64,000 bases of DNA from Chitinophagaceae bacterium (GTDB lineage Bacteria; Bacteroidota; Bacteroidia; Chitinophagales; Chitinophagaceae), in assembly GCA_004322015.1 (NCBI GenBank), contig SCQT01000252.1, positions 1 to 64,000 on the forward strand, read 5' to 3'. Below the pieces are notes generated by a model that worked only from the letters and a program-made list of their open reading frames with translations, was not told the DNA's origin and did not search any database. Shown here one piece after another: positions 1-64,000 of this stretch; position 1 is the stretch's first letter; every line of letters begins with the position of its first letter. Position numbers and translations under genes: made by a program.

Positions 1-431
1 ATACGAAGTACAAATCCCGTTGCAATGATTAAAATATCTACGACGGAGATGTTTTTTAATCCGAAAGAATAGAAGACATTTAAAATAATATATCCCAGCA
101 GGACGGTGAAGAATTTCACTCCGCAAAACCAGCCGGTGAGTAAGCCTGCAATGAGGCACACGGACATCAGTAAAAAGGCCACAGGAACCGACACCTCGCC
201 CGATGCCAGCGAACGGTGACGTTTTACCGGATGAAGACGGTCTTTTTCCAGGTCCTTATAATCGTTCAGGATGTATATGCCGCTTGCTACCAGGCAGAAA
301 GCAACGAATCCAATAGCCGTCGTCCATAATTTGGTCAGGTTAAAAAGCTCCCCTGCAAAAAATAAGGGGACAAACAAAAACAGATTCTTTGCCCAATGAG
401 CTACCCGCAATAACATGATAATGCTCTTCAT
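1..431 (-). CDS. UbiA-family transferase, decaprenyl-phosphate phosphoribosyltransferase-like (partial, C-terminus outside window)
   Basis: The 143 visible codons encode the N-terminal part of a UbiA-superfamily membrane transferase. The start region has RVAHWAKNLFLFVPLFFAG. It is followed by the first Asp-rich site NDYKDLEKDRLHPVKR and then SGEV, the pattern of the decaprenyl-phosphate phosphoribosyltransferase branch (R..HW.KN, D..D...DR.HP.K). A later stretch YSFGLKNISVVDILI also fits that branch. In known members the enzyme moves phosphoribose from PRPP to a polyprenyl phosphate in the membrane. The start is the only ATG near the N-terminus. The gene is read in the same direction as the acetyltransferase and glycosyltransferase to its right, so a role in lipid-linked sugar or polysaccharide synthesis is inferred. 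The substrate cannot be told from sequence. Confidence 0.75.
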   Translation of the reverse strand, partial: MKSIIMLLRVAHWAKNLFLFVPLFFAGELFNLTKLWTTAIGFVAFCLVASGIYILNDYKDLEKDRLHPVKRHRSLASGEVSVPVAFLLMSVCLIAGLLTGWFCGVKFFTVLLGYIILNVFYSFGLKNISVVDILIIATGFVLR

Positions 432-478
432 GTATGTGAAAAAGCCCGTCAACCAAGACCTTCCATAAGCCTCTATTT

Positions 479-1093
479 TTACACTTTCTCCCACTGCTTT
501 GTATTAAAATTAAACTGCTTCAGCATGCGTGCAGGATTTCCTGCCGCTACACAGTAATCAGGTAAAGATCTGGTTACGACACTGCCTCCTGCCACTACCA
601 CATGTTTCCCAATGGTAACTCCTGCGGTGATGGTCACGTTAGCCCCAATCCAGCCATCATCACCAATGGTGATCTTCTCAAAAGAACAGGGTTGATCTTT
701 TACCGGCAGATTGACATCTTCGTAGCCATGATTAAGTCCCGAAATGACGACATGCTGAGCCAGGATGACATTATTGCCAATTTCCACGGGTCCGATGATG
801 ACATCGCCTATGCCGATAAAGCTGTTTTTCCCGATGATGACATCTCCCATGCCGTTGTTAATTACGGCATAATCTTCAATTACAGCGCCGGCTCCCAGTC
901 TGAACTGATGAAACGGCAATACATCTTTTCTGACGGTTGCGCGTATCACCGATCTCCTTCCGCGCCGGTGATAGAAAGGATTCAGGAACGACTTCACCCA
1001 CCATCTCGGACGGGCTTCCCCTTTCGGAATAAGCAGCCATAAGGCTTTCCGCTTGATGGAAGGATTATTTTTTATTTTAGTTGACAGACCCAT
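479..1093 (-). CDS. Hexapeptide-repeat (LbH) sugar O-acetyltransferase, WcaF-like
   Basis: A 204-aa left-handed beta-helix acyltransferase. Isoleucine-patch repeats run from about residue 75 to 175, for example VIIGKNSFIGIGDVIIGPV and GANVTITAGVTIG. The C-terminal signature AAGNPARMLK is typical of NodL/LacA/WcaF acetyltransferases. A His in GLNHGYED is a candidate catalytic base. Such enzymes transfer acetyl from acetyl-CoA to a sugar hydroxyl. The start overlaps the end of the upstream glycosyltransferase by 17 nt, so the two are probably cotranscribed and may act on one glycan. The N-terminal ~60 residues are basic and not part of the helix. The sugar acceptor is unknown. Confidence 0.85.
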   Translation of the reverse strand: MGLSTKIKNNPSIKRKALWLLIPKGEARPRWWVKSFLNPFYHRRGRRSVIRATVRKDVLPFHQFRLGAGAVIEDYAVINNGMGDVIIGKNSFIGIGDVIIGPVEIGNNVILAQHVVISGLNHGYEDVNLPVKDQPCSFEKITIGDDGWIGANVTITAGVTIGKHVVVAGGSVVTRSLPDYCVAAGNPARMLKQFNFNTKQWEKV

Positions 1094-2288
1094 TTTTCAA
1101 CAGCATGGTTTTTTCGATAGCCTGGTAAATATTTTCCAACACGTTTTTCCAACTATGGCTTTCGGCTAATGCCATACGTGCTTTCATCTTTTCTTCATCG
1201 TTTTCCCCGATTGCCTGCTCTATCAGGCTGATATAATCTCCTCCCTCCTCTGCCATATACACCGTTTCTTCAAAAGGTTTCATCCCGATGGTGCTGGTAG
1301 CCACCACCGGTTTTCCCAATGCCAGATATTCATCTATCTTCAGCGGATAATTACCTATAGTGATATCATTGATGACCTGCAGATTTAAACATACGTCCAT
1401 AGCCTGTATATATGCCGGTATTTCATTTATGTTTTTTCTGCCGCAAAAGATCACGTTACTCATCTGGTGCAGTTTGCTTTGCTTAAAAACAGCATCTTCG
1501 GGCCCCACTAAAACCATCGTCCATTCAGGTTTTTGTGCTGCGATCTTTAAAAAAGCCCCTTCATCCAGCCTGGCGGCAGTAAGCGCTCCCACATATCCCG
1601 TCACCGGTTTTTTCAATGAACGTAATGCTGCCGGGACAGGATACGCTTTATCCGGCTTAAACATATCCGTATCAATTCCCGATCCCACATTGTAGATATT
1701 GCCGTTATATGGTTTCAACAGGCTGATCAAATGATCCGAATGAGATACGACCAGGTCTGATTTCTTTGCCAGCCTGGGTTCTAAAGTCAAACCGTGCTTT
1801 CGCCAGTAATCCACGCCCAGGATATAATCCCGGTCATAATAGAGATATACTGCCGGATGCAATAATTCTTTTAAATAATAGCCGCGGAAAAGATCTTTAT
1901 CATTGATCAGGATATAATCCGAGAAATTTAGTTTCTTAACGGCAAGCAGGATGGAAGCTGCCAGCCGTTTATTATTGATCAGGTTAAACCAGGAAAATAT
2001 TTTGGTGCCGGGTATCCAGTTGACTGATTCCAATACCGTGCGGGGGTAATAATTCCACAGATTGCCGGCTATTTTTATAAGATCCTCCCCTTCCCCTTTC
2101 ATTACATTCAGGTGCTTTTCGAGGGCAGGATCCTCTTTCCTGGTCATTATGGTTTTCCTGTCTAATGGCGGATTGACATATAAAACCCTGTTCTGCTTTG
2201 CCAGCTCTTTAGCCACCTGTTTGGAGGTGCTGCTGAGCGGTGTGTACCATGGATTCAGGCTGATAATAATGAAATCCCTGTTTTTCAT
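1077..2288 (-). CDS. Glycosyltransferase family 4-like protein
   Basis: A 403-aa group 1 glycosyltransferase with a GT-B fold. The C-terminal half shows GYVGALTAARLDE, then PAYIQAMDVCLNLQ and DEYLALGKPVVAT, the GT4 region that binds the sugar nucleotide (E of the DEYLALG motif). The N-terminal half binds the acceptor and has SDLVVSHSDHL and NVGSGIDTDMF at the domain junction. An in-frame start exists at 2384, but the added 32 residues overlap the small gene to the right and do not look like a GT4 N-terminus. The ATG at 2288, which gives MKNRDFIIISLNPWYTP, is preferred. It lies in an operon with the acetyltransferase. Donor and acceptor are unknown. Confidence 0.85.
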   Translation of the reverse strand: MKNRDFIIISLNPWYTPLSSTSKQVAKELAKQNRVLYVNPPLDRKTIMTRKEDPALEKHLNVMKGEGEDLIKIAGNLWNYYPRTVLESVNWIPGTKIFSWFNLINNKRLAASILLAVKKLNFSDYILINDKDLFRGYYLKELLHPAVYLYYDRDYILGVDYWRKHGLTLEPRLAKKSDLVVSHSDHLISLLKPYNGNIYNVGSGIDTDMFKPDKAYPVPAALRSLKKPVTGYVGALTAARLDEGAFLKIAAQKPEWTMVLVGPEDAVFKQSKLHQMSNVIFCGRKNINEIPAYIQAMDVCLNLQVINDITIGNYPLKIDEYLALGKPVVATSTIGMKPFEETVYMAEEGGDYISLIEQAIGENDEEKMKARMALAESHSWKNVLENIYQAIEKTMLLKNGSVN

Positions 2289-2323
2289 TTGAATATAGTT
2301 CTTTTTGGAGGCCGTAAAATGGT

Positions 2324-2569
2324 TTATAGCTTTCCAAACCTGTTCACCCCTTTTTGCTCTGCCAGGGCTATCAATTCCCTGCAATAAGGATCACTGAATG
2401 AAAACCGCTCCTCCATGCCTTCGATCAGGCAACGGCTTACCCCTATGAATTTTGCAAGAAATGCCGGATGTCCGCGGTAAAAAACATATTTATTCTGATG
2501 ATCATCCTCGCAATAAAGCCATTTGGCAGATTCATCCTCTGTTTCTCTATAGGTAGTTATTTCTTGCAT
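2324..2569 (-). CDS. Small hypothetical protein (81 aa)
   Basis: I do not recognise a family. The 81-residue product is acidic at the N-terminus and rich in aromatic residues (WLYCEDDHQNKYVFYRG), with no signal peptide, membrane segment or repeat. It sits 35 nt upstream of the preferred glycosyltransferase start, in the same direction, and may be the first gene of that operon. A TAnnTTTG-type box on the minus strand lies about 50 nt upstream (2620-2627). Coding is supported by position, a promoter-like site and balanced composition only. Confidence 0.5.
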   Translation of the reverse strand: MQEITTYRETEDESAKWLYCEDDHQNKYVFYRGHPAFLAKFIGVSRCLIEGMEERFSFSDPYCRELIALAEQKGVNRFGKL

Positions 2570-2619
2570 GAAAGGCTGTTTTAAGCATTAAATATTTATT
2601 GCCTCATTTGTCTCATGCA

Positions 2620-2627
2620 CAAAAATA
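2620..2627 (-). promoter_or_regulatory. Candidate -7 box TATTTTTG upstream of the polysaccharide genes
   Basis: Read on the minus strand the site is TATTTTTG, matching the Bacteroidota -7 consensus TAnnTTTG. It lies 51 nt upstream of the start at 2569. No clear -33 TTTG was seen at the right spacing, so the call is tentative. Confidence 0.35.
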
Positions 2628-2695
2628 AGGAAGCCTCTTACCCTCCCGGTGGGAGTTTCGCCAGTATAATATAATTATTAGTAAACGTCCTGAGG

Positions 2696-3166
2696 TCAGG
2701 AAAGTAATTTTTGTCGAAGGAGGAATTCCAGCTTGTGGTTGACGTCCATTAATTTATCAGTCAGCTCGGTGTTTTCTTTTCTCAGGTGATATAATTCGTA
2801 AGCTTTCTCAATGTTTTCTTTGAGATCATTTTCGTCCCAGGGCTTGGAGAAATATTTATAAACTTGTCCTTTATTGATCGCATCTATCACGGCGTTAATA
2901 TCTGCATAACCGGTGAGCAGCATGCGGATCGGCTCGGGATGTAATTCGAGGATGGAGGCGAAAAAATCAATACCTGTCATGTCAGGCATGCGTTGATCCG
3001 AGATAATTATATGTATTTCGTTCTCGTCTAAGATCTTCTTCGCTTCAGCCACGGAGTCTGTGGTAAAGACCCGGTAAATGCGCCGGAAATTAGCTTTAAA
3101 TGCAGCCAGGTTATTGACTTCATCATCAATATATAAAACGTTGATTTTAACCTCGCTATCACTCAT
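2696..3166 (-). CDS. Response regulator, receiver domain only with coiled-coil tail
   Basis: A 156-aa protein with a CheY-like receiver over residues 8-125: acidic pair in YIDDEVNN, phospho-acceptor Asp57 in ISDQRMPD, the Thr of LLTGYAD, and the Lys of SKPWDEND. The last 30 residues (LRKENTELTDKLMDVNHKL) are predicted coiled coil, with no DNA-binding output domain. The receiver closely resembles the one at 7415 (shared YIDDEVNNL.AFKANFRR and KPWD), so the two proteins are paralogs and probably part of one relay. It is divergent from the ThiF/GNAT/kinase genes and has its own good promoter. Output is likely protein-protein contact. Confidence 0.9.
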   Translation of the reverse strand: MSDSEVKINVLYIDDEVNNLAAFKANFRRIYRVFTTDSVAEAKKILDENEIHIIISDQRMPDMTGIDFFASILELHPEPIRMLLTGYADINAVIDAINKGQVYKYFSKPWDENDLKENIEKAYELYHLRKENTELTDKLMDVNHKLEFLLRQKLLS

Positions 3167-3216
3167 ATACCTATATTGATCAAGCTTGTGAATGCATCCT
3201 GAATGTACGTATTATA

Positions 3217-3249
3217 CAAATGTACCATAGAATTTTACTATTCCCCAAA
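3217..3249 (-). promoter_or_regulatory. Bacteroidota-type promoter for the response regulator at 2696-3166
   Basis: On the minus strand TTTG (3249-3246) is followed after 21 nt by TACATTTG (3224-3217). This matches the TTTG / TAnnTTTG consensus of the Bacteroidota primary sigma factor at the expected spacing. It lies about 50 nt upstream of the start codon at 3166. Confidence 0.7.
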
Positions 3250-3377
3250 AAAAATTGAATAAAATGTACCACACCTCGAAAAATGTTCTAAATTAGTGGA
3301 AAAATAGGGGAAAAAAGCAGGTCTGGAGCCAACCTCAACAGAGATTATCGGACATTATCAAAAAACAGTTAATTATA

Positions 3378-4436
3378 ATGATACAACCGTACGCGTACAG
3401 GATTTCCTCGCCTCATGATGCTGACTCGTTTCACAATTTATTGAAGGACAAGCCGTATATTCAGGTTTTTGACCGGATATGGCAACAATTGGCGGAATTA
3501 ATAAAAATTAATCATCCGGGTGAGAAATTTTCGGAGAGCGGCCTAAAAGAAGCCGTGAAGGATCATTTGGACGGCAGTGACATGCGGGATTACGGAGTAT
3601 GGGTGTACTACCCCTGGAATGAAAAAATGGTGCATCTGTTAGATGAAGCAGAGTTTTCCGCGCTGCGGACAAACAGGAATCTGTACAAAATCACCCCGGA
3701 GGAAAGGGCAGTTTTATCCACCAGAAAAATAGGCGTTATCGGATTGTCCGTGGGGCAGTCAGTAGCCCTGATATTAGCTATGGAACGGACTTTTGGAGAA
3801 TTACGCATAGCCGATTTTGATACGCTGGATCTGAGTAATATGAACCGGATCAGGACAGGTGTACACAATCTCGGACTTCCTAAAACCGAGATCGTGGCGC
3901 GCGAAATAGCCGAAATAGATCCCTTTTTGAAAGTGACCTGCTTTCCCGAAGGAATTACCGGCGATAATATAGATGATTTTTTGCAGGGGTCCGGCAACCT
4001 GGACATGTTGATAGATGAATGTGACAGCTTACCTGTAAAAATACTTTGCCGGCGCAAGGCGCGCGCCTTGCAAATCCCCGTATTGATGGATACCAGCGAC
4101 CGGGGAATGATAGATATTGAACGGTTTGATGAAGAGCCTGAGCGCCCTTTATTTCATGGCATAATCCCCGAAGAGGAGTTTGATGAAAAAAACTTGCAGA
4201 ATCCTGATTTACGGGTACATTTGTCGCTGCAAATTGCAGGCGCAGCCACTATATCTGAAAGAATGAAGCGGTCACTCCCCCAAATCGGTAAAACTATTTC
4301 CACCTGGCCTCAACTGGCTTCCGCTGTATCACTGGGCGGGGCGGCAGTGGCTGAAATCAGCAGAAAGATTTTATCGGGAGAAAAGGTGCCATCGGGAAGA
4401 TATTACATAGATGTGGATGAAATAGTTAAACGTTAG
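3378..4436 (+). CDS. ThiF-family E1-like adenylating protein
   Basis: A 352-aa protein with an E1-like ThiF fold from about residue 115: nucleotide-binding loop GVIGLSVGQSVA (in place of the common GxGGxGS), then ADFDTLDLSNMNRIR, the D..D.sN.nR motif that contacts ATP, and LIDECDSLPVK. The N-terminal ~110 residues are an extra domain with no clear match (GVWVYYPW). No CxxC zinc pair and no obvious catalytic Cys of ubiquitin-type E1s are seen. ThiF relatives adenylate the carboxyl end of a small protein or peptide; here no carrier protein is encoded nearby. The gene is 11 nt upstream of the GNAT-like gene and heads an apparent operon with a sensor kinase. Substrate unknown; it resembles Rv1355c-type ThiF proteins. 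Confidence 0.8.
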   Translation: MIQPYAYRISSPHDADSFHNLLKDKPYIQVFDRIWQQLAELIKINHPGEKFSESGLKEAVKDHLDGSDMRDYGVWVYYPWNEKMVHLLDEAEFSALRTNRNLYKITPEERAVLSTRKIGVIGLSVGQSVALILAMERTFGELRIADFDTLDLSNMNRIRTGVHNLGLPKTEIVAREIAEIDPFLKVTCFPEGITGDNIDDFLQGSGNLDMLIDECDSLPVKILCRRKARALQIPVLMDTSDRGMIDIERFDEEPERPLFHGIIPEEEFDEKNLQNPDLRVHLSLQIAGAATISERMKRSLPQIGKTISTWPQLASAVSLGGAAVAEISRKILSGEKVPSGRYYIDVDEIVKR

Positions 4437-4447
4437 CTCTTAAGAAT

Positions 4448-5203
4448 ATGGAGAATCTTCTGAAGCGGGTAAATGTAAGAGTATTCAGGGCGGATAAAAA
4501 CAGGGAAGATTGTCGGCGTTTTGTGGAAGGTCACCATAAGGTATTGGAGTCCTATGGGGTTACTCAGGTGACGTCGGCTAACGTGGAATGGATGAACGAA
4601 CCATACAGCTATGTTATTCTGGTGGAAGATGCAGAGGAATACCGGGCGCTTGGAGGTGCGCGACTGCAAATGTATAGCGGAACTATTCCGCTCCCTATAG
4701 AAACTGCAGTTAGTAAATTGGATGAACGAATTTATGACGTCACTCGTCAGAAAGCATTAAATCGTACGGGTGAGTTCTGTGGGGCATGGAACTCCAAGGA
4801 AGTGGCCGGTTACGGAATCGGAAGCATTATTCTCGGCAGGGTTTGCGTAAGCATCGCCGAAAGATTAAAAATGGGGTCTTTGTTTGCATTGGCTTCTCCT
4901 GCCAGTTTAAAATTATGTCAAGGGGTAGGATTTCAGGTGATCAGGACTTTAGGAATAAACGGAATTTTTTATTACCCTAAAGAAGATCTGATTGCAACTG
5001 CTCTTCTTATTGATAACTTATCGGAATTACCGGGAGCAAAGGAAGAGGAAAGAGAAAAAATCATAAACTTTAGAAGAAATCCTGTGCAAACAATGTGCGA
5101 AACAGGATTAAGAGGAACAGTGGAAGCAAATTATAATTTAATTATTTCAGACGAGGATATTATCAGATTGCCAACGGAATCTTTACAAGTGAGTGATGTA
5201 TGA
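4448..5203 (+). CDS. GNAT-fold acyltransferase, FeeM/LuxI-like N-acyl synthase candidate
   Basis: A 251-aa protein. The region of residues 50-180 reads like a GNAT-fold N-acyl transferase of the autoinducer-synthase/FeeM group: GGARLQ (69-74), GEFCGAW followed by GYGIG (108-125), ALASPASLKL..VGF (148-162) and FYYPKED (174-180). The order RL..., E...W, then a long helix and a SP..L....GF strand is what these acyl-amino-acid or acyl-homoserine-lactone synthases show. I infer an acyl transfer to an amine; donor and acceptor are unknown. It sits between the ThiF gene (11 nt gap) and the sensor kinase (4-nt ATGA overlap), so translation is probably coupled. A plain GNAT acetyltransferase remains possible. 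Confidence 0.65.
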   Translation: MENLLKRVNVRVFRADKNREDCRRFVEGHHKVLESYGVTQVTSANVEWMNEPYSYVILVEDAEEYRALGGARLQMYSGTIPLPIETAVSKLDERIYDVTRQKALNRTGEFCGAWNSKEVAGYGIGSIILGRVCVSIAERLKMGSLFALASPASLKLCQGVGFQVIRTLGINGIFYYPKEDLIATALLIDNLSELPGAKEEEREKIINFRRNPVQTMCETGLRGTVEANYNLIISDEDIIRLPTESLQVSDV

Positions 5204-7395
5204 AATTTTTTTTTCTGATACAATTATTGTTGCTACCCTTACTGGCTTTTTCGTCGAGTGATACTACCTATATAACTAATAAGAGAAGTGTTCTGCTGAG
5301 AGGTAGTGAGATTACAGTTTTCAAGGATCGCACCGGTAGGCTCTCTTTTAATAAGATCGAAACAATAGATGCTTTTTCTACTGCCTCCCGGTCTATACCT
5401 AATTTGGGAATATCCAAAGGATCTGTTTGGATAAAATTTACTCTGTATAATGAATCGAATGATGACCATCTTTTGATCAACCTCAAAAAGCCTAATCTTA
5501 ATTATGTAAGACTATATTATCCTATTGACAACCGCGGAAATTATTCTTACCTTGATGCAGGGAATTTAGCATCTCCTTCGATGCATGAATTGAATGATCC
5601 CAATAATATTTTTTATGTGCCAATTGCACCTTACTCCTCGGCCACTATTTATATGCGTGTTCAAAGTATAGGCCAAATAGTTTTACCGGTGATAGTAGGA
5701 ACCGGTGATAGTATTATCGAGGATATTAATGTGGACAGACTGGTTTTCGGTATTTATATTGGGATCATTCTCATCATGCTTTTTTATAATTTCTTCATCT
5801 ATTTTACCGTTCGCGACAAGACCTATTTATATTATATTGCATATATCTTCTTCATCGGGTTTGCACAATTTATTTTGGAGGGTTATGGATACCAACTCTT
5901 ATGGGGTGGGATGACCTATATCACATTGCAAAGTGTCAATTGGTCCGGAGCGCTATCAGGAATCGCTACCGCTGTATTTCTTCGTGTCTTTCTGCAAACC
6001 AAAAAACAAATGCCCCTTTTTGATAAAGTACTAATAGGCTTTATTCTATTATATGTCGCGACCCTGCTTCTTACACTATTTGGATTGTATAATACGAGCT
6101 ATACTTTAATTGATATCATTGCTTTCGTAGGGAGTTTTGCTTTCTTAGGAGCCGGAATCAAATTATCGTTCGATCGTTTCAGACCTGCAAAATTTTTCAT
6201 GATAGCCTGGTCCTTTTTTATAGCCAGCATCATTTTATATGTAATTAAAGATTTCGGTGTAATTCCCTATAACTTCTTTACCAATAATATTCTTTTGATC
6301 GGATCTTCTATAGAGATCGCATTGCTTTCTTTTGCATTGGCAGATACCATCAATCAGTATAAAAAAGAAAAAGAGAGTTCACAAGTCCAGGCCATTAAAG
6401 CTTTGAAGGAAAAGGAGGAATTTGCGAGCCAGCAAAATGTGATCCTCGAAAAGAAGGTAAATGAACGGACGGATCAGTTGCGACAAACCAATAATAATCT
6501 TGAATTGACGCTAAGGCAACTGCAGGAGAGCCAGAGCCAGTTGGTGGACGCCGAAAAGATGGCTTCCTTAGGTCAGCTCACCGCAGGCATTGCTCATGAG
6601 ATCAACAATCCTATCAATTTTGTTAAGTCTAATGTGAAGCCGCTTCAAATGGATATTGATGACATCAAGGATCTGATCAAACGATATGAAGAGGTACATG
6701 CGGGTAATTTTGACGAAAAGATCCGGGAGATCAATGCATTCAGAGAAGAAATTGACTTTGAGTATGTCATGGAAGAAATCAGAGCGCTGCTTTCGGGAAT
6801 CGAAGACGGAGCTACCAGGACAGCAGAGATCGTTAAAGGTTTGCGCAATTTCAGCAGATTAGATGAAAGCGACCTCAAAGAAGCTGATCTCCAAAATGGC
6901 CTGGACACCACTTTAATGCTCTTAAATCATACTATTCCGAAGAACTTTTCAGTGATTAAAAATTATCAGAATATCCCGAAAATCGAATGTTATCCCGGTA
7001 AACTGAACCAGGTATTTATGAATATTCTCACTAATTCCATTCAGGCGCTCATATCCGATGATGAAGGGAAAGAGAAAAAGATCATCCTTACTACAGAAAG
7101 GCTGAATGAAAATGTGACCATCCGTATTGCAGATACGGGGCCGGGTATTCCGAAAGAGGTGCAGGACAAAATATTTGAACCTTTTTTCACTACTAAAGAG
7201 GTAGGAGAGGGGACGGGATTGGGACTTTCCATTGTGTACAGCATCATTGAGAAGCATCATGGAAAAATCACTGTTCATTCTGAAGAGAAACAGGGAACAG
7301 AATTTGTTATAACTTTACCTTTGCAACAAAGCGAATTTTTGAAGACAAACGCTGCGGCTGCCACATCAATTTCAGATGAATCATTGAACCGTTAA
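5200..7395 (+). CDS. Sensor histidine kinase with 7TMR-DISM sensor
   Basis: A 731-aa membrane kinase. Residues 1-20 are a signal peptide. Residues ~25-160 form a periplasmic 7TMR-DISMED2-type beta domain ([17 protein letters not shown] is typical). Seven transmembrane helices follow at ~180-385, then a coiled coil (~390-455). The HisKA H-box has phospho-acceptor His466 in GIAHEINNP. The ATPase domain has the N-box [11 protein letters not shown]1 DTGPGIP and G2 [16 protein letters not shown]2 domains are jelly-roll folds thought to bind carbohydrates or other small ligands. The start codon overlaps the GNAT-like gene by 4 nt, which ties the sensor to the enzyme pair. No receiver is fused; the two downstream receiver proteins are the likely partners. 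Confidence 0.93.
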
Positions 7396-7414
7396 TCTAA
7401 ATCTTCCAAATACT

Positions 7415-8509
7415 ATGGCTGAGGAGAAGATTCGTATCTTATACATAGATGACGAAGTGAATAATTTGCATGCATTTAAAGCCAACTTCAGGCGCAAATA
7501 TGAGATTTATACAGCCTCGAATACTTTAGAAGCGAGGAAAACGCTGCAAAGCATTCCTCTCCACATCATTATTGCAGATCAGCGGATGCCCGGCGCCACA
7601 GGAGTGGAATTCTTTAATTCGATCAAAGAAAACTATCCGGATCCCATACGTATTTTACTGACGGGGTTTACTGATGCGGAGGCTTTGGTGGACGCCATCA
7701 ACAAAGGCCAGATTTACCGGTTTATCCGCAAACCCTGGGATGATTTTGATCTGCAAAATACCATCAGCAATGCTTACGAAATATTTAATACCAGGAAAGA
7801 GCTGGACAGAAAGATGGACGAACTGGAGAAAGCGAATGACGAATTGAGTCGTTTTATTTACAGCGCCTCCCATGATCTCCGTTCTCCCCTGATGTCTGTC
7901 CTGGGCATTATTAACCTTTCCAAGTTAGATCATTCCATTACAGACCCCAATGGGTATGTTGCCATGATAGAAACCAGCGTCCTGAAGCTCGACAGGTTTG
8001 TGCAAAAGATCATTGAATATTATAAGAACACCCGGATGCAGGTAGAATATGAGCCTATTGATTTTAAAGTGCTGATCCAGGAAAGCGTGGAATCAGCCAA
8101 ACTTCAGAACAGCGCCATCCATTTTGAGACTGATGTGGAACAAAATACTGATTTTTACGGGGATGCATTCCGGATCAACCTGGTATTAAATAACCTGATC
8201 TCCAATGCAATGAAATATCAGAAGCCGGAAAGCGAGCATCAGATGGTAAAGCTTAAAGTGGTTGTTAATTCTTATAAGGCGGTGATACACATTGAAGATA
8301 ACGGTATAGGGATTTTAAGTGAACACCTGAATAACGTGTTCAAGATGTTTTTTCGTTCCAGGACTAACAATATGCCGGGAAGCGGTATCGGATTATACAT
8401 AGTAAAAGAAGCCCTGAACCGTATCGGAGGGGATATTTCAGTCAACTCCATCTTTGAAAAAGGAACCACTTTTGTCATTACAATACCCAGCCAACATGCC
8501 ACAAGATAG
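7415..8509 (+). CDS. Receiver-histidine kinase hybrid (cytoplasmic)
   Basis: A 364-aa soluble protein with reversed hybrid order: receiver at residues 6-125 (IDDEVNN, Asp55 in IADQRMPG, LLTGFTD, RKPWDD), a short coiled coil, HisKA with His153 in SASHDLRSP, and a HATPase domain (NNLISNAMKY, EDNGIGI, GSGIGLYIV). It starts 19 nt after the sensor kinase. Its receiver is very close to that of the protein at 2696-3166. A plausible flow is sensor kinase to this receiver, with its own kinase domain then charging the receiver at 8496. The partner order is inference. Confidence 0.92.
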   Translation: MAEEKIRILYIDDEVNNLHAFKANFRRKYEIYTASNTLEARKTLQSIPLHIIIADQRMPGATGVEFFNSIKENYPDPIRILLTGFTDAEALVDAINKGQIYRFIRKPWDDFDLQNTISNAYEIFNTRKELDRKMDELEKANDELSRFIYSASHDLRSPLMSVLGIINLSKLDHSITDPNGYVAMIETSVLKLDRFVQKIIEYYKNTRMQVEYEPIDFKVLIQESVESAKLQNSAIHFETDVEQNTDFYGDAFRINLVLNNLISNAMKYQKPESEHQMVKLKVVVNSYKAVIHIEDNGIGILSEHLNNVFKMFFRSRTNNMPGSGIGLYIVKEALNRIGGDISVNSIFEKGTTFVITIPSQHATR

Positions 8510-8918
8510 CCAAAAGCTTTTTTTTATCCTGGTGGACGATAATGATATTGATTTGTTTTTCCATGAAAAGCTGCTCAGGATCAAAAAAATAGCCGATCAT
8601 ATCACTCCTTTTTTAAGAGCTGCTGACGCCCTGGATTACCTGGAGCGTTTTCAGGATCATCCGGAGGAGTACCGGGAAACGGTGATATTGCTGGATATTC
8701 AGATGCCGCAGATAGACGGATTCGGATTTTTAGAGGAATTTGAAAAAATGCCTGAGGAGGTGCTGTCGAAGACCCGGATCTTTTTGGTTTCTTCTTCTCT
8801 GGATCATGGTGATTTGAGTCGCGGTCATGCACATCATTTGGTAAGCGGTATTTTGAAAAAGCCGCTGAATGCCGATGAACTGATCAAAGCGCTTGAAAAT
8901 ACGGCGGCGGGAGGATAG
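8496..8918 (+). CDS. Single-domain response regulator
   Basis: A 140-aa receiver of the Rcp1/CheY-like branch common next to phytochrome-type kinases: FILVDDNDIDLFFHEKLL, phospho-acceptor Asp67 in LLDIQMPQIDG, SSS in place of the Thr, and the conserved Lys in LKKPLNADEL. An in-frame ORF extends upstream to 8454, but the ATG at 8496 matches the family N-terminus and overlaps the previous gene by only 14 nt, which suggests translational coupling. There is no output domain. It is the last gene of the signalling operon. Confidence 0.88.
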   Translation: MPQDSQKLFFILVDDNDIDLFFHEKLLRIKKIADHITPFLRAADALDYLERFQDHPEEYRETVILLDIQMPQIDGFGFLEEFEKMPEEVLSKTRIFLVSSSLDHGDLSRGHAHHLVSGILKKPLNADELIKALENTAAGG

Positions 8919-8934
8919 CTATTGTTTCAAACAT

Positions 8935-9060
8935 TCTGTAATGTAAATCTCAAATAACAAAATTCAAGATACAAATAAATCTCAATGAACCAATATTCAA
9001 TGGGTGAAACTGTTCTCGTTGGTTTGAAAATTTATTTCAAAAATTATGCATTCATTTAAT
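8935..9060. repeat. Low-complexity A/C-rich intergenic spacer (CAAATAA/CAATATTCAA words)
   Basis: The spacer between the signalling operon and the OPT gene is built from degenerate words such as CAAATAA, ATTCAA and CCAATATTCAA. Similar spacers lie at 18613-18698 and 41378-41612. No ORF, promoter consensus or terminator was found in it. Confidence 0.4.
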
Positions 9061-9073
9061 TAAAACCCCAGGT

Positions 9074-11061
9074 ATGACTGAGCAAACACCTGCTAAAGCC
9101 TCCGTCACTAAGATAACTCAAAAGCCGTTTATTTCCGGAGACATGTCGCTGCCTGAAATAACGGTGAAAGCCATTATTTTAGGGATTGTACTGGCGGTGA
9201 TCATGGCAGGGGCCAATGCTTATTTAGGGCTTTTTGCGGGCATGACCGTATCTGCTTCCATTCCTGCAGCAGTGATCTCCATGGGCGTTTTAAAATTATT
9301 CCGCCGGTCGAATATCCTGGAAAATAATATTGTACAAACCTGCGCTTCTGCCGGTGAGGCTTTGGCGGCAGGTGTTATTTTTACATTGCCTGCCTTGATC
9401 ATGTTGGGTACCTGGGCGCAGTTTGATTATTGGCAGACGGCACTGATAGCCGGTTTTGGCGGTATATTGGGAGTATTATTCACCGTGCCTTTGCGCCGTG
9501 CGCTGATCATTGAACAACCGCTGCAGTTCCCCGAAGGGATCGCGTGTGCCGAAGTGCTGAAGACGGGAGATAAGGGAGGGGAAGGGATCAGGTATGTAGG
9601 CTGGGCTGCGTTGTTTGCCATGGTATTCAAATTTGCCCAAACCGGATTACGCTGGATCGCCGGGACCGCGGAAGGGGCACATTATTTATTCGGGCGGAAA
9701 ATCGTTGCTTACGTCAGCTCTAATCTTTCGCCTGCATTGATAGGAGTGGGATATATTGTAGGATTGAACATCGCTGTGTTGGTATTTGCCGGCGGCGTCA
9801 TGAACTGGTGGATCGCTATTCCTATTATTACGGCCATGCATGGAGGCGCTCCTGCAGGGGTTAGTGCGGCGGATTATGCCAATCAGATCTGGTCCGGACA
9901 AACGCGTTTTATCGGGGTGGGCGCCATGGTCATCGGCGGATTATGGGCTTTGGTAAAAATGCGTAACAGTGTCTTTGTGGGTATCAAATCGGGGTTGGCA
10001 GCGTATAAAGAGAAAAAGCGACATGGTAACTATAACCGTCTGGAGCGCGATATGCCGATGCAGTGGGTGATCATCATAGTGATTGCTTCCATTATTCCCT
10101 TATTTTTTCTTTATCATTTTCTGATCGGAGAGATCAGCATGAGCATTTCCATGGCAGTTATTATGGTAATTGCAGGATTTTTATTCTCCGCCGTTTCCGG
10201 ATATATGACCGGATTAGTCGGTTCATCCAATAATCCGGTATCGGGTGTTACCATTGCCACTATTTTGTTTGCTTCGGTATTGTTGCTGGTGCTTTTCGGA
10301 GGGGGGGCAGTGAAAAGGGCGCTGCAGCGGCTATCCTTATCGGCGGCGTGGTGGCCTGTGCGGTGGCGATAGCAGGAGATAATTTACATGATTTGAAAAC
10401 GGGCACCCTTGTAGGCGCTACCCCCTGGAAACAACAGGTCATGCTGATTATCGGCACCATTGTTTCTGCTTTTGTAATGGCGCCTGTGTTGAATTTATTA
10501 TTGAAAGCGTACGGCATAGGGCCTGCTACTGCCGCGCACCCAGATTCTCTAACCGCACCACAGGCCACTTTAATGGCGGCAGTTTCCAGGGGAGTATTCC
10601 ATGGCGGCCTGCCCTGGGGAATGATCATCATCGGGATGGTAGCTGCGGTCCTGATCATTATTTTGGATGTCTGGTTAGAAAAAAAAGGATCCTCTTTCCG
10701 GGTTCCAGTGCTGGCGGTGGCTATTGGTATCTATCTGCCGTTTGAGTTAGGTGTTCCTATTTTTGCCGGCGGCATTATTTCTGCATTGGTAAAAAAGAAA
10801 TTGGGCAGGCAGGAGAAAGAGTATGGTCACGAGAAAATGGCAGTGATCGAACAGCGGGGTATGCTGATATCTTCCGGGCTGATCACCGGCGAAGCTTTAG
10901 TGGGTATTTTGATGGCTATCCCTATTGTGATATCCGGCAAGGCGGATGTACTGGCGTTCTCAGGAGTAAAAGATCTCGAGATCCCGGGTATCATTATTTT
11001 AATAGGATTGCTGTACGCCGTTTATAAAATAAGCGCTCCAGATCTTAAAGGAAAAAACTGA
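9074..11061 (+). pseudogene. OPT-family oligopeptide/siderophore transporter, broken by a frameshift in a G7 tract
   Basis: Two ORFs make one OPT-family transporter of about 662 residues. Frame 1 runs from ATG 9074 and keeps sense up to the seven Gs at 10301-10307; past them it yields unlike residues and stops at 10372. The other frame from the same tract reads SEKGAAAAILIGGVVA and then AGDNLHDLKTGTLVGATPW, a hallmark of OPT proteins, and ends at 11061. Adding one G (G8) joins the frames with a Gly-rich linker. Family features are many hydrophobic segments, GMTVSASIPAAVISMG, QTCASAGEALAAGV and FPEGIACAEVLKTG. Known members import small peptides or metal chelates. Whether this is a real mutation, a slippage or phase-variation site, or a read error cannot be told from one sequence. 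Confidence 0.85.
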
Positions 11062-11143
11062 ATGGGATAATTGAAACTTCTGCCGGAAATTCATAAGAAT
11101 TTAACCCTGACGCAGGCAGCCTGTATCCTTTATTTTGTTTTAA

Positions 11144-11641
11144 ATGGCTATGATAAGAACAAAAAAATATTCTTCTGTTTTGTTTACGATTTTGACGGGT
11201 TGTGCTTTGCTGACTGCCGGTTCCTGTAAACCCACTGATGATCAGATAACGAAAACGGTCACCAATGTTGCCAGGACTGTAGCGCCCCAGATTAACGTCA
11301 ATGTACAAAATGGCGCGGTTACTCTGAGTGGCATTATTCCCGATTCATTAACCAAATTGGATTTAGATACCGCTATCAGAGAAATGAAAGGAGTAGTGGC
11401 TCTCTATGATCAAACCAGTATTCCCCTTCTTCCCGATTCGGTGATCAGCCATGATAAGACAATCACTGATGCGATTGACTCCGCATTTCAGGAAAATCAT
11501 CTCAGCGGGGTAACAGTCAGCGTGTACAACGGAGTGGTGACACTTACAGGGAACACGACAGCAGCAGATTTCAAAACCATTCAACGTATAGTGGATAATG
11601 TTCATCCTAAAAAGGTATTGAATGGGCTGAGTATTAAATAG
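11144..11641 (+). CDS. BON-domain lipoprotein
   Basis: A 165-aa lipoprotein. The N-terminus is basic and hydrophobic with a lipobox ending at Cys28 (LLTAGSC). Two BON domains follow: one near residues 35-95 with the core VNVQNGAVTLSGIIPDS, the second near 103-165 with VTVSVYNGVVTLTGNTTA. BON domains bind phospholipid or support envelope integrity, as in OsmY. The product should sit in the periplasm, anchored to a membrane. It starts 82 nt after the OPT gene and may be a separate unit. Confidence 0.88.
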   Translation: MAMIRTKKYSSVLFTILTGCALLTAGSCKPTDDQITKTVTNVARTVAPQINVNVQNGAVTLSGIIPDSLTKLDLDTAIREMKGVVALYDQTSIPLLPDSVISHDKTITDAIDSAFQENHLSGVTVSVYNGVVTLTGNTTAADFKTIQRIVDNVHPKKVLNGLSIK

Positions 11642-11768
11642 CATAATTTAAAGGAAATCAGGTTGATCATTTGTAGCCGACTTAGACCGTTTGCTATGTT
11701 TCTATGGCAATCTCCAAATGTCATAATTTTTATTACTTATAATTGTTTTTTCGCGGAAATGGCTCTAC

Positions 11769-11799
11769 TTGCGGTTTAACTGATTTTAAAATACTTTTG
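11769..11799 (+). promoter_or_regulatory. Bacteroidota-type promoter for coaA
   Basis: TTG at 11769-11771 is followed after 20 nt by TACTTTTG at 11792-11799, a good match to the TTTG / TAnnTTTG promoter. The expected start of transcription is near 11806, which gives a leader of about 15 nt before the ATG at 11821. Confidence 0.65.
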
Positions 11800-11820
11800 A
11801 CTTTTATTTGAATCATTTTT

Positions 11821-12789
11821 ATGAGCCAGGGTGCAGTTAATTATTCCCCCTACCTGCATTTTCAGCGGGAAGCGTGGGCCAAGCTGAAAGATGATCAGCT
11901 ATTGCATGTACTGGGAAATGATATTGATTCTCTTCGTGCTTTAAACGAACCATTGACCGAAGAAGAGATTATTCAGATATACCTGCCTCTTTCCCGTTTA
12001 CTTACTTTTTATATTAAAGCCACGGAAGAATTGTATGCGGTTACTGATAAATTCCTTCATGCCAGTATCACTAAAGTGCCCTTTATCATAGGTATTGCAG
12101 GGAGTGTGGCAGTGGGTAAAAGCACTACGGCGAGAGTTTTAAAGCGATTGCTCTCCCTTTGGCCCGGTCATCCTAAAGTGGAATTAGTGACTACAGACGG
12201 TTTTTTATACCCCAATAGAGTATTGGAGCAAAAAGGATTACTTAATAGAAAAGGTTTTTCGGAAAGTTATAATACGCGTAAGCTGATCCGTTTTTTAGCT
12301 GATTTAAAATCAGGTAAACCCAAAGTCTCTGCACCTGTATATTCTCATCTGTACTACGATGTGATGGAAGGTGAAGAACATTGGATAGAGCGGCCGGATA
12401 TTATCATTTTTGAGGGTATTAATGTGTTGCAGGCAGCGGATTCTTCTTTAAAAAAAGGCGGCATGCAGGGAAAGTTTTCCAGTGTATTCGTATCAGATTT
12501 TTTTGATTTCTCTATTTACGTAGATGCGGAAGTTTCTCATATCGAAAGATGGTACGTCGAACGTTTCGAAACATTGAAGAAAACTGCTTTTAAAGATCCC
12601 ACATCTTATTTTCATCGTTTTGCAAAGCTTTCCCCTGAAGAAAGCAAAGCTATGGCAAAAGAAATATGGCATGAGATCAATGAGCCTAATTTAGTCGAAA
12701 ATATTTTACCCACCCGCAACCGTGCCACGCTGATCCTTAAGAAAGGACCGGATCATTTTGTGGAGGAGGTGTGGTTAAGGAAGTTGTAG
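11821..12789 (+). CDS. coaA: Type I pantothenate kinase
   Basis: A 322-aa enzyme that phosphorylates pantothenate, the first step of coenzyme A synthesis. The P-loop is [12 protein letters not shown] (residues ~97-108). Other family marks are [13 protein letters not shown], the [23 protein letters not shown] segment in two parts, and [18 protein letters not shown]. Length and motif order match bacterial type I CoaA. It is a single gene with its own promoter; CoA feedback on the kinase is known for the family. Confidence 0.97.
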
Positions 12790-12997
12790 ATTATTATAAC
12801 CGCTGTAAGATAAATTTGTCTTCTTTAATGGAAACAGCCGGCTGAAACCTGATTTTCCAAGTCTGATTAAATCTTTTTCCAAGAAGGGATAGTATTTAAC
12901 CTGAATAATGCTTTCTTTGCATACGGGAGAAATCTTTCTCAAACCTGATGAAAGCTGCGTTTCATTCCTTATTATTTCTCCATGCAGCACTTTGGAT

Positions 12998-13034
12998 AAA
13001 AAGGCACGTGAAAGCACGAGCCTTTTTTATTTTT
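12998..13034. terminator. Bidirectional intrinsic terminator
   Basis: AAAAAGGC, A, CGTG, loop AAAG, CACG, A, GCCTTTTTT form a hairpin with A and T tracts on both sides (stem arms 12998-13010 and 13015-13028). It lies between the convergent coaA and SDR genes and can end transcription from both. Confidence 0.75.
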
Positions 13035-13046
13035 AGAGAAAACTTA

Positions 13047-13892
13047 TCATTGAATAGCTTCAGTTATCGAAAGGGACAGAGGAGTAGTCGGCTTTCCGGT
13101 TAATTGTGAAAGCTGACGACTGTCATCAAACAAATCATTTTTAGAGGCGCCGGTATCCCAGCCTGCAATGGCTTTTGCAAACATCTCCGGTATCCCAAAG
13201 CCGGTGAGAGCCTCAGTGTATTCTTTTTCCGAAAGATTTTTATAAGGAATATTTTTCCCTGTCTGGCGGGATATTTCAGCGGCCAGATCACTCAACGTAT
13301 AGGCGTTATCTCCTGCAAGCTCATAAGTCTTGCCGGGATGCCCTCTTCCGGTAAGGACAGCCACGGCGGCATCCGCATAATCTGCACGGGCAGCGAGGGA
13401 TATTTTACCGTTACCCGCGCAACCCATAAAGGCACCGCCGCGAATGGCGCCCGGAACAGAGCTTGTATAATTTTCTGTGTACCAACCATTACGAAGGATG
13501 GTGAAAGATATTCCTGAATCTATTAGTATTTTCTCAGTGACTTTGTGTTCCTTAGCAAGGTCAATTGAAGAGCTGTCCGTATGTAATAAACTGGTATATA
13601 CGATCCATCTTACACCCGATTGTTTGGCTGCCTCAATTACATTTTTATGTTTCGGAAAACGGCCTTCCAATCCGCTTGCAGAGATGAGTAAAAGCGTATC
13701 CACATCTTTCAGTGCAGTTTTGAGTATGTCCGGTTTTTCATAGTCGAACCCGCGTGCCGCAACTCCCGGTTCTGTAACTTTCTCTACAGAACGCACAAGT
13801 GCAATAATATTACCTGCAGGAACTTTTTCTTTTAATTTGTGCACAACCAGGTTGCCAAGCTGGCCGGTGGCTCCTGTAATACCTATTTTCAT
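13047..13892 (-). CDS. NmrA-like SDR, NAD(P)H quinone reductase YtfG/QorB-like
   Basis: A 281-aa atypical short-chain dehydrogenase. The Rossmann loop GITGATGQLG is at residues 3-12, with LLISASGLEGR, RWIVYTSLLHTDSS and FTILRNGWYTENY further on. These are the landmarks of the NmrA/YtfG group of NADPH-binding quinone reductases and redox sensors. Soluble and cytoplasmic. It is a single gene on the minus strand, ending at the terminator shared with coaA. Enzyme activity against quinones is inferred from the subgroup. Confidence 0.85.
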   Translation of the reverse strand: MKIGITGATGQLGNLVVHKLKEKVPAGNIIALVRSVEKVTEPGVAARGFDYEKPDILKTALKDVDTLLLISASGLEGRFPKHKNVIEAAKQSGVRWIVYTSLLHTDSSSIDLAKEHKVTEKILIDSGISFTILRNGWYTENYTSSVPGAIRGGAFMGCAGNGKISLAARADYADAAVAVLTGRGHPGKTYELAGDNAYTLSDLAAEISRQTGKNIPYKNLSEKEYTEALTGFGIPEMFAKAIAGWDTGASKNDLFDDSRQLSQLTGKPTTPLSLSITEAIQ

Positions 13893-13969
13893 AACATGTA
13901 AATTTATAATTGTTGGCGGAAGGACTTCGTAAGTCCATGGTAGCGCGAAGTTAAGGATATTTCTGAATG

Positions 13970-14046
13970 TTTCCCACTAAGGCACCAAGCCCGCAAAGCT
14001 TCCACTTTGCGCCCCTTCAAAGTTTCGGAGGAGGCCTTGTGGGATT
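13970..14046. repeat. Palindromic intergenic repeat, copy A
   Basis: The outer arms CCCAC-T-AAGGC (13973-13983) and GCCTT-GTGGG (14034-14043) pair with one bulge. Nested inside is a perfect hairpin CGCAAAG / CTTTGCG around 13992-14010. It shares CCACTAAGGCAC and TTGTGGGAT with copy B at 22549-22612. Such CACTAAGGCACAAAG palindromes recur in intergenic DNA of many Bacteroidota, so this is probably a dispersed repeat, not a gene-specific element. Confidence 0.55.
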
Positions 14047-14263
14047 TATACTACGTCATTTTATAGTTAACTTATTGAATCACTTTAATTCCTGATTATC
14101 AAACGAGGATAATGACCTTCATTTTTTATACATTTCTCTTGAAACTTTTATAGGATCACCGGGAGGTCTTACCGGATAAGTCTGCTGAAGATGCAATCAT
14201 TAAGATAATAGGGGTATTTGTGAGGAGAAACCTGATGAATTCTTCCTCCACAAAAAAATGATC

Positions 14264-14271
14264 TACTTTTG
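14264..14271 (+). promoter_or_regulatory. Candidate -7 box TACTTTTG for the IPExxxVDY gene
   Basis: TACTTTTG matches TAnnTTTG and lies only 8 nt before the ATG at 14280, so the transcript would be nearly leaderless. No clear -33 element was found. Confidence 0.4.
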
Positions 14272-14279
14272 ATAGAAAA

Positions 14280-14723
14280 ATGCCGGTCACCAAATTTCGT
14301 TTAAGCCCGCTCAGGAATACTGACAGTTTCTTTCATGATGGTAAGCTGATGGGCATTACTTCCAGAATGAAGTCTTATCAGCTTTGCTGGGAGATCAACC
14401 GCATATTGGATTTTAATTTTAAAATGAACCATGAACTCGAAATAACGTTGTTAAAAAAAGAGAAGAAATGTTTTTTCCCTGTGTATGAATATACGGAACC
14501 CTTGAGATTTACCATACATTATTTATATAATAATCATTATAAAGGAGAGTTTTTATTGCCGGAACTAAAGCATACCGATTATTTGTGGATGATAAAAGGA
14601 GATTATTATGGTGGAGAAGAACTGAAATATTTGATTGAAGCGGTCAAAAAGATTGTCAGGATACAATTAGTGACTATCCTTCATTTCGATGATTTGAAAA
14701 GTAAAGAAAATCTGATTTTATAA
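14280..14723 (+). CDS. IPExxxVDY-family protein
   Basis: A 147-aa soluble protein of the Bacteroidota-restricted IPExxxVDY family, named for a central motif that appears here as [17 protein letters not shown] (residues ~96-112). The fold and function are unknown in general. The protein has no signal peptide. It sits 20 nt upstream of the pterin dehydratase gene and may be cotranscribed with it. Confidence 0.75.
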
Positions 14724-14743
14724 AGAACAAATCCCCAATCAAA

Positions 14744-14977
14744 ATGTGGAAAGAAGAAAATAACCAACTCATCCGGACTTTTGAGTTCAAAGATTTCAGG
14801 GAAGCTATCGCTTTTATGGTGAGGGTGGCATTTATTGCCGACAACATGGATCATCATCCTGAATGGAGTAATGTGTACAACAAAGTCAACATAAAGCTGT
14901 GCACTCATGACGCAGGGAATAAAATCACCGATAAGGATCGCAGGCTGGCAAAAGAAATTGACCAGCTTCTTGGATGA
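14744..14977 (+). CDS. Pterin-4a-carbinolamine dehydratase
   Basis: A 77-aa enzyme, close to the short form of the family (usually 90-110 aa), with the active-site pattern [14 protein letters not shown] and [18 protein letters not shown]. It dehydrates 4a-hydroxytetrahydrobiopterin after aromatic amino acid hydroxylation; some relatives act in molybdopterin pathways. The start at 14744 gives [18 protein letters not shown], a normal N-terminus for short members. No aromatic hydroxylase lies in the window. Confidence 0.92.
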
Positions 14978-15033
14978 ACTAAAAGATACGTTACCCCTCC
15001 AGGTATCGCAGAAAAGTTCCCCTGTTGATTATT

Positions 15034-15441
15034 TCAGGCTGCCATCCAATGAAAGCAGGAGAAAGGTACATTACGCAATATCCAGAATAAGAGTATAAAA
15101 ACCAGCGCCACTTTTGCAAACCACGGCTTGTAAAAGATATTTTGATTCCAGCGCTTACCGAAAAGGTGGTTACCCGCAAATATGACAGCAGAATAAATAA
15201 TAAAGGGCAGAGCCAGCACAAACAATAAGTTATAAGCTGCCGCCTGTAACAAATGCCCATGTAGCAGTGCATACAATGCGCGTTGAGAGCCGCATCCGGG
15301 GCAATCCAATCCCGTGAGGGCATAAAAAGGACACTCCGGGAAGAATGAATGGCCCACAGGATTATATAAATAGTATAGCAGTCCTAATGCCAGGACTGCT
15401 ATACTGATCAATAATATTTTGATTCTTGCGATACTCATCAA
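15034..15441 (-). CDS. DUF2752 membrane protein
   Basis: A 135-aa membrane protein with three hydrophobic segments (about 7-25, 68-90, 108-126). It has the DUF2752 signature CPFYALTGLDCPGCGSQRAL at residues ~37-56 (C...CPGCG.QRA). The role is unknown. It follows the CD225-like gene on the same strand with a 6-nt gap, a pairing often seen in Bacteroidota. Confidence 0.85.
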   Translation of the reverse strand: MMSIARIKILLISIAVLALGLLYYLYNPVGHSFFPECPFYALTGLDCPGCGSQRALYALLHGHLLQAAAYNLLFVLALPFIIYSAVIFAGNHLFGKRWNQNIFYKPWFAKVALVFILLFWILRNVPFSCFHWMAA

Positions 15442-15447
15442 TGTCCA

Positions 15448-15759
15448 CTATGGGTAAAAATGATGATTAAACATAGCGCTGAAAAATGTGGTTGTCATCG
15501 CAATGATGATCCAAATCAGGGCGGAAGCTATTCCAATAATAAATGCAACGAGCGTCCATGTCTTCGCTTGCCTGGAGGCTTTTTCTGCGCTGGCGTAATC
15601 TCCGGCGTCATATTTAGAATTAACCTGGGAGGCAAAGACTATTCCTGCAATTCCGAAAGGAAGACAACAAAAGATTGTGACGAGGATAGATTCTACCAGC
15701 CAGTTTTTAGGTCGAACGGGAGGGATGCCGGTATTTTGAGGAGGGATTGATTGTTCCAT
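15448..15759 (-). CDS. CD225/dispanin-family membrane protein
   Basis: A 103-aa protein with a Pro-rich N-terminus and two hydrophobic segments: ILVTIFCCLPFGIAGIVFAS (intramembrane helix with a CC pair) and a C-terminal span. In between is VNSKYDAGDYASAEKASRQAK, the conserved loop of the CD225 (dispanin, IFITM-like) family. Bacterial members have unknown roles and often occur beside DUF2752 genes, as here. Confidence 0.88.
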   Translation of the reverse strand: MEQSIPPQNTGIPPVRPKNWLVESILVTIFCCLPFGIAGIVFASQVNSKYDAGDYASAEKASRQAKTWTLVAFIIGIASALIWIIIAMTTTFFSAMFNHHFYP

Positions 15760-15943
15760 AAAATATATTTAAAGGTGGTAAATTTAATACCAAAGTAATC
15801 AAAAATTCTGAAAGCAAAGAAGAAAAATATTGTAGAAAAGGAACTAAATTTCTACAGAAAAAACTATATTTACATTTCTTATCCGTGAATGCCTTTCGAT
15901 AAATACTTCTCCTTTTATTTAATCACTTCATAAATTTTAAGTA

Positions 15944-17044
15944 ATGAAAGCAATTGCAATTGTTCCCGGCACTAAAAATGCATTTTTAACAGATCGCCCT
16001 GAACCTCAGATATCGGCCCCCGATGAGATTAAATTAAAAATCCTCCAGGTGGGTATTTGCGGTACGGACCGGGAAGAAGTTGCAGGAGGAAGGGCAGATG
16101 CCCCTTCGGGAAGTAAAGAACTGGTTATCGGGCATGAGAATTTTGGAAAGGTAGTGGAAGTAGGGAGCGAAGTGAAAAGTGCGAAGGTGGGAGATTACGC
16201 CATGTTCACGGTGCGAAGAGATTGTGAACCTTGTATTTGCGGACATCATAATGATATGTGCTTTACCGGCAGATATACCGAACGCGGGATCAAAGGCAGG
16301 GATGGATACCAGGTGGAATATGCCGTGGATAAAGAAAGATACCTTATAAAAATTTCCGAAACTATTAAACATATAGGCGTGTTAGCTGAACCTATGTCCG
16401 TTTCTGAAAAGGCCATCAATGAATCTGTACGCGTTCAATGTGCCAGACTGCCTGAAGCGGATACCCGCACCTGGCTGCGAGGTAAGCAGGTGTTGGTGGC
16501 CGGATTGGGTCCGATCGGCTTGCTGGCTGCTTTCATCCTCAGATTACGCGGAGCTAATGTGCTGGGAATGGATATTGTGGATGAAAATACTTTAAGGCCT
16601 TCCGTCTTGAAAGAAATCGGCGGAAAATATGTGGACGGAAGGAAAGTAAAAGCGGAAAATATAGACGATACCTTCGGGCAAATAGATATGATCTTTGAAG
16701 CCACCGGAGTCGCTTCTCTGGAATTTGAACTATTAGGCGCATTAGGTATTAACGGGATTTATGTATTGACCGGGATTCCTGCAGGTACCCGTCCGCTGAC
16801 AGTCGTCGGCGCCCCGCTGCTGCAACAAATGGTTTTAAAAAATCAGATCATGCTTGGGAGTGTGAATGCAGGTGTGAATGATTTTAAAAGAGGCATTGAA
16901 GAACTGACGGAAGCAAATCAGCAATACGCTGATGCTATTAATAAAGTGATCACAGAACGCATACCCGTGGCTGATTTTCAGCATGCTTTTACAACGCATG
17001 ATCCGAATGAGATCAAATGTGTAGTAGAATGGGAAAAGCCATAG
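15944..17044 (+). CDS. Zinc-dependent MDR dehydrogenase, glucose 1-dehydrogenase-like
   Basis: A 366-aa medium-chain dehydrogenase. The catalytic zinc site is built from GICGTDREE and GHE(N), and a structural zinc loop is suggested by RDCEPCICGHHNDMC. The Rossmann motif VAGLGPIGLLAA is near residue 183. The segment TERGIKGRDGYQVEY fits the glucose/aldose dehydrogenase group known from archaea and some bacteria. It would oxidise an aldose with NAD(P)+; the sugar is not decided by sequence. Single gene. Confidence 0.85.
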   Translation: MKAIAIVPGTKNAFLTDRPEPQISAPDEIKLKILQVGICGTDREEVAGGRADAPSGSKELVIGHENFGKVVEVGSEVKSAKVGDYAMFTVRRDCEPCICGHHNDMCFTGRYTERGIKGRDGYQVEYAVDKERYLIKISETIKHIGVLAEPMSVSEKAINESVRVQCARLPEADTRTWLRGKQVLVAGLGPIGLLAAFILRLRGANVLGMDIVDENTLRPSVLKEIGGKYVDGRKVKAENIDDTFGQIDMIFEATGVASLEFELLGALGINGIYVLTGIPAGTRPLTVVGAPLLQQMVLKNQIMLGSVNAGVNDFKRGIEELTEANQQYADAINKVITERIPVADFQHAFTTHDPNEIKCVVEWEKP

Positions 17045-17169
17045 TTCAGGGTTATCAGCCACTCTTCTTAAATAGGGACCTTCGCACCCCATTAACACTA
17101 TTTAACGGTATTTTCTCTTAAACCTTCCTATCTTTCGGCAGTCTATGGATTTATTAAACGCTTCCAACT

Positions 17170-18612
17170 ATGTCCGTCCGAGATGACAAAGCCAAAGTTC
17201 AACACTTAAACTGGCGTGCGGGATTTGGCGCTGATCCTGCCTATATTAATAAATGGGATCATAAAAACTGGAATCATTTTTTCAGGAAAATCATGAAAGG
17301 CGGAGAAAAAGATCCCAAGACCATCATCGTTCCCGAATCGGCAGAGATTGCTCAATTGCAGAATGACCGCCCAAAGAAACTGACGAAAGAAGACCGGATG
17401 GAGATCAATAAGATACAGGGACTGGGGATGAGAAATCTGATTGATGCATGGATAGATGAAATGGTTGCCACGGATCATCCGCTGCGCGAAAAAATAGCTT
17501 TCTTCTGGCACGGACATTTTGCCTGCAGAATAAACAATGTTTTTTTCAATCAAATGATGCTGGATGTGATTCGGCAGAATGCATTGGGAAATTTTGGAGA
17601 CCTGTTATTTGGCGTATCCAAAAGTCCGGCTATGTTGCAATTCCTGAATAACCAGCAAAACCGCAAGCAACATGCCAATGAAAATTTTGGCCGCGAAGTG
17701 ATGGAGCTTTTCACCATGGGTATCGGGAATTATACAGAAGAAGACGTGAAGCAGGGTTCCCGTGCATTTACCGGATGGGGATTTACCGAAAAGGGAGAAT
17801 TTGTTTTCAGGAAAAACCAGCATGATGCCGGTGTAAAGACATTTTTAGGTAAAACAGGCAATTTTAACGGCGATGATATTCTCAATATTATTTTGGAACA
17901 AAAAGCTACCGCACATCATGTGACAGATAAGATATGCCGTTTTTTCGTCAATGACAACCCCGACCGGGATATGGTGAATAACCTGGCTGCAAAATTTTAT
18001 GAAAGCAACTATGATATTGGTCATCTGATGGAATCCCTGTTTAGATCTCCGGAATTTTATAAACCGGAAAACAGAGGGAATCTCATTAAATCTCCTGTCG
18101 AATTGCTGGCAGGCTTGCGAAGGACCATACCGGTAGATTTCGGAAAAGACCAGGTACAGATATTATTACAACGTATAATGGACCAGGTATTATTTTATCC
18201 GCCTAATGTGGGCGGATGGCCGGGTGGAAGAGATTGGATTGACAGCTCCACTTTGTTGTTCCGGATGCGGTTGCCGCAAATCATTTATTATTCAGGCGAG
18301 ATCACGACGAGGCCGAAAGATATGCCGGATGAACTGACTAATACTTATACGAAGAGAAACCCGAGCGATGAATTCGTCAGGGATTTTGCCAAAAGAATCA
18401 ACGCCACGGTTGACTGGGATTCGTATCTTAATTCATTTAAAGAGGTATCCGAAGATCAGTTACCCGATGCCATAGCCGATGCACTTTTAACGAATGGTCA
18501 GAAGGCAAACAGCGCATTACTGAATAAATTTGCAGATACCAGTTCGAGGGAAAATTACATTAAATCATTGAGCATTGATATCATGAGTTCACCGGAATAT
18601 CAACTCTGTTAG
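17170..18612 (+). CDS. DUF1800 domain-containing protein
   Basis: A 480-aa protein of the DUF1800 family, with the marks HLNWRAGFGADPA, IAFFWHGHFACR, NFGREVMELFTMGIGNYTEED and ARAFTGW-like SRAFTGWGF. Members occur with DUF1501 proteins in Bacteroidota and Planctomycetes and are thought to be exported or envelope linked; the function is not known. No classical signal peptide is visible with the start at 17170. The DUF1501 partner follows after 113 nt. Confidence 0.9.
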   Translation: MSVRDDKAKVQHLNWRAGFGADPAYINKWDHKNWNHFFRKIMKGGEKDPKTIIVPESAEIAQLQNDRPKKLTKEDRMEINKIQGLGMRNLIDAWIDEMVATDHPLREKIAFFWHGHFACRINNVFFNQMMLDVIRQNALGNFGDLLFGVSKSPAMLQFLNNQQNRKQHANENFGREVMELFTMGIGNYTEEDVKQGSRAFTGWGFTEKGEFVFRKNQHDAGVKTFLGKTGNFNGDDILNIILEQKATAHHVTDKICRFFVNDNPDRDMVNNLAAKFYESNYDIGHLMESLFRSPEFYKPENRGNLIKSPVELLAGLRRTIPVDFGKDQVQILLQRIMDQVLFYPPNVGGWPGGRDWIDSSTLLFRMRLPQIIYYSGEITTRPKDMPDELTNTYTKRNPSDEFVRDFAKRINATVDWDSYLNSFKEVSEDQLPDAIADALLTNGQKANSALLNKFADTSSRENYIKSLSIDIMSSPEYQLC

Positions 18613-18725
18613 AAAAATTACGATTACCAAAATACAAATAACAAATAAATTCCGAAATTTAAAACCCTCAATTTTCAAACGAAAACGATTTACCGGTTTT
18701 GAATTTAAAAATTAAGTTTTTCGTT

Positions 18726-19940
18726 ATGCTGATCATCAATCGCAGAAAATTCCTGCAAGCCGGATCCCTGGCTTCCGCATCTATGATGCTGCCGAAATTC
18801 CTAAAGGCTTTTGAAAGAAAAAGACTGCCCGGAGAAAATAAAATATTAGTGGTAGTGCAGCTTTCCGGGGGAAACGACGGACTGAATACGGTGATCCCGT
18901 ATAGAAATGATATTTATTATAAAGTCCGTCCCGAACTGGGAATAAAACGCTCCTCGGCACTGCCGTTAAATGATGAACTTGGTATTCATCCTGCATTAAA
19001 AGGATTAAAGGAGCTTTATGACGATGGTTCCTTAGGTGTATTGAACTGCGTTGGTTATCCGAATCCCAACCGTTCTCATTTCCGTTCTATGGACATCTGG
19101 CAGACAGCCAGCGGTTCCGATCGGCTATTAACTACCGGCTGGATAGGGCGTTATTTGGATGCGGAATGTGATGGCTGCGGACACACTACCCAGGCTATTG
19201 AAGTGGATGATACGCTGACATTAACTTTGCGGGGAGCCAAAAAGCGGGGACTGGCAGTACCTGATCCGGGGAGACTTTATGCCAGCGCCCATGATGTCTA
19301 TTTTAAAGACTTAGTAGATCACCATCCTGTGCAAGACGATATGCATAATGTGGATTATTTGTATAAGACTTTGGCGGAAACAATGTCGTCTGCCGATTAT
19401 ATTTACAAAGAATCAAAAATTTATAAATCCAACGCACATTACCCCAATTCGGCATTTGGAAAAGGATTAAAAACTATTGCAGAACTTATTGTTTCGGGAT
19501 GCGATACAAAGGTGTATTATATCTCCATAGGCAGCTTTGACACGCACGTCAATCAGGTTCCCCGCCAGGAGCAATTATTCAAACAGTTGGGCGACGGATT
19601 GAAAACATTTGCAGATGATCTGAAAAATAATAACTGTTTACAGGATGTAGTGGTGATGACCTTTTCAGAATTCGGGAGAAGGGTGGCGCAAAATGCCAGT
19701 CAGGGTACGGACCATGGCACGGCGAATTGTATGTTCCTGATTGGAGGAGGGATGAAAAAACAAGGTGTGCTGAATGCCGCACCCGATCTCAGCCATCTTA
19801 CATTAGGCAATCCCGAATTGGGAGATTTGATCTATCAGATTGATTTCCGGGATGTATATGCCACTTTACTTCATAAATGGCTTGATACCGATGATAAAAC
19901 TGTGTTGGGAGAAAGTCACCGGTATCTGGATTTTATATAA
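18726..19940 (+). CDS. DUF1501 domain-containing protein with Tat-like signal
   Basis: A 404-aa protein of the sulfatase-like DUF1501 family. The N-terminus NRRKFLQAGSLASASMMLP resembles a twin-arginine signal. Family motifs are VVQLSGGNDGLNTVIPY, SFDTHVNQVPRQEQ, TFSEFGRRVAQNASQGTDHG and GGGMKKQGV. The ATG at 18726 puts the RR pair close to the start and is chosen over 18699. It works presumably with the DUF1800 protein upstream, a known constant pairing of unknown role. Confidence 0.9.
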   Translation: MLIINRRKFLQAGSLASASMMLPKFLKAFERKRLPGENKILVVVQLSGGNDGLNTVIPYRNDIYYKVRPELGIKRSSALPLNDELGIHPALKGLKELYDDGSLGVLNCVGYPNPNRSHFRSMDIWQTASGSDRLLTTGWIGRYLDAECDGCGHTTQAIEVDDTLTLTLRGAKKRGLAVPDPGRLYASAHDVYFKDLVDHHPVQDDMHNVDYLYKTLAETMSSADYIYKESKIYKSNAHYPNSAFGKGLKTIAELIVSGCDTKVYYISIGSFDTHVNQVPRQEQLFKQLGDGLKTFADDLKNNNCLQDVVVMTFSEFGRRVAQNASQGTDHGTANCMFLIGGGMKKQGVLNAAPDLSHLTLGNPELGDLIYQIDFRDVYATLLHKWLDTDDKTVLGESHRYLDFI

Positions 19941-19950
19941 AGAGACTATA

Positions 19951-20667
19951 CTAAACCTTCACCTGAGTTTTGACTGATTCAACTGCCTTCGGAAAAAGAA
20001 TATTGTTTTCGAGGTGTAAATGAAGTGCGAGATCTTTATCTAACCCCTGCATTTGCCGGACAAGTCTATTATATATAGACTTTCCTTCCCGGGGTACATA
20101 CCCATTTAATATTTCTCTTATTTTTCTTAAAGCCTCATATTGCATATCATGCTCGCCAACCATGTTCCCCACCAGTTTATCTACACTGCCAAACACAGGC
20201 GCCGGGCCTGCGGCAGATTTGACTCCTAATTTTTTAATTGCAGGGAACAACATCAATTCCTCCTTTTTCATGTGCTTGACCAGTTCACCGGATAAAAGTT
20301 CAAATGTCGTATTGAATTCTCTTATGATACCGGCTTCTTCGGTATCATTGACCAAGATCTCCTTTACGAGATCTTTGATCTTTAATAAAACCTCCTCTGT
20401 ATAACGATGATGTGTTTTTTGAATATAGTCAGCCAATAAATCCAAAGGCCAGCTATCTATATCCACTCCGTATCGCTGTACTTCATGAGAACGGATCTCC
20501 TCTAATTCTTTCAGGAATTCTTTTTTTTCCGCACCGGATTCTTCCAGGACTTCTCTTAAGCTTTTAGTTCCTTTACAGAAAAAATCAATATTCTGTTTAA
20601 TGAAAAATTGAATGACGGCAAAGTTTTCTCTTGCCAACTCTCCCACCTTGATATCTGACAGTTCCAT
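19951..20667 (-). CDS. Iron-sulfur cluster repair di-iron protein (RIC/ScdA/YtfE-like)
   Basis: A 238-aa protein with an N-terminal DUF542-like segment (NIDFFCKGTKSLREV) and a hemerythrin-like domain holding the iron-binding His and Glu residues: THHRY, ELVKHMKKEELMLFP, VGEHDMQYEAL and HLHLENNILFPKAV. RIC proteins repair iron-sulfur clusters damaged by nitric oxide or oxidants. The usual DFCCGG motif is DFFCKG here, so one of two Cys is lost. A -7 box and a terminator lie just upstream. Confidence 0.9.
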   Translation of the reverse strand: MELSDIKVGELARENFAVIQFFIKQNIDFFCKGTKSLREVLEESGAEKKEFLKELEEIRSHEVQRYGVDIDSWPLDLLADYIQKTHHRYTEEVLLKIKDLVKEILVNDTEEAGIIREFNTTFELLSGELVKHMKKEELMLFPAIKKLGVKSAAGPAPVFGSVDKLVGNMVGEHDMQYEALRKIREILNGYVPREGKSIYNRLVRQMQGLDKDLALHLHLENNILFPKAVESVKTQVKV

Positions 20668-20707
20668 ACGTTATCTTTTAAATTAAACTTCTCCACGATT
20701 GGATACG

Positions 20708-20715
20708 CAAATATA
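20708..20715 (-). promoter_or_regulatory. Candidate -7 box TATATTTG for the RIC gene
   Basis: The minus strand reads TATATTTG, a match to TAnnTTTG, 41 nt upstream of the ATG at 20667. It partly overlaps the hairpin at 20713-20740. No -33 element was seen. Confidence 0.4.
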
Positions 20716-20740
20716 AAAGACTTCCAGGTCTTTTTATAAT
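20713..20740. terminator. Intrinsic terminator between the HTH gene and the RIC gene
   Basis: AAAAGAC (20715-20721), loop TTCCAG, GTCTTTT (20728-20734) with A- and T-rich flanks on both sides. It can end leftward transcription from the HTH gene at 20838-21233. Confidence 0.55.
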
Positions 20741-20837
20741 TTTTATCAGATTTTTGATGAGCCGGGATGACAATTGCTGTAGGTGTCGCCGATATAAGGT
20801 CGGCACGATTTGCCGCCGGCGTGGCTGATCTCCCCCG

Positions 20838-21233
20838 CTAACCGTTTTTGATCACCCTTTCAGTTGTTTTTAACTGGGCCTCCAGAATGGATATGATCTT
20901 ATCCTTATCCGCAATGTGTTTTTCAAGAAGAGCTATCTGGTTCTGAAGGATGGTGATCATTTCATCCTTGATAGTCATATATTTTTTCTCGTCTTCCTTT
21001 AATTCGTTATCCAAATCCCGGATAATCATTTCTCCTTCACCCGTCAGCAGCCATGCGATGTTCATATCGGGACAATGGTGATGTATCTTTTCCAATATGT
21101 CGGACCCGATTGATCCTTTTCCATTGTATTGTTTTTTCAGATAACCGTTGGCTATGCCGCAAGTACGTTCAAAAGCATAAGCCGTCATGCCTTTGAAATC
21201 CATATAAATATATAAACGATCAATAATACGCAA
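20838..21233 (-). CDS. Helix-turn-helix regulator with C-terminal coiled coil
   Basis: A 131-aa protein. Residues 1-70 fit the XRE-type HTH group common in Bacteroidota: RLYIYMDFKGMTAYAFERTCGIANGYL, then SDILEKIHHHCPDMNIAWLLTGEGEMI (shown in two parts of one domain). The WLLTGEGEM ending is a hallmark. Residues 75-128 (IALLEKHIADKDKIISILEA) form a coiled coil for oligomer formation. It is divergent from the nucleotidyltransferase-HEPN gene and may control that block. Confidence 0.8.
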   Translation of the reverse strand: MRIIDRLYIYMDFKGMTAYAFERTCGIANGYLKKQYNGKGSIGSDILEKIHHHCPDMNIAWLLTGEGEMIIRDLDNELKEDEKKYMTIKDEMITILQNQIALLEKHIADKDKIISILEAQLKTTERVIKNG

Positions 21234-21686
21234 AATAAAAGGATTAGAGATATTGCTAAAAAAATTTGTTTATTAATAGAAATATATATAATATTGCGTG
21301 TTGTTAAGAAATAGCTTTACGCAAATAAACGATTTTAATGTGAAAACTGCCATGTTTTTACAATTCATTTGCCTTTTAACGACCACATAAGGACAATCAG
21401 AGACATATTCAAGGCAAATTTACGATACCCACAGAATGCGTAAAACAGTCCGGATTTCTTTTCCAATCACCGAATCATATTGATATAGAAACGCGGAGAA
21501 GGAGCGTCCGAAGGTATAACGGATCATCCTGCTCATAATAAAAGCAGGATGAGATTATTCTCTTCTGCGGACGAAACCGTCTGCCGGATTACGGACTATT
21601 TAATAATATACTATGTACTAATATAATTTAGACTATTATAAAAATTGAGAAAAGATTTTCTTTCACCTTAATAAGTTTCAGCAGCT
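21234..21686. other. Long intergenic region with nested inverted repeats
   Basis: 453 nt between divergent genes. The part 21234-21500 is AT-rich with no ORF or clear promoter. Bases 21505-21584 hold three overlapping inverted repeats (separate entry). No TAnnTTTG box was found before the gene at 21687. Confidence 0.6.
21505..21584 (+). promoter_or_regulatory. Structured leader or operator: overlapping inverted repeats upstream of the NTase-HEPN gene
   Basis: A central perfect hairpin has arms CATCCTGCT (21525-21533) and AGCAGGATG (21543-21551). An outer pair is CGTCCG (21505-21510) with CGGACG (21568-21573). The second outer arm can instead pair with CGTCTGC downstream (hairpin 21567-21584). 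Two exclusive folds are therefore possible, which is what attenuators or protein-binding operators show. There is no T tract. Confidence 0.4.
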
Positions 21687-22538
21687 ATGGAAATATTCAT
21701 TGAAAGCAATGCCCTTATAAGCACCTTTTCGGGAGATTTAAAGGAGGCCGGTGAAACGATCATTAAATTAATAGTACCGGAAAAAATCTTTTTAGCAGGT
21801 ATTTATGAGAATGAACCAGACGGAAGGATGCTGTATGACCTGCTGATCATTATTACTAATGATGCAAATCGTCCATATAGTGAATACAAAGCTATTATGG
21901 AACATATCAGCATAAGGATATGGCCGGTGAGAAGTACCATCCTCAAAATGTATGATTTCTTTAAAAAGATAACGGCAGGCCATATTTATTTATCCCGCAT
22001 TTGCCGTCCTGAAAACCTGCTTTACGACAACGGCTGCCATCCTTTACCCAAGCAGGGGGATATCCCGGTACAGGATATTGTAATAAAAGCTGCCGGGGAT
22101 TTTAACGACGGATGGCGAAGAGCAGGATCTTTTCTGGAAGGCGCCCGGCATTACGCTGAAAGGCAAGAAAAAGAACTGGCAGTGTTTATGCTGCATCAGG
22201 CGGCAGAGCTTACTTTTCGCGCGTTGCTAAAAAGTCTTATGGATCACGAGTTGTTTTCTCATGATCTGCGTTCATTAAGCAGGGAATGCCGGCATTGTGC
22301 TCCCCGCATCGCTACCATATTTCCCTGCCATCATGAGGAAGATAAACGCCTTTTGCATCTTTTGCAGAAAGCGTATGTCTGTACCCGTTATAAAGATAAT
22401 TATGAGATAAGTGAACAGGATCTGACCGTTTTGCTGGAGCGGGTCACCAATCTGCATTTTGGCGCGCCGGATATATTTTCTGTTAAACTGAAAGAAGCTG
22501 AAGAAGCGCTCAATCAACTAGTGTTATGCCAAAAATAA
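21687..22538 (+). CDS. Degenerate nucleotidyltransferase-HEPN domain protein
   Basis: A 283-aa protein. Residues ~20-110 resemble a minimal nucleotidyltransferase whose active site has decayed: AGIYENEPDGRMLYDLLIII stands where GSxxxG...SDIDL is expected. Residues ~145-275 are a HEPN domain: AVFMLHQAAELTFRALLKSL, SHDLRSL and YVCTRYKDNYEIS. The catalytic R-x4-6-H of HEPN RNases is not seen at the RYKDNY site. MNT-HEPN pairs act as toxin-antitoxin or defence modules; fused and degenerate forms are frequent in Bacteroidota with unknown role. It lies upstream of two tandem paralogs of unknown function. Confidence 0.7.
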   Translation: MEIFIESNALISTFSGDLKEAGETIIKLIVPEKIFLAGIYENEPDGRMLYDLLIIITNDANRPYSEYKAIMEHISIRIWPVRSTILKMYDFFKKITAGHIYLSRICRPENLLYDNGCHPLPKQGDIPVQDIVIKAAGDFNDGWRRAGSFLEGARHYAERQEKELAVFMLHQAAELTFRALLKSLMDHELFSHDLRSLSRECRHCAPRIATIFPCHHEEDKRLLHLLQKAYVCTRYKDNYEISEQDLTVLLERVTNLHFGAPDIFSVKLKEAEEALNQLVLCQK

Positions 22539-22548
22539 TGCGTCATAT

Positions 22549-22612
22549 TTTCCACTAAGGCACAAAGTCCGCTAAGGCTTTTCCCTGTGTACTCCCGGTG
22601 ACTTTGTGGGAT
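22549..22612. repeat. Palindromic intergenic repeat, copy B
   Basis: CACAAAGTC (22561-22569) and GACTTTGTG (22600-22608) are a perfect 9-bp inverted repeat around a 30-nt loop. The edges TTTCCACTAAGG and TGTGGGATAATTTT match copy A at 13970-14046 in layout and wording. Confidence 0.6.
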
Positions 22613-22692
22613 AATTTTCATGCGCCATTTTAATGTTGATTTAACGCTATGTATTTAAAACACTATTTATTCACTTTAAAACACTTGTTGCC

Positions 22693-23697
22693 ATGCCACA
22701 CAAACCTTCACATTTCGACGACCTTCTTCAAAGCGAAGAAGAAAATTACACTGATCCTTACCAGGTGATCGCCGGGTTCTTTGACCTTTGCGGTGTTTGC
22801 CGCCATCGCAGGCATATCATTACCTGGATGGAAGCGGTCAACAAAGATGATTACTGGCGGGATTCCAGCCCGTCTGAATTGCTTTTTTATTATAAAAAGC
22901 TGATAACGCTGATCAAAGCGGCTCATCAGATCTATAAAAAAAACAAGGCAGGAAAAACAGCCATAGACCTGTTGAAAGCAAAAAGGCTTCATGTGGAAAC
23001 CAACCTGCTGCACCCGGCGCTTTATTTTGGATGGGGACGCAATGAAACCATGTGGGATCATTTTCCCAGGTATTTGACGATGGAAGAGTATATTGATCCC
23101 TACCTTGTCTTTCCACAGTTTTTTTCATTTTACAGTTTAAAGGAGTGGCACAAAGAACTGAGTGAGTTGCTTTCAGACGGGCTATCCAACTGTAATCCCG
23201 ATGAGTTTTCCGGTCAGGACAGGGATATGCTGCTGATCGAAAAAAATCTTCTGAAGCTGGTGGAAGCAGTGCACCTGATAGATGTCCGGGAGGTTGGGTA
23301 TATTGGTGATTTTAAGAAGAAATATCCATTTACTTTAAATGTCCCCTGTGAAAAGCTGGAAATTTCCAGGGTCTTAAGCGTTCCATTGAAAAAGGAAAAT
23401 AAATCCAAGGCATCGGAGGAGATAATTTCAGAAGATGATGAGGATGGAGATGAGGAAGATGAATATGAAGATGAGGAAGATGAATATGAAGATGAAGAAG
23501 ATTAAGAAAATGAAGAAGAGGAGGATGAGGACGAGTCCGATGATGAAGAAGATGATAATGATAACAACGAGGCTATTCCCGGGAAGGGAAAAAGCAATTA
23601 CGATATTCTTACCAAAGCGCGTATGGGAGATGCAAAAAGCATCCGGATCATCATCCGGAGAAATTATGTAGTCAATTACCCAGCCAAAAAAGACTGA
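22693..23697 (+). pseudogene. Unknown Bacteroidota protein with long acidic tail, interrupted by an in-frame TAA
   Basis: The open frame from ATG 22693 codes 270 residues and stops at TAA 23503-23505. The same frame then stays open for 63 codons to TGA 23695-23697, continuing the Glu/Asp-rich tail and ending in a basic segment (RIIIRRNYVVNYPAKK). At the stop, the 21-nt repeat unit with GAT GAA reads GAT TAA, so a single G-to-T change explains it. Residues 1-240 are a paralog of the protein at 23780-24472, sharing NLLHPALYFGW, MWD.FPR and KLVEA.HLIDVRE. The globular domain is intact, so the shorter form may still work. I do not recognise the family. Stop readthrough is the alternative. Confidence 0.65.
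23449..23502 (+). repeat. 21-bp coding tandem repeat (acidic DEEDEYE units)
   Basis: Two exact copies of a 21-nt unit (23449-23469 and 23470-23490) encoding DEEDEYE are followed by a third, changed copy that contains the TAA stop. Replication slippage in such repeats is common. Confidence 0.85.
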
Positions 23698-23779
23698 TTA
23701 TCAGGAGTATATCCGTGCAAACGATATTTCTCCCGTTCTCTTTTAAATTCCTTATCGCAGGAAGCAATAAAATAAAACC

Positions 23780-24472
23780 ATGAATGATAAAAATAACAAA
23801 CTGTCAAAAATACTATCAGGTTTTCCGCAAAAGGTAAGAGAGAATCCGCGTTTGGTGATCTCAAAATTCTTTTGTGCTTATGACCTTGGGGAACACTTGT
23901 GGTATATAGATACCTGGATGGACAGCGTAAATGCGAATGATTACTGGAAAGAAAATGATCCTTCCTTTCTTTTCTTTTATTATGAAGATCTGAATGAGAT
24001 GATCAACGCAACTTATATCATCAGCAAAGAGGAAAAGAGACATAAAACGGCTTTGGATATTTTACGAGAAAAAGGATTGGATGACGAAAGAAACCTGTTG
24101 CATCCCGCGCTTTATTTTGGCTGGCAGCAGTATGGAACTATGTGGGATTTTTTTCCACGAAGCCTCAGCAAAGAAGAGTTTATCAATCCTTATCTCGTTC
24201 TTCGGAAATTTTTTAAATTTCAGTCTCTTGAAAAATGGCATCAGACATTACACGATTTGCTGGCAGACAGCTTCTCCAGTCGCAGAACTCCGGCAGACCC
24301 CATGGAGGGTATAGATCTGTCATACATCAGGAAAAACCTTCACAAACTCGTTGAAGCTGCCCATTTGATAGATGTCAGGGAAATGGATAAAATAGCAGGC
24401 AAATACCCTAAAAAGGAAATTTATACACTGGATGTACCTTACCCGGAAGTGCTTTTGAGAGATAAAATGTAA
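23780..24472 (+). CDS. Unknown Bacteroidota protein, paralog of the upstream gene
   Basis: A 230-aa soluble protein with no recognised domain. It aligns along its length with the globular part of the protein at 22693: DTWMDSVNANDYWKENDPS against ITWMEAVNKDDYWRDSSPS, NLLHPALYFGWQQYGTMWDF, and KLVEAAHLIDVREMDKIAG. Conserved Trp, His and Asp residues hint at a real fold. It lacks the acidic tail. The two genes are a tandem duplication behind the NTase-HEPN gene. Confidence 0.75.
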   Translation: MNDKNNKLSKILSGFPQKVRENPRLVISKFFCAYDLGEHLWYIDTWMDSVNANDYWKENDPSFLFFYYEDLNEMINATYIISKEEKRHKTALDILREKGLDDERNLLHPALYFGWQQYGTMWDFFPRSLSKEEFINPYLVLRKFFKFQSLEKWHQTLHDLLADSFSSRRTPADPMEGIDLSYIRKNLHKLVEAAHLIDVREMDKIAGKYPKKEIYTLDVPYPEVLLRDKM

Positions 24473-24542
24473 ATTCTTGTCATTTTTCCCTATCCGATTA
24501 TCCTTTTTACCACTTGAGAACCTCGTCCGGGCGTAAAAAGCT

Positions 24543-24550
24543 TAATTTTG
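24543..24550 (+). promoter_or_regulatory. Candidate -7 box TAATTTTG for feoB
   Basis: TAATTTTG fits TAnnTTTG and lies 36 nt before the ATG at 24587. A TTG at 24514 is 26 nt upstream, longer than the usual spacing, so only the -7 box is supported. Confidence 0.45.
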
Positions 24551-24586
24551 TCCGTTTTATTATTTCATTCAGGACTTTTCATACAA

Positions 24587-26710
24587 ATGCAACGGCTGAA
24601 TATTGCGCTGGCAGGTAATCCCAACAGCGGAAAGAGTTCGCTTTTTAACGCGCTTACCGGCCTCAATCAGAAAGTGGGTAATTTCCCCGGCGTTACGGTG
24701 GATAAGAAGACCGGCTTGTGTAAACTGAATGAGGAGTTCACTGCCAACGTGATTGACCTTCCGGGAACATACAGTCTTTATCCTAAGGGCGCCGATGAAA
24801 TGGTAACGTATGATCTGCTCCTCAATCCGGATAATCCGGATAAGCCGGATATGATCGTGGTCGTCGCCGATGCATCCAATCTGAAACGTAATCTGCTTTT
24901 TTGCTCTCAGATCATTGACCTGAAAATACCCACGGTGATAGCGCTTACGATGATGGACCTTGCCAAAAAGAAGGGAACAGAAATAGATCTGCCGGGTTTG
25001 GAAAGGGAATTCGGCGTTCCGGTCGTTTCTATTAATCCGAGGAAAAACAAAGGGATCTCTCATTTAAAAAGAGCGCTTGTACTTACTGCGGAAAAGCAAT
25101 ACAAAGCGCCGGCATGGGACTTTGTGGATATGCATGCAATGGTGAACGGACTGGCTGCCGGCGTCCGCTCCTTTGTGCCGGTAAATAGTGATTATGCCGC
25201 CCTGCATGTGGCTTCTCATGTGGATGAACTGAAGTTCCTGAACGGAGCCCAACGCCTGGCAGTTAAAAATATTATTACCGAAGAAAATTTTAATAAAACC
25301 AAAACACAGGGACAGGAAATTCTGCAGCGATATGAAAAGATCAAGCAGATCATGAAGAATACGGTAGTGGAGCAGGACCCGCTGTATAAAAGCATGCTGA
25401 CTGAGAAAATAGACAACATTCTGTTGCATAAGGTTTGGGGCTATGTCATTATGCTGGCTATCCTGTTTTTCGTATTTCAAAGTATTTTTTCTTTTGCGCA
25501 ATATCCGATGAATGCCATCCAGGAAGGATTCGGCTTGTTGAGCGGCTGGCTGGGGACCATCCTTCCGGCAGGATGGGTAACTAATCTCTTAATTAATGGG
25601 ATTATCGCAGGTATCAGCGGCATTGCTGTTTTTATTCCTCAAATTATGATCCTGTTCGGGTTCATCACTATTTTGGAAGATACTGGATATATGGCGCGGA
25701 TCAGCTTTCTGACAGACAGGGTGATGCGGCAGGTGGGATTAAACGGAAGAAGCGTGATGCCCATGATCAGCGGATTGGCTTGCGCTGTTCCTGCCATCAT
25801 GGCTACACGGGGTATTGAGAACAAAAAGCAAAGGCTTATCACCATCCTGATCACACCCCTGATGACATGCTCCGCACGTTTGCCGGTATATGTGATCATC
25901 ATTGCATTGGTTATCCCCAATAAATACCTGTTCGGGTTTCTGAGCTTGCAGGGAGCGGTGATGATGCTGATGTATTTCCTGGGATTTTTCATGGCTTTGA
26001 TCGTGGCTTTTGTCATGCAGTTTATCATTAAAATCAAGGATAAGAATTATTTCATTATGGAGTTGCCTGTTTACAGGGCGCCGCGCTGGAAGAACATCGG
26101 AACTACGATGGTGCAGAAAGGAAAAATATTTGCTTTTGATGCAGGTAAAGTCATTCTGATCATCTCGCTCATTTTATGGTTCCTGGCATCTTATGGACCG
26201 CCAAAGCAAATGAAGCAGATTTCTTCGGAATATGCGGCATTGATACAACAACATCCGAATGACCAGAAACAGTTGGAGATCAATTTTCAATCCGAACGAT
26301 TAGAACATTCTTTTGCCGGCTACATGGGTAAGGCTATTGAGCCGGTTATTCGCCCTTTGGGTTTCGACTGGAAAATCGGTATTGCCTTGGTTACTTCTTT
26401 TGCCGCACGTGAAGTTTTCGTAGGTACAATGGCCACTTTATATAGTGTGGGTGAAAACCCGGAACACAATACCACCACTTTAACGCAAAAGATGCGGGAC
26501 GCCCTCCGGCCGGATGGTTCCAGGGTATTTACCCTTGCCACAGGGCTGTCACTGTTGATCTTCTATGCATTTGCCATGCAATGTATGACCACGCTGGCCA
26601 TAGTTTATAAAGAAACCAAAACCCTGAAATACCCCATCATTCAGTTTCTCTACATGACGGGATTAGCTTATTTCTGCAGCATGATCGTGTATTTCCTGTT
26701 TGCGCATTAA
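24587..26710 (+). CDS. feoB: Ferrous iron transport protein B
   Basis: A 707-aa Fe(II) transporter. The N-terminal GTPase has G1 GNPNSGKSS, the Thr of GVTVDKK, G3 DLPGTYSL and G4-like TMMD. A helical GDI-like region follows, then a membrane core with two Gate segments, DTGYMARISFLTDRVM with GRSVMPMISGLACAVPA, and the later FAAREVFVGTM. It imports ferrous iron under low oxygen. An upstream TTG start at 24548 is possible but the ATG at 24587 begins exactly at the conserved N-terminus. No FeoA gene lies beside it and no FeoA domain is fused. Confidence 0.96.
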   Translation: MQRLNIALAGNPNSGKSSLFNALTGLNQKVGNFPGVTVDKKTGLCKLNEEFTANVIDLPGTYSLYPKGADEMVTYDLLLNPDNPDKPDMIVVVADASNLKRNLLFCSQIIDLKIPTVIALTMMDLAKKKGTEIDLPGLEREFGVPVVSINPRKNKGISHLKRALVLTAEKQYKAPAWDFVDMHAMVNGLAAGVRSFVPVNSDYAALHVASHVDELKFLNGAQRLAVKNIITEENFNKTKTQGQEILQRYEKIKQIMKNTVVEQDPLYKSMLTEKIDNILLHKVWGYVIMLAILFFVFQSIFSFAQYPMNAIQEGFGLLSGWLGTILPAGWVTNLLINGIIAGISGIAVFIPQIMILFGFITILEDTGYMARISFLTDRVMRQVGLNGRSVMPMISGLACAVPAIMATRGIENKKQRLITILITPLMTCSARLPVYVIIIALVIPNKYLFGFLSLQGAVMMLMYFLGFFMALIVAFVMQFIIKIKDKNYFIMELPVYRAPRWKNIGTTMVQKGKIFAFDAGKVILIISLILWFLASYGPPKQMKQISSEYAALIQQHPNDQKQLEINFQSERLEHSFAGYMGKAIEPVIRPLGFDWKIGIALVTSFAAREVFVGTMATLYSVGENPEHNTTTLTQKMRDALRPDGSRVFTLATGLSLLIFYAFAMQCMTTLAIVYKETKTLKYPIIQFLYMTGLAYFCSMIVYFLFAH

Positions 26711-26837
26711 TCTTCCTCTGTTGGCAAGATCAGGATCTCGTAATCTTCTTTTGTTAATTTATCCATAAAGCGGGCTCTCTTTTATCCGGCGGCACAGAAT
26801 ATGTATTAACTTTCCACTAATTAACGGGCAGAGAAGT

Positions 26838-27797
26838 ATGAAAAGCCTTACTTTATTCCTAATTGCTATATTGACAGGCCTTGCCTCTTATGCACAGATG
26901 GCAGATTCCGTGCAATTGATGAAAGATGTCAATTCACTTACTTCAGGAGAATCCGGTGAATTGGGGAACAGGTTTGTGGGTACGCGTAGTAGCCGGAAGG
27001 CACAATTTTATATTACCGGCCGCTTTGGAGCAATGGGGTTACAGCAATTTTATAATACTTATTCCCAGCCGTTCTTTTTTTATTATAAATACAAAAAGAT
27101 CATGGGTACGAACCTCCTGGGCTATATTAAAGGGAAAACAAATAGCTGGATCATTATTTCTGCGCATTATGATAATTTGAAGGGGGCCCCTGCCTATGCC
27201 GGTACCGATACGGTTTCTGTCAGGCATGGCGATAATGTTTCCGGTGTCGCCGCCATGCTGGCAATGATATCCTGGTTTAAAAGGCATCAGCCCCGACATA
27301 ATCTTCTTTTTGTTGCTTTTGACGGGGAACAGGAAGGATTGATGGGTTCGAAAGCTTTCGTTCAGACATCTAAGGATCTGTTGAAGGAAGCCCGACTGAA
27401 TATCAATATAGATCAGATCGGGAGCAGCGGGAATAATACCCTGTTTGCCTGTGGCACACACCAGTATCCGGGGCTTAAATCCTTAATTGCCCAGGCTGAC
27501 AGCAACCAAAATATCTCCGTTGCCTTCGGCCATGATGATCCTGAAGCAAGGGATAACTGGATCAACCAGGGTGATCAGGGTTCGTTTAATGCGGCACATA
27601 TTCCATTTATATGTTTTGGTACGGATGAAAATAATGATCCGGCAGGATCGGAACAGGTTAATCCCCGCTTCTTTTATCCGGCTGTTCAGGTGATCCTGAA
27701 AGCGACCATTAATTTGGATAAATACATGGACGTCCATCTCCCGTCAAGAAATAAATGGATCATGCAGGAGAAAGGGGACAGCAACGTATCAAGATAG
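26838..27797 (+). CDS. M28-family zinc metallopeptidase, secreted
   Basis: A 319-aa protein with a signal peptide (cleavage near LASYAQ). Metal ligands of the M28 fold are visible: His in ISAHYDN, Asp in RHGDNVSGVAAML, the Glu pair in VAFDGEQEGLMGS, Asp in NINIDQIGSS, and a C-terminal His in FNAAHIPF. It probably trims peptides as an aminopeptidase in the periplasm or outside the cell. It converges on the YciI-like gene, with which it overlaps by 9 nt. Confidence 0.9.
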   Translation: MKSLTLFLIAILTGLASYAQMADSVQLMKDVNSLTSGESGELGNRFVGTRSSRKAQFYITGRFGAMGLQQFYNTYSQPFFFYYKYKKIMGTNLLGYIKGKTNSWIIISAHYDNLKGAPAYAGTDTVSVRHGDNVSGVAAMLAMISWFKRHQPRHNLLFVAFDGEQEGLMGSKAFVQTSKDLLKEARLNINIDQIGSSGNNTLFACGTHQYPGLKSLIAQADSNQNISVAFGHDDPEARDNWINQGDQGSFNAAHIPFICFGTDENNDPAGSEQVNPRFFYPAVQVILKATINLDKYMDVHLPSRNKWIMQEKGDSNVSR

Positions 27798-28076
27798 AAA
27801 TTCTTCCAGGCCCGAAATACATTGCGTGGGCTGGAATTCAATGATATCATACATAGCCAGGCTGTTTTGATCGAAAGGATCCTCACTGATAATAGCCTCT
27901 ACTTCACGCAGGTTTTTGGCATGGCATAATATTAATGAACCTGACCGCGGTTGTTTTTTCCCTGAAAGGATAAAGTTGCCCCGTTGATAGTATTTATCTA
28001 AAAAGGCCTGATGTGCATCCATATAATGGTCTATAGCTGTCAGAGGCCTAACGTACTGTAAAAGAATCAGAAACAT
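27789..28076 (-). CDS. YciI-like protein
   Basis: A 95-aa protein of the YCII/DABB ferredoxin-like fold: FLILLQYVRPLTAIDHYMDAHQAFL, with the conserved His and Asp in DAHQAF, then GSLILCHAKNLREVEAIISEDPF and IIEFQP. The role is unclear; some relatives act in dehalogenation or as small-molecule binders. The ATG at 28076 matches the family N-terminus better than the longer frame from 28100. Confidence 0.85.
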   Translation of the reverse strand: MFLILLQYVRPLTAIDHYMDAHQAFLDKYYQRGNFILSGKKQPRSGSLILCHAKNLREVEAIISEDPFDQNSLAMYDIIEFQPTQCISGLEEFLS

Positions 28077-28119
28077 TTTTTGTTTCGGGATAGGAAGCAA
28101 AAATCATTCCTTAAATCCT

Positions 28120-28127
28120 TAACTTTG
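28120..28127 (+). promoter_or_regulatory. Candidate -7 box TAACTTTG for tRNA-Arg
   Basis: TAACTTTG fits TAnnTTTG and ends 32 nt before the tRNA gene. No -33 element was found. Confidence 0.45.
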
Positions 28128-28159
28128 CTGCCTTATTAAAGCAATTATCAGCTATTTCC

Positions 28160-28231
28160 GGCCCCGTAGTACAATGGATAGTATATAAGTTTCCGGAACT
28201 TAGGATCCAGGTTCGATCCCTGGCGGGGCTA
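28160..28231 (+). tRNA. tRNA-Arg (anticodon CCG)
   Basis: 72 nt fold into a full cloverleaf: acceptor GGCCCCG with CGGGGCT, U8 and A9, D stem GTAC/GTAT, anticodon stem TAAGT/ACTTA with loop TTCCGGA (anticodon CCG at 28193-28195), T arm CCAGG TTCGATC CCTGG, discriminator A. CCA is not encoded. It reads the codon CGG. Confidence 0.95.
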
Positions 28232-28454
28232 CAATATTAACATTTATGTTATCAGGGGTTAATTACTTATGATGTAAATTCATGATCGGGGCAAACATAA
28301 GGTAAGCATTTTACTTTTTATTCATTATTCACCCGTTTTCTTCCATTGAGCTTAGAAGTAGTTGAAAATGATCTGCCGACTATTTTCGACTAATATATTT
28401 TCTCTTTTTCATCCTAAAAATTGCCATTATATATTTAGTATAGCTGTTTTTTTT

Positions 28455-28724
28455 ATGAAAACGGACAAACTATTGCCATTGATGGTGGCGAATCAAATAA
28501 TTACGGCAATGTCTGATAAAAGAGAATGGGAGATAGTTATGAAAAATTATGAACCTACTTTGTTGGGAACCATGAACGAACTAAAAGCTGAAGGATATAC
28601 AGAAGATTTTAACATCATTAAGGATTGTATGCATTGCTGTGGTGGACAGTTAAAAATATATCCTTCGGATTCTCAGATTGACCAATATTTTCGGCTTGAA
28701 GGAGAATCAGACCTATCTCTTTAG
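28455..28724 (+). CDS. Small conserved Bacteroidota protein (often mislabelled PRPP synthetase)
   Basis: An 89-aa protein. The C-terminal half TMNELKAEGYTEDFNIIKDC, followed by an acidic beta segment and YFRLEGESD, fits a family of ~90-aa Bacteroidota proteins of unknown role sometimes named phosphoribosylpyrophosphate synthetase. No enzyme motif supports that name. It has a CMHCC cluster that could bind a metal. The ATG at 28455 is chosen; the longer frame from 28362 has an unlike hydrophobic N-terminus. Confidence 0.6.
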   Translation: MKTDKLLPLMVANQIITAMSDKREWEIVMKNYEPTLLGTMNELKAEGYTEDFNIIKDCMHCCGGQLKIYPSDSQIDQYFRLEGESDLSL

Positions 28725-28748
28725 TGTTAACGTTTAATAAAAAATAAA

Positions 28749-28967
28749 ATCACGGAATTCAAAACACCTGCTGCGCTCCACGAAGCGCATGAAGAACTTC
28801 ATAAAATGCTTAAGACTATGACAGAATATTCCGGTAAAATCGGTGAAGCCTCAAAAGTGGTAGTTAAAGTACTGCATCCGCATTTTATAAACGAAGAATA
28901 TGCGCTGCCGCCTTTGGGTTTATTACCTATGCCTGCAGAAGAAAAATTTTGTCTTATGAAAAAATAA
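28749..28967 (+). pseudogene. Remnant of a hemerythrin-domain gene
   Basis: The frame ending in TAA 28965-28967 encodes FKTPAALHEAHEELHKML, GKIGEASKVVVKVLHPHF and NEEYALPPLGLL, clearly the first two helices of a hemerythrin-like di-iron protein (H...E and HPHF..EE ligands). It has no start codon at its proper N-terminus: the frame opens after TAA 28708-28710-like stop at 28708-28730 region with ATA/ATC codons only. The product also ends soon after, at about half the family length. I call it a decayed gene. Translation from ATG at 28808 (about 53 aa) is possible but unlikely to fold. Confidence 0.6.
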
Positions 28968-29067
28968 ACATATCTTAGATATTTCGAAATGTAGATTATT
29001 CTTACCGGGAAAGGGAAAGTTAAACATCTTAACCGGTGGTATATTGTCCATTAAAATTTAAACAGCC

Positions 29068-29538
29068 ATGAAAAACGTTATTCTCAAATCAGTATTACCG
29101 GCTGCTGTCGCACTTCTTTTTATTCTGCCACAAGCCTGCAATCAGTCAGGAAAAGATCAGGGACAAAACGAAACCCATGAACATGACAGTTTGGTCTCAT
29201 ATAAGCTTACTTTAAACGACGGTGCCAAATGGAAGGCGGATGGATCTACGAAGAAGAACGCTGCAATACTCATTTCCATTGGAGAACGATTTTCAAAAAA
29301 ACCCAATAGAACACTGGAAGACTATCATGTTTTCGGACAGGATATAAATTCAGGGATAAACACAATGATAAAGGAATGTACCATGGAGGGCGAGGAAGAT
29401 AAAGCGCTTCATCTCTGGTTTTTACCTTTGTTGAATCAAGTCAGTTCTTTAAAAAACGCAACTGATACAGCAGGATTGAGCAATATTACTTCAGAAATGA
29501 TTCATCGTCTGGGCATCTATAAAGACTATTTTGAATAG
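29068..29538 (+). CDS. Hypothetical lipoprotein (156 aa)
   Basis: The product has a lipoprotein signal with Cys24 (ILPQAC), a His-rich stretch NETHEHDS, and a helical domain beginning LTLNDGAKWKADGSTKKN. The KW.AD..T pattern with downstream helices recurs in Bacteroidota lipoproteins of unknown function that often sit near stress genes. Probably anchored in the periplasm. Confidence 0.7.
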   Translation: MKNVILKSVLPAAVALLFILPQACNQSGKDQGQNETHEHDSLVSYKLTLNDGAKWKADGSTKKNAAILISIGERFSKKPNRTLEDYHVFGQDINSGINTMIKECTMEGEEDKALHLWFLPLLNQVSSLKNATDTAGLSNITSEMIHRLGIYKDYFE

Positions 29539-29660
29539 GAGCTGTAGTAAAGAATGAGAAGGCTGTTATCAAAAGGAGCCTATTCTTTATAATAAACATT
29601 TTAGGGATTGGATGATGAAGTAGATTCTAATGTTTTTATCTTACTTAAAATGAAAACATC

Positions 29661-30218
29661 ATGGGAACAAACACTGCAAAATCCTGGTATTTATTTTTAG
29701 TATTCGGGATCCTTTTTATTTTAATGGGAATGTGGGTACTCGTTACACCCGTAAGTTCCTTCATTGCCTTATCGATCTTTTTTGCCCTGACCTTCCTGGT
29801 TGTAGGGATATTAGAAATCATTTACGCTATCTCAAACGGGAAAGCCATAGACCATTGGGGCTGGAACCTGGCGGGCGGTATTCTTGACCTGATCTTAGGT
29901 GTTATACTGGTATCACACCCGCACCTTTCTATGATTTTTCTCATATTTTATATAGGTTTTGCTTTATTCTTTCGATCTGTTATGACGATTGGCTCCGCCA
30001 TACATTTAAACAAACAGGATATCAGGAACTGGGGCTGGGTATTGGTGATCGGTATTTTAGGATTAATCTTTTCCTTCCTGCTGCTTTGGAACCCGGCTTT
30101 AACAGGATTAGCCATCGTGATCTACCTCGGGGTGGCCTTTATATTTATCGGCATATCCCAGTTAATCCTCTCATTCAGGTTGAAACAATGGAAGAATCAG
30201 AATAAAAATGCCGAATGA
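29661..30218 (+). CDS. HdeD-family (DUF308) membrane protein
   Basis: A 185-aa protein with six hydrophobic segments arranged as three repeats of the DUF308 unit, for example LFILMGMWVLVTP, WNLAGGILDLILGVILVSHP and WGWVLVIGILGLIFSFLLLW. HdeD of E. coli is linked to acid resistance. Here the context is a run of stress-type genes. It overlaps the frame of the next gene by up to 11 nt if the first ATG there is used. Confidence 0.9.
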   Translation: MGTNTAKSWYLFLVFGILFILMGMWVLVTPVSSFIALSIFFALTFLVVGILEIIYAISNGKAIDHWGWNLAGGILDLILGVILVSHPHLSMIFLIFYIGFALFFRSVMTIGSAIHLNKQDIRNWGWVLVIGILGLIFSFLLLWNPALTGLAIVIYLGVAFIFIGISQLILSFRLKQWKNQNKNAE

Positions 30219-30240
30219 AAAATGTGAAAACTCTGAACCT

Positions 30241-31290
30241 ATGAAAAAAATAGGCTTTTTATCTTTTGGCCATTGGGCCAATCATCCTTCATACAAAGTG
30301 AGATCGGCAAGTGATGCTTTGTTACAGTCTGTAGATTTGGCTGTTGCTGCAGAAGAAATTGGTATAGATGGAGCTTATTTTCGCGTACACCATTTCGCAG
30401 CCCAACTGGGTTCGCCATTCCCGTTGCTTTCAGCAATAGGTGCTAAGACCAATAAAATAGAAATCGGGACCGGCGTGATTGATATGCGGTATGAAAATCC
30501 GCTGTATATGGTGGAGGATGCAGGGGCGGCTGACTTGATTTCAAAAGGGCGTCTGCAATTAGGCATCAGCAGAGGGTCACCTGAACAGGTGGTTAATGGC
30601 TGGCGTTATTTCGGGTATGAACCGGCGGAGGGAGAGGATGATGCAGCAATGGGGCGCCGCAAAGCCCTGGTGTTTTTGGATAAGCTAAAAGGTGTTGGAT
30701 TTGCACAACCCAATCCCAATCCGATGTTTCCGAATCCACCGGGGTTATTACGACTGGAACCGTATTCTGAAGGCTTGCGCGAACGTATCTGGTGGGGAGC
30801 CGGTTCTAATGCCACAGCCGTTTGGGCTGCAGAAAAAGGTATGAATCTTCAAAGCTCTACCTTAAAAGAAGATGAAAGCGGAAAACCATTCCATGTGCAG
30901 CAAGCGGAGCAAATCAGGTTATACAAAGAAGCCTGGAAAAAAGCAGGCCACCAACGCGAGCATAGGATTTCGGTGAGCCGTTCTGTTTTCGCTTTGGTAA
31001 ATGATATGGATCGTTATTATTTTGGACAGGAGTCAGAGCGAAGTGACCATATTGGTTTTATAGAAAAAAATAAGCGAGCCATTTTCGGAAGGAGTTATGT
31101 TGCGGAACCGGATAAACTGATAAAGGAGCTGGCAAAAGATGAGGCTATCCGGGAAGCGGATACCCTTCTTTTAACGATACCCAGTACGCTGGGTGTTGAC
31201 TATAATGTGCATGTTCTGTCATCCATTCTGGAGTTTGTGGCGCCTGAATTGGGTTGGCGTTCATCATCCGTTAGGGCGGAAGGTCTTTAG
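30241..31290 (+). CDS. Luciferase-like flavin-dependent monooxygenase (LLM class)
   Basis: A 349-aa TIM-barrel oxidoreductase of the bacterial luciferase superfamily: KKIGFLSFGHW, AEEIGIDGAYFRVHHF, TNKIEIGTGVIDMRYENP and GRLQLGISRGSPEQV. It would use reduced FMN or F420-like flavin to oxidise a small substrate. The ATG at 30241 gives the standard N-terminus; the ATG at 30208 overlaps the upstream stop and adds 11 unlike residues. Substrate unknown. Confidence 0.9.
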   Translation: MKKIGFLSFGHWANHPSYKVRSASDALLQSVDLAVAAEEIGIDGAYFRVHHFAAQLGSPFPLLSAIGAKTNKIEIGTGVIDMRYENPLYMVEDAGAADLISKGRLQLGISRGSPEQVVNGWRYFGYEPAEGEDDAAMGRRKALVFLDKLKGVGFAQPNPNPMFPNPPGLLRLEPYSEGLRERIWWGAGSNATAVWAAEKGMNLQSSTLKEDESGKPFHVQQAEQIRLYKEAWKKAGHQREHRISVSRSVFALVNDMDRYYFGQESERSDHIGFIEKNKRAIFGRSYVAEPDKLIKELAKDEAIREADTLLLTIPSTLGVDYNVHVLSSILEFVAPELGWRSSSVRAEGL

Positions 31291-31365
31291 TTTTGTTTCA
31301 TTCTTTTGTTAAAAATACTGCTACTATTTTCCTTACTCAATTATTTATAATAACAATTAAAAAAA

Positions 31366-31389
31366 ATGTAAAATGTAAAATGTAAAATC
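31366..31389 (+). repeat. TGTAAAA tandem repeat
   Basis: Three perfect heptamers TGTAAAA follow one another, with ATG TAA in each unit, upstream of the SnoaL-like gene. They place stop codons directly before the expected N-terminus of that gene. Confidence 0.75.
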
Positions 31390-31414
31390 AAATGTAGCTG
31401 GTAATACCAGCGAA

Positions 31415-31909
31415 ATGCAGTCTCAGATTGATTCTCTGCAAAAACAGTTAGAGACTATAGCGGCAGGGAATAAGGAATTGGAAAAAGATCTGGCAAAATT
31501 TGACACCCTGGATTTTGTAATATTCACCCAACAGGACTGGGTTCGCTTCCACGAAAACCATTCAGATGATGTGGTGGTAACCTGGCCTGATGGACATCAA
31601 ACCCATGGCCTTGAAAGGCATATTGAAGACATGAAGGGAATGTTTGTATATGCACCCGACACCCGAATAAAAGTACATCCGATCCGCTTTGGAAACAGTA
31701 CCGGCGAATGGACTTGCGTTACAAGTTTTATGGAAGGTACCTTTACCAAGCCCATGCCTGTCGGTGATGGAAAATTTATTCAGCCTACCGGCAAATCTTT
31801 TAAGTTACCGATGTGTACTATAGGCCATTGGAAAGATGGGGTAATGTTTGAAGAATCATTATACTGGGATAACCAAACCTATATGAGTCAGATGGGCATT
31901 GGTAAATAA
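31415..31909 (+). CDS. SnoaL-like (NTF2-fold) protein, probably N-terminally shortened
   Basis: A 164-aa protein. A short coiled coil (QIDSLQKQLETIAAGNKEL) precedes an NTF2-like domain: WVRFHENHSDDVVVTWPDG, GLERHIEDMKGMF and GHWKDGVMFEESLYWDN, the pattern of SnoaL-like ester cyclases. Exported homologs normally begin with a signal or lipobox; here the frame is closed upstream by TAA within the TGTAAAA repeats, and the sense-like codons between (NVAGNTSE) have no start. The N-terminus may have been lost. Enzyme activity unknown. Confidence 0.7.
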   Translation: MQSQIDSLQKQLETIAAGNKELEKDLAKFDTLDFVIFTQQDWVRFHENHSDDVVVTWPDGHQTHGLERHIEDMKGMFVYAPDTRIKVHPIRFGNSTGEWTCVTSFMEGTFTKPMPVGDGKFIQPTGKSFKLPMCTIGHWKDGVMFEESLYWDNQTYMSQMGIGK

Positions 31910-31924
31910 AATCCAATAAGAATA

Positions 31925-31976
31925 AGTTGTTTTGGGCTGATAGATACCATTACCAATGGTGTAGCCCAAAACAACT
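31925..31976. repeat. 52-nt nested perfect inverted repeat
   Basis: The outer arms AGTTGTTTTGGGCT (31925-31938) and AGCCCAAAACAACT (31963-31976) are perfect over 14 bp. Inside is a second perfect hairpin ACCATT-ACC-AATGGT (31946-31960). No T tract follows, so it is not a typical terminator. It lies between the SnoaL-like and YceI genes. Confidence 0.85.
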
Positions 31977-32029
31977 CAAAATGAAGATTTTCAAATTAAA
32001 TTACTTCACTCATTATATATATCAACGCC

Positions 32030-32608
32030 ATGAAAAAATTATTTTTTATTTTAATAATTCTCTTTTCAGTAAATTTTTCATTTGGCCAAACAACTACCTG
32101 GGAAAATGATCCCATGCATTCCAAATTAACTTTCACAGTGGTACACAGAGGCTTTTCGGATATCTTGGGGCTATTCCAAAAATTCGATGCAACTATAACA
32201 ACGACTAAGCCTGATTTCAGCGACGCCATGTTTACACTTTCAGTAGATGTGGCATCAAAAAATACTGAAGTAAAAATGCGGGATGATGATTTGAGAAGTA
32301 AAAATTTCTTTGACGTGGCCAAATATCCAACGATGACTTTTAAGTCAACTTCCATCACTAAAACAACGGGTATCAAAGACCGGTTTAAAATTACCGGCGA
32401 TCTCACCATGCATGGGATTACTAAACAAGTAACCATGAATATGTGGTATCGCGGCACCTTGTACGATTCCACTTTCAAAAAAAATAAAGCCGGCTTCCAG
32501 GTAACCGGGATTATCAACCGCAATGATTTTAACGTTGGGGCGCCGGATCCATTTGATATCAGTACCGATGTAAGGATGAAGGCGGATGGAGAATTTTTTG
32601 AGCAATAG
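32030..32608 (+). CDS. YceI-family periplasmic protein
   Basis: A 192-aa lipocalin-like protein with a signal peptide (cleavage near FSFGQ). It has WENDPMHSKLTFTVVHRGFSD, DDDLRSKNFFDVAKYPTMTF and GDLTMHGITKQVTM, the standard YceI landmarks, and the C-terminal RNDFNVGAPDP. YceI proteins bind polyisoprenoids or other lipids in the periplasm. Confidence 0.95.
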   Translation: MKKLFFILIILFSVNFSFGQTTTWENDPMHSKLTFTVVHRGFSDILGLFQKFDATITTTKPDFSDAMFTLSVDVASKNTEVKMRDDDLRSKNFFDVAKYPTMTFKSTSITKTTGIKDRFKITGDLTMHGITKQVTMNMWYRGTLYDSTFKKNKAGFQVTGIINRNDFNVGAPDPFDISTDVRMKADGEFFEQ

Positions 32609-32735
32609 AAGTTTATAAACCAAAGTATGGAGAATACCGCCGTTTTCTTCATAGTAAGATGGTGATACGAATCTAAAGGACACGAACCATGAAAATAAAA
32701 AGTGATATCATTTTTTACTCTTAAAAATATAAATC

Positions 32736-33488
32736 ATGAAATTGTTAGAAAACAAAGTAGCCATCATTACCGGGGCAGGCTCCGGTATTGGGAAGGCCAT
32801 TTCATTGCTTTACGCCAGCGAAGGGGCAAAAGTTGTGGTATCGGATATTAGTGAAAAAGGAGGTAATGAAACGGTTTCTGAAATCAAAGCAAAAAGCGGG
32901 GATGCCCTATTTGTAAAAGCAGATACTTCCAACGCAGAGGATAGTAAAAATTTAGTGGAACAAGCTGTAAAACAATTTGGCGGATTGCATATTGCGGTAA
33001 ATAATGCAGGCATTGGCGGACCACTGGCATCTGCAGGCGAATATCCGATTGACGGCTGGGATAAAGTGATAGCTATCAATTTATCAGGAGTGTTTTATGG
33101 AATACGATATCAGATTCCTGCTATGCTGAAATCCGGTGGCGGCAGCATCGTAAACGTAGCTTCCATTCTCGGAAAAGTGGGTACAAAAGGTTCTCCCGCC
33201 TATGTGGCGGCGAAGCATGGCGTAATTGGGCTTACAGAAGCCGCGGCTGTGGAATACGCCGATAAAAAAATCCGCGTCAATTCTATCGGGCCGGGTTATA
33301 TTCTGACGCCGTTGCTTACCAACAGTCTCGATGACGCAGCCATGAAAGCATTGGTAGGGCTCCATCCTATAGGAAGATTGGGCACATCGGAAGAAGTTGC
33401 GGAACTTGCGCTCTGGTTAAATTCTGACAAAGCGTCTTTTGTAACTGGGGCCTATTACAATGTGGATGGCGGATATCTGGCTCAGTAA
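32736..33488 (+). CDS. SDR-family oxidoreductase
   Basis: A 250-aa classical short-chain dehydrogenase: cofactor loop TGAGSGIGKA, NNAGIGG, the catalytic Ser of VNVASILG and YVAAK (Tyr-x3-Lys). The C-terminus ASFVTGAYYNVDGGYLAQ is typical. Asp at the end of beta-2 (VVSDIS) suggests NAD preference. It probably oxidises an alcohol or sugar; substrate not clear. Confidence 0.93.
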   Translation: MKLLENKVAIITGAGSGIGKAISLLYASEGAKVVVSDISEKGGNETVSEIKAKSGDALFVKADTSNAEDSKNLVEQAVKQFGGLHIAVNNAGIGGPLASAGEYPIDGWDKVIAINLSGVFYGIRYQIPAMLKSGGGSIVNVASILGKVGTKGSPAYVAAKHGVIGLTEAAAVEYADKKIRVNSIGPGYILTPLLTNSLDDAAMKALVGLHPIGRLGTSEEVAELALWLNSDKASFVTGAYYNVDGGYLAQ

Positions 33489-33560
33489 ATTTGAGTAAGT
33501 AAAACCTCAATTATTCCAAAACAAATAGGATTTGCAACCGTCAACAATTAAACAATAATT

Positions 33561-33950
33561 ATGACAAAAGTTACAGCCAATAACGGCAAAGAGAATTATT
33601 TGGTAGAAATACACTCGCCTTCAGGAAATAGGATCATTGCAGACGAACCGGAAGAAAAAGGCGGCCAGGACAAAGGCTTCTCGCCAAAAGAATTGCTGGC
33701 ATCTGCTTTGGCTGCATGCACCAGCGCCACAGTACGTATCTTTTGCAATCGTAAAGAATGGGATGCAAAAAATGTGCATGTCGAGATTGAGCTCGTGGAA
33801 GAGGAAGGCAAAACTATTTTTAACAGGAAACTACAATTGGAGGGTAACCTTGATGAAACTCAACGCCATACACTTTTGAACGTAGCCAATGCATGTCCTA
33901 TTCATAAAATATTGACACATGCTATTACTGTGGAAACTACATTGGTTTAA
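33561..33950 (+). CDS. OsmC-family peroxiredoxin
   Basis: A 129-aa OsmC/YhfA-type protein with the two redox Cys in place: ALAACTSATVRIF and VANACPIHKIL. It reduces organic hydroperoxides with thiols. It fits the stress-related run that begins at 29661. The frame directly after its stop is open and runs into the fragment at 33993. Confidence 0.93.
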   Translation: MTKVTANNGKENYLVEIHSPSGNRIIADEPEEKGGQDKGFSPKELLASALAACTSATVRIFCNRKEWDAKNVHVEIELVEEEGKTIFNRKLQLEGNLDETQRHTLLNVANACPIHKILTHAITVETTLV

Positions 33951-33992
33951 TTAAAGCTGTACAGTATAATACAAAAAGCGGTTATTTGCCTT

Positions 33993-34739
33993 TTGGTTTA
34001 CAAAGACAATGAGAATAAGCTGCACCGGGCGTCCATCTGTCCCGGCAATCTTTACGGTATTGTCAGGATTAATCCGGGTGTGCCCGTTGTTGATTTCTGG
34101 CCAATAACAAACGATGATTATACAGACAATCCTTATTGCATTTCAAAAAGCACGGAACTGGGCCATTGCTTACTTTGCCAAAAATCAATCGTTACGCATG
34201 ATTATCTGGCCCCGTTCAATAAGGCCTTAAATATTTGGAACAAGACCATAACAGGGTATAAGGATAAATACAAAAATATTGTCGTTGATCATTGCTCCTA
34301 TCCTTGGACCGTTTATGATGTTTCTCAGAACAACGATCAGATGTACCGGCAGTTGGCGCTCATCAATCTGGCTGATAAAAAGTTATTGAACCTGGCTAAA
34401 GGCCTTGGCTCTGCCTATGTTCGTGTGAGCGGCACCCGGGCGAACGGAATTTATTTTCAGGATAATGATGAACCCAAAATGGCAAAAGCGCCTGCAGGTT
34501 TTGTGAATGTATTGACAAGAAAGGAGTGGAAAGGAGTGGTCAATTTTATAAAAGCCACCCATTCCAAACTGGTTACTTCTTTTGCCGCTTGCATGGCCTG
34601 CAATACTTCCAGAAACTTTTCTTCTCCATTCATCAATAGCTTTACCGCATTATTGCCCGTCAAAGGACTTGTCGTTTCCTTCAGCAACGTTTTAGTCAGT
34701 TCTATATTGCTATTAACAGCAGCGTCGTTTTCCCTATAG
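33993..34739 (+). pseudogene. Chimeric ORF: glycosidase-like (GH79/heparanase type) fragment joined to an antisense tail
   Basis: The frame starts with TTG or opens directly from the OsmC stop and codes up to 248 residues. Residues ~125-198, with LAKGLGSAYVRVSGTRANG, PAGFVNVLTRKEWKGVV and HSKLVTSFA, resemble the start of the barrel of GH79-type beta-glucuronidases. At about 34586 this similarity stops, and the rest is only the antisense of a cardiolipin synthase fragment. The first ~120 residues are Cys-rich (CLLCQKS) and not recognised. I judge the whole ORF a remnant left by a rearrangement, not a working gene. Confidence 0.55.
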
Positions 34740-34840
34740 GTTTGTTTAGAATAATAATATAAACGTGTCTTCAACTGCTCCGCCATTTCATCATTTTCAG
34801 AAAGTTTCTTGCTATACATTTTTCTTTTTGATAACTGCAT
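34578..34840 (-). pseudogene. Cardiolipin synthase fragment
   Basis: Read leftward from ATG 34840 the frame has KKLSENDEMAEQLKTRLYYY and then NAVKLLMNGEEKFLEVLQAM followed by QAAKE. This matches the segment just before the first phospholipase D domain of bacterial cardiolipin synthases (usual sequence NGEEKFP.LL.AL..A..HIH). The family continues with HIHIEYY, but here similarity ends at 34578-34586. The two N-terminal membrane helices are missing too, so both ends are lost. It lies directly downstream of the mevalonate kinase gene. Confidence 0.6.
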
Positions 34841-34841
34841 A

Positions 34842-35780
34842 TCAGTAGCTATAAATCACTTCCAACTTATAGGCTTTCAGCTTTTCCCGGGTATAAGCCC
34901 AGTTTTGGGTAAAACCAAGCAGGAATCCTCCCCCTCCTGCGCCGCAAAGCTTCAGGAAATAATCGCCGTTGTCCAGCCCTGCAGATACTTCTTTTTGAAG
35001 CGGCTCAGGAAAAAAGCCTTTCATCTCAGTAAGTTGGAAAGCACTTAAATAATAAAGAGACCGGTAAAAATCTTCCGGATTGTTTTTTAAAAGGCTCCGG
35101 ATTGCTCTATTGTTATTATGGACAATATGTTCTTCAAATTTATTTTTAAAATCCCCTTTACTGTACAGGCTGTTGAATCTGCGTATCATTTCAGAAGTAG
35201 AATGCGGGAATTTTGTATTCAGCAGGAAAATAACATGATTCTTCTCTCCGGATGTTTTTGGTAATTGTGTGATAACGATGTCTTTCGTGTGATTATAAAG
35301 GATTGGTTGGCTTAATATAATGCTCAACGGATCAAGCCCAGAGCTGACCCCATGAAAATAAGATTCTAATTTGCCCAATTCATTCTTCAATTTATTTAGT
35401 TTCTGAAAGGTCTGAACTTTTAATTCGTCCTTTAAATCCTTAGTTCTTTTCAGATAGCGCAGAAAAATAGCTGCTACCAGGGCGCCTGAACTCCCTAAAC
35501 CATAACCCTGGGGAATCGTGCTGTTAAAGAACAATCCTCTTTCCAGCTCCCTTTCAAATAATTGTACTTCCAATACAAATTTCTCATCTACATAGCCGAC
35601 TATAAATTCACAGAATCTTTTTAAAAATTCGTTGGACTGTATGGCCGATTTTTTGTGGGTTGTCTTTTCATAAAAGTCAAGCCGTCCCTGGTATTTATCG
35701 CACGGTATGACCAGTGCCATACCCTGATGTAAAACAGCATATTCCCCGAAGAGCAGGATTTTTGCGCTAAGTTGTTCCAT
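34842..35780 (-). CDS. mvk: Mevalonate kinase
   Basis: A 312-aa GHMP kinase, last gene of the mevalonate operon: SAKILLFGEYAVLHQG at the N-terminus, ATP loop IPQGYGLGSSGALVAAIF, KLESYFHGVSSGLDPL with the catalytic Asp, and the C-terminal LCGAGGGGFLLGF. It phosphorylates mevalonate to 5-phosphomevalonate. The start follows the mvaD stop by 8 nt. A role as another GHMP kinase of the pathway cannot be fully ruled out, but the GVSSGLDP and GEYAVLHG motifs favour mevalonate kinase. Confidence 0.85.
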   Translation of the reverse strand: MEQLSAKILLFGEYAVLHQGMALVIPCDKYQGRLDFYEKTTHKKSAIQSNEFLKRFCEFIVGYVDEKFVLEVQLFERELERGLFFNSTIPQGYGLGSSGALVAAIFLRYLKRTKDLKDELKVQTFQKLNKLKNELGKLESYFHGVSSGLDPLSIILSQPILYNHTKDIVITQLPKTSGEKNHVIFLLNTKFPHSTSEMIRRFNSLYSKGDFKNKFEEHIVHNNNRAIRSLLKNNPEDFYRSLYYLSAFQLTEMKGFFPEPLQKEVSAGLDNGDYFLKLCGAGGGGFLLGFTQNWAYTREKLKAYKLEVIYSY

Positions 35781-35788
35781 ATTCTTTT

Positions 35789-36799
35789 TTAAATAATAGA
35801 TCCTCCCTGTCCTGCATGGTCATAAATAACGGATTTTAACTGATCGCAGAAATTATTTTTTAGAAACTGAATAATCTTTTCTTCTATTGATTCAGGATAA
35901 AGCAGGTGTACATTGGGGCCGGCATCGAGGGTGAAACAAACCGGCAGCCCTGTATCTTTCCTGAATTGAAAAATTTGTTCCATGATATAAACAGTTTCCG
36001 GTTTAAAAAGTAAATAATAATCTCCTGATGTCATCATCATGGCATGTAAGGACAATGCTTCACCCTCGGTGATGGAAATAAAAGCTTCCATATCTCCGTT
36101 TTTTAATGCCGATAACATTTCTATACAATGCTTATCAGCCTGCTGAAATCTTGCAGCGGCAAAAGGATGATGTTTCATCATGGCATGCCCGACGCTGCTG
36201 GGAATTTTTTTAGGACTGTCTTCCACAATTAAGACGGCATCTCTCATGGATCGAAAATTCTCGTGAATTTCTTTCACAGGAATCGCATAGTCATCGCTGG
36301 AATTATTTATCTCTCTCAGATGGCCCCAGGAAGCATAAGGTCCGTAAAAAGACCGGCAGGCACTGCCGCTGCCGAGTCTTGCCAGCCGGCTGGCATCTCT
36401 TGTAAAATCAGTATCAGAAGAGATAGCGCTTGCTTTCAGTAATACTGCGGCAATCGCAGCAAATGCTGAAGCTGAGGAAGCAATGCCTGCGGAATGAGGG
36501 AAATTGTTTTTTGAATCTATTCTTAAGGCATAATTTTTTAAAAGAGAAGAAAATTCTTTTTGTTTTATCACATATTCTAAAACCCTTGCCCGGAAGTTTT
36601 CTTTCGGGATCCCTTCAAAATAATACCCGAACTCTGTTAAAGAACTGTGTTTCTCAGAGTATTGGAGGCTCACTTCCGAGAAAGAATCGTTTAGCGTCAT
36701 ACTCAGTGAGGTATTACAGGGTAACTGATTATCCCGTTTCCCCCAATATTTTACCAGGGCAATATTGGAGGGATATCGCGCTTTGATTATTTGAGTCAC
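35789..36799 (-). CDS. mvaD: Diphosphomevalonate decarboxylase
   Basis: A 336-aa GHMP-fold enzyme: YPSNIALVKYWGKRDNQLP, NTSLSMTLND, PHSAGIASSASAFAAIA and RLARLGSGSACRSFYGPYASW, followed by YTLDAGPNVHLL-like FTLDAGPNVHLLYP. These residues mark ATP-dependent decarboxylation of mevalonate diphosphate to isopentenyl diphosphate. It overlaps the GYDIA kinase gene by 4 nt. Cytoplasmic. A phosphomevalonate-acting variant is possible in principle. Confidence 0.93.
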   Translation of the reverse strand: MTQIIKARYPSNIALVKYWGKRDNQLPCNTSLSMTLNDSFSEVSLQYSEKHSSLTEFGYYFEGIPKENFRARVLEYVIKQKEFSSLLKNYALRIDSKNNFPHSAGIASSASAFAAIAAVLLKASAISSDTDFTRDASRLARLGSGSACRSFYGPYASWGHLREINNSSDDYAIPVKEIHENFRSMRDAVLIVEDSPKKIPSSVGHAMMKHHPFAAARFQQADKHCIEMLSALKNGDMEAFISITEGEALSLHAMMMTSGDYYLLFKPETVYIMEQIFQFRKDTGLPVCFTLDAGPNVHLLYPESIEEKIIQFLKNNFCDQLKSVIYDHAGQGGSII

Positions 36800-37698
36800 C
36801 TTTGTTTAATTAACTCGCGGTAAGTGTATAATGATTGGGTATGTTTTTGCATAAAATAGTTTTTAGCTTCCGAAAGATCCCTGAAAGCGACCATTATAAA
36901 ATCTCCCCCCCACGCTCCCAATGATTTTATGGCATAAGGGTAATCAGCGAACTGTTGCTCCTTTACCGCAGGGACTCCCAGGATTGGGGCAATTAATTGC
37001 TCGCTTTCCTGCATTAGCTTTTCCCATGCGGATATGTGTGTACACCTGCTTGCCGATGCTATGATGGCATTCATTTGTTCAATCTGGCCACTCCTTATCT
37101 GTTTGTTTTTAAAACTGGCCACTTCTGACGCGCTTATTTGTTTTTTACCTCTGTAAACGAATAACAGATGCTGAGTGACACTTTCAGGCAGAGAGCAACT
37201 TCCGGTAACTTTCTGTGCTATGGAATACAGTATGGGCTGTTTTGCCGTCGCGGTGGCAATATCATAACCGGATCCGTCGAAGCTTTGAGCTAAAAGTAAA
37301 TAAGGATCCAATCCCGACCACTGGCTGAGCAGGGATATCAGGGTAGCGCTGGTGCCGAATCCATAATAGCGATTGAAGTTCAAATCAAATTTAAAACACA
37401 GCCCGGACGAACCCGGATTATGCTTTCGTTCCCTGATAAACAGTAACAACTTTTGAACCGGTAAAGCCTTTTTGATATCAGTTGTGTAGATAATCTCTAA
37501 TTTTTCAGAGAAATAAATTTCCAGCCAGCATTTCTCAAATTCAAAACACTGCCATAAAATCCCTTTGCCGGAATAAGGCAATATATGAAGATTCTGCCCT
37601 ACCGAAAGCGGTATGGAAAAACTCAGGGACCCCTTCAATACCAAATATTCCCCGAATAAAAGAAGTTTTCCTGATGCCGAATAACTTAATGAATTCAT
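36796..37698 (-). CDS. GYDIA-family GHMP kinase (probable phosphomevalonate kinase)
   Basis: A 300-aa GHMP kinase with SASGKLLLFGEYLVLKG at the N-terminus, YYGFGTSATLISLL in the ATP site and SFDGSGYDIATATA, the motif that names the group. The C-terminal SLGAWGGDFIMVAF replaces the common GAGGGD. Its place in the mevalonate operon, where a phosphomevalonate kinase is the missing step, makes that role likely. The ATG at 37698, 1 nt beyond the mvaA stop, is preferred over the upstream GTG at 37716. Confidence 0.8.
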   Translation of the reverse strand: MNSLSYSASGKLLLFGEYLVLKGSLSFSIPLSVGQNLHILPYSGKGILWQCFEFEKCWLEIYFSEKLEIIYTTDIKKALPVQKLLLFIRERKHNPGSSGLCFKFDLNFNRYYGFGTSATLISLLSQWSGLDPYLLLAQSFDGSGYDIATATAKQPILYSIAQKVTGSCSLPESVTQHLLFVYRGKKQISASEVASFKNKQIRSGQIEQMNAIIASASRCTHISAWEKLMQESEQLIAPILGVPAVKEQQFADYPYAIKSLGAWGGDFIMVAFRDLSEAKNYFMQKHTQSLYTYRELIKQR

Positions 37699-37699
37699 T

Positions 37700-39037
37700 T
37701 TAATTTTCAGTAACACCGGTCAAATGCCATTTTTCAGCTAACTGTCGTACGGCGGAAACGGAGACGACCTTGTCTTTAAAATAATCAATCACTTCCTCTT
37801 TACGGTTCTCGGGGACCTTTAACTGCTTCAAAATATTCAGCAAATGCATCTTCATGTGACCTTTTTGAATGCCTGTTGTCACTAAAGATTTCACAGCAGA
37901 AAAATTATTGGCCAAACCCACTGCAGCCGCGATACTCATAAGCTCTGTTGCCGAAGGACTCTCCAGTAACTCCAGACTTAATTTTACTAAAGGATGTAAC
38001 CTGGTCAGTCCTCCCACTATGCCAAGTGCAAAAGGTATTTCCAAAATAAAGCGGAAGTGGTTATCGGATAGTTCTGTTTTTGTTAACGGAGTGTAACGCC
38101 CAGGTAAAGAGGCATAGGCATGTCCACAGGCTTCCACAGCGCGGAAATCATTTCCTGTGGCCAGCACTACCGCATCCACGCCGTTGAAAATCCCTTTGTT
38201 ATGGGTAGCCGCACGGAAAGGATCAAGCTCTGCCACCCGTATTCCCAAACAAAATCTTCGTGCAAATTCTTTACCACTCCATCCCGGAACAATATCGTTT
38301 AGCCGGTCCATATCGCTTTCCACATAGCATTTTATGCGACAATTGGGGGTGAGGTTAGAGAGAATGCACATAATTATTTCCAGCCCATCCTCCGAAAACT
38401 CTTTTTGTAACAAGTGCCACTGTTTAAAAGTCGCTGCGAATTGTTCCAGGCAGGAGTTGATGAAATTGGCGCCCATAGATTGGGCCGTTTCGAAAGTACA
38501 ATACAACTGCATTAAACCCGGTTCCCGCTCACTCAGATCTTTTAACTTAATATCTATAATACCCCCACCCCGCTTTATCATATTTTCCGTTATGTGAAAG
38601 CATTCTTTTATGAGCCGCTCTTTCAGTGCAGGGAAACGCGCAAACAGCAGGTTCTTATCATCTTTCCAAAGAAAGTGTACCTGTCCTATTTTTTCCGTAT
38701 CTATGATTTCCGTTTTAAACCCTCCCCTCGAGAACCAATATTTGGCGCTGCCTGCGGCTGCAGCCACCACGGAGCTTTCCTCAATGACCATAGGAACCAT
38801 ATATATTTTCCCATCCACCAACACATTGGGGCAGATTCCATAAGGCAATGGGAAATTGGTTATTGTATTTTCACTAAACTCCTCCAGCAACCTTTGCATT
38901 TTACTATTGGCATGTTGGAAACTTTTGAATAAAGCTATGGCGCTTTTCGGATCAGCGAGATACCGGGTCACCAGCTCCAGTTTTTCATCACGACTTTTTT
39001 TGGAAAAGCCATAGATTATATGTTGATCATTTTCCAT
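37700..39037 (-). CDS. mvaA: Class II HMG-CoA reductase
   Basis: A 445-aa class II enzyme that forms mevalonate from HMG-CoA (or works in reverse). Catalytic and substrate residues are seen in VIEESSVVAAAAGSAKYW (Glu86/87), ATHNKGIFNG (Lys), ATGNDFRAVEACGHAYAS (Asp) and IQKGHMKMH (His). It overlaps no neighbour but lies 1 nt from the genes on both sides, so the operon is tight. Class II enzymes are often called degradative, but with the rest of the pathway in the operon a synthetic role is likely. Confidence 0.95.
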   Translation of the reverse strand: MENDQHIIYGFSKKSRDEKLELVTRYLADPKSAIALFKSFQHANSKMQRLLEEFSENTITNFPLPYGICPNVLVDGKIYMVPMVIEESSVVAAAAGSAKYWFSRGGFKTEIIDTEKIGQVHFLWKDDKNLLFARFPALKERLIKECFHITENMIKRGGGIIDIKLKDLSEREPGLMQLYCTFETAQSMGANFINSCLEQFAATFKQWHLLQKEFSEDGLEIIMCILSNLTPNCRIKCYVESDMDRLNDIVPGWSGKEFARRFCLGIRVAELDPFRAATHNKGIFNGVDAVVLATGNDFRAVEACGHAYASLPGRYTPLTKTELSDNHFRFILEIPFALGIVGGLTRLHPLVKLSLELLESPSATELMSIAAAVGLANNFSAVKSLVTTGIQKGHMKMHLLNILKQLKVPENRKEEVIDYFKDKVVSVSAVRQLAEKWHLTGVTEN

Positions 39038-39038
39038 T

Positions 39039-40076
39039 TTATTTTTCTTTTACGGTTAAAAAAGTACGTGCAAGCATGAGACCTTCAATTTGATATTGTA
39101 TATATTCATCCAGCTCCTCCTGAGAAACTTTTGCGTGTTTTAACAATTCGGATGCTTGTCCGTACAAGGCATTGGTATTCGATTTTTGGATGTAGTAATA
39201 GCCATCGAGAAAATTCTTAATGCCTCCGCTGATTATGAGGGTATGGCATTGGACTTTATCACCCAATTCTGATAACAAGCTGTTGCTTAGATCCACCATT
39301 TCTTCTGCAGAATGTCCTACCTCTATAAAAGGCATAAGATATTTGCTTTTAACACGGTTACGGATCAACTCCAATTTGGAGAAATTTGTCCCTCCGTTGG
39401 CAGCGAATTCAATGGCTGTTAATGGGAGCTGCAGGAGTTTTTTCATACTTTCATATCCAAAACCCTGCCCCACTTCTTTGACTATCAAAGGCAGAGTTAC
39501 TTCCTCCATAAAGTGCATGATGGTGTCTGCGGGTACAGAAAGGATACGGTCGCCTTCAGGTTGCATCCATTCCTGTAACGGATTAACATGGATAATGATA
39601 CCGTCCGCATCAAGCCTTTTCACTAAGTATTTGACTGACTGAACCGATCCGGATCTGAGCAGCCTTTCTATTTGAGCGATTCCAAAATTAAGGAAGAAGG
39701 GAGCCTCATTTCCTAAGACAGGTCGCAGATCGAAATCATTTACCCTATCGGGATCTTCTAAAGCGATACGTGCCGAACCAATACCCATACCTAAGCCAAA
39801 TCGGCAAACCGCTTTTGCCAGTCTGTGATTCAGTTCGTTAGCCCTGGGCGTTCCACCGGTCATGCTGGAAACCCAGAGAGGGAACTTCAGGAATTTATCT
39901 CCTAACTTTACCGGCCATTGAATATGGTGCGGAGGATGAGCTGCCATCATCGGCTCGTAATAAAAGCGCGTATCAATGGCTTTATTTTGCGCCTCTGGCG
40001 CCAGATCAACCTGACGGTCCTTTCGTGACTCTGTTTCCCCCCTGACTGTCTCTATATCCGTCTTTGTGATATTCAT
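39039..40076 (-). CDS. fni: Type 2 isopentenyl-diphosphate delta-isomerase
   Basis: A 345-aa FMN enzyme with a TIM barrel: FPLWVSSMTGGTPRANELN, FGLGMGIGSARIALEDP, HVNPLQEWMQPEGDR, VKEVGQGFGYESM and FAANGGTNFSKLE. It converts IPP to DMAPP with FMN and NAD(P)H. It is the first gene of the mevalonate operon. The N-terminus has KDRQVDLAPEAQNKAID, with the basic cluster that binds the diphosphate. No promoter consensus was found upstream. Confidence 0.93.
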   Translation of the reverse strand: MNITKTDIETVRGETESRKDRQVDLAPEAQNKAIDTRFYYEPMMAAHPPHHIQWPVKLGDKFLKFPLWVSSMTGGTPRANELNHRLAKAVCRFGLGMGIGSARIALEDPDRVNDFDLRPVLGNEAPFFLNFGIAQIERLLRSGSVQSVKYLVKRLDADGIIIHVNPLQEWMQPEGDRILSVPADTIMHFMEEVTLPLIVKEVGQGFGYESMKKLLQLPLTAIEFAANGGTNFSKLELIRNRVKSKYLMPFIEVGHSAEEMVDLSNSLLSELGDKVQCHTLIISGGIKNFLDGYYYIQKSNTNALYGQASELLKHAKVSQEELDEYIQYQIEGLMLARTFLTVKEK

Positions 40077-40331
40077 ATTGAAAAACTAATAATTTAATCT
40101 TTAACATCGCCCGATCAATACAGCGCTTTAATTATTAGCCTGTTGCAATTCTTTCTACATGTAATGGTTTATCTGGTCAAAGGTGTATGAAAAAGAATTA
40201 AACAGCGTGTCCGAACAGGAAAAATATTTAACTATAAAGAAGAATTTCTATCCGGCATTCTTTGAAAGCCGGTAATATCCGGACTTGTTTGCCGCATGAC
40301 ATTATTTCCTCATTTATATCCGCGCACTCCC

Positions 40332-40339
40332 TATATTTG
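40332..40339 (+). promoter_or_regulatory. Candidate -7 box TATATTTG for the FAH gene
   Basis: TATATTTG fits TAnnTTTG, 28 nt before the ATG at 40367. It supports that start over the TTG at 40262, which lies upstream of the box. Confidence 0.5.
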
Positions 40340-40366
40340 CGAATAAACTCATACAAATCGAATCAC

Positions 40367-41377
40367 ATGAAGTTTATTTCTTATCTTAAGGATGGACAGG
40401 ATCAATTAGCTTTTGTGGAAAACAATAAGGTATATGATACAGATGCTGCCAATCCGGAATTGCCGGGTAACATGGAATTTTTTCTACAGGTATGGGAAGA
40501 AGCGATGCCTTATGCGGAACATGCCCGTCAGTTGGTGCAACAGGAAGCATTTGCCGGACCTAAAGGTTTACCGATGGAAGATCTGCATTTACTGCCTCCG
40601 GTACCTTTCCCCGCTTCGTGCAGGGATGGATATGCTTTCCGTCAGCATGTGGAAACAGCGAGGCGCAACCGCGGTGCTGCCATGATCGCTGAATTCGACC
40701 GGTTTCCGGTGTTTTATTTCACCAATCATCATGCGGTATGTGGCCCGGGAGAGATCCGCTGTATGCCGGATCATTTTCAAAAGCTTGATTTCGAATTAGA
40801 AGTGGCTGTCGTCATTTGCAAAGCGGGAAGAAACATCCGTGCGGAAGAAGCAGATGAATACGTAGGCGGCTTTATGATCATGAATGATTTCAGCGCCAGG
40901 GTATTGCAAATGGAAGAGATGAAATTAAACCTGGGCCCGGCGAAGGGAAAAGATTTTGCAACTGCATTCGGGCCATGGTTAATAACTCCAGATGAATTGG
41001 AGGCACATAAAATAGCTCCCAAAATGGGGCATGCCGGTAATGCTTATAACCTCAGAATGACCTGCCGTGTGAATGGAATCCAGGTAAGCGAAGGGAATAT
41101 GAAGGATATGGACTGGACTTTTGCGGAAATCATTGAACGCTGCTCTTACGGCGCTGATCTAGTACCGGGCGATGTGATCGGCAGCGGCACCGTGGGGACC
41201 GGATGTTTTCTGGAATTAAACGGCACCGGGAAAGGAAATGATCCTGCTTACCAGGAACAATGGCTGAAAACCGGTGATGTAATCGAGTTAGAAGTGGAAG
41301 GATTAGGTATTTTAAAGAATACCATAGTAGCGGAAGAAGATGATTTTTCTATTTTAGGGAAGAAGAAAAATGTTTGA
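40367..41377 (+). CDS. Fumarylacetoacetate hydrolase family protein
   Basis: A 336-aa enzyme of the FAH superfamily. Metal ligands are in KLDFELEVAVVICKAGR (two Glu) and GGFMIMNDFSARVLQ (Asp), with GPAKGKDFATAFGPWL and GDVIGSGTVGTGCFLEL as further marks. The family splits C-C bonds in keto acids, or is a hydratase or decarboxylase in aromatic breakdown. The N-terminal domain SYLKDGQDQLAFVENNKVYD is normal. Partner genes for a full pathway are not visible. Confidence 0.9.
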   Translation: MKFISYLKDGQDQLAFVENNKVYDTDAANPELPGNMEFFLQVWEEAMPYAEHARQLVQQEAFAGPKGLPMEDLHLLPPVPFPASCRDGYAFRQHVETARRNRGAAMIAEFDRFPVFYFTNHHAVCGPGEIRCMPDHFQKLDFELEVAVVICKAGRNIRAEEADEYVGGFMIMNDFSARVLQMEEMKLNLGPAKGKDFATAFGPWLITPDELEAHKIAPKMGHAGNAYNLRMTCRVNGIQVSEGNMKDMDWTFAEIIERCSYGADLVPGDVIGSGTVGTGCFLELNGTGKGNDPAYQEQWLKTGDVIELEVEGLGILKNTIVAEEDDFSILGKKKNV

Positions 41378-41612
41378 AGTCATCAATTGAACGGGTTTTA
41401 AAGTTTATCAGTTTGACCAAAACAATGAAACAATATTCAATAATCAATTTTCAACTTCCAATAAAATAACCATTAAACAATTTATCTCTTCAGCAATTAA
41501 ATAATTTTTAATGGCCAATGTTCAACGATATAAGCAACCATAAAGCCATTAAGCAATAAGACAATTCTCAATATTCAACCAGTGAACCATTTAACCATAT
41601 AGCAATCCAACC
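41378..41612. repeat. Low-complexity A/C-rich intergenic spacer (CAAT/AACCA words)
   Basis: The spacer repeats degenerate words such as CAATATTCAA, AACAAT, AACCAT and CAATAA. It resembles the spacers at 8935-9060 and 18613-18698. No ORF or regulatory site was found. Confidence 0.45.
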
Positions 41613-42494
41613 ATGCAGATAGAACCCGGCCGACCAGATGGGAAAAAATTTTATCAGTTGCTTACCGGAAGCATAGCGCCCAGACCTATTGCTTTTGCCA
41701 GCACTATGGATAAAGGGGGAAATCCGAACTTATCTCCTTTCAGCTTTTTCAACGGTTTTGGCAGTAACCCTGCTACCCTTATTTTCTCTCCCATGCGCCG
41801 GGTACGGAACAATACCATTAAACACACCTTGGGGAATATTCATGAAACGATGGAAGTAGTGATCAATACTGTTAATTATGATATGGTACAACAAGTGTCC
41901 CTGTCCAGTTGTGAATATCCCAGAGAAGTGAACGAATTTGTCAAGTCGGGATTAACACCTGTACCCTCCGTATTGGTAAAACCTTATCGCGTGAAAGAAA
42001 GTCCGGTCAGCTTTGAATGTAAAGTAAAACAAATCATTGAAACGGGCGATAAGGGGGGGGCAGGAAATTTAATTATTTGCGAAGCGATCCTGATTCATGT
42101 AAAAGATGAAGTCATGGATGAAAATGGATATATTAATCCTCATAAAATAGACTTAGTGGGTAGAATGGGATTGAATTATTATTGCCGCGCTTCGGGCAAT
42201 GCGGTCTTCGAAGTACCTAAGCCAAATACGGAATTAGGCATTGGCTTTGACTCATTACCGGAATCTGTCAGGAAAAGTAATATCCTCAGCGGCAACGATC
42301 TCGGTATGCTGGCGAATGTGACGGAAATCCCTGTCATTGATCCTGCCTTTGAAGATGTACAATTAAAGAATATCATCCAATACTACAGCACGAATCCGGA
42401 GGATATGGAAATTGAATTGCATTATTACGCTAAAAAGCTTTTGGAACAAAATAGAGTGAGGGACGCCTGGCAGGTGTTATTGGCGGGAGCGTGA
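41613..42494 (+). CDS. Flavin reductase-like FMN-binding protein
   Basis: A 293-aa protein of the DIM6/NTAB flavin reductase group: LTGSIAPRPIAFASTMDKGG, NLSPFSFFNGFGSNPATLIF, RNNTIKHTLGNI and EYPREVNEFVKSGLTPVP. It should bind FMN, probably as a dimer. The eight-G tract at 42053-42060 is in frame. The C-terminal 80 residues are an extra part seen in Bacteroidota members. Substrate unknown. Confidence 0.9.
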   Translation: MQIEPGRPDGKKFYQLLTGSIAPRPIAFASTMDKGGNPNLSPFSFFNGFGSNPATLIFSPMRRVRNNTIKHTLGNIHETMEVVINTVNYDMVQQVSLSSCEYPREVNEFVKSGLTPVPSVLVKPYRVKESPVSFECKVKQIIETGDKGGAGNLIICEAILIHVKDEVMDENGYINPHKIDLVGRMGLNYYCRASGNAVFEVPKPNTELGIGFDSLPESVRKSNILSGNDLGMLANVTEIPVIDPAFEDVQLKNIIQYYSTNPEDMEIELHYYAKKLLEQNRVRDAWQVLLAGA

Positions 42495-42579
42495 TGTTTT
42501 TATAACAGTCAATTTTTTAGCCGGTGCTATTTATTCGCTGCTCATTGAAGGATCAGTGATATAAAATCCACGGATAGCC

Positions 42580-42587
42580 TATCTTTG
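42580..42587 (+). promoter_or_regulatory. Candidate -7 box TATCTTTG for lysS
   Basis: TATCTTTG fits TAnnTTTG, 29 nt before the ATG at 42617. The -33 element is not clear. Confidence 0.5.
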
Positions 42588-42616
42588 CACCCTGTTCATT
42601 ATTTTGAAAATTTATT

Positions 42617-44143
42617 ATGGAAACAAAGACTCATCATCTGTCTGAGCAGGAACTGATCCGGAGAGAGAAGTTGCAGGAATTAAAGGAGCTGGGCATAGAT
42701 CCTTATCCGGCGGCATTGTATCCTGTCAATGAAAATGCTGCGGATATTAAAGCTCATTATACAGAGGAAAATAAAGAAGAATATCAAAACGTATGCATGG
42801 CAGGCCGGCTGATGAGCATGCGTGATATGGGTAAAGCGGGTTTTGCCGTCATCCAGGACAGCACAGGCCGTATTCAGTTATATGTCCGCCGCGATGATAT
42901 TTGTCCCGGTGAGGATAAAACAATGTATAACACTGTTTGGAAAAAACTGTTGGATATTGGCGATATTATCGGAGTAAAGGGGTTTGTCTTTATTACAAAA
43001 ACAGGAGAAATATCCGTCCATGTTCATGAATTTACTTTATTATCAAAGTCACTTCGTCCTTTGCCTGTTGTAAAGGAGAAAGAAGGAGAGACTTTTGATG
43101 CAGTAACCGACCCGGAATTCCGTTATCGCCAGCGTTATGCTGATTTAATTATCAATCCGGAGGTGAAAAATACCTTTATAAAAATTACGCAGATAAAAAA
43201 TGCGATCCGTGAATTTCTGAATAAACAAAATGCGCTGGAAGTAGATACGCCGGTATTGCAAAGTATTCCGGGGGGGGCCGCAGCCAGACCTTTTATTACT
43301 CATCACAATGCGTTGGATATCCCCCTGTATCTGCGTATCGCCAATGAATTATACCTGAAAAGGCTTATCGTAGGCGGTTTTGACTGGGTGTATGAATTCA
43401 GCCGCAATTTCCGCAATGAAGGAATGGACAGGACACACAATCCAGAATTTACTATCCTGGAGTTTTACGTAGCTTATAAAGATTATTTGTGGATGATGCA
43501 AACCACGGAACAACTGCTGGAAAGTGTGGCTTCCCATGTCAACGGTACCACCAAAGTAAAAGCCGGAGATCAGGAAATTGACTTCAAGGCTCCTTACAGG
43601 CGCATCAGCATTTATGATGCTATCAAAGAATATACCGGTGAGGATATGGGCGGCATGAATGAGGAAGAAATAAGAGAAATTTGTAAGCAGCTTCATGTAG
43701 AGGTAGAAGCCAACATGGGAAAAGGGAAAATGATTGACGAGATTTTTAGTGAAAAATGCGAGCATCATTTTATCCAGCCGGCTTTTATTACGGATTATCC
43801 CGTGGAAATGAGCCCGCTGACTAAAAAGCACCGCAGTAAAGCCGGATTGGTGGAACGCTTTGAGCTGATCATTAACGGTAAAGAGATTGCGAATGCCTAC
43901 AGTGAATTAAACGATCCCATTGATCAACGGGAACGCTTTGAAGAGCAACATAAGCTGATGGAGCGCGGCGATGATGAAGCCATGTATATTGATGAAGACT
44001 TCCTGCGTGCACTTGAGTACGGCATGCCTACCACCTCAGGAATCGGGATCGGTATTGACAGGTTATGTATGTTGCTTACCGGGCAAGCCTCTATCCAGGA
44101 TGTGTTGTTTTTCCCGCAGATGAGGCCGGAGAAGCTCGATTAG
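42617..44143 (+). CDS. lysS: Lysyl-tRNA synthetase, class II
   Basis: A 508-aa enzyme that charges tRNA-Lys. The N-terminal OB-fold anticodon-binding domain holds [18 protein letters not shown]. The catalytic domain holds motif 2 ([20 protein letters not shown]) and motif 3 ([15 protein letters not shown]). LFFPQMRPE closes the protein, as usual. The G8 tract at 43270-43277 lies in frame in [11 protein letters not shown]. It is a single gene, convergent with the VOC gene. Confidence 0.97.
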
Positions 44144-44159
44144 GACTGTTTTAAAGGAT

Positions 44160-44582
44160 CTATTCGTCAATTGTGATGGCAGGGTTATGAATAATTTCCC
44201 AAAGATGCCCGTCCAAATCTTTAAAATATCCACCATAGCCTCCCCAAAAGGTTTTTTGTGCCGGTTTAATTATTTTTGCACCGGCCTCTTCCGCCTGTTT
44301 CATGATCATGTCCACTTCTTCATCGGTATTCACCAGATGACCGACTGAAAATTCAGTAGCACTTTCCGGTTGTTGTTTTAACCCGCTGTCCCAGGCTAAG
44401 TTTTTTCTTTCATAAAGTGAAAGCATCATGCCACGGCCAAGTTCGAAAATCACTACTTCCCCATTCTCGAATTCCTTTCCTATTATACCTTTCGTTTTCC
44501 AGCCTAATCCATCTCTGAAAAACGAGAGCGAATGCTCTAAATTATTTACTCCAAGGGTCAGAATGTTGATACTTTGTTTCAT
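44160..44582 (-). CDS. VOC-family (glyoxalase/bleomycin resistance fold) protein
   Basis: A 140-aa protein with the paired beta-alpha-beta-beta-beta units of the VOC fold: INILTLGVNNLEHSLSFFRD at the start and GGYGGYFKDLDGHLWEI at the end, where the Glu of LWEI is a usual metal ligand. Function is not set by sequence. It follows the dipeptidase gene after 28 nt on the same strand. Confidence 0.88.
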   Translation of the reverse strand: MKQSINILTLGVNNLEHSLSFFRDGLGWKTKGIIGKEFENGEVVIFELGRGMMLSLYERKNLAWDSGLKQQPESATEFSVGHLVNTDEEVDMIMKQAEEAGAKIIKPAQKTFWGGYGGYFKDLDGHLWEIIHNPAITIDE

Positions 44583-44610
44583 TCGTTATAGTTTTTAAGA
44601 GAAATTCTTT

Positions 44611-45804
44611 TCAGTCCATATTCGCTTTAATTACCCGCAGCACATTTCCTCCCAATATTTTCCGGATATCCTTTTTGGAATATCCTCTTTGTAAAAGCGC
44701 TTCCGTTATTTTTGGATAATCTGTTACATCATCTAACCCGAGAGGATAGGATTCAGCGCCGTCAAAATCGCTGCCAATGCCCACATAATCTATACCTATC
44801 ATTTTTACAATGTAATCAATATGATCTATCAGCAGGGATAAAGGCGGACGCAATGATTGCTTTTCTTCCGGGGTCAGTATTTCAAAGGCTGCATCATTGG
44901 CGGATTCATGTTTTATATGTTCTAAAGAATCCACCTCCGGGCGATATTCAGCAATGAATGCATCTACCTTGTGCTGATAATTGCTGTCCACAAATCCGGA
45001 ATAGAAATTTACACAAATAACTCCGCTGTTTTTCTTTACGGCACGGATCTGGTCATCCCTCAGGTTCCTTGCCACAGGACAAATTTTATACACACAGCTG
45101 TGAGAAACAATAACAGGTTTCGTGGAAGTGTGAATAGCATCGAAAAAAGTTTGCCTTCCCACATGCGCCAGATCCACCATTACGCCCAACTGATTCATCC
45201 GGTGCACGACCTCTTTACCGAAATCAGTTAATCCCAAATGTTTCAGCGAATCTCTGTGATAAGTTTCATCCACAGCAGAGGTAGCCCATCCGTTGCTATT
45301 ATTCCATGTCAGGGTCATGTAGCGCATGCCACGCCGGTACAGGCTGTCTAAATAATCCAACCGGCCTTCTATCATATGTCCGCCTTCCACGCCGATCATA
45401 GCGGCAAGCTTTCCCTGACGCACATCCTGCATGATATCTTCATAATTTTTTGCCAGTGCAATTTTCCCATGGTTTCTTTTGATGATAGACATCAGCGAAT
45501 CTATTTCTTCGTTTGCATAATTAAATGCACGGCCTTTCCCGTAGCTGCCGTCACACCAGACAGAAAAAAACTGCACATCCACACCTCCCTGCTTCAGCCG
45601 GGGCAGGTCGGTGTTACCCACTCTCAGCCAGTTGCTGATGTCATGCCCTCTCATGGTCAGTTCAGATAAGACGTCATTATGCGTATCTATCAGGATGCAT
45701 TTCCGGTGAAACTTCATCACGGAAGCGGGGACAGGCTGGGCAGATAAAGGAGAGGCAATTAAAAGTAAAGCCGGGAGGAAATAAAAAAGTTGTTTTCTCT
45801 TCAT
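44611..45804 (-). CDS. Membrane dipeptidase (M19), exported
   Basis: A 397-aa zinc dipeptidase with a signal peptide (LIASPLSAQ). Metal ligands are His42 and Asp44 in LIDTHNDVLSEL, Glu in MIGVEGGHM, and His in VDLAHVGRQ and VSHSCVY; GIGSDFDGAES holds the conserved Asp. It cleaves dipeptides in the periplasm, with D-residues allowed in known members. The ATG at 45804 starts a proper signal; the frame to 45822 adds six residues only. Confidence 0.95.
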   Translation of the reverse strand: MKRKQLFYFLPALLLIASPLSAQPVPASVMKFHRKCILIDTHNDVLSELTMRGHDISNWLRVGNTDLPRLKQGGVDVQFFSVWCDGSYGKGRAFNYANEEIDSLMSIIKRNHGKIALAKNYEDIMQDVRQGKLAAMIGVEGGHMIEGRLDYLDSLYRRGMRYMTLTWNNSNGWATSAVDETYHRDSLKHLGLTDFGKEVVHRMNQLGVMVDLAHVGRQTFFDAIHTSTKPVIVSHSCVYKICPVARNLRDDQIRAVKKNSGVICVNFYSGFVDSNYQHKVDAFIAEYRPEVDSLEHIKHESANDAAFEILTPEEKQSLRPPLSLLIDHIDYIVKMIGIDYVGIGSDFDGAESYPLGLDDVTDYPKITEALLQRGYSKKDIRKILGGNVLRVIKANMD

Positions 45805-45957
45805 TTGGATATTACTTGTCATTTGTTTTTTGTCATTTAAATTTTGCTTCGGGCTTTGCAGGGCCGGTATAAAAATAGTTAAATAAAAACTAAAAAAGAA
45901 AAGCCCGATATCCTGTCATTAACTTTTAGTAACTTACCGGGGTAAAAATGAAAAGTT

Positions 45958-47751
45958 ATGGAAACTACACAAGCTGTTGAAACCGTTTTGAAAGGTGGTG
46001 AATTTCTGATTAAGGAAACAGACTCCCAATCAGTATTTATCCCTGAAGATTTTTCGGAAGAGCAAAAGATGATCAAAGAAATGTGCGAAAACTTTATTGA
46101 TACGGAGATTACGCCAATCCTTGATCGCATTGATAAACTGGAACCGGGCTTAATGCCGTCCCTTTTGGATAAAGCGGGGGAGCAGGGGTTATTAGGCGCC
46201 GCTTTTCCTGAAGAATACGGGGGATTGGGTAAGGATTTCATAACCGCCACCCTTATCAATGAGGCGCTTGGGGGGGGGCACTCCTTTGCAGTGGCTATGG
46301 CGGCACATACAGGGATCGGTTCTTTGCCCGTATTATATTTCGGCACAGAAGCGCAGAAAGAAAAATATATGGCAAAATTAGCTTCCGGAGAAATGAAGGC
46401 TTCGTATGCCTTATCGGAACCTAACTCAGGATCGGATGCATTAAGCGCTCACACTACAGCCGCCTTAAGTGAAGATGGAAAGTACTATATTTTAAACGGT
46501 CAGAAATGCTGGATCACCAATTCGGGCTTTGCCGATCTGTTTACCGTTTTTGCCAAAATAAACGGACTGGAGTTTACGGCTTTCTTAGTTGAAAAAGATA
46601 CACCGGGCATGACGCTCGGCCATGAAGAGGATAAAATGGGCATTAAGGGATCTTCCACCAGGCAGATATTTTTTGAGAATTGTAAAATACCGGTTGAAAA
46701 CCTGTTGGGAGAAATTGGCAAGGGACATAAAATAGCCTTTAATATATTAAATATCGGGCGGTTAAAATTATGTGCAGCGGCTTTAGGCGCAGCCAAAAAA
46801 GCGGCTACTATTTCCATACAATATGCCACGGAGCGGCAGCAATTTAATACGGCTATCGCCAACTTCGGTGCCATTAAATATAAGTTGGCAGAACAGGCTA
46901 TCCGCATTTTTACCTGTGAATCTGCTTTATATCGTACAGCTCAACTGATAGACGAATGGGAAAAGAAAATGCTGGCAGAGGGCAGGCCTTATCATGAAGC
47001 AGCCATGGGTTCCGCAGAAGAATATGCCGTGGAATGCGCCATTCTGAAGGTAGCAGGCAGCGAAACGCTGGATTATGTAGTGGATGAAGGTGTGCAAATC
47101 CACGGAGGCAACGGTTTCATTAATGAATATAATATCTCCAGGGCCTATCGGGATTCGCGTATCAACCGGATTTTTGAAGGGACTAACGAGATTAATCGTT
47201 TGCTGACATTAGATATGCTGGTAAAACGGGCATTAAAGGGGAGATTGGATTTGTTGAAACCCGCTATGGCAGTGCAGCAGGAACTGATGAGTGTTCCCGA
47301 TTCGGGCAATGAAGACGAAACGCCTTTCTCAAAAGAGAAAAAATTAATCAATAATCTGAAAAAGGCCATTCTGATGACAGCAGGAGCAGCGGTGCAGAAA
47401 TTAACCACACAACTTCAGCAGGAGCAGGAAATTATCATGAATATTGCAGATATGCTCATCAACGTCTTTATTGCTGAAAGCACCTTGCTCAGGGTCATGA
47501 AGCTGACTGAGAAAAACGGCGCAGATAGTTGCAGGTTGCAAAAAGACATGCTGGAAGTTTATCTCACTGATGCTACAGACCGGATCCATAAATACGGGAA
47601 AGATGCTATCAGCTCTTTTGCCGCAGGCGATGAACAACGGATGATGCTAATGGGGCTGAAGCGATTCACCAAAGCAGATCCGTTCAATGTGAAGGATGCA
47701 CGAAGACGAATTGCGGATAAGCTGATCGAAGAGAAGAGATATTGCTTTTAG
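45958..47751 (+). CDS. Acyl-CoA dehydrogenase, long form with C-terminal extension
   Basis: A 597-aa FAD enzyme: ASYALSEPNSGSDALS, GQKCWITNSGFADLFTVFAK, IHGGNGFINEYNISRAYRDS and RIFEGTNEINRLL with the catalytic Glu. The last ~170 residues are an added helical domain, as in the very-long-chain dehydrogenase type. It should catalyse the first step of beta-oxidation. The nine-G tract at 46270-46278 encodes Gly in frame. A partner thiolase is not in the window. Confidence 0.93.
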   Translation: METTQAVETVLKGGEFLIKETDSQSVFIPEDFSEEQKMIKEMCENFIDTEITPILDRIDKLEPGLMPSLLDKAGEQGLLGAAFPEEYGGLGKDFITATLINEALGGGHSFAVAMAAHTGIGSLPVLYFGTEAQKEKYMAKLASGEMKASYALSEPNSGSDALSAHTTAALSEDGKYYILNGQKCWITNSGFADLFTVFAKINGLEFTAFLVEKDTPGMTLGHEEDKMGIKGSSTRQIFFENCKIPVENLLGEIGKGHKIAFNILNIGRLKLCAAALGAAKKAATISIQYATERQQFNTAIANFGAIKYKLAEQAIRIFTCESALYRTAQLIDEWEKKMLAEGRPYHEAAMGSAEEYAVECAILKVAGSETLDYVVDEGVQIHGGNGFINEYNISRAYRDSRINRIFEGTNEINRLLTLDMLVKRALKGRLDLLKPAMAVQQELMSVPDSGNEDETPFSKEKKLINNLKKAILMTAGAAVQKLTTQLQQEQEIIMNIADMLINVFIAESTLLRVMKLTEKNGADSCRLQKDMLEVYLTDATDRIHKYGKDAISSFAAGDEQRMMLMGLKRFTKADPFNVKDARRRIADKLIEEKRYCF

Positions 47752-47889
47752 TCCGGATGCTTTATAGAGGAAGGTCATTTAACAGATCACGCGGGAGAAT
47801 AACGAACGGTTAACTTCGGACAGTATCCTCATGCATTACCACTCATCATTTTTCAGAAAAAACTTTATCCTTTAAAGTTTTCAAAATGG

Positions 47890-47897
47890 TAATTTTG
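47890..47897 (+). promoter_or_regulatory. Candidate -7 box TAATTTTG before the TolC gene
   Basis: TAATTTTG fits TAnnTTTG, 34 nt before the ATG at 47932. It directly abuts the hairpin at 47898-47930. No -33 element was found. Confidence 0.35.
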
Positions 47898-47930
47898 CCC
47901 TGTATTAATTTAAAATACAGGGATTTTTTT
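47898..47930 (+). terminator. Intrinsic terminator placed directly before the efflux operon start codon
   Basis: CCCTGTATT (47898-47906), loop AATTTAA, AATACAGGG (47914-47922), then A and seven T (47924-47930). The ATG of the TolC gene comes 1 nt later at 47932. It may end readthrough from the acyl-CoA dehydrogenase gene, or act as an attenuator for the efflux genes. Confidence 0.75.
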
Positions 47931-47931
47931 C

Positions 47932-49350
47932 ATGCAGTCACCCGCAATTATAAAACCTTGTTTTCCTGGAAATCGAACTCTCCTTAACAGAATACCTCAA
48001 AGTATCGCATGCACTTTGTTTATAGCTTTTACGGGCCTTGCTTCTTTCCAGACAGCCAGGGCACAGTCCGGTTCTCCTGCGCATGCCTTTCATTTTAATT
48101 TGAAGGATTGCCTTGATTATGCTATGAAAAATCAGCATGATGTAAAGAACGCCCTCTTGAACAGCCAATATTCTCAGGAGCAGGTGAAAGAGAGCACTGC
48201 TAAACTTTTCCCGCATGCCACTATTAACGGAACATTAGTTGATAACCTGAAATTACCCACCTCTCTGATCCCTGATTTTGCAAATGGCGACCTGAGCAGG
48301 AAAATACCTGTCCAGTTCGGCGTTAAATATAATTCTTCGGCTACCGGTCAGATTAATCAGACCATTTTCAACAGCAATTATTTTATTGGATTGAAAGCAG
48401 CCAAAGTGTATAAAGAATTGTCTGTGAAAAGCCTTCACAGCACGGAGATAAATACATGGGTAAATGTTTCTAAAGCTTATTTCAATGTGCTGGTCAATGA
48501 AGAAGCTATCCGTATTGCCCATTCCAATTTGGCCCAGATAGAGAAATCACTGCAGGATGTAAAGGCGGAGTACCATGTGGGCGTCGCCGAAACAGTGGAC
48601 GTAAACCGGATACAGGTACAGGATAATAATGCCCGTACAGGTATTGAAAACCAGCAACGTCTGCTGGATCTTAGTCTGGCTGAATTGAAATTTCAAATGG
48701 GCATGTCGCAGGAAGATTCGCTGACCTTATTGGAAACAGTAAAAGATTTTACTCCCGGGGCTATGCCTCCGGCTGACACTGCGGGCTTTAACCTGAACAA
48801 TCGTCCGGAATATACCATGCAGCAGATCCAATATCAGTTGAATGAGCTGAGCCTGAAAAACGTCAGGCTCTCCTATCTCCCGTCTTTGTCAGCTTATTTG
48901 AACTATGGTTATAACTTTTTTTCACCCACATTTTCTAATCTGTACAACAAGGGATTCGGGAATTCGGCTCTGGGTCTCGATCTTTCTTTCCCTATTTTTT
49001 CAGGAACGGAACGAATTCACCAGACCAATGAAGCTAAGATCACATTACAGGAATCTCAGAATGATCTGACTAACCTGGTTCAGCAAATTCATTTACAGAT
49101 GCGAAACACATACATCACATACCAGAATAACCAGGCGCAGTTGAATACCCAGAAAGAGAACATGAATCTGACGGAAGGAGTTTACAGGCGAATTCAATAT
49201 AAATATGAACAGGGAGTGGCTTCCAGCTTAGACCTGCTGTCTGCCGAAAATGAATTGCAGCAGGCACAAAGTAATTATATTGATGCATTGCTGAACACAT
49301 TAATGAGCAGGGTGGACCTGGAACAGGCAGTGGGTAAAATCAATCCCTAA
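47932..49350 (+). CDS. TolC-family outer membrane efflux protein
   Basis: A 472-aa protein with a signal peptide (FQTARAQ) and two repeats of the OEP domain: NLKDCLDYAMKNQHDVKNAL at the start, long coiled-coil helices, and YKYEQGVASSLDLLSAENEL near the end. It forms the trimeric outer membrane channel of a tripartite pump. It is followed by the adaptor (27 nt gap) and the RND pump. Confidence 0.93.
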   Translation: MQSPAIIKPCFPGNRTLLNRIPQSIACTLFIAFTGLASFQTARAQSGSPAHAFHFNLKDCLDYAMKNQHDVKNALLNSQYSQEQVKESTAKLFPHATINGTLVDNLKLPTSLIPDFANGDLSRKIPVQFGVKYNSSATGQINQTIFNSNYFIGLKAAKVYKELSVKSLHSTEINTWVNVSKAYFNVLVNEEAIRIAHSNLAQIEKSLQDVKAEYHVGVAETVDVNRIQVQDNNARTGIENQQRLLDLSLAELKFQMGMSQEDSLTLLETVKDFTPGAMPPADTAGFNLNNRPEYTMQQIQYQLNELSLKNVRLSYLPSLSAYLNYGYNFFSPTFSNLYNKGFGNSALGLDLSFPIFSGTERIHQTNEAKITLQESQNDLTNLVQQIHLQMRNTYITYQNNQAQLNTQKENMNLTEGVYRRIQYKYEQGVASSLDLLSAENELQQAQSNYIDALLNTLMSRVDLEQAVGKINP

Positions 49351-49377
49351 TGACCGCAATATAAATGAAAATGCTCT

Positions 49378-50553
49378 ATGATACATTTAGTCAATATACG
49401 ATCCGGCACAAAGAGAGGTAATGATGAGTCATGCTATTGGAATGGCAGAAAAATATCTTATATCCTGCTGTCTCTGTCGGCTTTATTAATCATTGCTTCC
49501 TGCGGCAACAAAGGAAAAGAGGCTAAAGGGATGGCAGGAATGGCGCTTAAACAATCAGTGATTGCTGTAACTGTAAAACCTGCCCAATATATAGTAGAGC
49601 AGCATTTTCCTGCTACGCTTACAGCAAATACCATTGTGCAGCTCAGGCCGGATGTCAGTGGTTATTTGGAAGCTATACATGTAAAGGATGGAAGTCAGGT
49701 ACACCAGGGGGAGGTGCTGTATGATATAGATAAAAGCCGTTTTCAGGCCGCTTATAATCAGGCGGCAGCTAATTTGCAACAGGCACAGGCGGATATGGCG
49801 CAAAAACAACGTGATCTCAAGCGATACACTGATTTACAGCAGCATGATGCCATAGCTGTCCAGGTGGTAGATCAGGCGGGTACGGCAGTGAAAGTTTCTC
49901 AGGCGAATGTAGCTGCAGCCCATGCTGCTTTGAACAATGCAGCTACAAATCTGAATCATTCGGTGGTGAGAGCTCCGGTCAGCGGCAAAATCGGGATTGC
50001 CCAGGTAAAGCTCGGAGATATTATTAATTCCGGGCAAACATTAGTCAATACTATTGTGAACGATGACCCGATGTATGTAGATTTTAATATCCCTCAAAAT
50101 GACATTAATGAATTTACGGCGACATCCGGAAAACGATCCGGCCTCTCATACCTGCTTCAGATGCCTGATGGCACTATGTATTCCGCTGAGGGGAAGCTGC
50201 TTATGATCAATAATATGGTGGATCCGAATTCGGGCACCATTACGATTCGTCTGGAGTTTCCGAACGGACAACATCAATTGCAATCCGGAATGAACGCTAC
50301 CATCGTGATTAAACATCCTACCAGTAACAGCACCTTGGCTATTCCGACAAACGCCTTGATGCAGACCCTTAATGAGACCAGTATCTACACCGTAGGAAAC
50401 GGTAATGTGATTGAACCAAAGCAAGTAGTTCCCGGAGGCGTAGTAGATAGCTTTACTATTATAAATCAGGGGTTGGAAGCCGGCGACAGAGTGGTTGTAA
50501 ACGGTATGCTGAAAGTTCATCCGGGGGATACAGTGAGTGTAAAGATGGAATAG
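49378..50553 (+). CDS. RND efflux periplasmic adaptor (MFP), lipoprotein
   Basis: A 391-aa membrane fusion protein with a lipobox at Cys42 (LIIASCGN). Domains in order: beta-barrel start, lipoyl half (LRPDVSGYLEAIHVKDGSQV), a coiled-coil hairpin of the QAAANLQQAQADMAQKQRDL type, the second lipoyl half (VRAPVSGKIGIAQVKLGD), and a membrane-proximal C-terminus. It links the TolC channel with the RND pump. The N-terminal 22 residues before the signal core are long, so a later start is possible but no ATG is there. Confidence 0.93.
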   Translation: MIHLVNIRSGTKRGNDESCYWNGRKISYILLSLSALLIIASCGNKGKEAKGMAGMALKQSVIAVTVKPAQYIVEQHFPATLTANTIVQLRPDVSGYLEAIHVKDGSQVHQGEVLYDIDKSRFQAAYNQAAANLQQAQADMAQKQRDLKRYTDLQQHDAIAVQVVDQAGTAVKVSQANVAAAHAALNNAATNLNHSVVRAPVSGKIGIAQVKLGDIINSGQTLVNTIVNDDPMYVDFNIPQNDINEFTATSGKRSGLSYLLQMPDGTMYSAEGKLLMINNMVDPNSGTITIRLEFPNGQHQLQSGMNATIVIKHPTSNSTLAIPTNALMQTLNETSIYTVGNGNVIEPKQVVPGGVVDSFTIINQGLEAGDRVVVNGMLKVHPGDTVSVKME

Positions 50554-50615
50554 ATCAGATAAAATAAAAAAAGAGTGATGAAAAAAGGGTGCTTATCTGT
50601 TTCAAAGAATTAGAC

Positions 50616-53600
50616 ATGCCAATTTCAGAACGATTTATAAAACGAAAGAATACCACCATTGTAATCGCCATTATTTTGGTGATCCTTGGTATTATTTCCA
50701 TTATTTCTCTACCCGTAGCGCAGTTACCGGATATTTCACCTCCAATCGTGGCAGTCCGTTCGAACTATATCGGAGCGAATGCTAAAACAGTGGAAAATAC
50801 CGTAACCACCCCTATTGAAAACCAGATCAATGGTGTGCCGGGAGAAATGTATATGAGTTCCACCAGCGCCAATGACGGTACCAGCAGTATCACAGTCACT
50901 TTCCAGGTGGGCACCGATCCCAATATTGCCACCGTGGATGTTCAAAACCGGGTAAGTCAGGCGTTGCCTTTAATCCCGTCTGAGGTAAACAGGACGGGAG
51001 TTTCAGTGGTGCAGAGATCCAATAATATGCTGATGATCATTGCCCTGAAATCTCCCCAAAATTCGCACAGCGTATCATTTCTGGAAAATTATCTGAATAT
51101 TTTCGTCCTTCCGGAAGTAGCCCGTGTTCCCGGTGTAGGGCAGGCGTTTGCCTTTTCTCAGGACTACAGTATGCGGGTATGGCTTAACCCCGCCAAAATG
51201 GCTGCCATCGGGCTGACTGCCAATCAGGTTATCTCTGCTATACAGGAGCAGAATCAACAGGTACCGGCAGGCACCGTAGGAGCGGCGCCCGCCCTCCCGT
51301 CACAATCGTTTGAATATAATTTGACTGTGAACGGCCAGTTAGAGACACCTGAACAATTTGGTAATATTATTGTCGCCTCCAATCCTGCCAACGGATCGTT
51401 AGTGAGATTAAAAGATATAGCCCAGATCAATTTAGGAACCTTTTCATACAGTACCAAGACTTTGGCAGACGGAGTAAATGGAACGGGTATGGCAGTTTAT
51501 CTGGCGCCGGGGGCGAATGCCTTACATACTGCTGAACTCGTGGAAGCGAAAATGGCACAACTGGCCAAATCTTTCCCTTCCGATGTACAATGGACCATGC
51601 CATTCGAAACGGTATCGTTTGTGAAATTGTCCATCCACGAGGTGATTATAACATTATTGATTGCCCTGATTCTGGTAGCTTTCGTGGTATTCATCTTTCT
51701 CGAAAACTGGAGGGCTACTGCCATTCCGATATTGGTTATCCCGGTTTCTCTTATTGGCGCCTTCCTGTTTCTAAATCTTTTCGGATTTTCCATTAATACG
51801 CTTACGCTCTTTGGATTTGTGCTTGCCATAGGTATTGTGGTGGACGATGCCATTGTAGTGGTGGAGGCAACCCAACGAAATATTGATGTGTCTAAAATGC
51901 AGCCGCGGGAAGCCACATTGCAAGCCATGAGAGAGGTGCAGGCGCCGATCATAGCGATGTCGCTGATCCTGGCGGCTGTGTTTGTCCCTGCCGCTTTTAT
52001 TCCCGGTGTCAGCGGAAGGCTTTATCAACAATTTGCGCTGACTATTGCTTTTTCCGTGCTTTTATCTGCCTTCCTTGCATTAACGCTGACCCCCGTGCTG
52101 TGCACACTCATGTTGCGTCCTGAGAAATTTAATAAAAGTTCCAAAGGGATCAATTGGTTTTTCTATCATTTTAGTTCATGGTTCACGAAGGTGACAGACC
52201 ATTATAGCAAGGGAGTAAGAAATGCCATTCGTAAGACTTATGTCGTAGTGATCGCTCTTCTCCTGATCTTCGCCCTCACTTTTTATTTATTCCGGACAGT
52301 TCCGACTACCTTTATCCCGCAGGAAGATATGGGATCATTAATTATTGCCGCCGTATTACCGGAAGGCGCTTCGCTGGAACGAACTGAAGCCGTCGTGGAC
52401 AAGATCAATAAGGTGCTCTTGGATGATTCCACCGTCATTGGCCATTTTATGGGCAGGGCGGGTATGAACTTCATAGGAGGTGGTGCGCTGGAACCTAACG
52501 CCGCTTCTTTTTGGGTAAGTCTTAAGCCCTGGGATGAGCGGGATGCCGCAGGAGAAGGTATTGGAATGGTAGTGAAGCAATTGGAGGCGAAATTCTCACA
52601 GATCCATGCCGCACGAATCGTAGTCATTCCGTCTCCAACCCTTCAGGGATTTGGGACCACCTCAGGTTTTTCATTTATCCTGGAACAAAGAGGCGGGGAA
52701 GATCCGGGGCAATTCAATCAGGTACTTAATAAATTCCTTGCTGCTGCAAATAAGCGGCCTGAAATAGGACGCGCTTATGATTTTTATATCCCGTTTTCTC
52801 CCCAATATAATGTGGAAGTGGACAGGGCCAAGTGTAAACTCATGGGTGTTCAGGTGGGGGACGTATTTAATGCCTTAAATACCTTTATGGGAGGCACTTT
52901 CGTGAATGATTTCACACGGTTTGAACGGGAATTTCATGTGTTGGTACAGGCAGATACTTCGTTCCGTTCCAGCATCAATGATTTATCACAATATTACGTC
53001 AAGAACAGCCAGGGACAAATGGTGCCTTTGAGCGCTTTGGTTACTGTAGATAAAACGGGCGGTCCTCCCGTTATCAGCCATTATAATCTTTACCGCTCCA
53101 CAGAAATTGACGGGAATGCTGCCCCGGGATACAGCAGCGGAGACGCTATTAAAGCCTTGCAGGAAGTGGCGACCCAAGCGTTGCCGGCCAATTTCGGATA
53201 TGAATTTTCCAATGTGTCCCTGCAGGAAATAGAAGCGGGAAACAAGACCCTGATGATCTTTATGTTGTCTGTATTATTCGTATTCCTGCTGTTGGTGGCG
53301 CTGTACGAAAGCTGGTCGGTCCCATTCTCCATTTTGCTGACGGTGCCGGTTGCATTATTCGGGGCTATACTGGCTTTATGGTTGAGCAGGCAGCAAAACA
53401 GCGTGTATTCCCAGATAGGATTAATATGCCTTATCGGATTAGCTGCAAAAAATGCCATCCTGATCGTAGAATATGCTAAAGAAAGAGTGGACAGAGGAGT
53501 ACCGTTGATAACAGCCACATTGACCGCGGCGAAGTTAAGATTCAGACCGATTCTAATGACATCTTTTGCTTTCATATTCGGAGTGCTTCCGCTTTGTTTG

Positions 53601-53819
53601 GCTACAGGCGCCGGGGCAGCTTCCCGTCTGAATATCGGGTTTACGGTTGTCGGAGGCATGCTGGTGGCTACACTGCTGGGAATATTTACCGTGCCCACGC
53701 TGTATGTACTCATAACGCGCTGGAGTTATGGCAGAAAAAAGCTCAGCAGGCTCGAAGCAGCACAACCAACAGGCAGCAGCGATAGTTTGGACGTGGTGGA
53801 AGAACCGGTGCAGGATTAA
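50616..53819 (+). CDS. RND multidrug efflux permease, AcrB/HAE1-like
   Basis: A 1067-aa inner membrane pump with 12 transmembrane helices in two repeats. N-terminus FIKRKNTTIVIAIILVILG, the ISPPIVAV segment, proton relay Asp pair in GIVVDDAIVVVEA, RVPGVGQAFAFSQDYSMRVW and, in the second half, GLAAKNAILIVEYAKE. It exports hydrophobic compounds with proton energy. The ATG at 50616 matches the family start. Substrate range cannot be read from sequence. Confidence 0.96.
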   Translation: MPISERFIKRKNTTIVIAIILVILGIISIISLPVAQLPDISPPIVAVRSNYIGANAKTVENTVTTPIENQINGVPGEMYMSSTSANDGTSSITVTFQVGTDPNIATVDVQNRVSQALPLIPSEVNRTGVSVVQRSNNMLMIIALKSPQNSHSVSFLENYLNIFVLPEVARVPGVGQAFAFSQDYSMRVWLNPAKMAAIGLTANQVISAIQEQNQQVPAGTVGAAPALPSQSFEYNLTVNGQLETPEQFGNIIVASNPANGSLVRLKDIAQINLGTFSYSTKTLADGVNGTGMAVYLAPGANALHTAELVEAKMAQLAKSFPSDVQWTMPFETVSFVKLSIHEVIITLLIALILVAFVVFIFLENWRATAIPILVIPVSLIGAFLFLNLFGFSINTLTLFGFVLAIGIVVDDAIVVVEATQRNIDVSKMQPREATLQAMREVQAPIIAMSLILAAVFVPAAFIPGVSGRLYQQFALTIAFSVLLSAFLALTLTPVLCTLMLRPEKFNKSSKGINWFFYHFSSWFTKVTDHYSKGVRNAIRKTYVVVIALLLIFALTFYLFRTVPTTFIPQEDMGSLIIAAVLPEGASLERTEAVVDKINKVLLDDSTVIGHFMGRAGMNFIGGGALEPNAASFWVSLKPWDERDAAGEGIGMVVKQLEAKFSQIHAARIVVIPSPTLQGFGTTSGFSFILEQRGGEDPGQFNQVLNKFLAAANKRPEIGRAYDFYIPFSPQYNVEVDRAKCKLMGVQVGDVFNALNTFMGGTFVNDFTRFEREFHVLVQADTSFRSSINDLSQYYVKNSQGQMVPLSALVTVDKTGGPPVISHYNLYRSTEIDGNAAPGYSSGDAIKALQEVATQALPANFGYEFSNVSLQEIEAGNKTLMIFMLSVLFVFLLLVALYESWSVPFSILLTVPVALFGAILALWLSRQQNSVYSQIGLICLIGLAAKNAILIVEYAKERVDRGVPLITATLTAAKLRFRPILMTSFAFIFGVLPLCLATGAGAASRLNIGFTVVGGMLVATLLGIFTVPTLYVLITRWSYGRKKLSRLEAAQPTGSSDSLDVVEEPVQD

Positions 53820-53842
53820 AAAATAGTTTCATGCTGTTTTGA

Positions 53843-54547
53843 TCAGAATTTAGCCTGATACACCGGTTGGGTATGGCCATTTAAAAACAGGTTGTCAATA
53901 GCCACATATTCAAAGCTTCCAATGTGAGATAAAGGTATAAATGCTGAATCTTTTGTGGCGCGTGTGACTGCTTTATAGACAAATTCGGCGCAATACATAG
54001 CGCTGTCAGTTCTCAGGTCGAATTTCAGGTCAAACCTGATCCTAAGCTTATAGTATAAATCTACCAGGCTGTCCAGGCGATGGTGTTGCATGGAGGTTAA
54101 ATCATACTGAAAAACGCCGAACCCTGAATTTTCTTCAGGATCACAGAATGCTTCAAAAGAGTCTCTTCTCAATCTTGCATCGGGGTTATCTTCTCCGCCG
54201 ATGGCATTATACACGTATATTTTACCGTGAATAATCCGTACAATACCGCAATGTGAATAGGTTTTATTGTGTAGGGAAAATTGTCTCAACGTTAAACTAA
54301 TAAAATCGTTACCTGTTCTCAGTACCAGGTCGCCATCCTTTAAAAGCGACCGGCCGTATAGAATCTTCCCCAGATCATCCTTATGCGCTGCCTTGGCAAT
54401 GGCTGCAGGACTTTCAGATACTGCATTTCTACAGGAAAAAGGCAACAGCAAAATGCTTATTCCCGCAATTAACTGCCACAAAACATGACTTGAGTTAATG
54501 TTCGATCTTATGGGAATGTTGCATTTCGTGGTCTTTATCTTTATCAT
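53843..54547 (-). CDS. YiiX/YebB-like NlpC/P60-type cysteine hydrolase, lipoprotein
   Basis: A 234-aa protein with a lipoprotein signal (LLLPFSC, Cys39). The permuted NlpC/P60 features are GDLVLRTGNDFIS, a His in YSHCGIVRI and the candidate catalytic Cys in SAMYCAEFVYKAV. Related proteins cleave peptide or lipid-amide bonds at the envelope. The start codon overlaps the phoH gene by 53 nt; a TTG at 54478 avoids overlap but loses the basic residues of the signal, so the ATG is preferred. Confidence 0.8.
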   Translation of the reverse strand: MIKIKTTKCNIPIRSNINSSHVLWQLIAGISILLLPFSCRNAVSESPAAIAKAAHKDDLGKILYGRSLLKDGDLVLRTGNDFISLTLRQFSLHNKTYSHCGIVRIIHGKIYVYNAIGGEDNPDARLRRDSFEAFCDPEENSGFGVFQYDLTSMQHHRLDSLVDLYYKLRIRFDLKFDLRTDSAMYCAEFVYKAVTRATKDSAFIPLSHIGSFEYVAIDNLFLNGHTQPVYQAKF

Positions 54548-55475
54548 AAGCTTTGATAATAGCTTTCACCAGCCGGTGTCGTACTACATCATCCTCATCT
54601 AATTCCAGATGCCCGATACCATGGATATGCCTGAGCAGCCTGATAGCTTTTGCCAACCCCGACCTTTGGTTCTGCGGCAGATCAATCTGGGTCAAGTCCC
54701 CGGTAATAATTGCTTTAGCAGAGGGGCCGATGCGGGTCAGGAACATTTTCAACTGCAGATCGGTGGCGTTTTGCGCTTCGTCCAGGATGATAAAAGAATT
54801 ATCCAGCGTGCGTCCGCGCATATAGGCTAAAGGTGCAATTTCTATGACGCGAGTGGCCATATAATAACTCAGTTTATCAGCAGGTATCATATCGTCTAAC
54901 GCATCATATAAGGGGCGCAGATAAGGATCAATTTTTTCCTTTAAGTCGCCCGGAAGAAAGCCTAAGCTTTCACCGGCTTCCACTGCGGGCCGCGTCAGGA
55001 TGATTTTCCTTACCGCTTTATTTTTTAATGCACGCACGGCAATGGCCACGGCAGTATAAGTTTTGCCTGTTCCCGCAGGGCCTACCGCAAACACAATGTC
55101 ATTTTCACCGGCTAATGAAACTAATCTTTTCTGGTTCGGCGTGCGGGCACGGACCACGCGCGCATTAGGCCCATAGACCAGGATCTCATTCTCTTCCTTT
55201 TCCCCAAACCCATCCATGATTTGTCCATCACTTAAAATCTGTTCGAAATAATTAGAACTGATATGCCCGTTTCGCTCCAGATATTTGATAACCTGATTAA
55301 TCTTTTCCCCTGCCATTTCTATTTCCTCCGGTGCACCGGAAAGCTTGATCTGTGTTCCGCGTGAAAGGATTTTCAGCAACGGGAATTTTTTCTTTAAAAT
55401 ATCTAATTTTCCATTGTTAACTCCGAAAAATTCAATCGGATTAACATTTTCTAAATGAATGATTGTTTCAGTCAA
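54495..55475 (-). CDS. PhoH-family ATPase
   Basis: A 326-aa protein. Walker A is GPAGTGKTYTA (near residue 135), Walker B IILDEAQNAT, and further marks are LTRPAVEAGESLGFLPGDL and ITGDLTQIDLP. The N-terminal ~100 residues form a KH-like RNA-binding part (IKLSGAPEEIEMAGEKI). PhoH proteins are ATPases linked with RNA metabolism and often pair with YbeY; no ybeY is seen nearby. Confidence 0.95.
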   Translation of the reverse strand: MTETIIHLENVNPIEFFGVNNGKLDILKKKFPLLKILSRGTQIKLSGAPEEIEMAGEKINQVIKYLERNGHISSNYFEQILSDGQIMDGFGEKEENEILVYGPNARVVRARTPNQKRLVSLAGENDIVFAVGPAGTGKTYTAVAIAVRALKNKAVRKIILTRPAVEAGESLGFLPGDLKEKIDPYLRPLYDALDDMIPADKLSYYMATRVIEIAPLAYMRGRTLDNSFIILDEAQNATDLQLKMFLTRIGPSAKAIITGDLTQIDLPQNQRSGLAKAIRLLRHIHGIGHLELDEDDVVRHRLVKAIIKAYDKDKDHEMQHSHKIEH

Positions 55476-55563
55476 TGTATGTGTTTTTGTTTTTTACAAT
55501 TGATAACCTGTAAAAGTTTTCCGCTTTCGGAAAATGATCCATGAGAAATCCGTCAAGGGCAAT

Positions 55564-56232
55564 TCAGGGTTTTGTACAAAGGCTTAGTTTCTTAATGACT
55601 TTTCGGGGGTCTTTTGCACTGAAAACCGTATTACCGGCAATCAATACGTCAGCGCCGGCATCTATGATTTCTTTGGCATTATCCAGGGTAACCCCGCCGT
55701 CAATTTCTATCAGCGTGGATACTCCTCTTTCATTAATCAGGTTTCTCAATTCCTGTATTTTGGTAAAAGAATGATGAATAAAAGTTTGTCCCCCAAATCC
55801 CGGATTTACAGTCATTACACAAACCGTATCAATATCCTGAAGGATGTCCTGCAAGGAATAAACCGGAGTGTGCGGATTAATAGCCACGCCCGTTTTCATC
55901 CCCAATGCTTTGATCTGCTGCAAATTGCTGTGCAGATGCGGGCAGGCTTCTATGTGCACAATGAGATGATCTGCCCCTGCCTTCCTGAAGGCTTCGGCAT
56001 ATTTTTCCGGTTCTAAGATCATCAGGTGAACATCCAAAGGTTTTTTAGACACTTTTTTTATATCCCTGATCACCGGTAACCCAAAGCTGATATTGGGAAC
56101 AAAACGCCCGTCCATCACATCCAGATGCAGCCAGGCGGCGTCGCTTTCATCTACCATTTTAACCGCCTTGCCCACCTCTAAGAAATTGGCGGCTAAGAGA
56201 GAGGGCGCAATCATGACTTTTTTCTGTGGCAA
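55564..56232 (-). CDS. rpe: Ribulose-phosphate 3-epimerase
   Basis: A 222-aa TIM-barrel enzyme of the pentose phosphate pathway: IAPSLLAANF, WLHLDVMDGRFVPNISFG (His and Asp of the metal site), DVHLMI, VMTVNPGFGGQTFI and EIDGGVTLDNA. It interconverts ribulose-5-phosphate and xylulose-5-phosphate. Normal length, with no oddities. Confidence 0.97.
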   Translation of the reverse strand: MPQKKVMIAPSLLAANFLEVGKAVKMVDESDAAWLHLDVMDGRFVPNISFGLPVIRDIKKVSKKPLDVHLMILEPEKYAEAFRKAGADHLIVHIEACPHLHSNLQQIKALGMKTGVAINPHTPVYSLQDILQDIDTVCVMTVNPGFGGQTFIHHSFTKIQELRNLINERGVSTLIEIDGGVTLDNAKEIIDAGADVLIAGNTVFSAKDPRKVIKKLSLCTKP

Positions 56233-56263
56233 GGGAAATTTATTTTAAGAGTTAGTATTGGTA

Positions 56264-57307
56264 TTATTTTTTTTTCAAACGTGCCAAAGCGGCTTTTGCT
56301 TCCGCATTGGTACTTTTCAAATCCAGTGCATTTTCATAATCGTTGATCGCCGCTTTGATGTTATTGAGCTTTTCAAAACATAATCCCCGATGATAAAATG
56401 CTTCCGAACTCGTCGGGCTGATCTGGGTAGCTAAGTTATAAACTTTTAAGGCATCCTGCCAGTCATTTTCATTTTCATAAATTTTTCCCAGATTCAGATA
56501 GGCATCTACATAGAATGCGTCCCGCGCGATACAAGCCTTATAAGCATTGGTTGCTTTTCGCGGTTCGTTTTTTTGCATGTAATACAATCCGATACAAAAC
56601 AACGGCTCTCCCTGGGTCGTATCAGCCGCTTTCGCCCGTTCGTAATACTGTAATGCGCTATCCTGATGATGCCTCAGCAGCAGGTCTCCCATAGCCATCA
56701 GCGCGTCATAATCATTTGGGGCCAGATCTACCGCCTTTTTCATGAGCACGAGCGATTTAACAGTATCTTTCAGCGCTTCATAAGCCTGTGATTGTATGCC
56801 ATAAGCCCGTGCTATATGCGGATCTATTTTTAACAAAGTATCCGTCTCCCGGATAGTACCCTCATAATCTTTTTGATTGTATAAGCTAAAGCTTAACTGA
56901 AGACGTGCCATCAGGTTTTTTGGATCCAACTGCAGCGCTTTTTTAAATGCGTTGGCAGCATGCGGAAAATTGTTTTCTGTAATTTGTATTTCACCTAAAG
57001 CGATGTAAAAATCAACCCGCATAGGGTCCAGATCAATGGCTTTCTGAATATCCTTTCCTGCCAGTGCATATTCTTTCATGACATAAAGCATACCGCCTCT
57101 TTCAAAATAAAGATTGGAGCTATCGGGAAACTGACGGATAGAATCGGTTATTTTTTTCAACCTGTCTGATTGAAACAAAGAATCTGAATTTTGTGCAGGT
57201 ACTGTTTCAGAATGAGCGTTTTTGTCAGGATGGTGACATGCTGCAAACCAACCTAAAGCCGGCAGCATGAACAGGATATATTTGACTAACAGCCCTCTCT
57301 TTCTCAT
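56264..57307 (-). CDS. TPR-repeat lipoprotein
   Basis: A 347-aa protein with a lipobox at Cys24 (LGWFAACHH). Residues ~55-345 form about eight tetratricopeptide repeats, such as SNLYFERGGMLYVMKEYALA and AYLNLGKIYENENDWQDAL. TPR proteins carry other proteins or help build complexes; here presumably in the periplasm. A -7 box (57313-57320) lies only a few nt before the ATG. Confidence 0.9.
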   Translation of the reverse strand: MRKRGLLVKYILFMLPALGWFAACHHPDKNAHSETVPAQNSDSLFQSDRLKKITDSIRQFPDSSNLYFERGGMLYVMKEYALAGKDIQKAIDLDPMRVDFYIALGEIQITENNFPHAANAFKKALQLDPKNLMARLQLSFSLYNQKDYEGTIRETDTLLKIDPHIARAYGIQSQAYEALKDTVKSLVLMKKAVDLAPNDYDALMAMGDLLLRHHQDSALQYYERAKAADTTQGEPLFCIGLYYMQKNEPRKATNAYKACIARDAFYVDAYLNLGKIYENENDWQDALKVYNLATQISPTSSEAFYHRGLCFEKLNNIKAAINDYENALDLKSTNAEAKAALARLKKK

Positions 57308-57312
57308 TGGGG

Positions 57313-57320
57313 CAAAGGTA
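57313..57320 (-). promoter_or_regulatory. Candidate -7 box TACCTTTG, nearly leaderless, for the TPR gene
   Basis: The minus strand reads TACCTTTG, fitting TAnnTTTG. It ends 5 nt from the ATG at 57307, so transcription would begin at or next to the start codon. No -33 was assigned. Confidence 0.35.
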
Positions 57321-57493
57321 AGCCATAAAGGAGATTAGTTATATAAAAGTAACCTGAAGGAAAAGGGGTATTTCTCATGGATTACGGGGTTTACAGGGAA
57401 TAACAGGATTCCAAAATGTGCGATAAATTAAGGATTTAAAATAAAGACAGGTCTCCTCGGCAAATATTTTATTCGATATTCAGTGGTTATAAA

Positions 57494-58414
57494 TTATTGT
57501 CTCGTTAAATACATTTCATCTTTCGGAAGATTGATAATAACGGTAAATTGTTTCCACACATCAGCTCCGATAGCGCCGGCAATTTCTTTGCCGGGGGCCG
57601 TATCATTCACTTTGGCAGAATATAAGGTGGATACCCGGGACAACTTATAATTGCCAATTCCGAAAGAAGGGACAGTGCATTCCGTGTAAGTCACCGGTTG
57701 CAGCAGATCCTGGCGGGTGATCGTTCCTGAAACGGAGAGTGCATTATTCAGCGAATATTTTTGAATGTATTTTCCATTCAGCAGCAATCCGAAATTGCCG
57801 CCGGTGATCACATGATAAGTGGAAGTGAACGGCTGACCCTGATCATTGACAAGGGTTCCTTCCACAGTAGGGGTACTAAAATTCATTCCTAATTTCAATA
57901 CCTCTCCCCCCGGCGGATAATGAAAAAATCCACTGCGGTAAATACTCATTTCTTTTTTTTGAAAATCTATTTTTACAATATATCTTTTCAACAGATCATA
58001 TCCTAATACACCATCCACGGAAATACCCTCAAAGGCTGCGTTTGATAATCCTTCTAAATAAAACTCAGGGTAAGGTATGCTGACAGTCCCTATATCCATC
58101 GTGTTGGCCTGCACCTCAGGCACATAAGTCATCTCATTGCTCCACCCGCTTAATCCTGCATCTGTTTTTCCTTTTAATCCCAGTGAGCTTGCTATGTGCA
58201 GGGAAAGCAGGTTTATTTCACAGCCGCTGTCGAATAAAAAATATAGCGTATCCTTACCGTGATTTATAGTGACAGGAATTAAAATCTGTGATCCGTCAAA
58301 GCGGAAGTGGATAACTGCCAAGGGCTTTTCGGGGCGGGAACGCTGGCTGTAAGCCAGCACCGGCGTCAGGAAAAGCAGGATTATCCAAAGTTTGCAAAAT
58401 TTATCTGAAAACAT
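57494..58414 (-). CDS. Retropepsin-like aspartic protease, exported
   Basis: A 306-aa protein with a signal peptide (LAYSQ). The first lobe has LFDSGCEINLLSLHIASSLGL with the DSG active-site triad, and the second has VITGGNFGLLLNGKYI, where the Asp is replaced. It is a paralog of the protein just upstream, sharing the domain order and ISVDGVLGYDLLKRYIVKID, but has no PDZ domain. Known bacterial retropepsins of this type are envelope proteases. Loss of one Asp means it may need a partner or be inactive. Confidence 0.85.
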   Translation of the reverse strand: MFSDKFCKLWIILLFLTPVLAYSQRSRPEKPLAVIHFRFDGSQILIPVTINHGKDTLYFLFDSGCEINLLSLHIASSLGLKGKTDAGLSGWSNEMTYVPEVQANTMDIGTVSIPYPEFYLEGLSNAAFEGISVDGVLGYDLLKRYIVKIDFQKKEMSIYRSGFFHYPPGGEVLKLGMNFSTPTVEGTLVNDQGQPFTSTYHVITGGNFGLLLNGKYIQKYSLNNALSVSGTITRQDLLQPVTYTECTVPSFGIGNYKLSRVSTLYSAKVNDTAPGKEIAGAIGADVWKQFTVIINLPKDEMYLTRQ

Positions 58415-58427
58415 CCGTTTAAGAACG

Positions 58428-59663
58428 CTATAAAATACTTTTTATTGGCATTTTAATATCATGTACGACACCTTCCCTCAAAATAATCATGTTTATTTTG
58501 CTGCCGGTGGCTTTTAGCTGTTCACGGTATTTTTGAATATTATTGCTGAAGTTATTACCGACGGCTAAAACCACATCTCCCGGCTTCACCCCCGATTTAT
58601 CTGCCGGTGAGTCTTTTGTAACATCGGTTATTACTACGTGCCCGTCAATGTAATACATGGCCATTCCGGTATAAGAATAATCAAAGGGATCATAGTAATG
58701 TGAGTTGGGGGTGATGTATATCTGATCTTCCGGATAATTGAGGGTTACGTCAAACCGTCTTAAGAGGTCATTGCCGATAAGCCCCCCCAGGAAAGGATAT
58801 GCGGTTACATTACTTACGTCATCAAACAAATAAGTGGGTACATTATGAAAATAATACTTGCCTAACTTCAATCCCTGGACAACGGTTTGAGTCATTTCTA
58901 TTTTTCCCGACAGGCCTTGTGCTTCACTTTTGACAAATTTATGACGGCGCTGATCGGGTTTACAGAAGATGCAACTGTCTTTTATGAATCTGTCTGAAAG
59001 CATCAGGCATAACCCTGCCCCCATATCAAAGTAATAACGGGTATGGATCACTTTCTTATTCCAGAGAGGAGCATTGATGACCGGGATGTTATGGATGAAC
59101 GGATGCAGCAATTCCCCCCCCACTCCATACCGGAAATGCCCGGGAGTATAAATGTATAACTTCATGCTGTCATAATTCATCTGCACGATATACCTGCTTA
59201 AAAAGCTATAGCCGATAATGCCATCTATTTTTACCCCATAAACAGAACTGATAAAATCATAATTGCTGATGTGAAAATTAAGGCTGTCCACTCTCAACCC
59301 CGGGAGCACAAGCGTATTATTTCCGGCAAAATACAGCGGACGGATCCCGCCGATCCCCCGGATAAATTCATCGGACGGGAGAGGCTTTAAACCTAACTGA
59401 ACACAGGTCATGGAGTCTAAAGAAATACCGCCGCTCCCTGAATCCAAAATGAAATTAAGCGTGTCGGGAAAGTTATCAATTTTAGCACGGACCACCACTA
59501 CTCCTCCGGTAAACTGAACGAAGGGAACTGCCGTAATGAATTTAGCAGGGGGGGCGAGCTTGTTGGATTCAACCGAAAGGCTTTTCTTCCCTGCGCCTCT
59601 GAATAATGCACAGGATGAAAAAATAAAGATTAACAGACATGCGGTAAAGCTCTGTATTTTCAT
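58428..59663 (-). CDS. Retropepsin-like aspartic protease with PDZ domain, lipoprotein
   Basis: A 411-aa protein with a lipobox at Cys18 (FIFSSC). Two retropepsin lobes: FILDSGSGGISLDSMTC (DSG) and YFDMGAGLCLMLSDRFI (DMG). A PDZ domain follows at about residues 330-405 (SPADKSGVKPGDVVLAVGN). Both lobes keep an Asp, unlike the smaller paralog, so this one is the better candidate for an active enzyme. The two genes are 13 nt apart and were probably formed by duplication. Confidence 0.87.
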   Translation of the reverse strand: MKIQSFTACLLIFIFSSCALFRGAGKKSLSVESNKLAPPAKFITAVPFVQFTGGVVVVRAKIDNFPDTLNFILDSGSGGISLDSMTCVQLGLKPLPSDEFIRGIGGIRPLYFAGNNTLVLPGLRVDSLNFHISNYDFISSVYGVKIDGIIGYSFLSRYIVQMNYDSMKLYIYTPGHFRYGVGGELLHPFIHNIPVINAPLWNKKVIHTRYYFDMGAGLCLMLSDRFIKDSCIFCKPDQRRHKFVKSEAQGLSGKIEMTQTVVQGLKLGKYYFHNVPTYLFDDVSNVTAYPFLGGLIGNDLLRRFDVTLNYPEDQIYITPNSHYYDPFDYSYTGMAMYYIDGHVVITDVTKDSPADKSGVKPGDVVLAVGNNFSNNIQKYREQLKATGSKINMIILREGVVHDIKMPIKSIL

Positions 59664-59808
59664 AGCATATTAATCTTTGCCAAAATACACCTTTTTCAAT
59701 CGCAAACCCCCTTTGGGACGATTTATTTTTGAGTAATTCCCGGGAACGTAACTGTTAAAAAAATGATAAGAGACAAAGCGATCCCGGGTGTGGCGGGCTA
59801 ATTTATAA

Positions 59809-59816
59809 TACTTTTG
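59809..59816 (+). promoter_or_regulatory. Candidate -7 box TACTTTTG for mqnC
   Basis: TACTTTTG fits TAnnTTTG, 37 nt before the ATG at 59854. No clear -33 element. Confidence 0.5.
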
Positions 59817-59853
59817 TTCCCAGCGTCCGAAAAAGGGCTAATTTGCGATCTAA

Positions 59854-60978
59854 ATGAACATAACCGGTCTATATAATAAAGCGCTTAATCTGGATTTTCT
59901 TACGCCGGAAGAAGGTGTGTATCTGTTTGAAAATGCACCGATGGCGGAATTGATGCAAATAGCCGATGAGCTTCGTAAGATTCAGGTTCCGCATGGTAAG
60001 GTAACCTGGCAAATAGACAGAAATGTAAACACCACCAATGTCTGTGTCGCCAATTGTAAATTCTGTAATTTTTACCGGATCCCCGGCCACCCGGAAGCCT
60101 ATATCACCAGTATTGACGAATACAAACGGAAAATAGAAGAAACCATCCGCTATGGCGGGGATCAGCTACTGATCCAGGGCGGTCATCATCCTGATCTGGG
60201 GCTTAGCTTTTATGTGAATATTTTTAAAGAGATAAAGCATCTCTTTCCTAATATAAAACTACATGCACTGGGTCCTCCCGAAGTGGCACATATCACCAAA
60301 CTGGAAAAAAGCACCCACGAAAAAGTATTGATTGCCTTAAGAGAAGCAGGTATGGACAGCCTGCCGGGCGCGGGCGCCGAAATATTAAATGACCGGGTCC
60401 GTCGCCTGGTGTCCAAAGGCAAATGCGGCGCACAGGAATGGCTCGATATTATGCGGACCGCACATAAGCTGCACATACCGACGTCGGCGACCATGATGTT
60501 CGGCCATGTGGAGACCGTATTGGAACGTTTTGAGCACTTGGCATCCATTCGCCGGGTGCAAAGTGAAAAGCCGGGAGATGCCAAAGGATTTACCGCATTC
60601 ATTCCCTGGACCTTCCAGGATGTGGATACCACGCTGGCCAAGATCCGCGGAGTACACAATTTAGTTACGGGAGAAGAATATGTAAGGATGATCGCCATGT
60701 GCAGGATCATGCTGCCCAATATTAAAAATATTCAGGCATCCTGGCTTACGGTGGGGAAAAGGATAGCACAACTGTGCCTGCATGCGGGAGCCAATGATTT
60801 CGGTTCTATTATGATTGAAGAAAATGTGGTCAGCGCGGCAGGCGCACCATACAGGTTTACTTATAAAACCATACAGGACGCCATACGGGAAGCCGGATTT
60901 GAACCGCAACTCCGGACACAGCAATACGAATTCAGAGAAATACCGGAAAATATTGAAGAACAAGTGATCAATTATTAA
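59854..60978 (+). CDS. mqnC: Cyclic dehypoxanthinyl futalosine synthase
   Basis: A 374-aa radical SAM enzyme with the CX3CX2C cluster site CVANCKFC (Cys64, Cys68, Cys71). It has GGDQLLIQGGHHPDLGLSFY, HALGPPEVAHI, AGMDSLPGAGAEIL and FIPWTFQ, the landmarks of MqnC. It closes the ring of dehypoxanthine futalosine in the futalosine route to menaquinone. MqnE, the sister enzyme, differs at these motifs. The other mqn genes are outside the window. Confidence 0.95.
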   Translation: MNITGLYNKALNLDFLTPEEGVYLFENAPMAELMQIADELRKIQVPHGKVTWQIDRNVNTTNVCVANCKFCNFYRIPGHPEAYITSIDEYKRKIEETIRYGGDQLLIQGGHHPDLGLSFYVNIFKEIKHLFPNIKLHALGPPEVAHITKLEKSTHEKVLIALREAGMDSLPGAGAEILNDRVRRLVSKGKCGAQEWLDIMRTAHKLHIPTSATMMFGHVETVLERFEHLASIRRVQSEKPGDAKGFTAFIPWTFQDVDTTLAKIRGVHNLVTGEEYVRMIAMCRIMLPNIKNIQASWLTVGKRIAQLCLHAGANDFGSIMIEENVVSAAGAPYRFTYKTIQDAIREAGFEPQLRTQQYEFREIPENIEEQVINY

Positions 60979-61045
60979 AAGATCCGTTCCATGTTTCAGA
61001 AGTTTCAGGTCTGATGCTAACATGAAAAGTAAGTTTTATTCATTT

Positions 61046-61087
61046 GGCTGCGGAAACACGAAGTCTCTAAGGGTCACAAATTCTTTG
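61046..61087. repeat. Possible partial copy of the CACTAAGGCACAAAG palindrome (copy C)
   Basis: The text AACACGAAGTCTCTAAGGGT followed by CACAAATTCTTTG resembles the left arm wording of copies A (13970) and B (22549), with CACAAA paired loosely to TTTG. It is degraded and the call is weak. Confidence 0.3.
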
Positions 61088-61124
61088 AAAACATATATTT
61101 TATATCACCAAAATCAATTATTTT

Positions 61125-63749
61125 ATGCGTGTAAAGTTTTCACCAAAAAGCCTCTTATTGGTTTGCTTCTGCTTCATCAGTATAATGGCGATGAGCCAGG
61201 ATCAGCAGAGCAAACCGGTATATGATGCTCATCTGTTGTGGGCTCCGGGATTTTATCCGAATTACGGAAATGTATATCGCAGCGCCAATGGAGCGCCGGG
61301 ACCTCAATACTGGCAAAACAGCGCTGATTACAAAATCGCCTGTACACTGGATACTACTGACAAACGTTTAACCGGATCCGTTACCATCACTTACAAAAAT
61401 AACAGCCCTGATAATCTGCGATTCCTGTGGTTGCAAATGGATCAGAATATTTATCGCGAGGATTCACGCAGTGAAGCTACCCAGCCTGTTTCCGGCGGAC
61501 GCTTTGCCAATAAGGCTTTTACCAAAGGGTATGAATTAAAGTCTGTGACTATTGGTGAAAACGGAAAGACCGCCAAAGCAGATTATATTGTCAATGATAC
61601 CCGCATGCAAATCAGACTTAAGACGCCTTTAAAAGCAAAAGGCAGTGTTATTCAGATACGTATTGATTATGCTTTCAAAATCCCGCAATATGGCACCGAC
61701 CGTATGGGAAGATTAGATACTAAAAACGGATGGATTTACGAAATAGCGCAATGGTATCCGCGTATGGAAGTTTTTGATGACAGGGAAGGATGGAATACGA
61801 TCCCTTATCTGGGTGCAGGAGAGTTTTATTTAGAGTATGGGAATATTGATTACACTATTACTGCTCCCGCCAACATGATCGTAGTTGGTTCAGGAAAATT
61901 AATGAATCCTGATCAGGTGCTGACAGCTACGGAGCGGAAGCATCTGGCAGAAGCTGCCAACAGCGATAAAACAGTTTTTATCCGCACTGCAGACGAAGTT
62001 ACGGATCCTAATTCACGCCCGCAAAAAGGAATGCTGACCTGGCATTTCCTTTGTGAAAAGACGCGCGATGTATCCTGGGCTGCCTCTAAAGCTTTCATCT
62101 GGGATGCCGCCAGGGTCAACCTTCCCAATGGCAGGAAATGTCTGGCACAATCCGTGTATCCGGTGGAAAGCGCCGGGAATGATGCCTGGGGACGTTCTAC
62201 GGAATTTACCAAAGCCTGTCTCGAATTTTATTCCCGTTACCTGCATTATTCCTTTACCTATCCCACCGCTACCAATGTAGCCGGAAATGTACATGGTATG
62301 GAATATCCCGGTATTGTTTTCTGCGGATATCAAAGCCGGGGCGAAGGCTTATGGGGCGTCACGATACATGAATTCGGACACAACTGGTTCCCAATGCTGG
62401 TAGGCAGCAATGAACGAAAATACCCGTTCATGGACGAAGGCTTTAATACCTTTATCAATGGTGTGTGCACTAAGTCGTTTAACAATGGTGAATTCTATCA
62501 TAAAGAAAATTCACATAATGATGCTTATATGTTCAGCGAAGGAATGGATCCTATCATGACTATTCCCGATGTAACCAAATCCTATAACCTGGGCATTAAT
62601 GCGTATGCTAAACCGGCATTAGGATTAAATCTCTTAAGGAATGTCATCTTAGGTAAAGACCGTTTTGATTATGCATTCCAGACCTATGTAAATCGCTGGG
62701 TTTACAAACACCCCAGTCCCTGGGATTTTTTCCACACCATTGAGAATGCTGCCGGAGAGGATCTGGCGTGGTTCTGGAGAGAATGGTTCTTTACGAACGA
62801 TAAATTGGATCAGGCGGTGACCGGCGTGAAATATGTGGAGGATGATCCGTCCAAAGGATCGCTGATCACTATTGAGAACCTGGATAAAATGGCATTGCCT
62901 GCTATTATTGAGGTAAAAGAAAGCAACGGGAAAGACAGTACCTTCACTTTACCCGTAGAGATATGGCAACGTGGCGCTGTGTGGACCTTCAAATATCCAT
63001 CCACGAGCGACCTGGCTGAAGTGATATTAGACCCGAATAATGAATTACCCGATATCAATACTGACAATAATATCTGGCAGCCGGAAGTAAAGAAAGCTAT
63101 TCCGGCCGGAGTTTCGGCCAACAGTGTGATAGAAATATACCTGACTGCGATCGGCGGTAAAGAAAAACTGGAATCCGTGAAAGATCTTTCTATTTCCGCA
63201 GGAGGAAATGTACAGGGACAGAATATTGTTTTCCACCGGGAATATAAACTGCCCGATAAGTATAAATTAGAAGTGCAATTACCGGATATGAACATGGTTG
63301 CCACTAAATTATTAATTAACGGAGACAGCATCAGTATGCAAAATATGGGAAGAACGGTTCCCGTAAATGATGAAATGAGGCAACATTTTAAAGACGTAAT
63401 GGATATTTTTCCGGAGTTGCAATATCTGAACGGGAAATATAAGCTGGATCTGGACGATATCGTCCCTGTGAATGGCAGCGATGCTTACGAACTGAAAATA
63501 ACGGATCCTTCCGGTAATGTAACCACTAACTACTATGATGTAAAGACGGGGTTAAAAGTAAAAGAGTTAACCCAGGCCGTGGGGCAGGGCGGAGCGACTA
63601 ACAGCACCGTTACCTACTCTAACTATGAAGATACGGATGGCATAAAATTCCCTTATACCATGACTACAGATGCGGGTGGCATGACCATAGAGCTGAAGGT
63701 GAAAGAGATCAAAGTAAACAGCAATATTCCTGACAGTGATTTTCAGTAG
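61125..63749 (+). CDS. M1-family zinc metallopeptidase with C-terminal LolA-like domain
   Basis: An 874-aa exported protein with a signal peptide (SIMAMSQ). The N-terminal beta domain of M1 peptidases precedes the catalytic zinc site HEFGHNW (His415, Glu416, His419) with the third ligand Glu438 in MDEGFN, the exact HEXXH-x18-E spacing. The exopeptidase motif region reads [13 protein letters not shown], not GAMEN, so substrate choice may differ. From ~residue 665 a second domain ([20 protein letters not shown] and following beta strands) looks like the LolA-like fold seen in Bacteroidota lipid- or peptide-binding proteins. Confidence 0.88.
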
Positions 63750-63770
63750 TAGCTATTCAACTGTTTTGTA

Positions 63771-63808
63771 CAAGAACCCTCGTCGTTTGATGGGGGTTTT
63801 GTATTTTT
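63771..63808 (+). terminator. Intrinsic terminator after the M1 peptidase gene
   Basis: ACCCTC and GGGGGT pair around the loop GTCGTTTGAT, followed by TTTGTATTTTT. It lies 22 nt after the stop of the M1 gene and just before the next start codon at 63815. Confidence 0.6.
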
Positions 63809-63814
63809 AACGGC

Positions 63815-64000
63815 ATGAAACAATCCGACCCTTTCCAAATCTTATCCCCGGCAGAACGATGGGCGCCTTCCAAAAGCCAGTTTGAAGCGTCCAATGATGA
63901 ATATGAAAAACTCCTGCCCCCTTTGATATATAAAATAAGACGTGCCGTAAGCCAATGGAGAGAGGAGGGGTATTCTGCCGTTTCTGAAACCTCTAAAAAC
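63815..64000 (+). CDS. Type III restriction endonuclease-like protein, BPTD_3080 type (partial, N-terminus only)
   Basis: The 62 codons to the window edge read MKQSDPFQILSPAERWAPSK, then QFEASNDEYEKLLPPLIYKI, RRAVSQWREEGYSAVSETSK. This pattern (NPF.IL.P..RW.P, YEKLLPPL..KIR..V..WR..GY.G.S.TSK) is the start of large DEAD/DEAH helicase-nuclease proteins annotated as type III restriction subunits. The helicase motifs would lie outside the window. The methyltransferase partner is not seen. Confidence 0.65.
   Translation, partial: MKQSDPFQILSPAERWAPSKSQFEASNDEYEKLLPPLIYKIRRAVSQWREEGYSAVSETSKN

Follow-up and report, generated by a model that had tools for sequence, protein, structure and literature searches.

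Oxazolones are produced by enzymes that offer the closest described parallel to part of the locus studied here. TrzA acylates tryptophan and TrzS cyclizes and desaturates the product into an N-acyl tryptazolone (PMC12856293), while TyzACB yields tyrazolones (PMC12856293, PMC10404671). TrzS was reported to give a cyclized, saturated compound under limited oxygen or when its oxidase is mutated (PMC12856293). For the authors of this 2025 paper, what oxazolones do physiologically is a major unresolved question; they also remark on the likeness of these compounds to signal molecules. Neither "kinase" nor "two-component" appears in the text of PMC12856293, and PMC10404671 does not contain the word "kinase" either.

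Other parallels come from cell-to-cell communication. In the phcBSRQ operon of Ralstonia, PhcR consists of a REC and a kinase domain and PhcQ is a single REC, neither having a DNA-binding domain (PMC8578825). The N-acyl alanine methyl esters of Roseovarius are likewise carboxyl-capped N-acyl amino acids and have been described as AHL analogues; however, the term "histidine kinase" is absent from the text of that report, which places the esters outside AHL-mediated signaling (PMC11580390).

We analyzed a 64,000-nucleotide stretch of a Chitinophagaceae bacterium genome (assembly GCA_004322015.1, contig SCQT01000252.1, positions 1 to 64,000), hereafter the window. A first-pass annotation had proposed that six genes between positions 2696 and 8918 form a signaling block, and all six were found where it had placed them (Table 1). 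The spacing it gave for the ThiF, GNAT, sensor kinase, and REC-kinase genes (an 11-nt gap, a 4-nt overlap, and a 19-nt gap) was confirmed throughout, and the 14-nt overlap of the last REC gene holds if translation starts at the ATG at 8496; the longest open reading frame of that gene starts at a TTG at 8454.

Table 1. Genes and intergenic region of the block, in window coordinates
Feature	Coordinates	Strand	Basis and remarks
Single-REC response regulator, divergent	2696..3166	-	PF00072, 66.6 bits; C-terminal tail, DNA-binding domain not found
Divergent intergenic region, presumed promoters	3167..3377	.	Three AATGTAC copies: 3202, 3219, 3263
ThiF/E1-like cyclase	3378..4436	+	NF005901, 461.7 bits; N-terminal half of the Rv1355c/TrzS family, desaturase half absent
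N-acyltransferase, FeeM/AHL-synthase fold, TrzA-like	4448..5203	+	AF2, Foldseek, VIA, hhalign
7TMR-DISM sensor histidine kinase	5200..7395	+	DISMED2 ectodomain, 7TM, HisKA, HATPase
REC fused to soluble histidine kinase, PhcR-like layout	7415..8509	+	PF00072, HATPase_c, HisKA
Single-REC response regulator, PhcQ-like layout	8496..8918	+	PF00072, 41.6 bits

By order and spacing, the block resembles phcBSRQ, in which a synthase, a sensor kinase, a REC-kinase, and a single REC share one operon (PMC8578825, PMC6989110). In contrast to that operon, an acyltransferase and a tailoring enzyme stand in place of PhcB, and the window sensor is of the 7TMR-DISM type. The likeness to LuxI/LuxR lies in the AHL-synthase fold of the acyltransferase, but the block lacks a LuxR-type cytoplasmic receptor and has a membrane kinase instead. 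As in TrzAS, TyzACB, and OxzAB, a FeeM-like N-acyltransferase adjoins a ThiF cyclase of the same subfamily, and a desaturase is fused to the latter in 43 of 76 loci with the acyltransferase; yet in the window and 21 other loci ThiF stands alone, and a sensor kinase and relay are attached here. The block is therefore not a phc system, since PhcB is missing, not LuxI/LuxR, since there is no LuxR, and not a full OxzB/TrzS-type oxazolone synthase, since it has no desaturase. By analogy, it may well work like the phc or LuxI/LuxR systems. We found no description of a ThiF-GNAT-7TMR-DISM block in an open-licence literature library.

Pfam scans of the six window proteins revealed neither a DNA-binding domain nor a GerE or autoinducer-binding domain, and no methyltransferase was detected in the block by the same means. 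The AATGTAC triplet (3202 to 3269) was considered as a shared operator and rejected: among 65 other divergent regions, seven of them of zero length by mechanical starts, a single copy occurs, in L141 only.

Judging from its sequence, the window ThiF is the cyclase half of the Rv1355c/TrzS family. It matches PF00899 (64 bits) and aligns with positions 13 to 340 of the 722 in NF005901 (Rv1355c family); its score of 461.7 bits, which reflects the N-terminal half only, falls short of the curated cut-off of 476, and the nitroreductase half is missing. The nearest named relative in our genome scan belongs to Chitinophagaceae bacterium DXS (61%). The protein also shares 42% identity over 274 aa with a TrzS-type protein of Nocardia farcinica, whose gene, read from the ATG at L127:4669, has a 4-nt overlap with an upstream TrzA-like gene. 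The labels TrzS-type and TrzA-like are given by homology and gene order, and the comparison is with neighbors of TrzS-type genes rather than with assayed TrzA, TyzA, or OxzA. GxSVG, D146, D148, S153, N154, N156, R157, K169, and D216 are invariant in the 10 rows of A1, the window included, and we take these to hold the adenylation roles of ThiF residues. Among them, D216 is presumed to be the counterpart of D217, a residue of TrzS (PMC12856293). The window thus has a ThiF cyclase of the TrzS subfamily with intact adenylation residues, as in oxazolone synthesis, and the E1-like adenylating partner proposed in the first-pass annotation is supported.

The acyltransferase was assigned through its predicted structure. 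Pfam gave no match to the window GNAT even at E 10, the NCBIfam and PDB sequence searches returned chance-level rows only, and BLAST found no match in the plasmid collection, the five actinobacterial loci, or Sorangium; one of 11 relatives has a weak Acetyltransf_1 match (E 0.0021). The AF2 model (pLDDT 92.7) has FeeM (2g0b) as its top Foldseek match (E 2.2e-7). In VIA, FeeM again comes first with Z 16.7 (178 residues); the GNAT 1xeb ties with it at 16.1 (145 residues), and ElaA, at 15.7, is about 1 lower. The AHL synthases MesI, BjaI, EsaI, and LasI are among the structural matches, and Nat enzymes appear in the VIA list as well. Because FeeM and 1xeb are tied by VIA Z, the fold alone cannot fix the substrate, but it does bear out the FeeM/LuxI-like nature that had been claimed for this protein. 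FeeM and BjaI were also reported as the closest structures to TyzA (PMC10404671). In addition, a profile of 63 GNAT relatives aligned co-linearly by hhalign with two actinobacterial TrzA-like proteins over 188 columns (probability 80%, E 1.4e-5). With single sequences, hhalign gave only a weak match to a Rhodococcus acyltransferase (E 0.015, probability 3%), and a Streptomyces plasmid GNAT adjoining a ThiF gave no alignment with the window family. The locus therefore has, beside its cyclase, a FeeM/AHL-synthase-like acyltransferase, the arrangement known from oxazolone synthesis.

The first-pass annotation had held that well-established, unrelated roles of the two enzymes would speak against its idea of a circuit. 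Relatives of both do have a known chemistry, which leads from N-acyl amino acids to oxazolones, but they lack an established physiological role (PMC12856293, PMC10404671); this sharpens the earlier idea. Enzymes that modify proteins are also known among the GNAT and E1 folds, so the substrate could instead be a protein, perhaps the kinase: the GNAT would acylate an N terminus and ThiF would serve as an E1. We regard this as very improbable: the best structural match, FeeM, although tied by Z with other GNATs, acylates free amino acids, the ThiF subfamily is that of TrzS, and ubiquitin-like and E2-like domains are absent from the Pfam matches of the window block.

The block is a conserved module whose linkage exceeds what chance would give. 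Among 296 genomes sampled from the phylum, 11 carry this ThiF; they score 147 to 737 bits, one of them with a contig-edge fragment, against at most 63 bits for other ThiF rows. Relatives of the GNAT and of the 7TMR-DISM kinase adjoin it in all 11. In named genomes, we read the 80 ThiF loci nearest to the window ThiF among at least 585. The sensor kinase is a called gene nearby in 69 of these 80; a tblastn count of 71 includes two matches to the kinase core rather than to the sensor (L079 and L101). Five of the remaining 11 loci are cut by contig ends, and six are real exceptions, namely, Saprospiraceae L055, Sorangium L072, Dyadobacter L074, L084, and L101, and Blastocatellia L080, two of which have a GNAT relative (37% in L055 and 29% in L074).

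Anchoring the search on the acyltransferase gave a similar association. Of the 395 genomes searched in the window's class, 76 have the enzyme, the weak outlier G475 being retained in this number, and all 76 loci were read. A match to the sensor profile lies downstream of the GNAT gene, on the same strand and within 4 kb, in 74 of the 76 (lowest score, 293 bits; 24 of the 74 kinases are rows of the sensor profile, A5). In the other two, the GNAT is at a contig end (L194) or is a weak outlier of 68.6 bits beside a ThiF (L193). The acyltransferase profile, A3, was trained on ThiF-adjoining GNATs, 14 of the 76 being already among its rows, and more distant GNATs are thus invisible to it. The kinase served as the anchor in a search of 198 genomes. 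Its top 36 sensor hits, all of 313 bits or more, came from exactly the 36 genomes with the acyltransferase (21 were sensor-profile rows and 15 were not), while 50 further 7TMR-DISM hits (178 to 306 bits) are located elsewhere. The neighborhood on which the first-pass annotation had staked its proposal is therefore conserved, and this check did not refute the proposal.

The window kinase has the features of its class, PF07696, PF07695, HisKA, and HATPase, all above cut-off (Pfam; 7TMR-DISM_7TM, 166 bits; DISMED2, 80 bits), and its ectodomain resembles RetS (Z 15.3). Only two PF07695 genes were found in the window genome at E 0.001. The 4-nt overlap of the kinase start with the preceding gene is the commonest spacing among the loci. 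In the sensor tree, 46 module sensors, that of the window among them, occupy one side of a branch and 17 other kinases the opposite side, with SH-aLRT support of 98; these 17 were picked from the 50 other hits with some passed over, fragments included, and are thus not in every case the next in rank. The trees are quick searches without bootstrap, and the joining of L033 and L181 was flagged as a long-branch effect. At strict thresholds, three positions separate the module sensors from other 7TMR-DISM proteins, and no ligand pocket in the module sensors could be proposed from the separating residues. Likenesses of the 7TM region to GPCRs, the adiponectin receptor, and Wntless went no further than a shared helical arrangement and were set aside.

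Across the loci, the constant pair is the GNAT and the kinase, and ThiF can be exchanged for other tailoring enzymes. The slot that it occupies holds a ThiF-desaturase fusion in 43 of the 76 loci (two are cut by a contig end, so that the desaturase part alone is visible), ThiF alone in 22 (the window and L193 included), a class-I SAM methyltransferase in 7, a PF00891 O-methyltransferase in L150, and an ICMT-family carboxyl methyltransferase in L181, from the window's own family; the slot is empty in L189 and unreadable in L194. Some methyltransferase thus stands in the ThiF slot of nine relatives. Five of the seven class-I enzymes were named by Pfam and the other two by motif, L155 also by near identity to L140; two that were scanned gave NCBIfam rows of the ArsM and UbiE types below cut-off, which are not known carboxyl methyltransferases. 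Mapped on the sensor tree, the replacement of ThiF by methyltransferase requires three changes and gain or loss of the desaturase requires seven; the latter number indicates that the sensor does not track the finished ring. ThiF, which adenylates, and ICMT, which methylates, have unrelated folds, and both act on carboxylates. Since such enzymes share one slot while the GNAT and the kinase stay, we infer that its occupants cap an N-acyl amino acid at the carboxylate.

The constancy of the acyltransferase-kinase pair is also expected if the signal is a plain N-acyl amino acid that the kinase reads uncapped, with ThiF, the desaturase, and the methyltransferases inactivating it, tuning its export, or recycling it. 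L189, which has no tailoring gene, fits such a scheme, as does the enrichment of acyl-tryptophans in actinobacterial supernatants, where tryptazolones were enriched in cells and not in the medium (PMC12856293). However, a tailoring gene is present in 74 of the 75 loci with a readable slot, so the modification appears to be selected, and we find an uncapped signal distinctly unlikely.

In the window itself, the product is predicted to be a saturated oxazolone (azlactone) or its ring-opened form, because a search for desaturases of the known family was negative in this genome: a 12-row profile gave no match there or in G007 and G126, with strong matches in the controls G111 and G300. The window block contains no flavin-dependent oxidase/nitroreductase domain, fused or adjacent. 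With the assembly 97% complete, in 300 contigs, a desaturase gene may have been missed.

In the relay, the HisKA match of the window REC-kinase (25.2 bits) is slightly below the cut-off of 26.9, and 42 of the 76 loci have a full-length relative of this protein on the same strand. Counting both strands, 75 loci have a REC relative no more than 6.5 kb from the GNAT; one lies on the same strand in 65 loci and on the opposite strand in 64. Six longer REC proteins of other loci are REC-PAS-kinases. A Rhizobium plasmid REC-kinase is similar to that of the window, but it was discarded as a parallel because its operon is not comparable. L053, L087, L150, and L187 each have a nearby NarL-type regulator whose DNA-binding domain is of the LuxR family (GerE); its position near the relay suggests that it is the transcriptional output in those relatives.

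The linkage would look identical if the kinase sensed some other cue, such as envelope state, a nutrient, or oxidative stress, and merely timed the synthesis of a product that is a membrane lipid, an antimicrobial, or a protectant rather than its ligand. In this regard, PMC12856293 reports that oxazolones are induced by antibiotics in proteobacteria, that the tyz locus is genetically tied to oxidative stress, and that N-acyl tyrosines are antimicrobial. Yet the six window proteins have no DNA-binding domain in the Pfam scan, the kinase stays with the acyltransferase where ThiF is swapped or absent, and no kinase relative was found within 4 to 8 kb of the ThiF gene in five actinobacterial plasmid loci and Sorangium. 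We consider a purely regulatory kinase rather unlikely, although it is the strongest competitor of the self-sensing reading.

Gene anatomy, homology to oxazolone enzymes, the predicted fold, the linkage, and the exchange of tailoring enzymes, all established here, are best explained by a circuit that senses its own product, a carboxyl-capped N-acyl amino acid in the form of an oxazolone or a methyl ester; we put the probability of this reading at roughly 0.58. In such a circuit, the genes of the block would be cotranscribed, and the FeeM/TrzA-like acyltransferase would join an acyl chain, drawn from acyl-CoA or acyl-ACP, to an amino acid. ThiF would then adenylate the carboxylate, leading to a 5(4H)-oxazolone that is neutral, lipophilic, and AHL-like; for the window, this product would be the saturated azlactone or its ring-opened form. 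Once exported, the molecule would reach the envelope, where the operon's own 7TMR-DISM kinase would detect it and, in the manner of phcSRQ, hand phosphate on to the REC-kinase and the free-standing RECs. For some relatives, the likely transcriptional output is the NarL-type regulator near the relay. Against self-sensing stand the ThiF loci without a kinase, including L193, which does have a GNAT, and the absence of a tailoring gene in L189. So do the seven desaturase changes on the sensor tree, the enrichment of actinobacterial tryptazolones in cells, and the likeness of the class-I methyltransferases to the ArsM and UbiE types.

At a broader level, which we hold more tentatively and at slightly less than even odds, Bacteroidota autoinducers could be carboxyl-capped N-acyl amino acids read by a dedicated, GPCR-like 7TM histidine kinase. 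They would mostly be oxazolones, with methyl esters where methyltransferases replace ThiF; dialects would arise as tailoring enzymes are swapped, and signaling would be the role of oxazolones in this phylum. The block is carried by Chitinophaga, Pedobacter, and Mucilaginibacter strains, and since 74 of 76 Bacteroidota genomes have the sensor kinase next to the acyltransferase, the signaling hypothesis is directly testable in cultured environmental species. If true, it would give a puzzling class of natural products a testable role and an orphan group of 7TMR-DISM proteins a ligand, and the tailoring variants would provide a natural set for locating the part of the molecule that is recognized. 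It would also represent a new version of bacterial cell-to-cell communication, an acyl-amino-acid counterpart of AHL signaling for the Bacteroidota.

No 7TMR-DISM sensor kinase was found at two Dyadobacter loci, L084 and L101, which are a variant of the block without the kinase. Nor was one found near the ThiF/GNAT-like frame of a Saprospiraceae locus, L055, an apparent ThiF-GNAT fusion. On a Rhodococcus plasmid, the GGDEF gene beside the TrzA-like and Rv1355c family genes recalls the c-di-GMP neighbours of trzAS, the known oxazolone genes.

Features of related loci and of the window
Source	Positions	Feature
L055, Saprospiraceae	6409-8307	ThiF part and GNAT-like stretch (37%) inside one 632-aa frame
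L084, Dyadobacter	7105-7890	different, weakly GNAT-like gene preceding ThiF gene
L101, Dyadobacter	7164-7922	as in L084
L123, Rhodococcus plasmid	2808-6956	adjoining GGDEF, divergent TrzA-like and Rv1355c family genes
L125, Streptomyces plasmid	4830-6628	MerR regulator, then ThiF without desaturase overlapping unrelated GNAT
L176, genome G628	7025-8475	a pair of acyltransferase copies, arranged in tandem within a single block
Window	3202-3269	AATGTAC three times in 68 bases, upstream of ThiF gene
Window	9074-10372, 10348-11061	overlapping frames of an apparent single transporter (9074-11061)

Over its full length the window has 11 copies of AATGTAC, where 6.3 would be expected, and none of the relatives examined kept the triplet upstream of ThiF. 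The apparent transporter, putatively OPT-like, looks split as if by one frameshift, which may be a sequencing error or decay. The tandem acyltransferases of L176 possibly make two acyl-amino acids.
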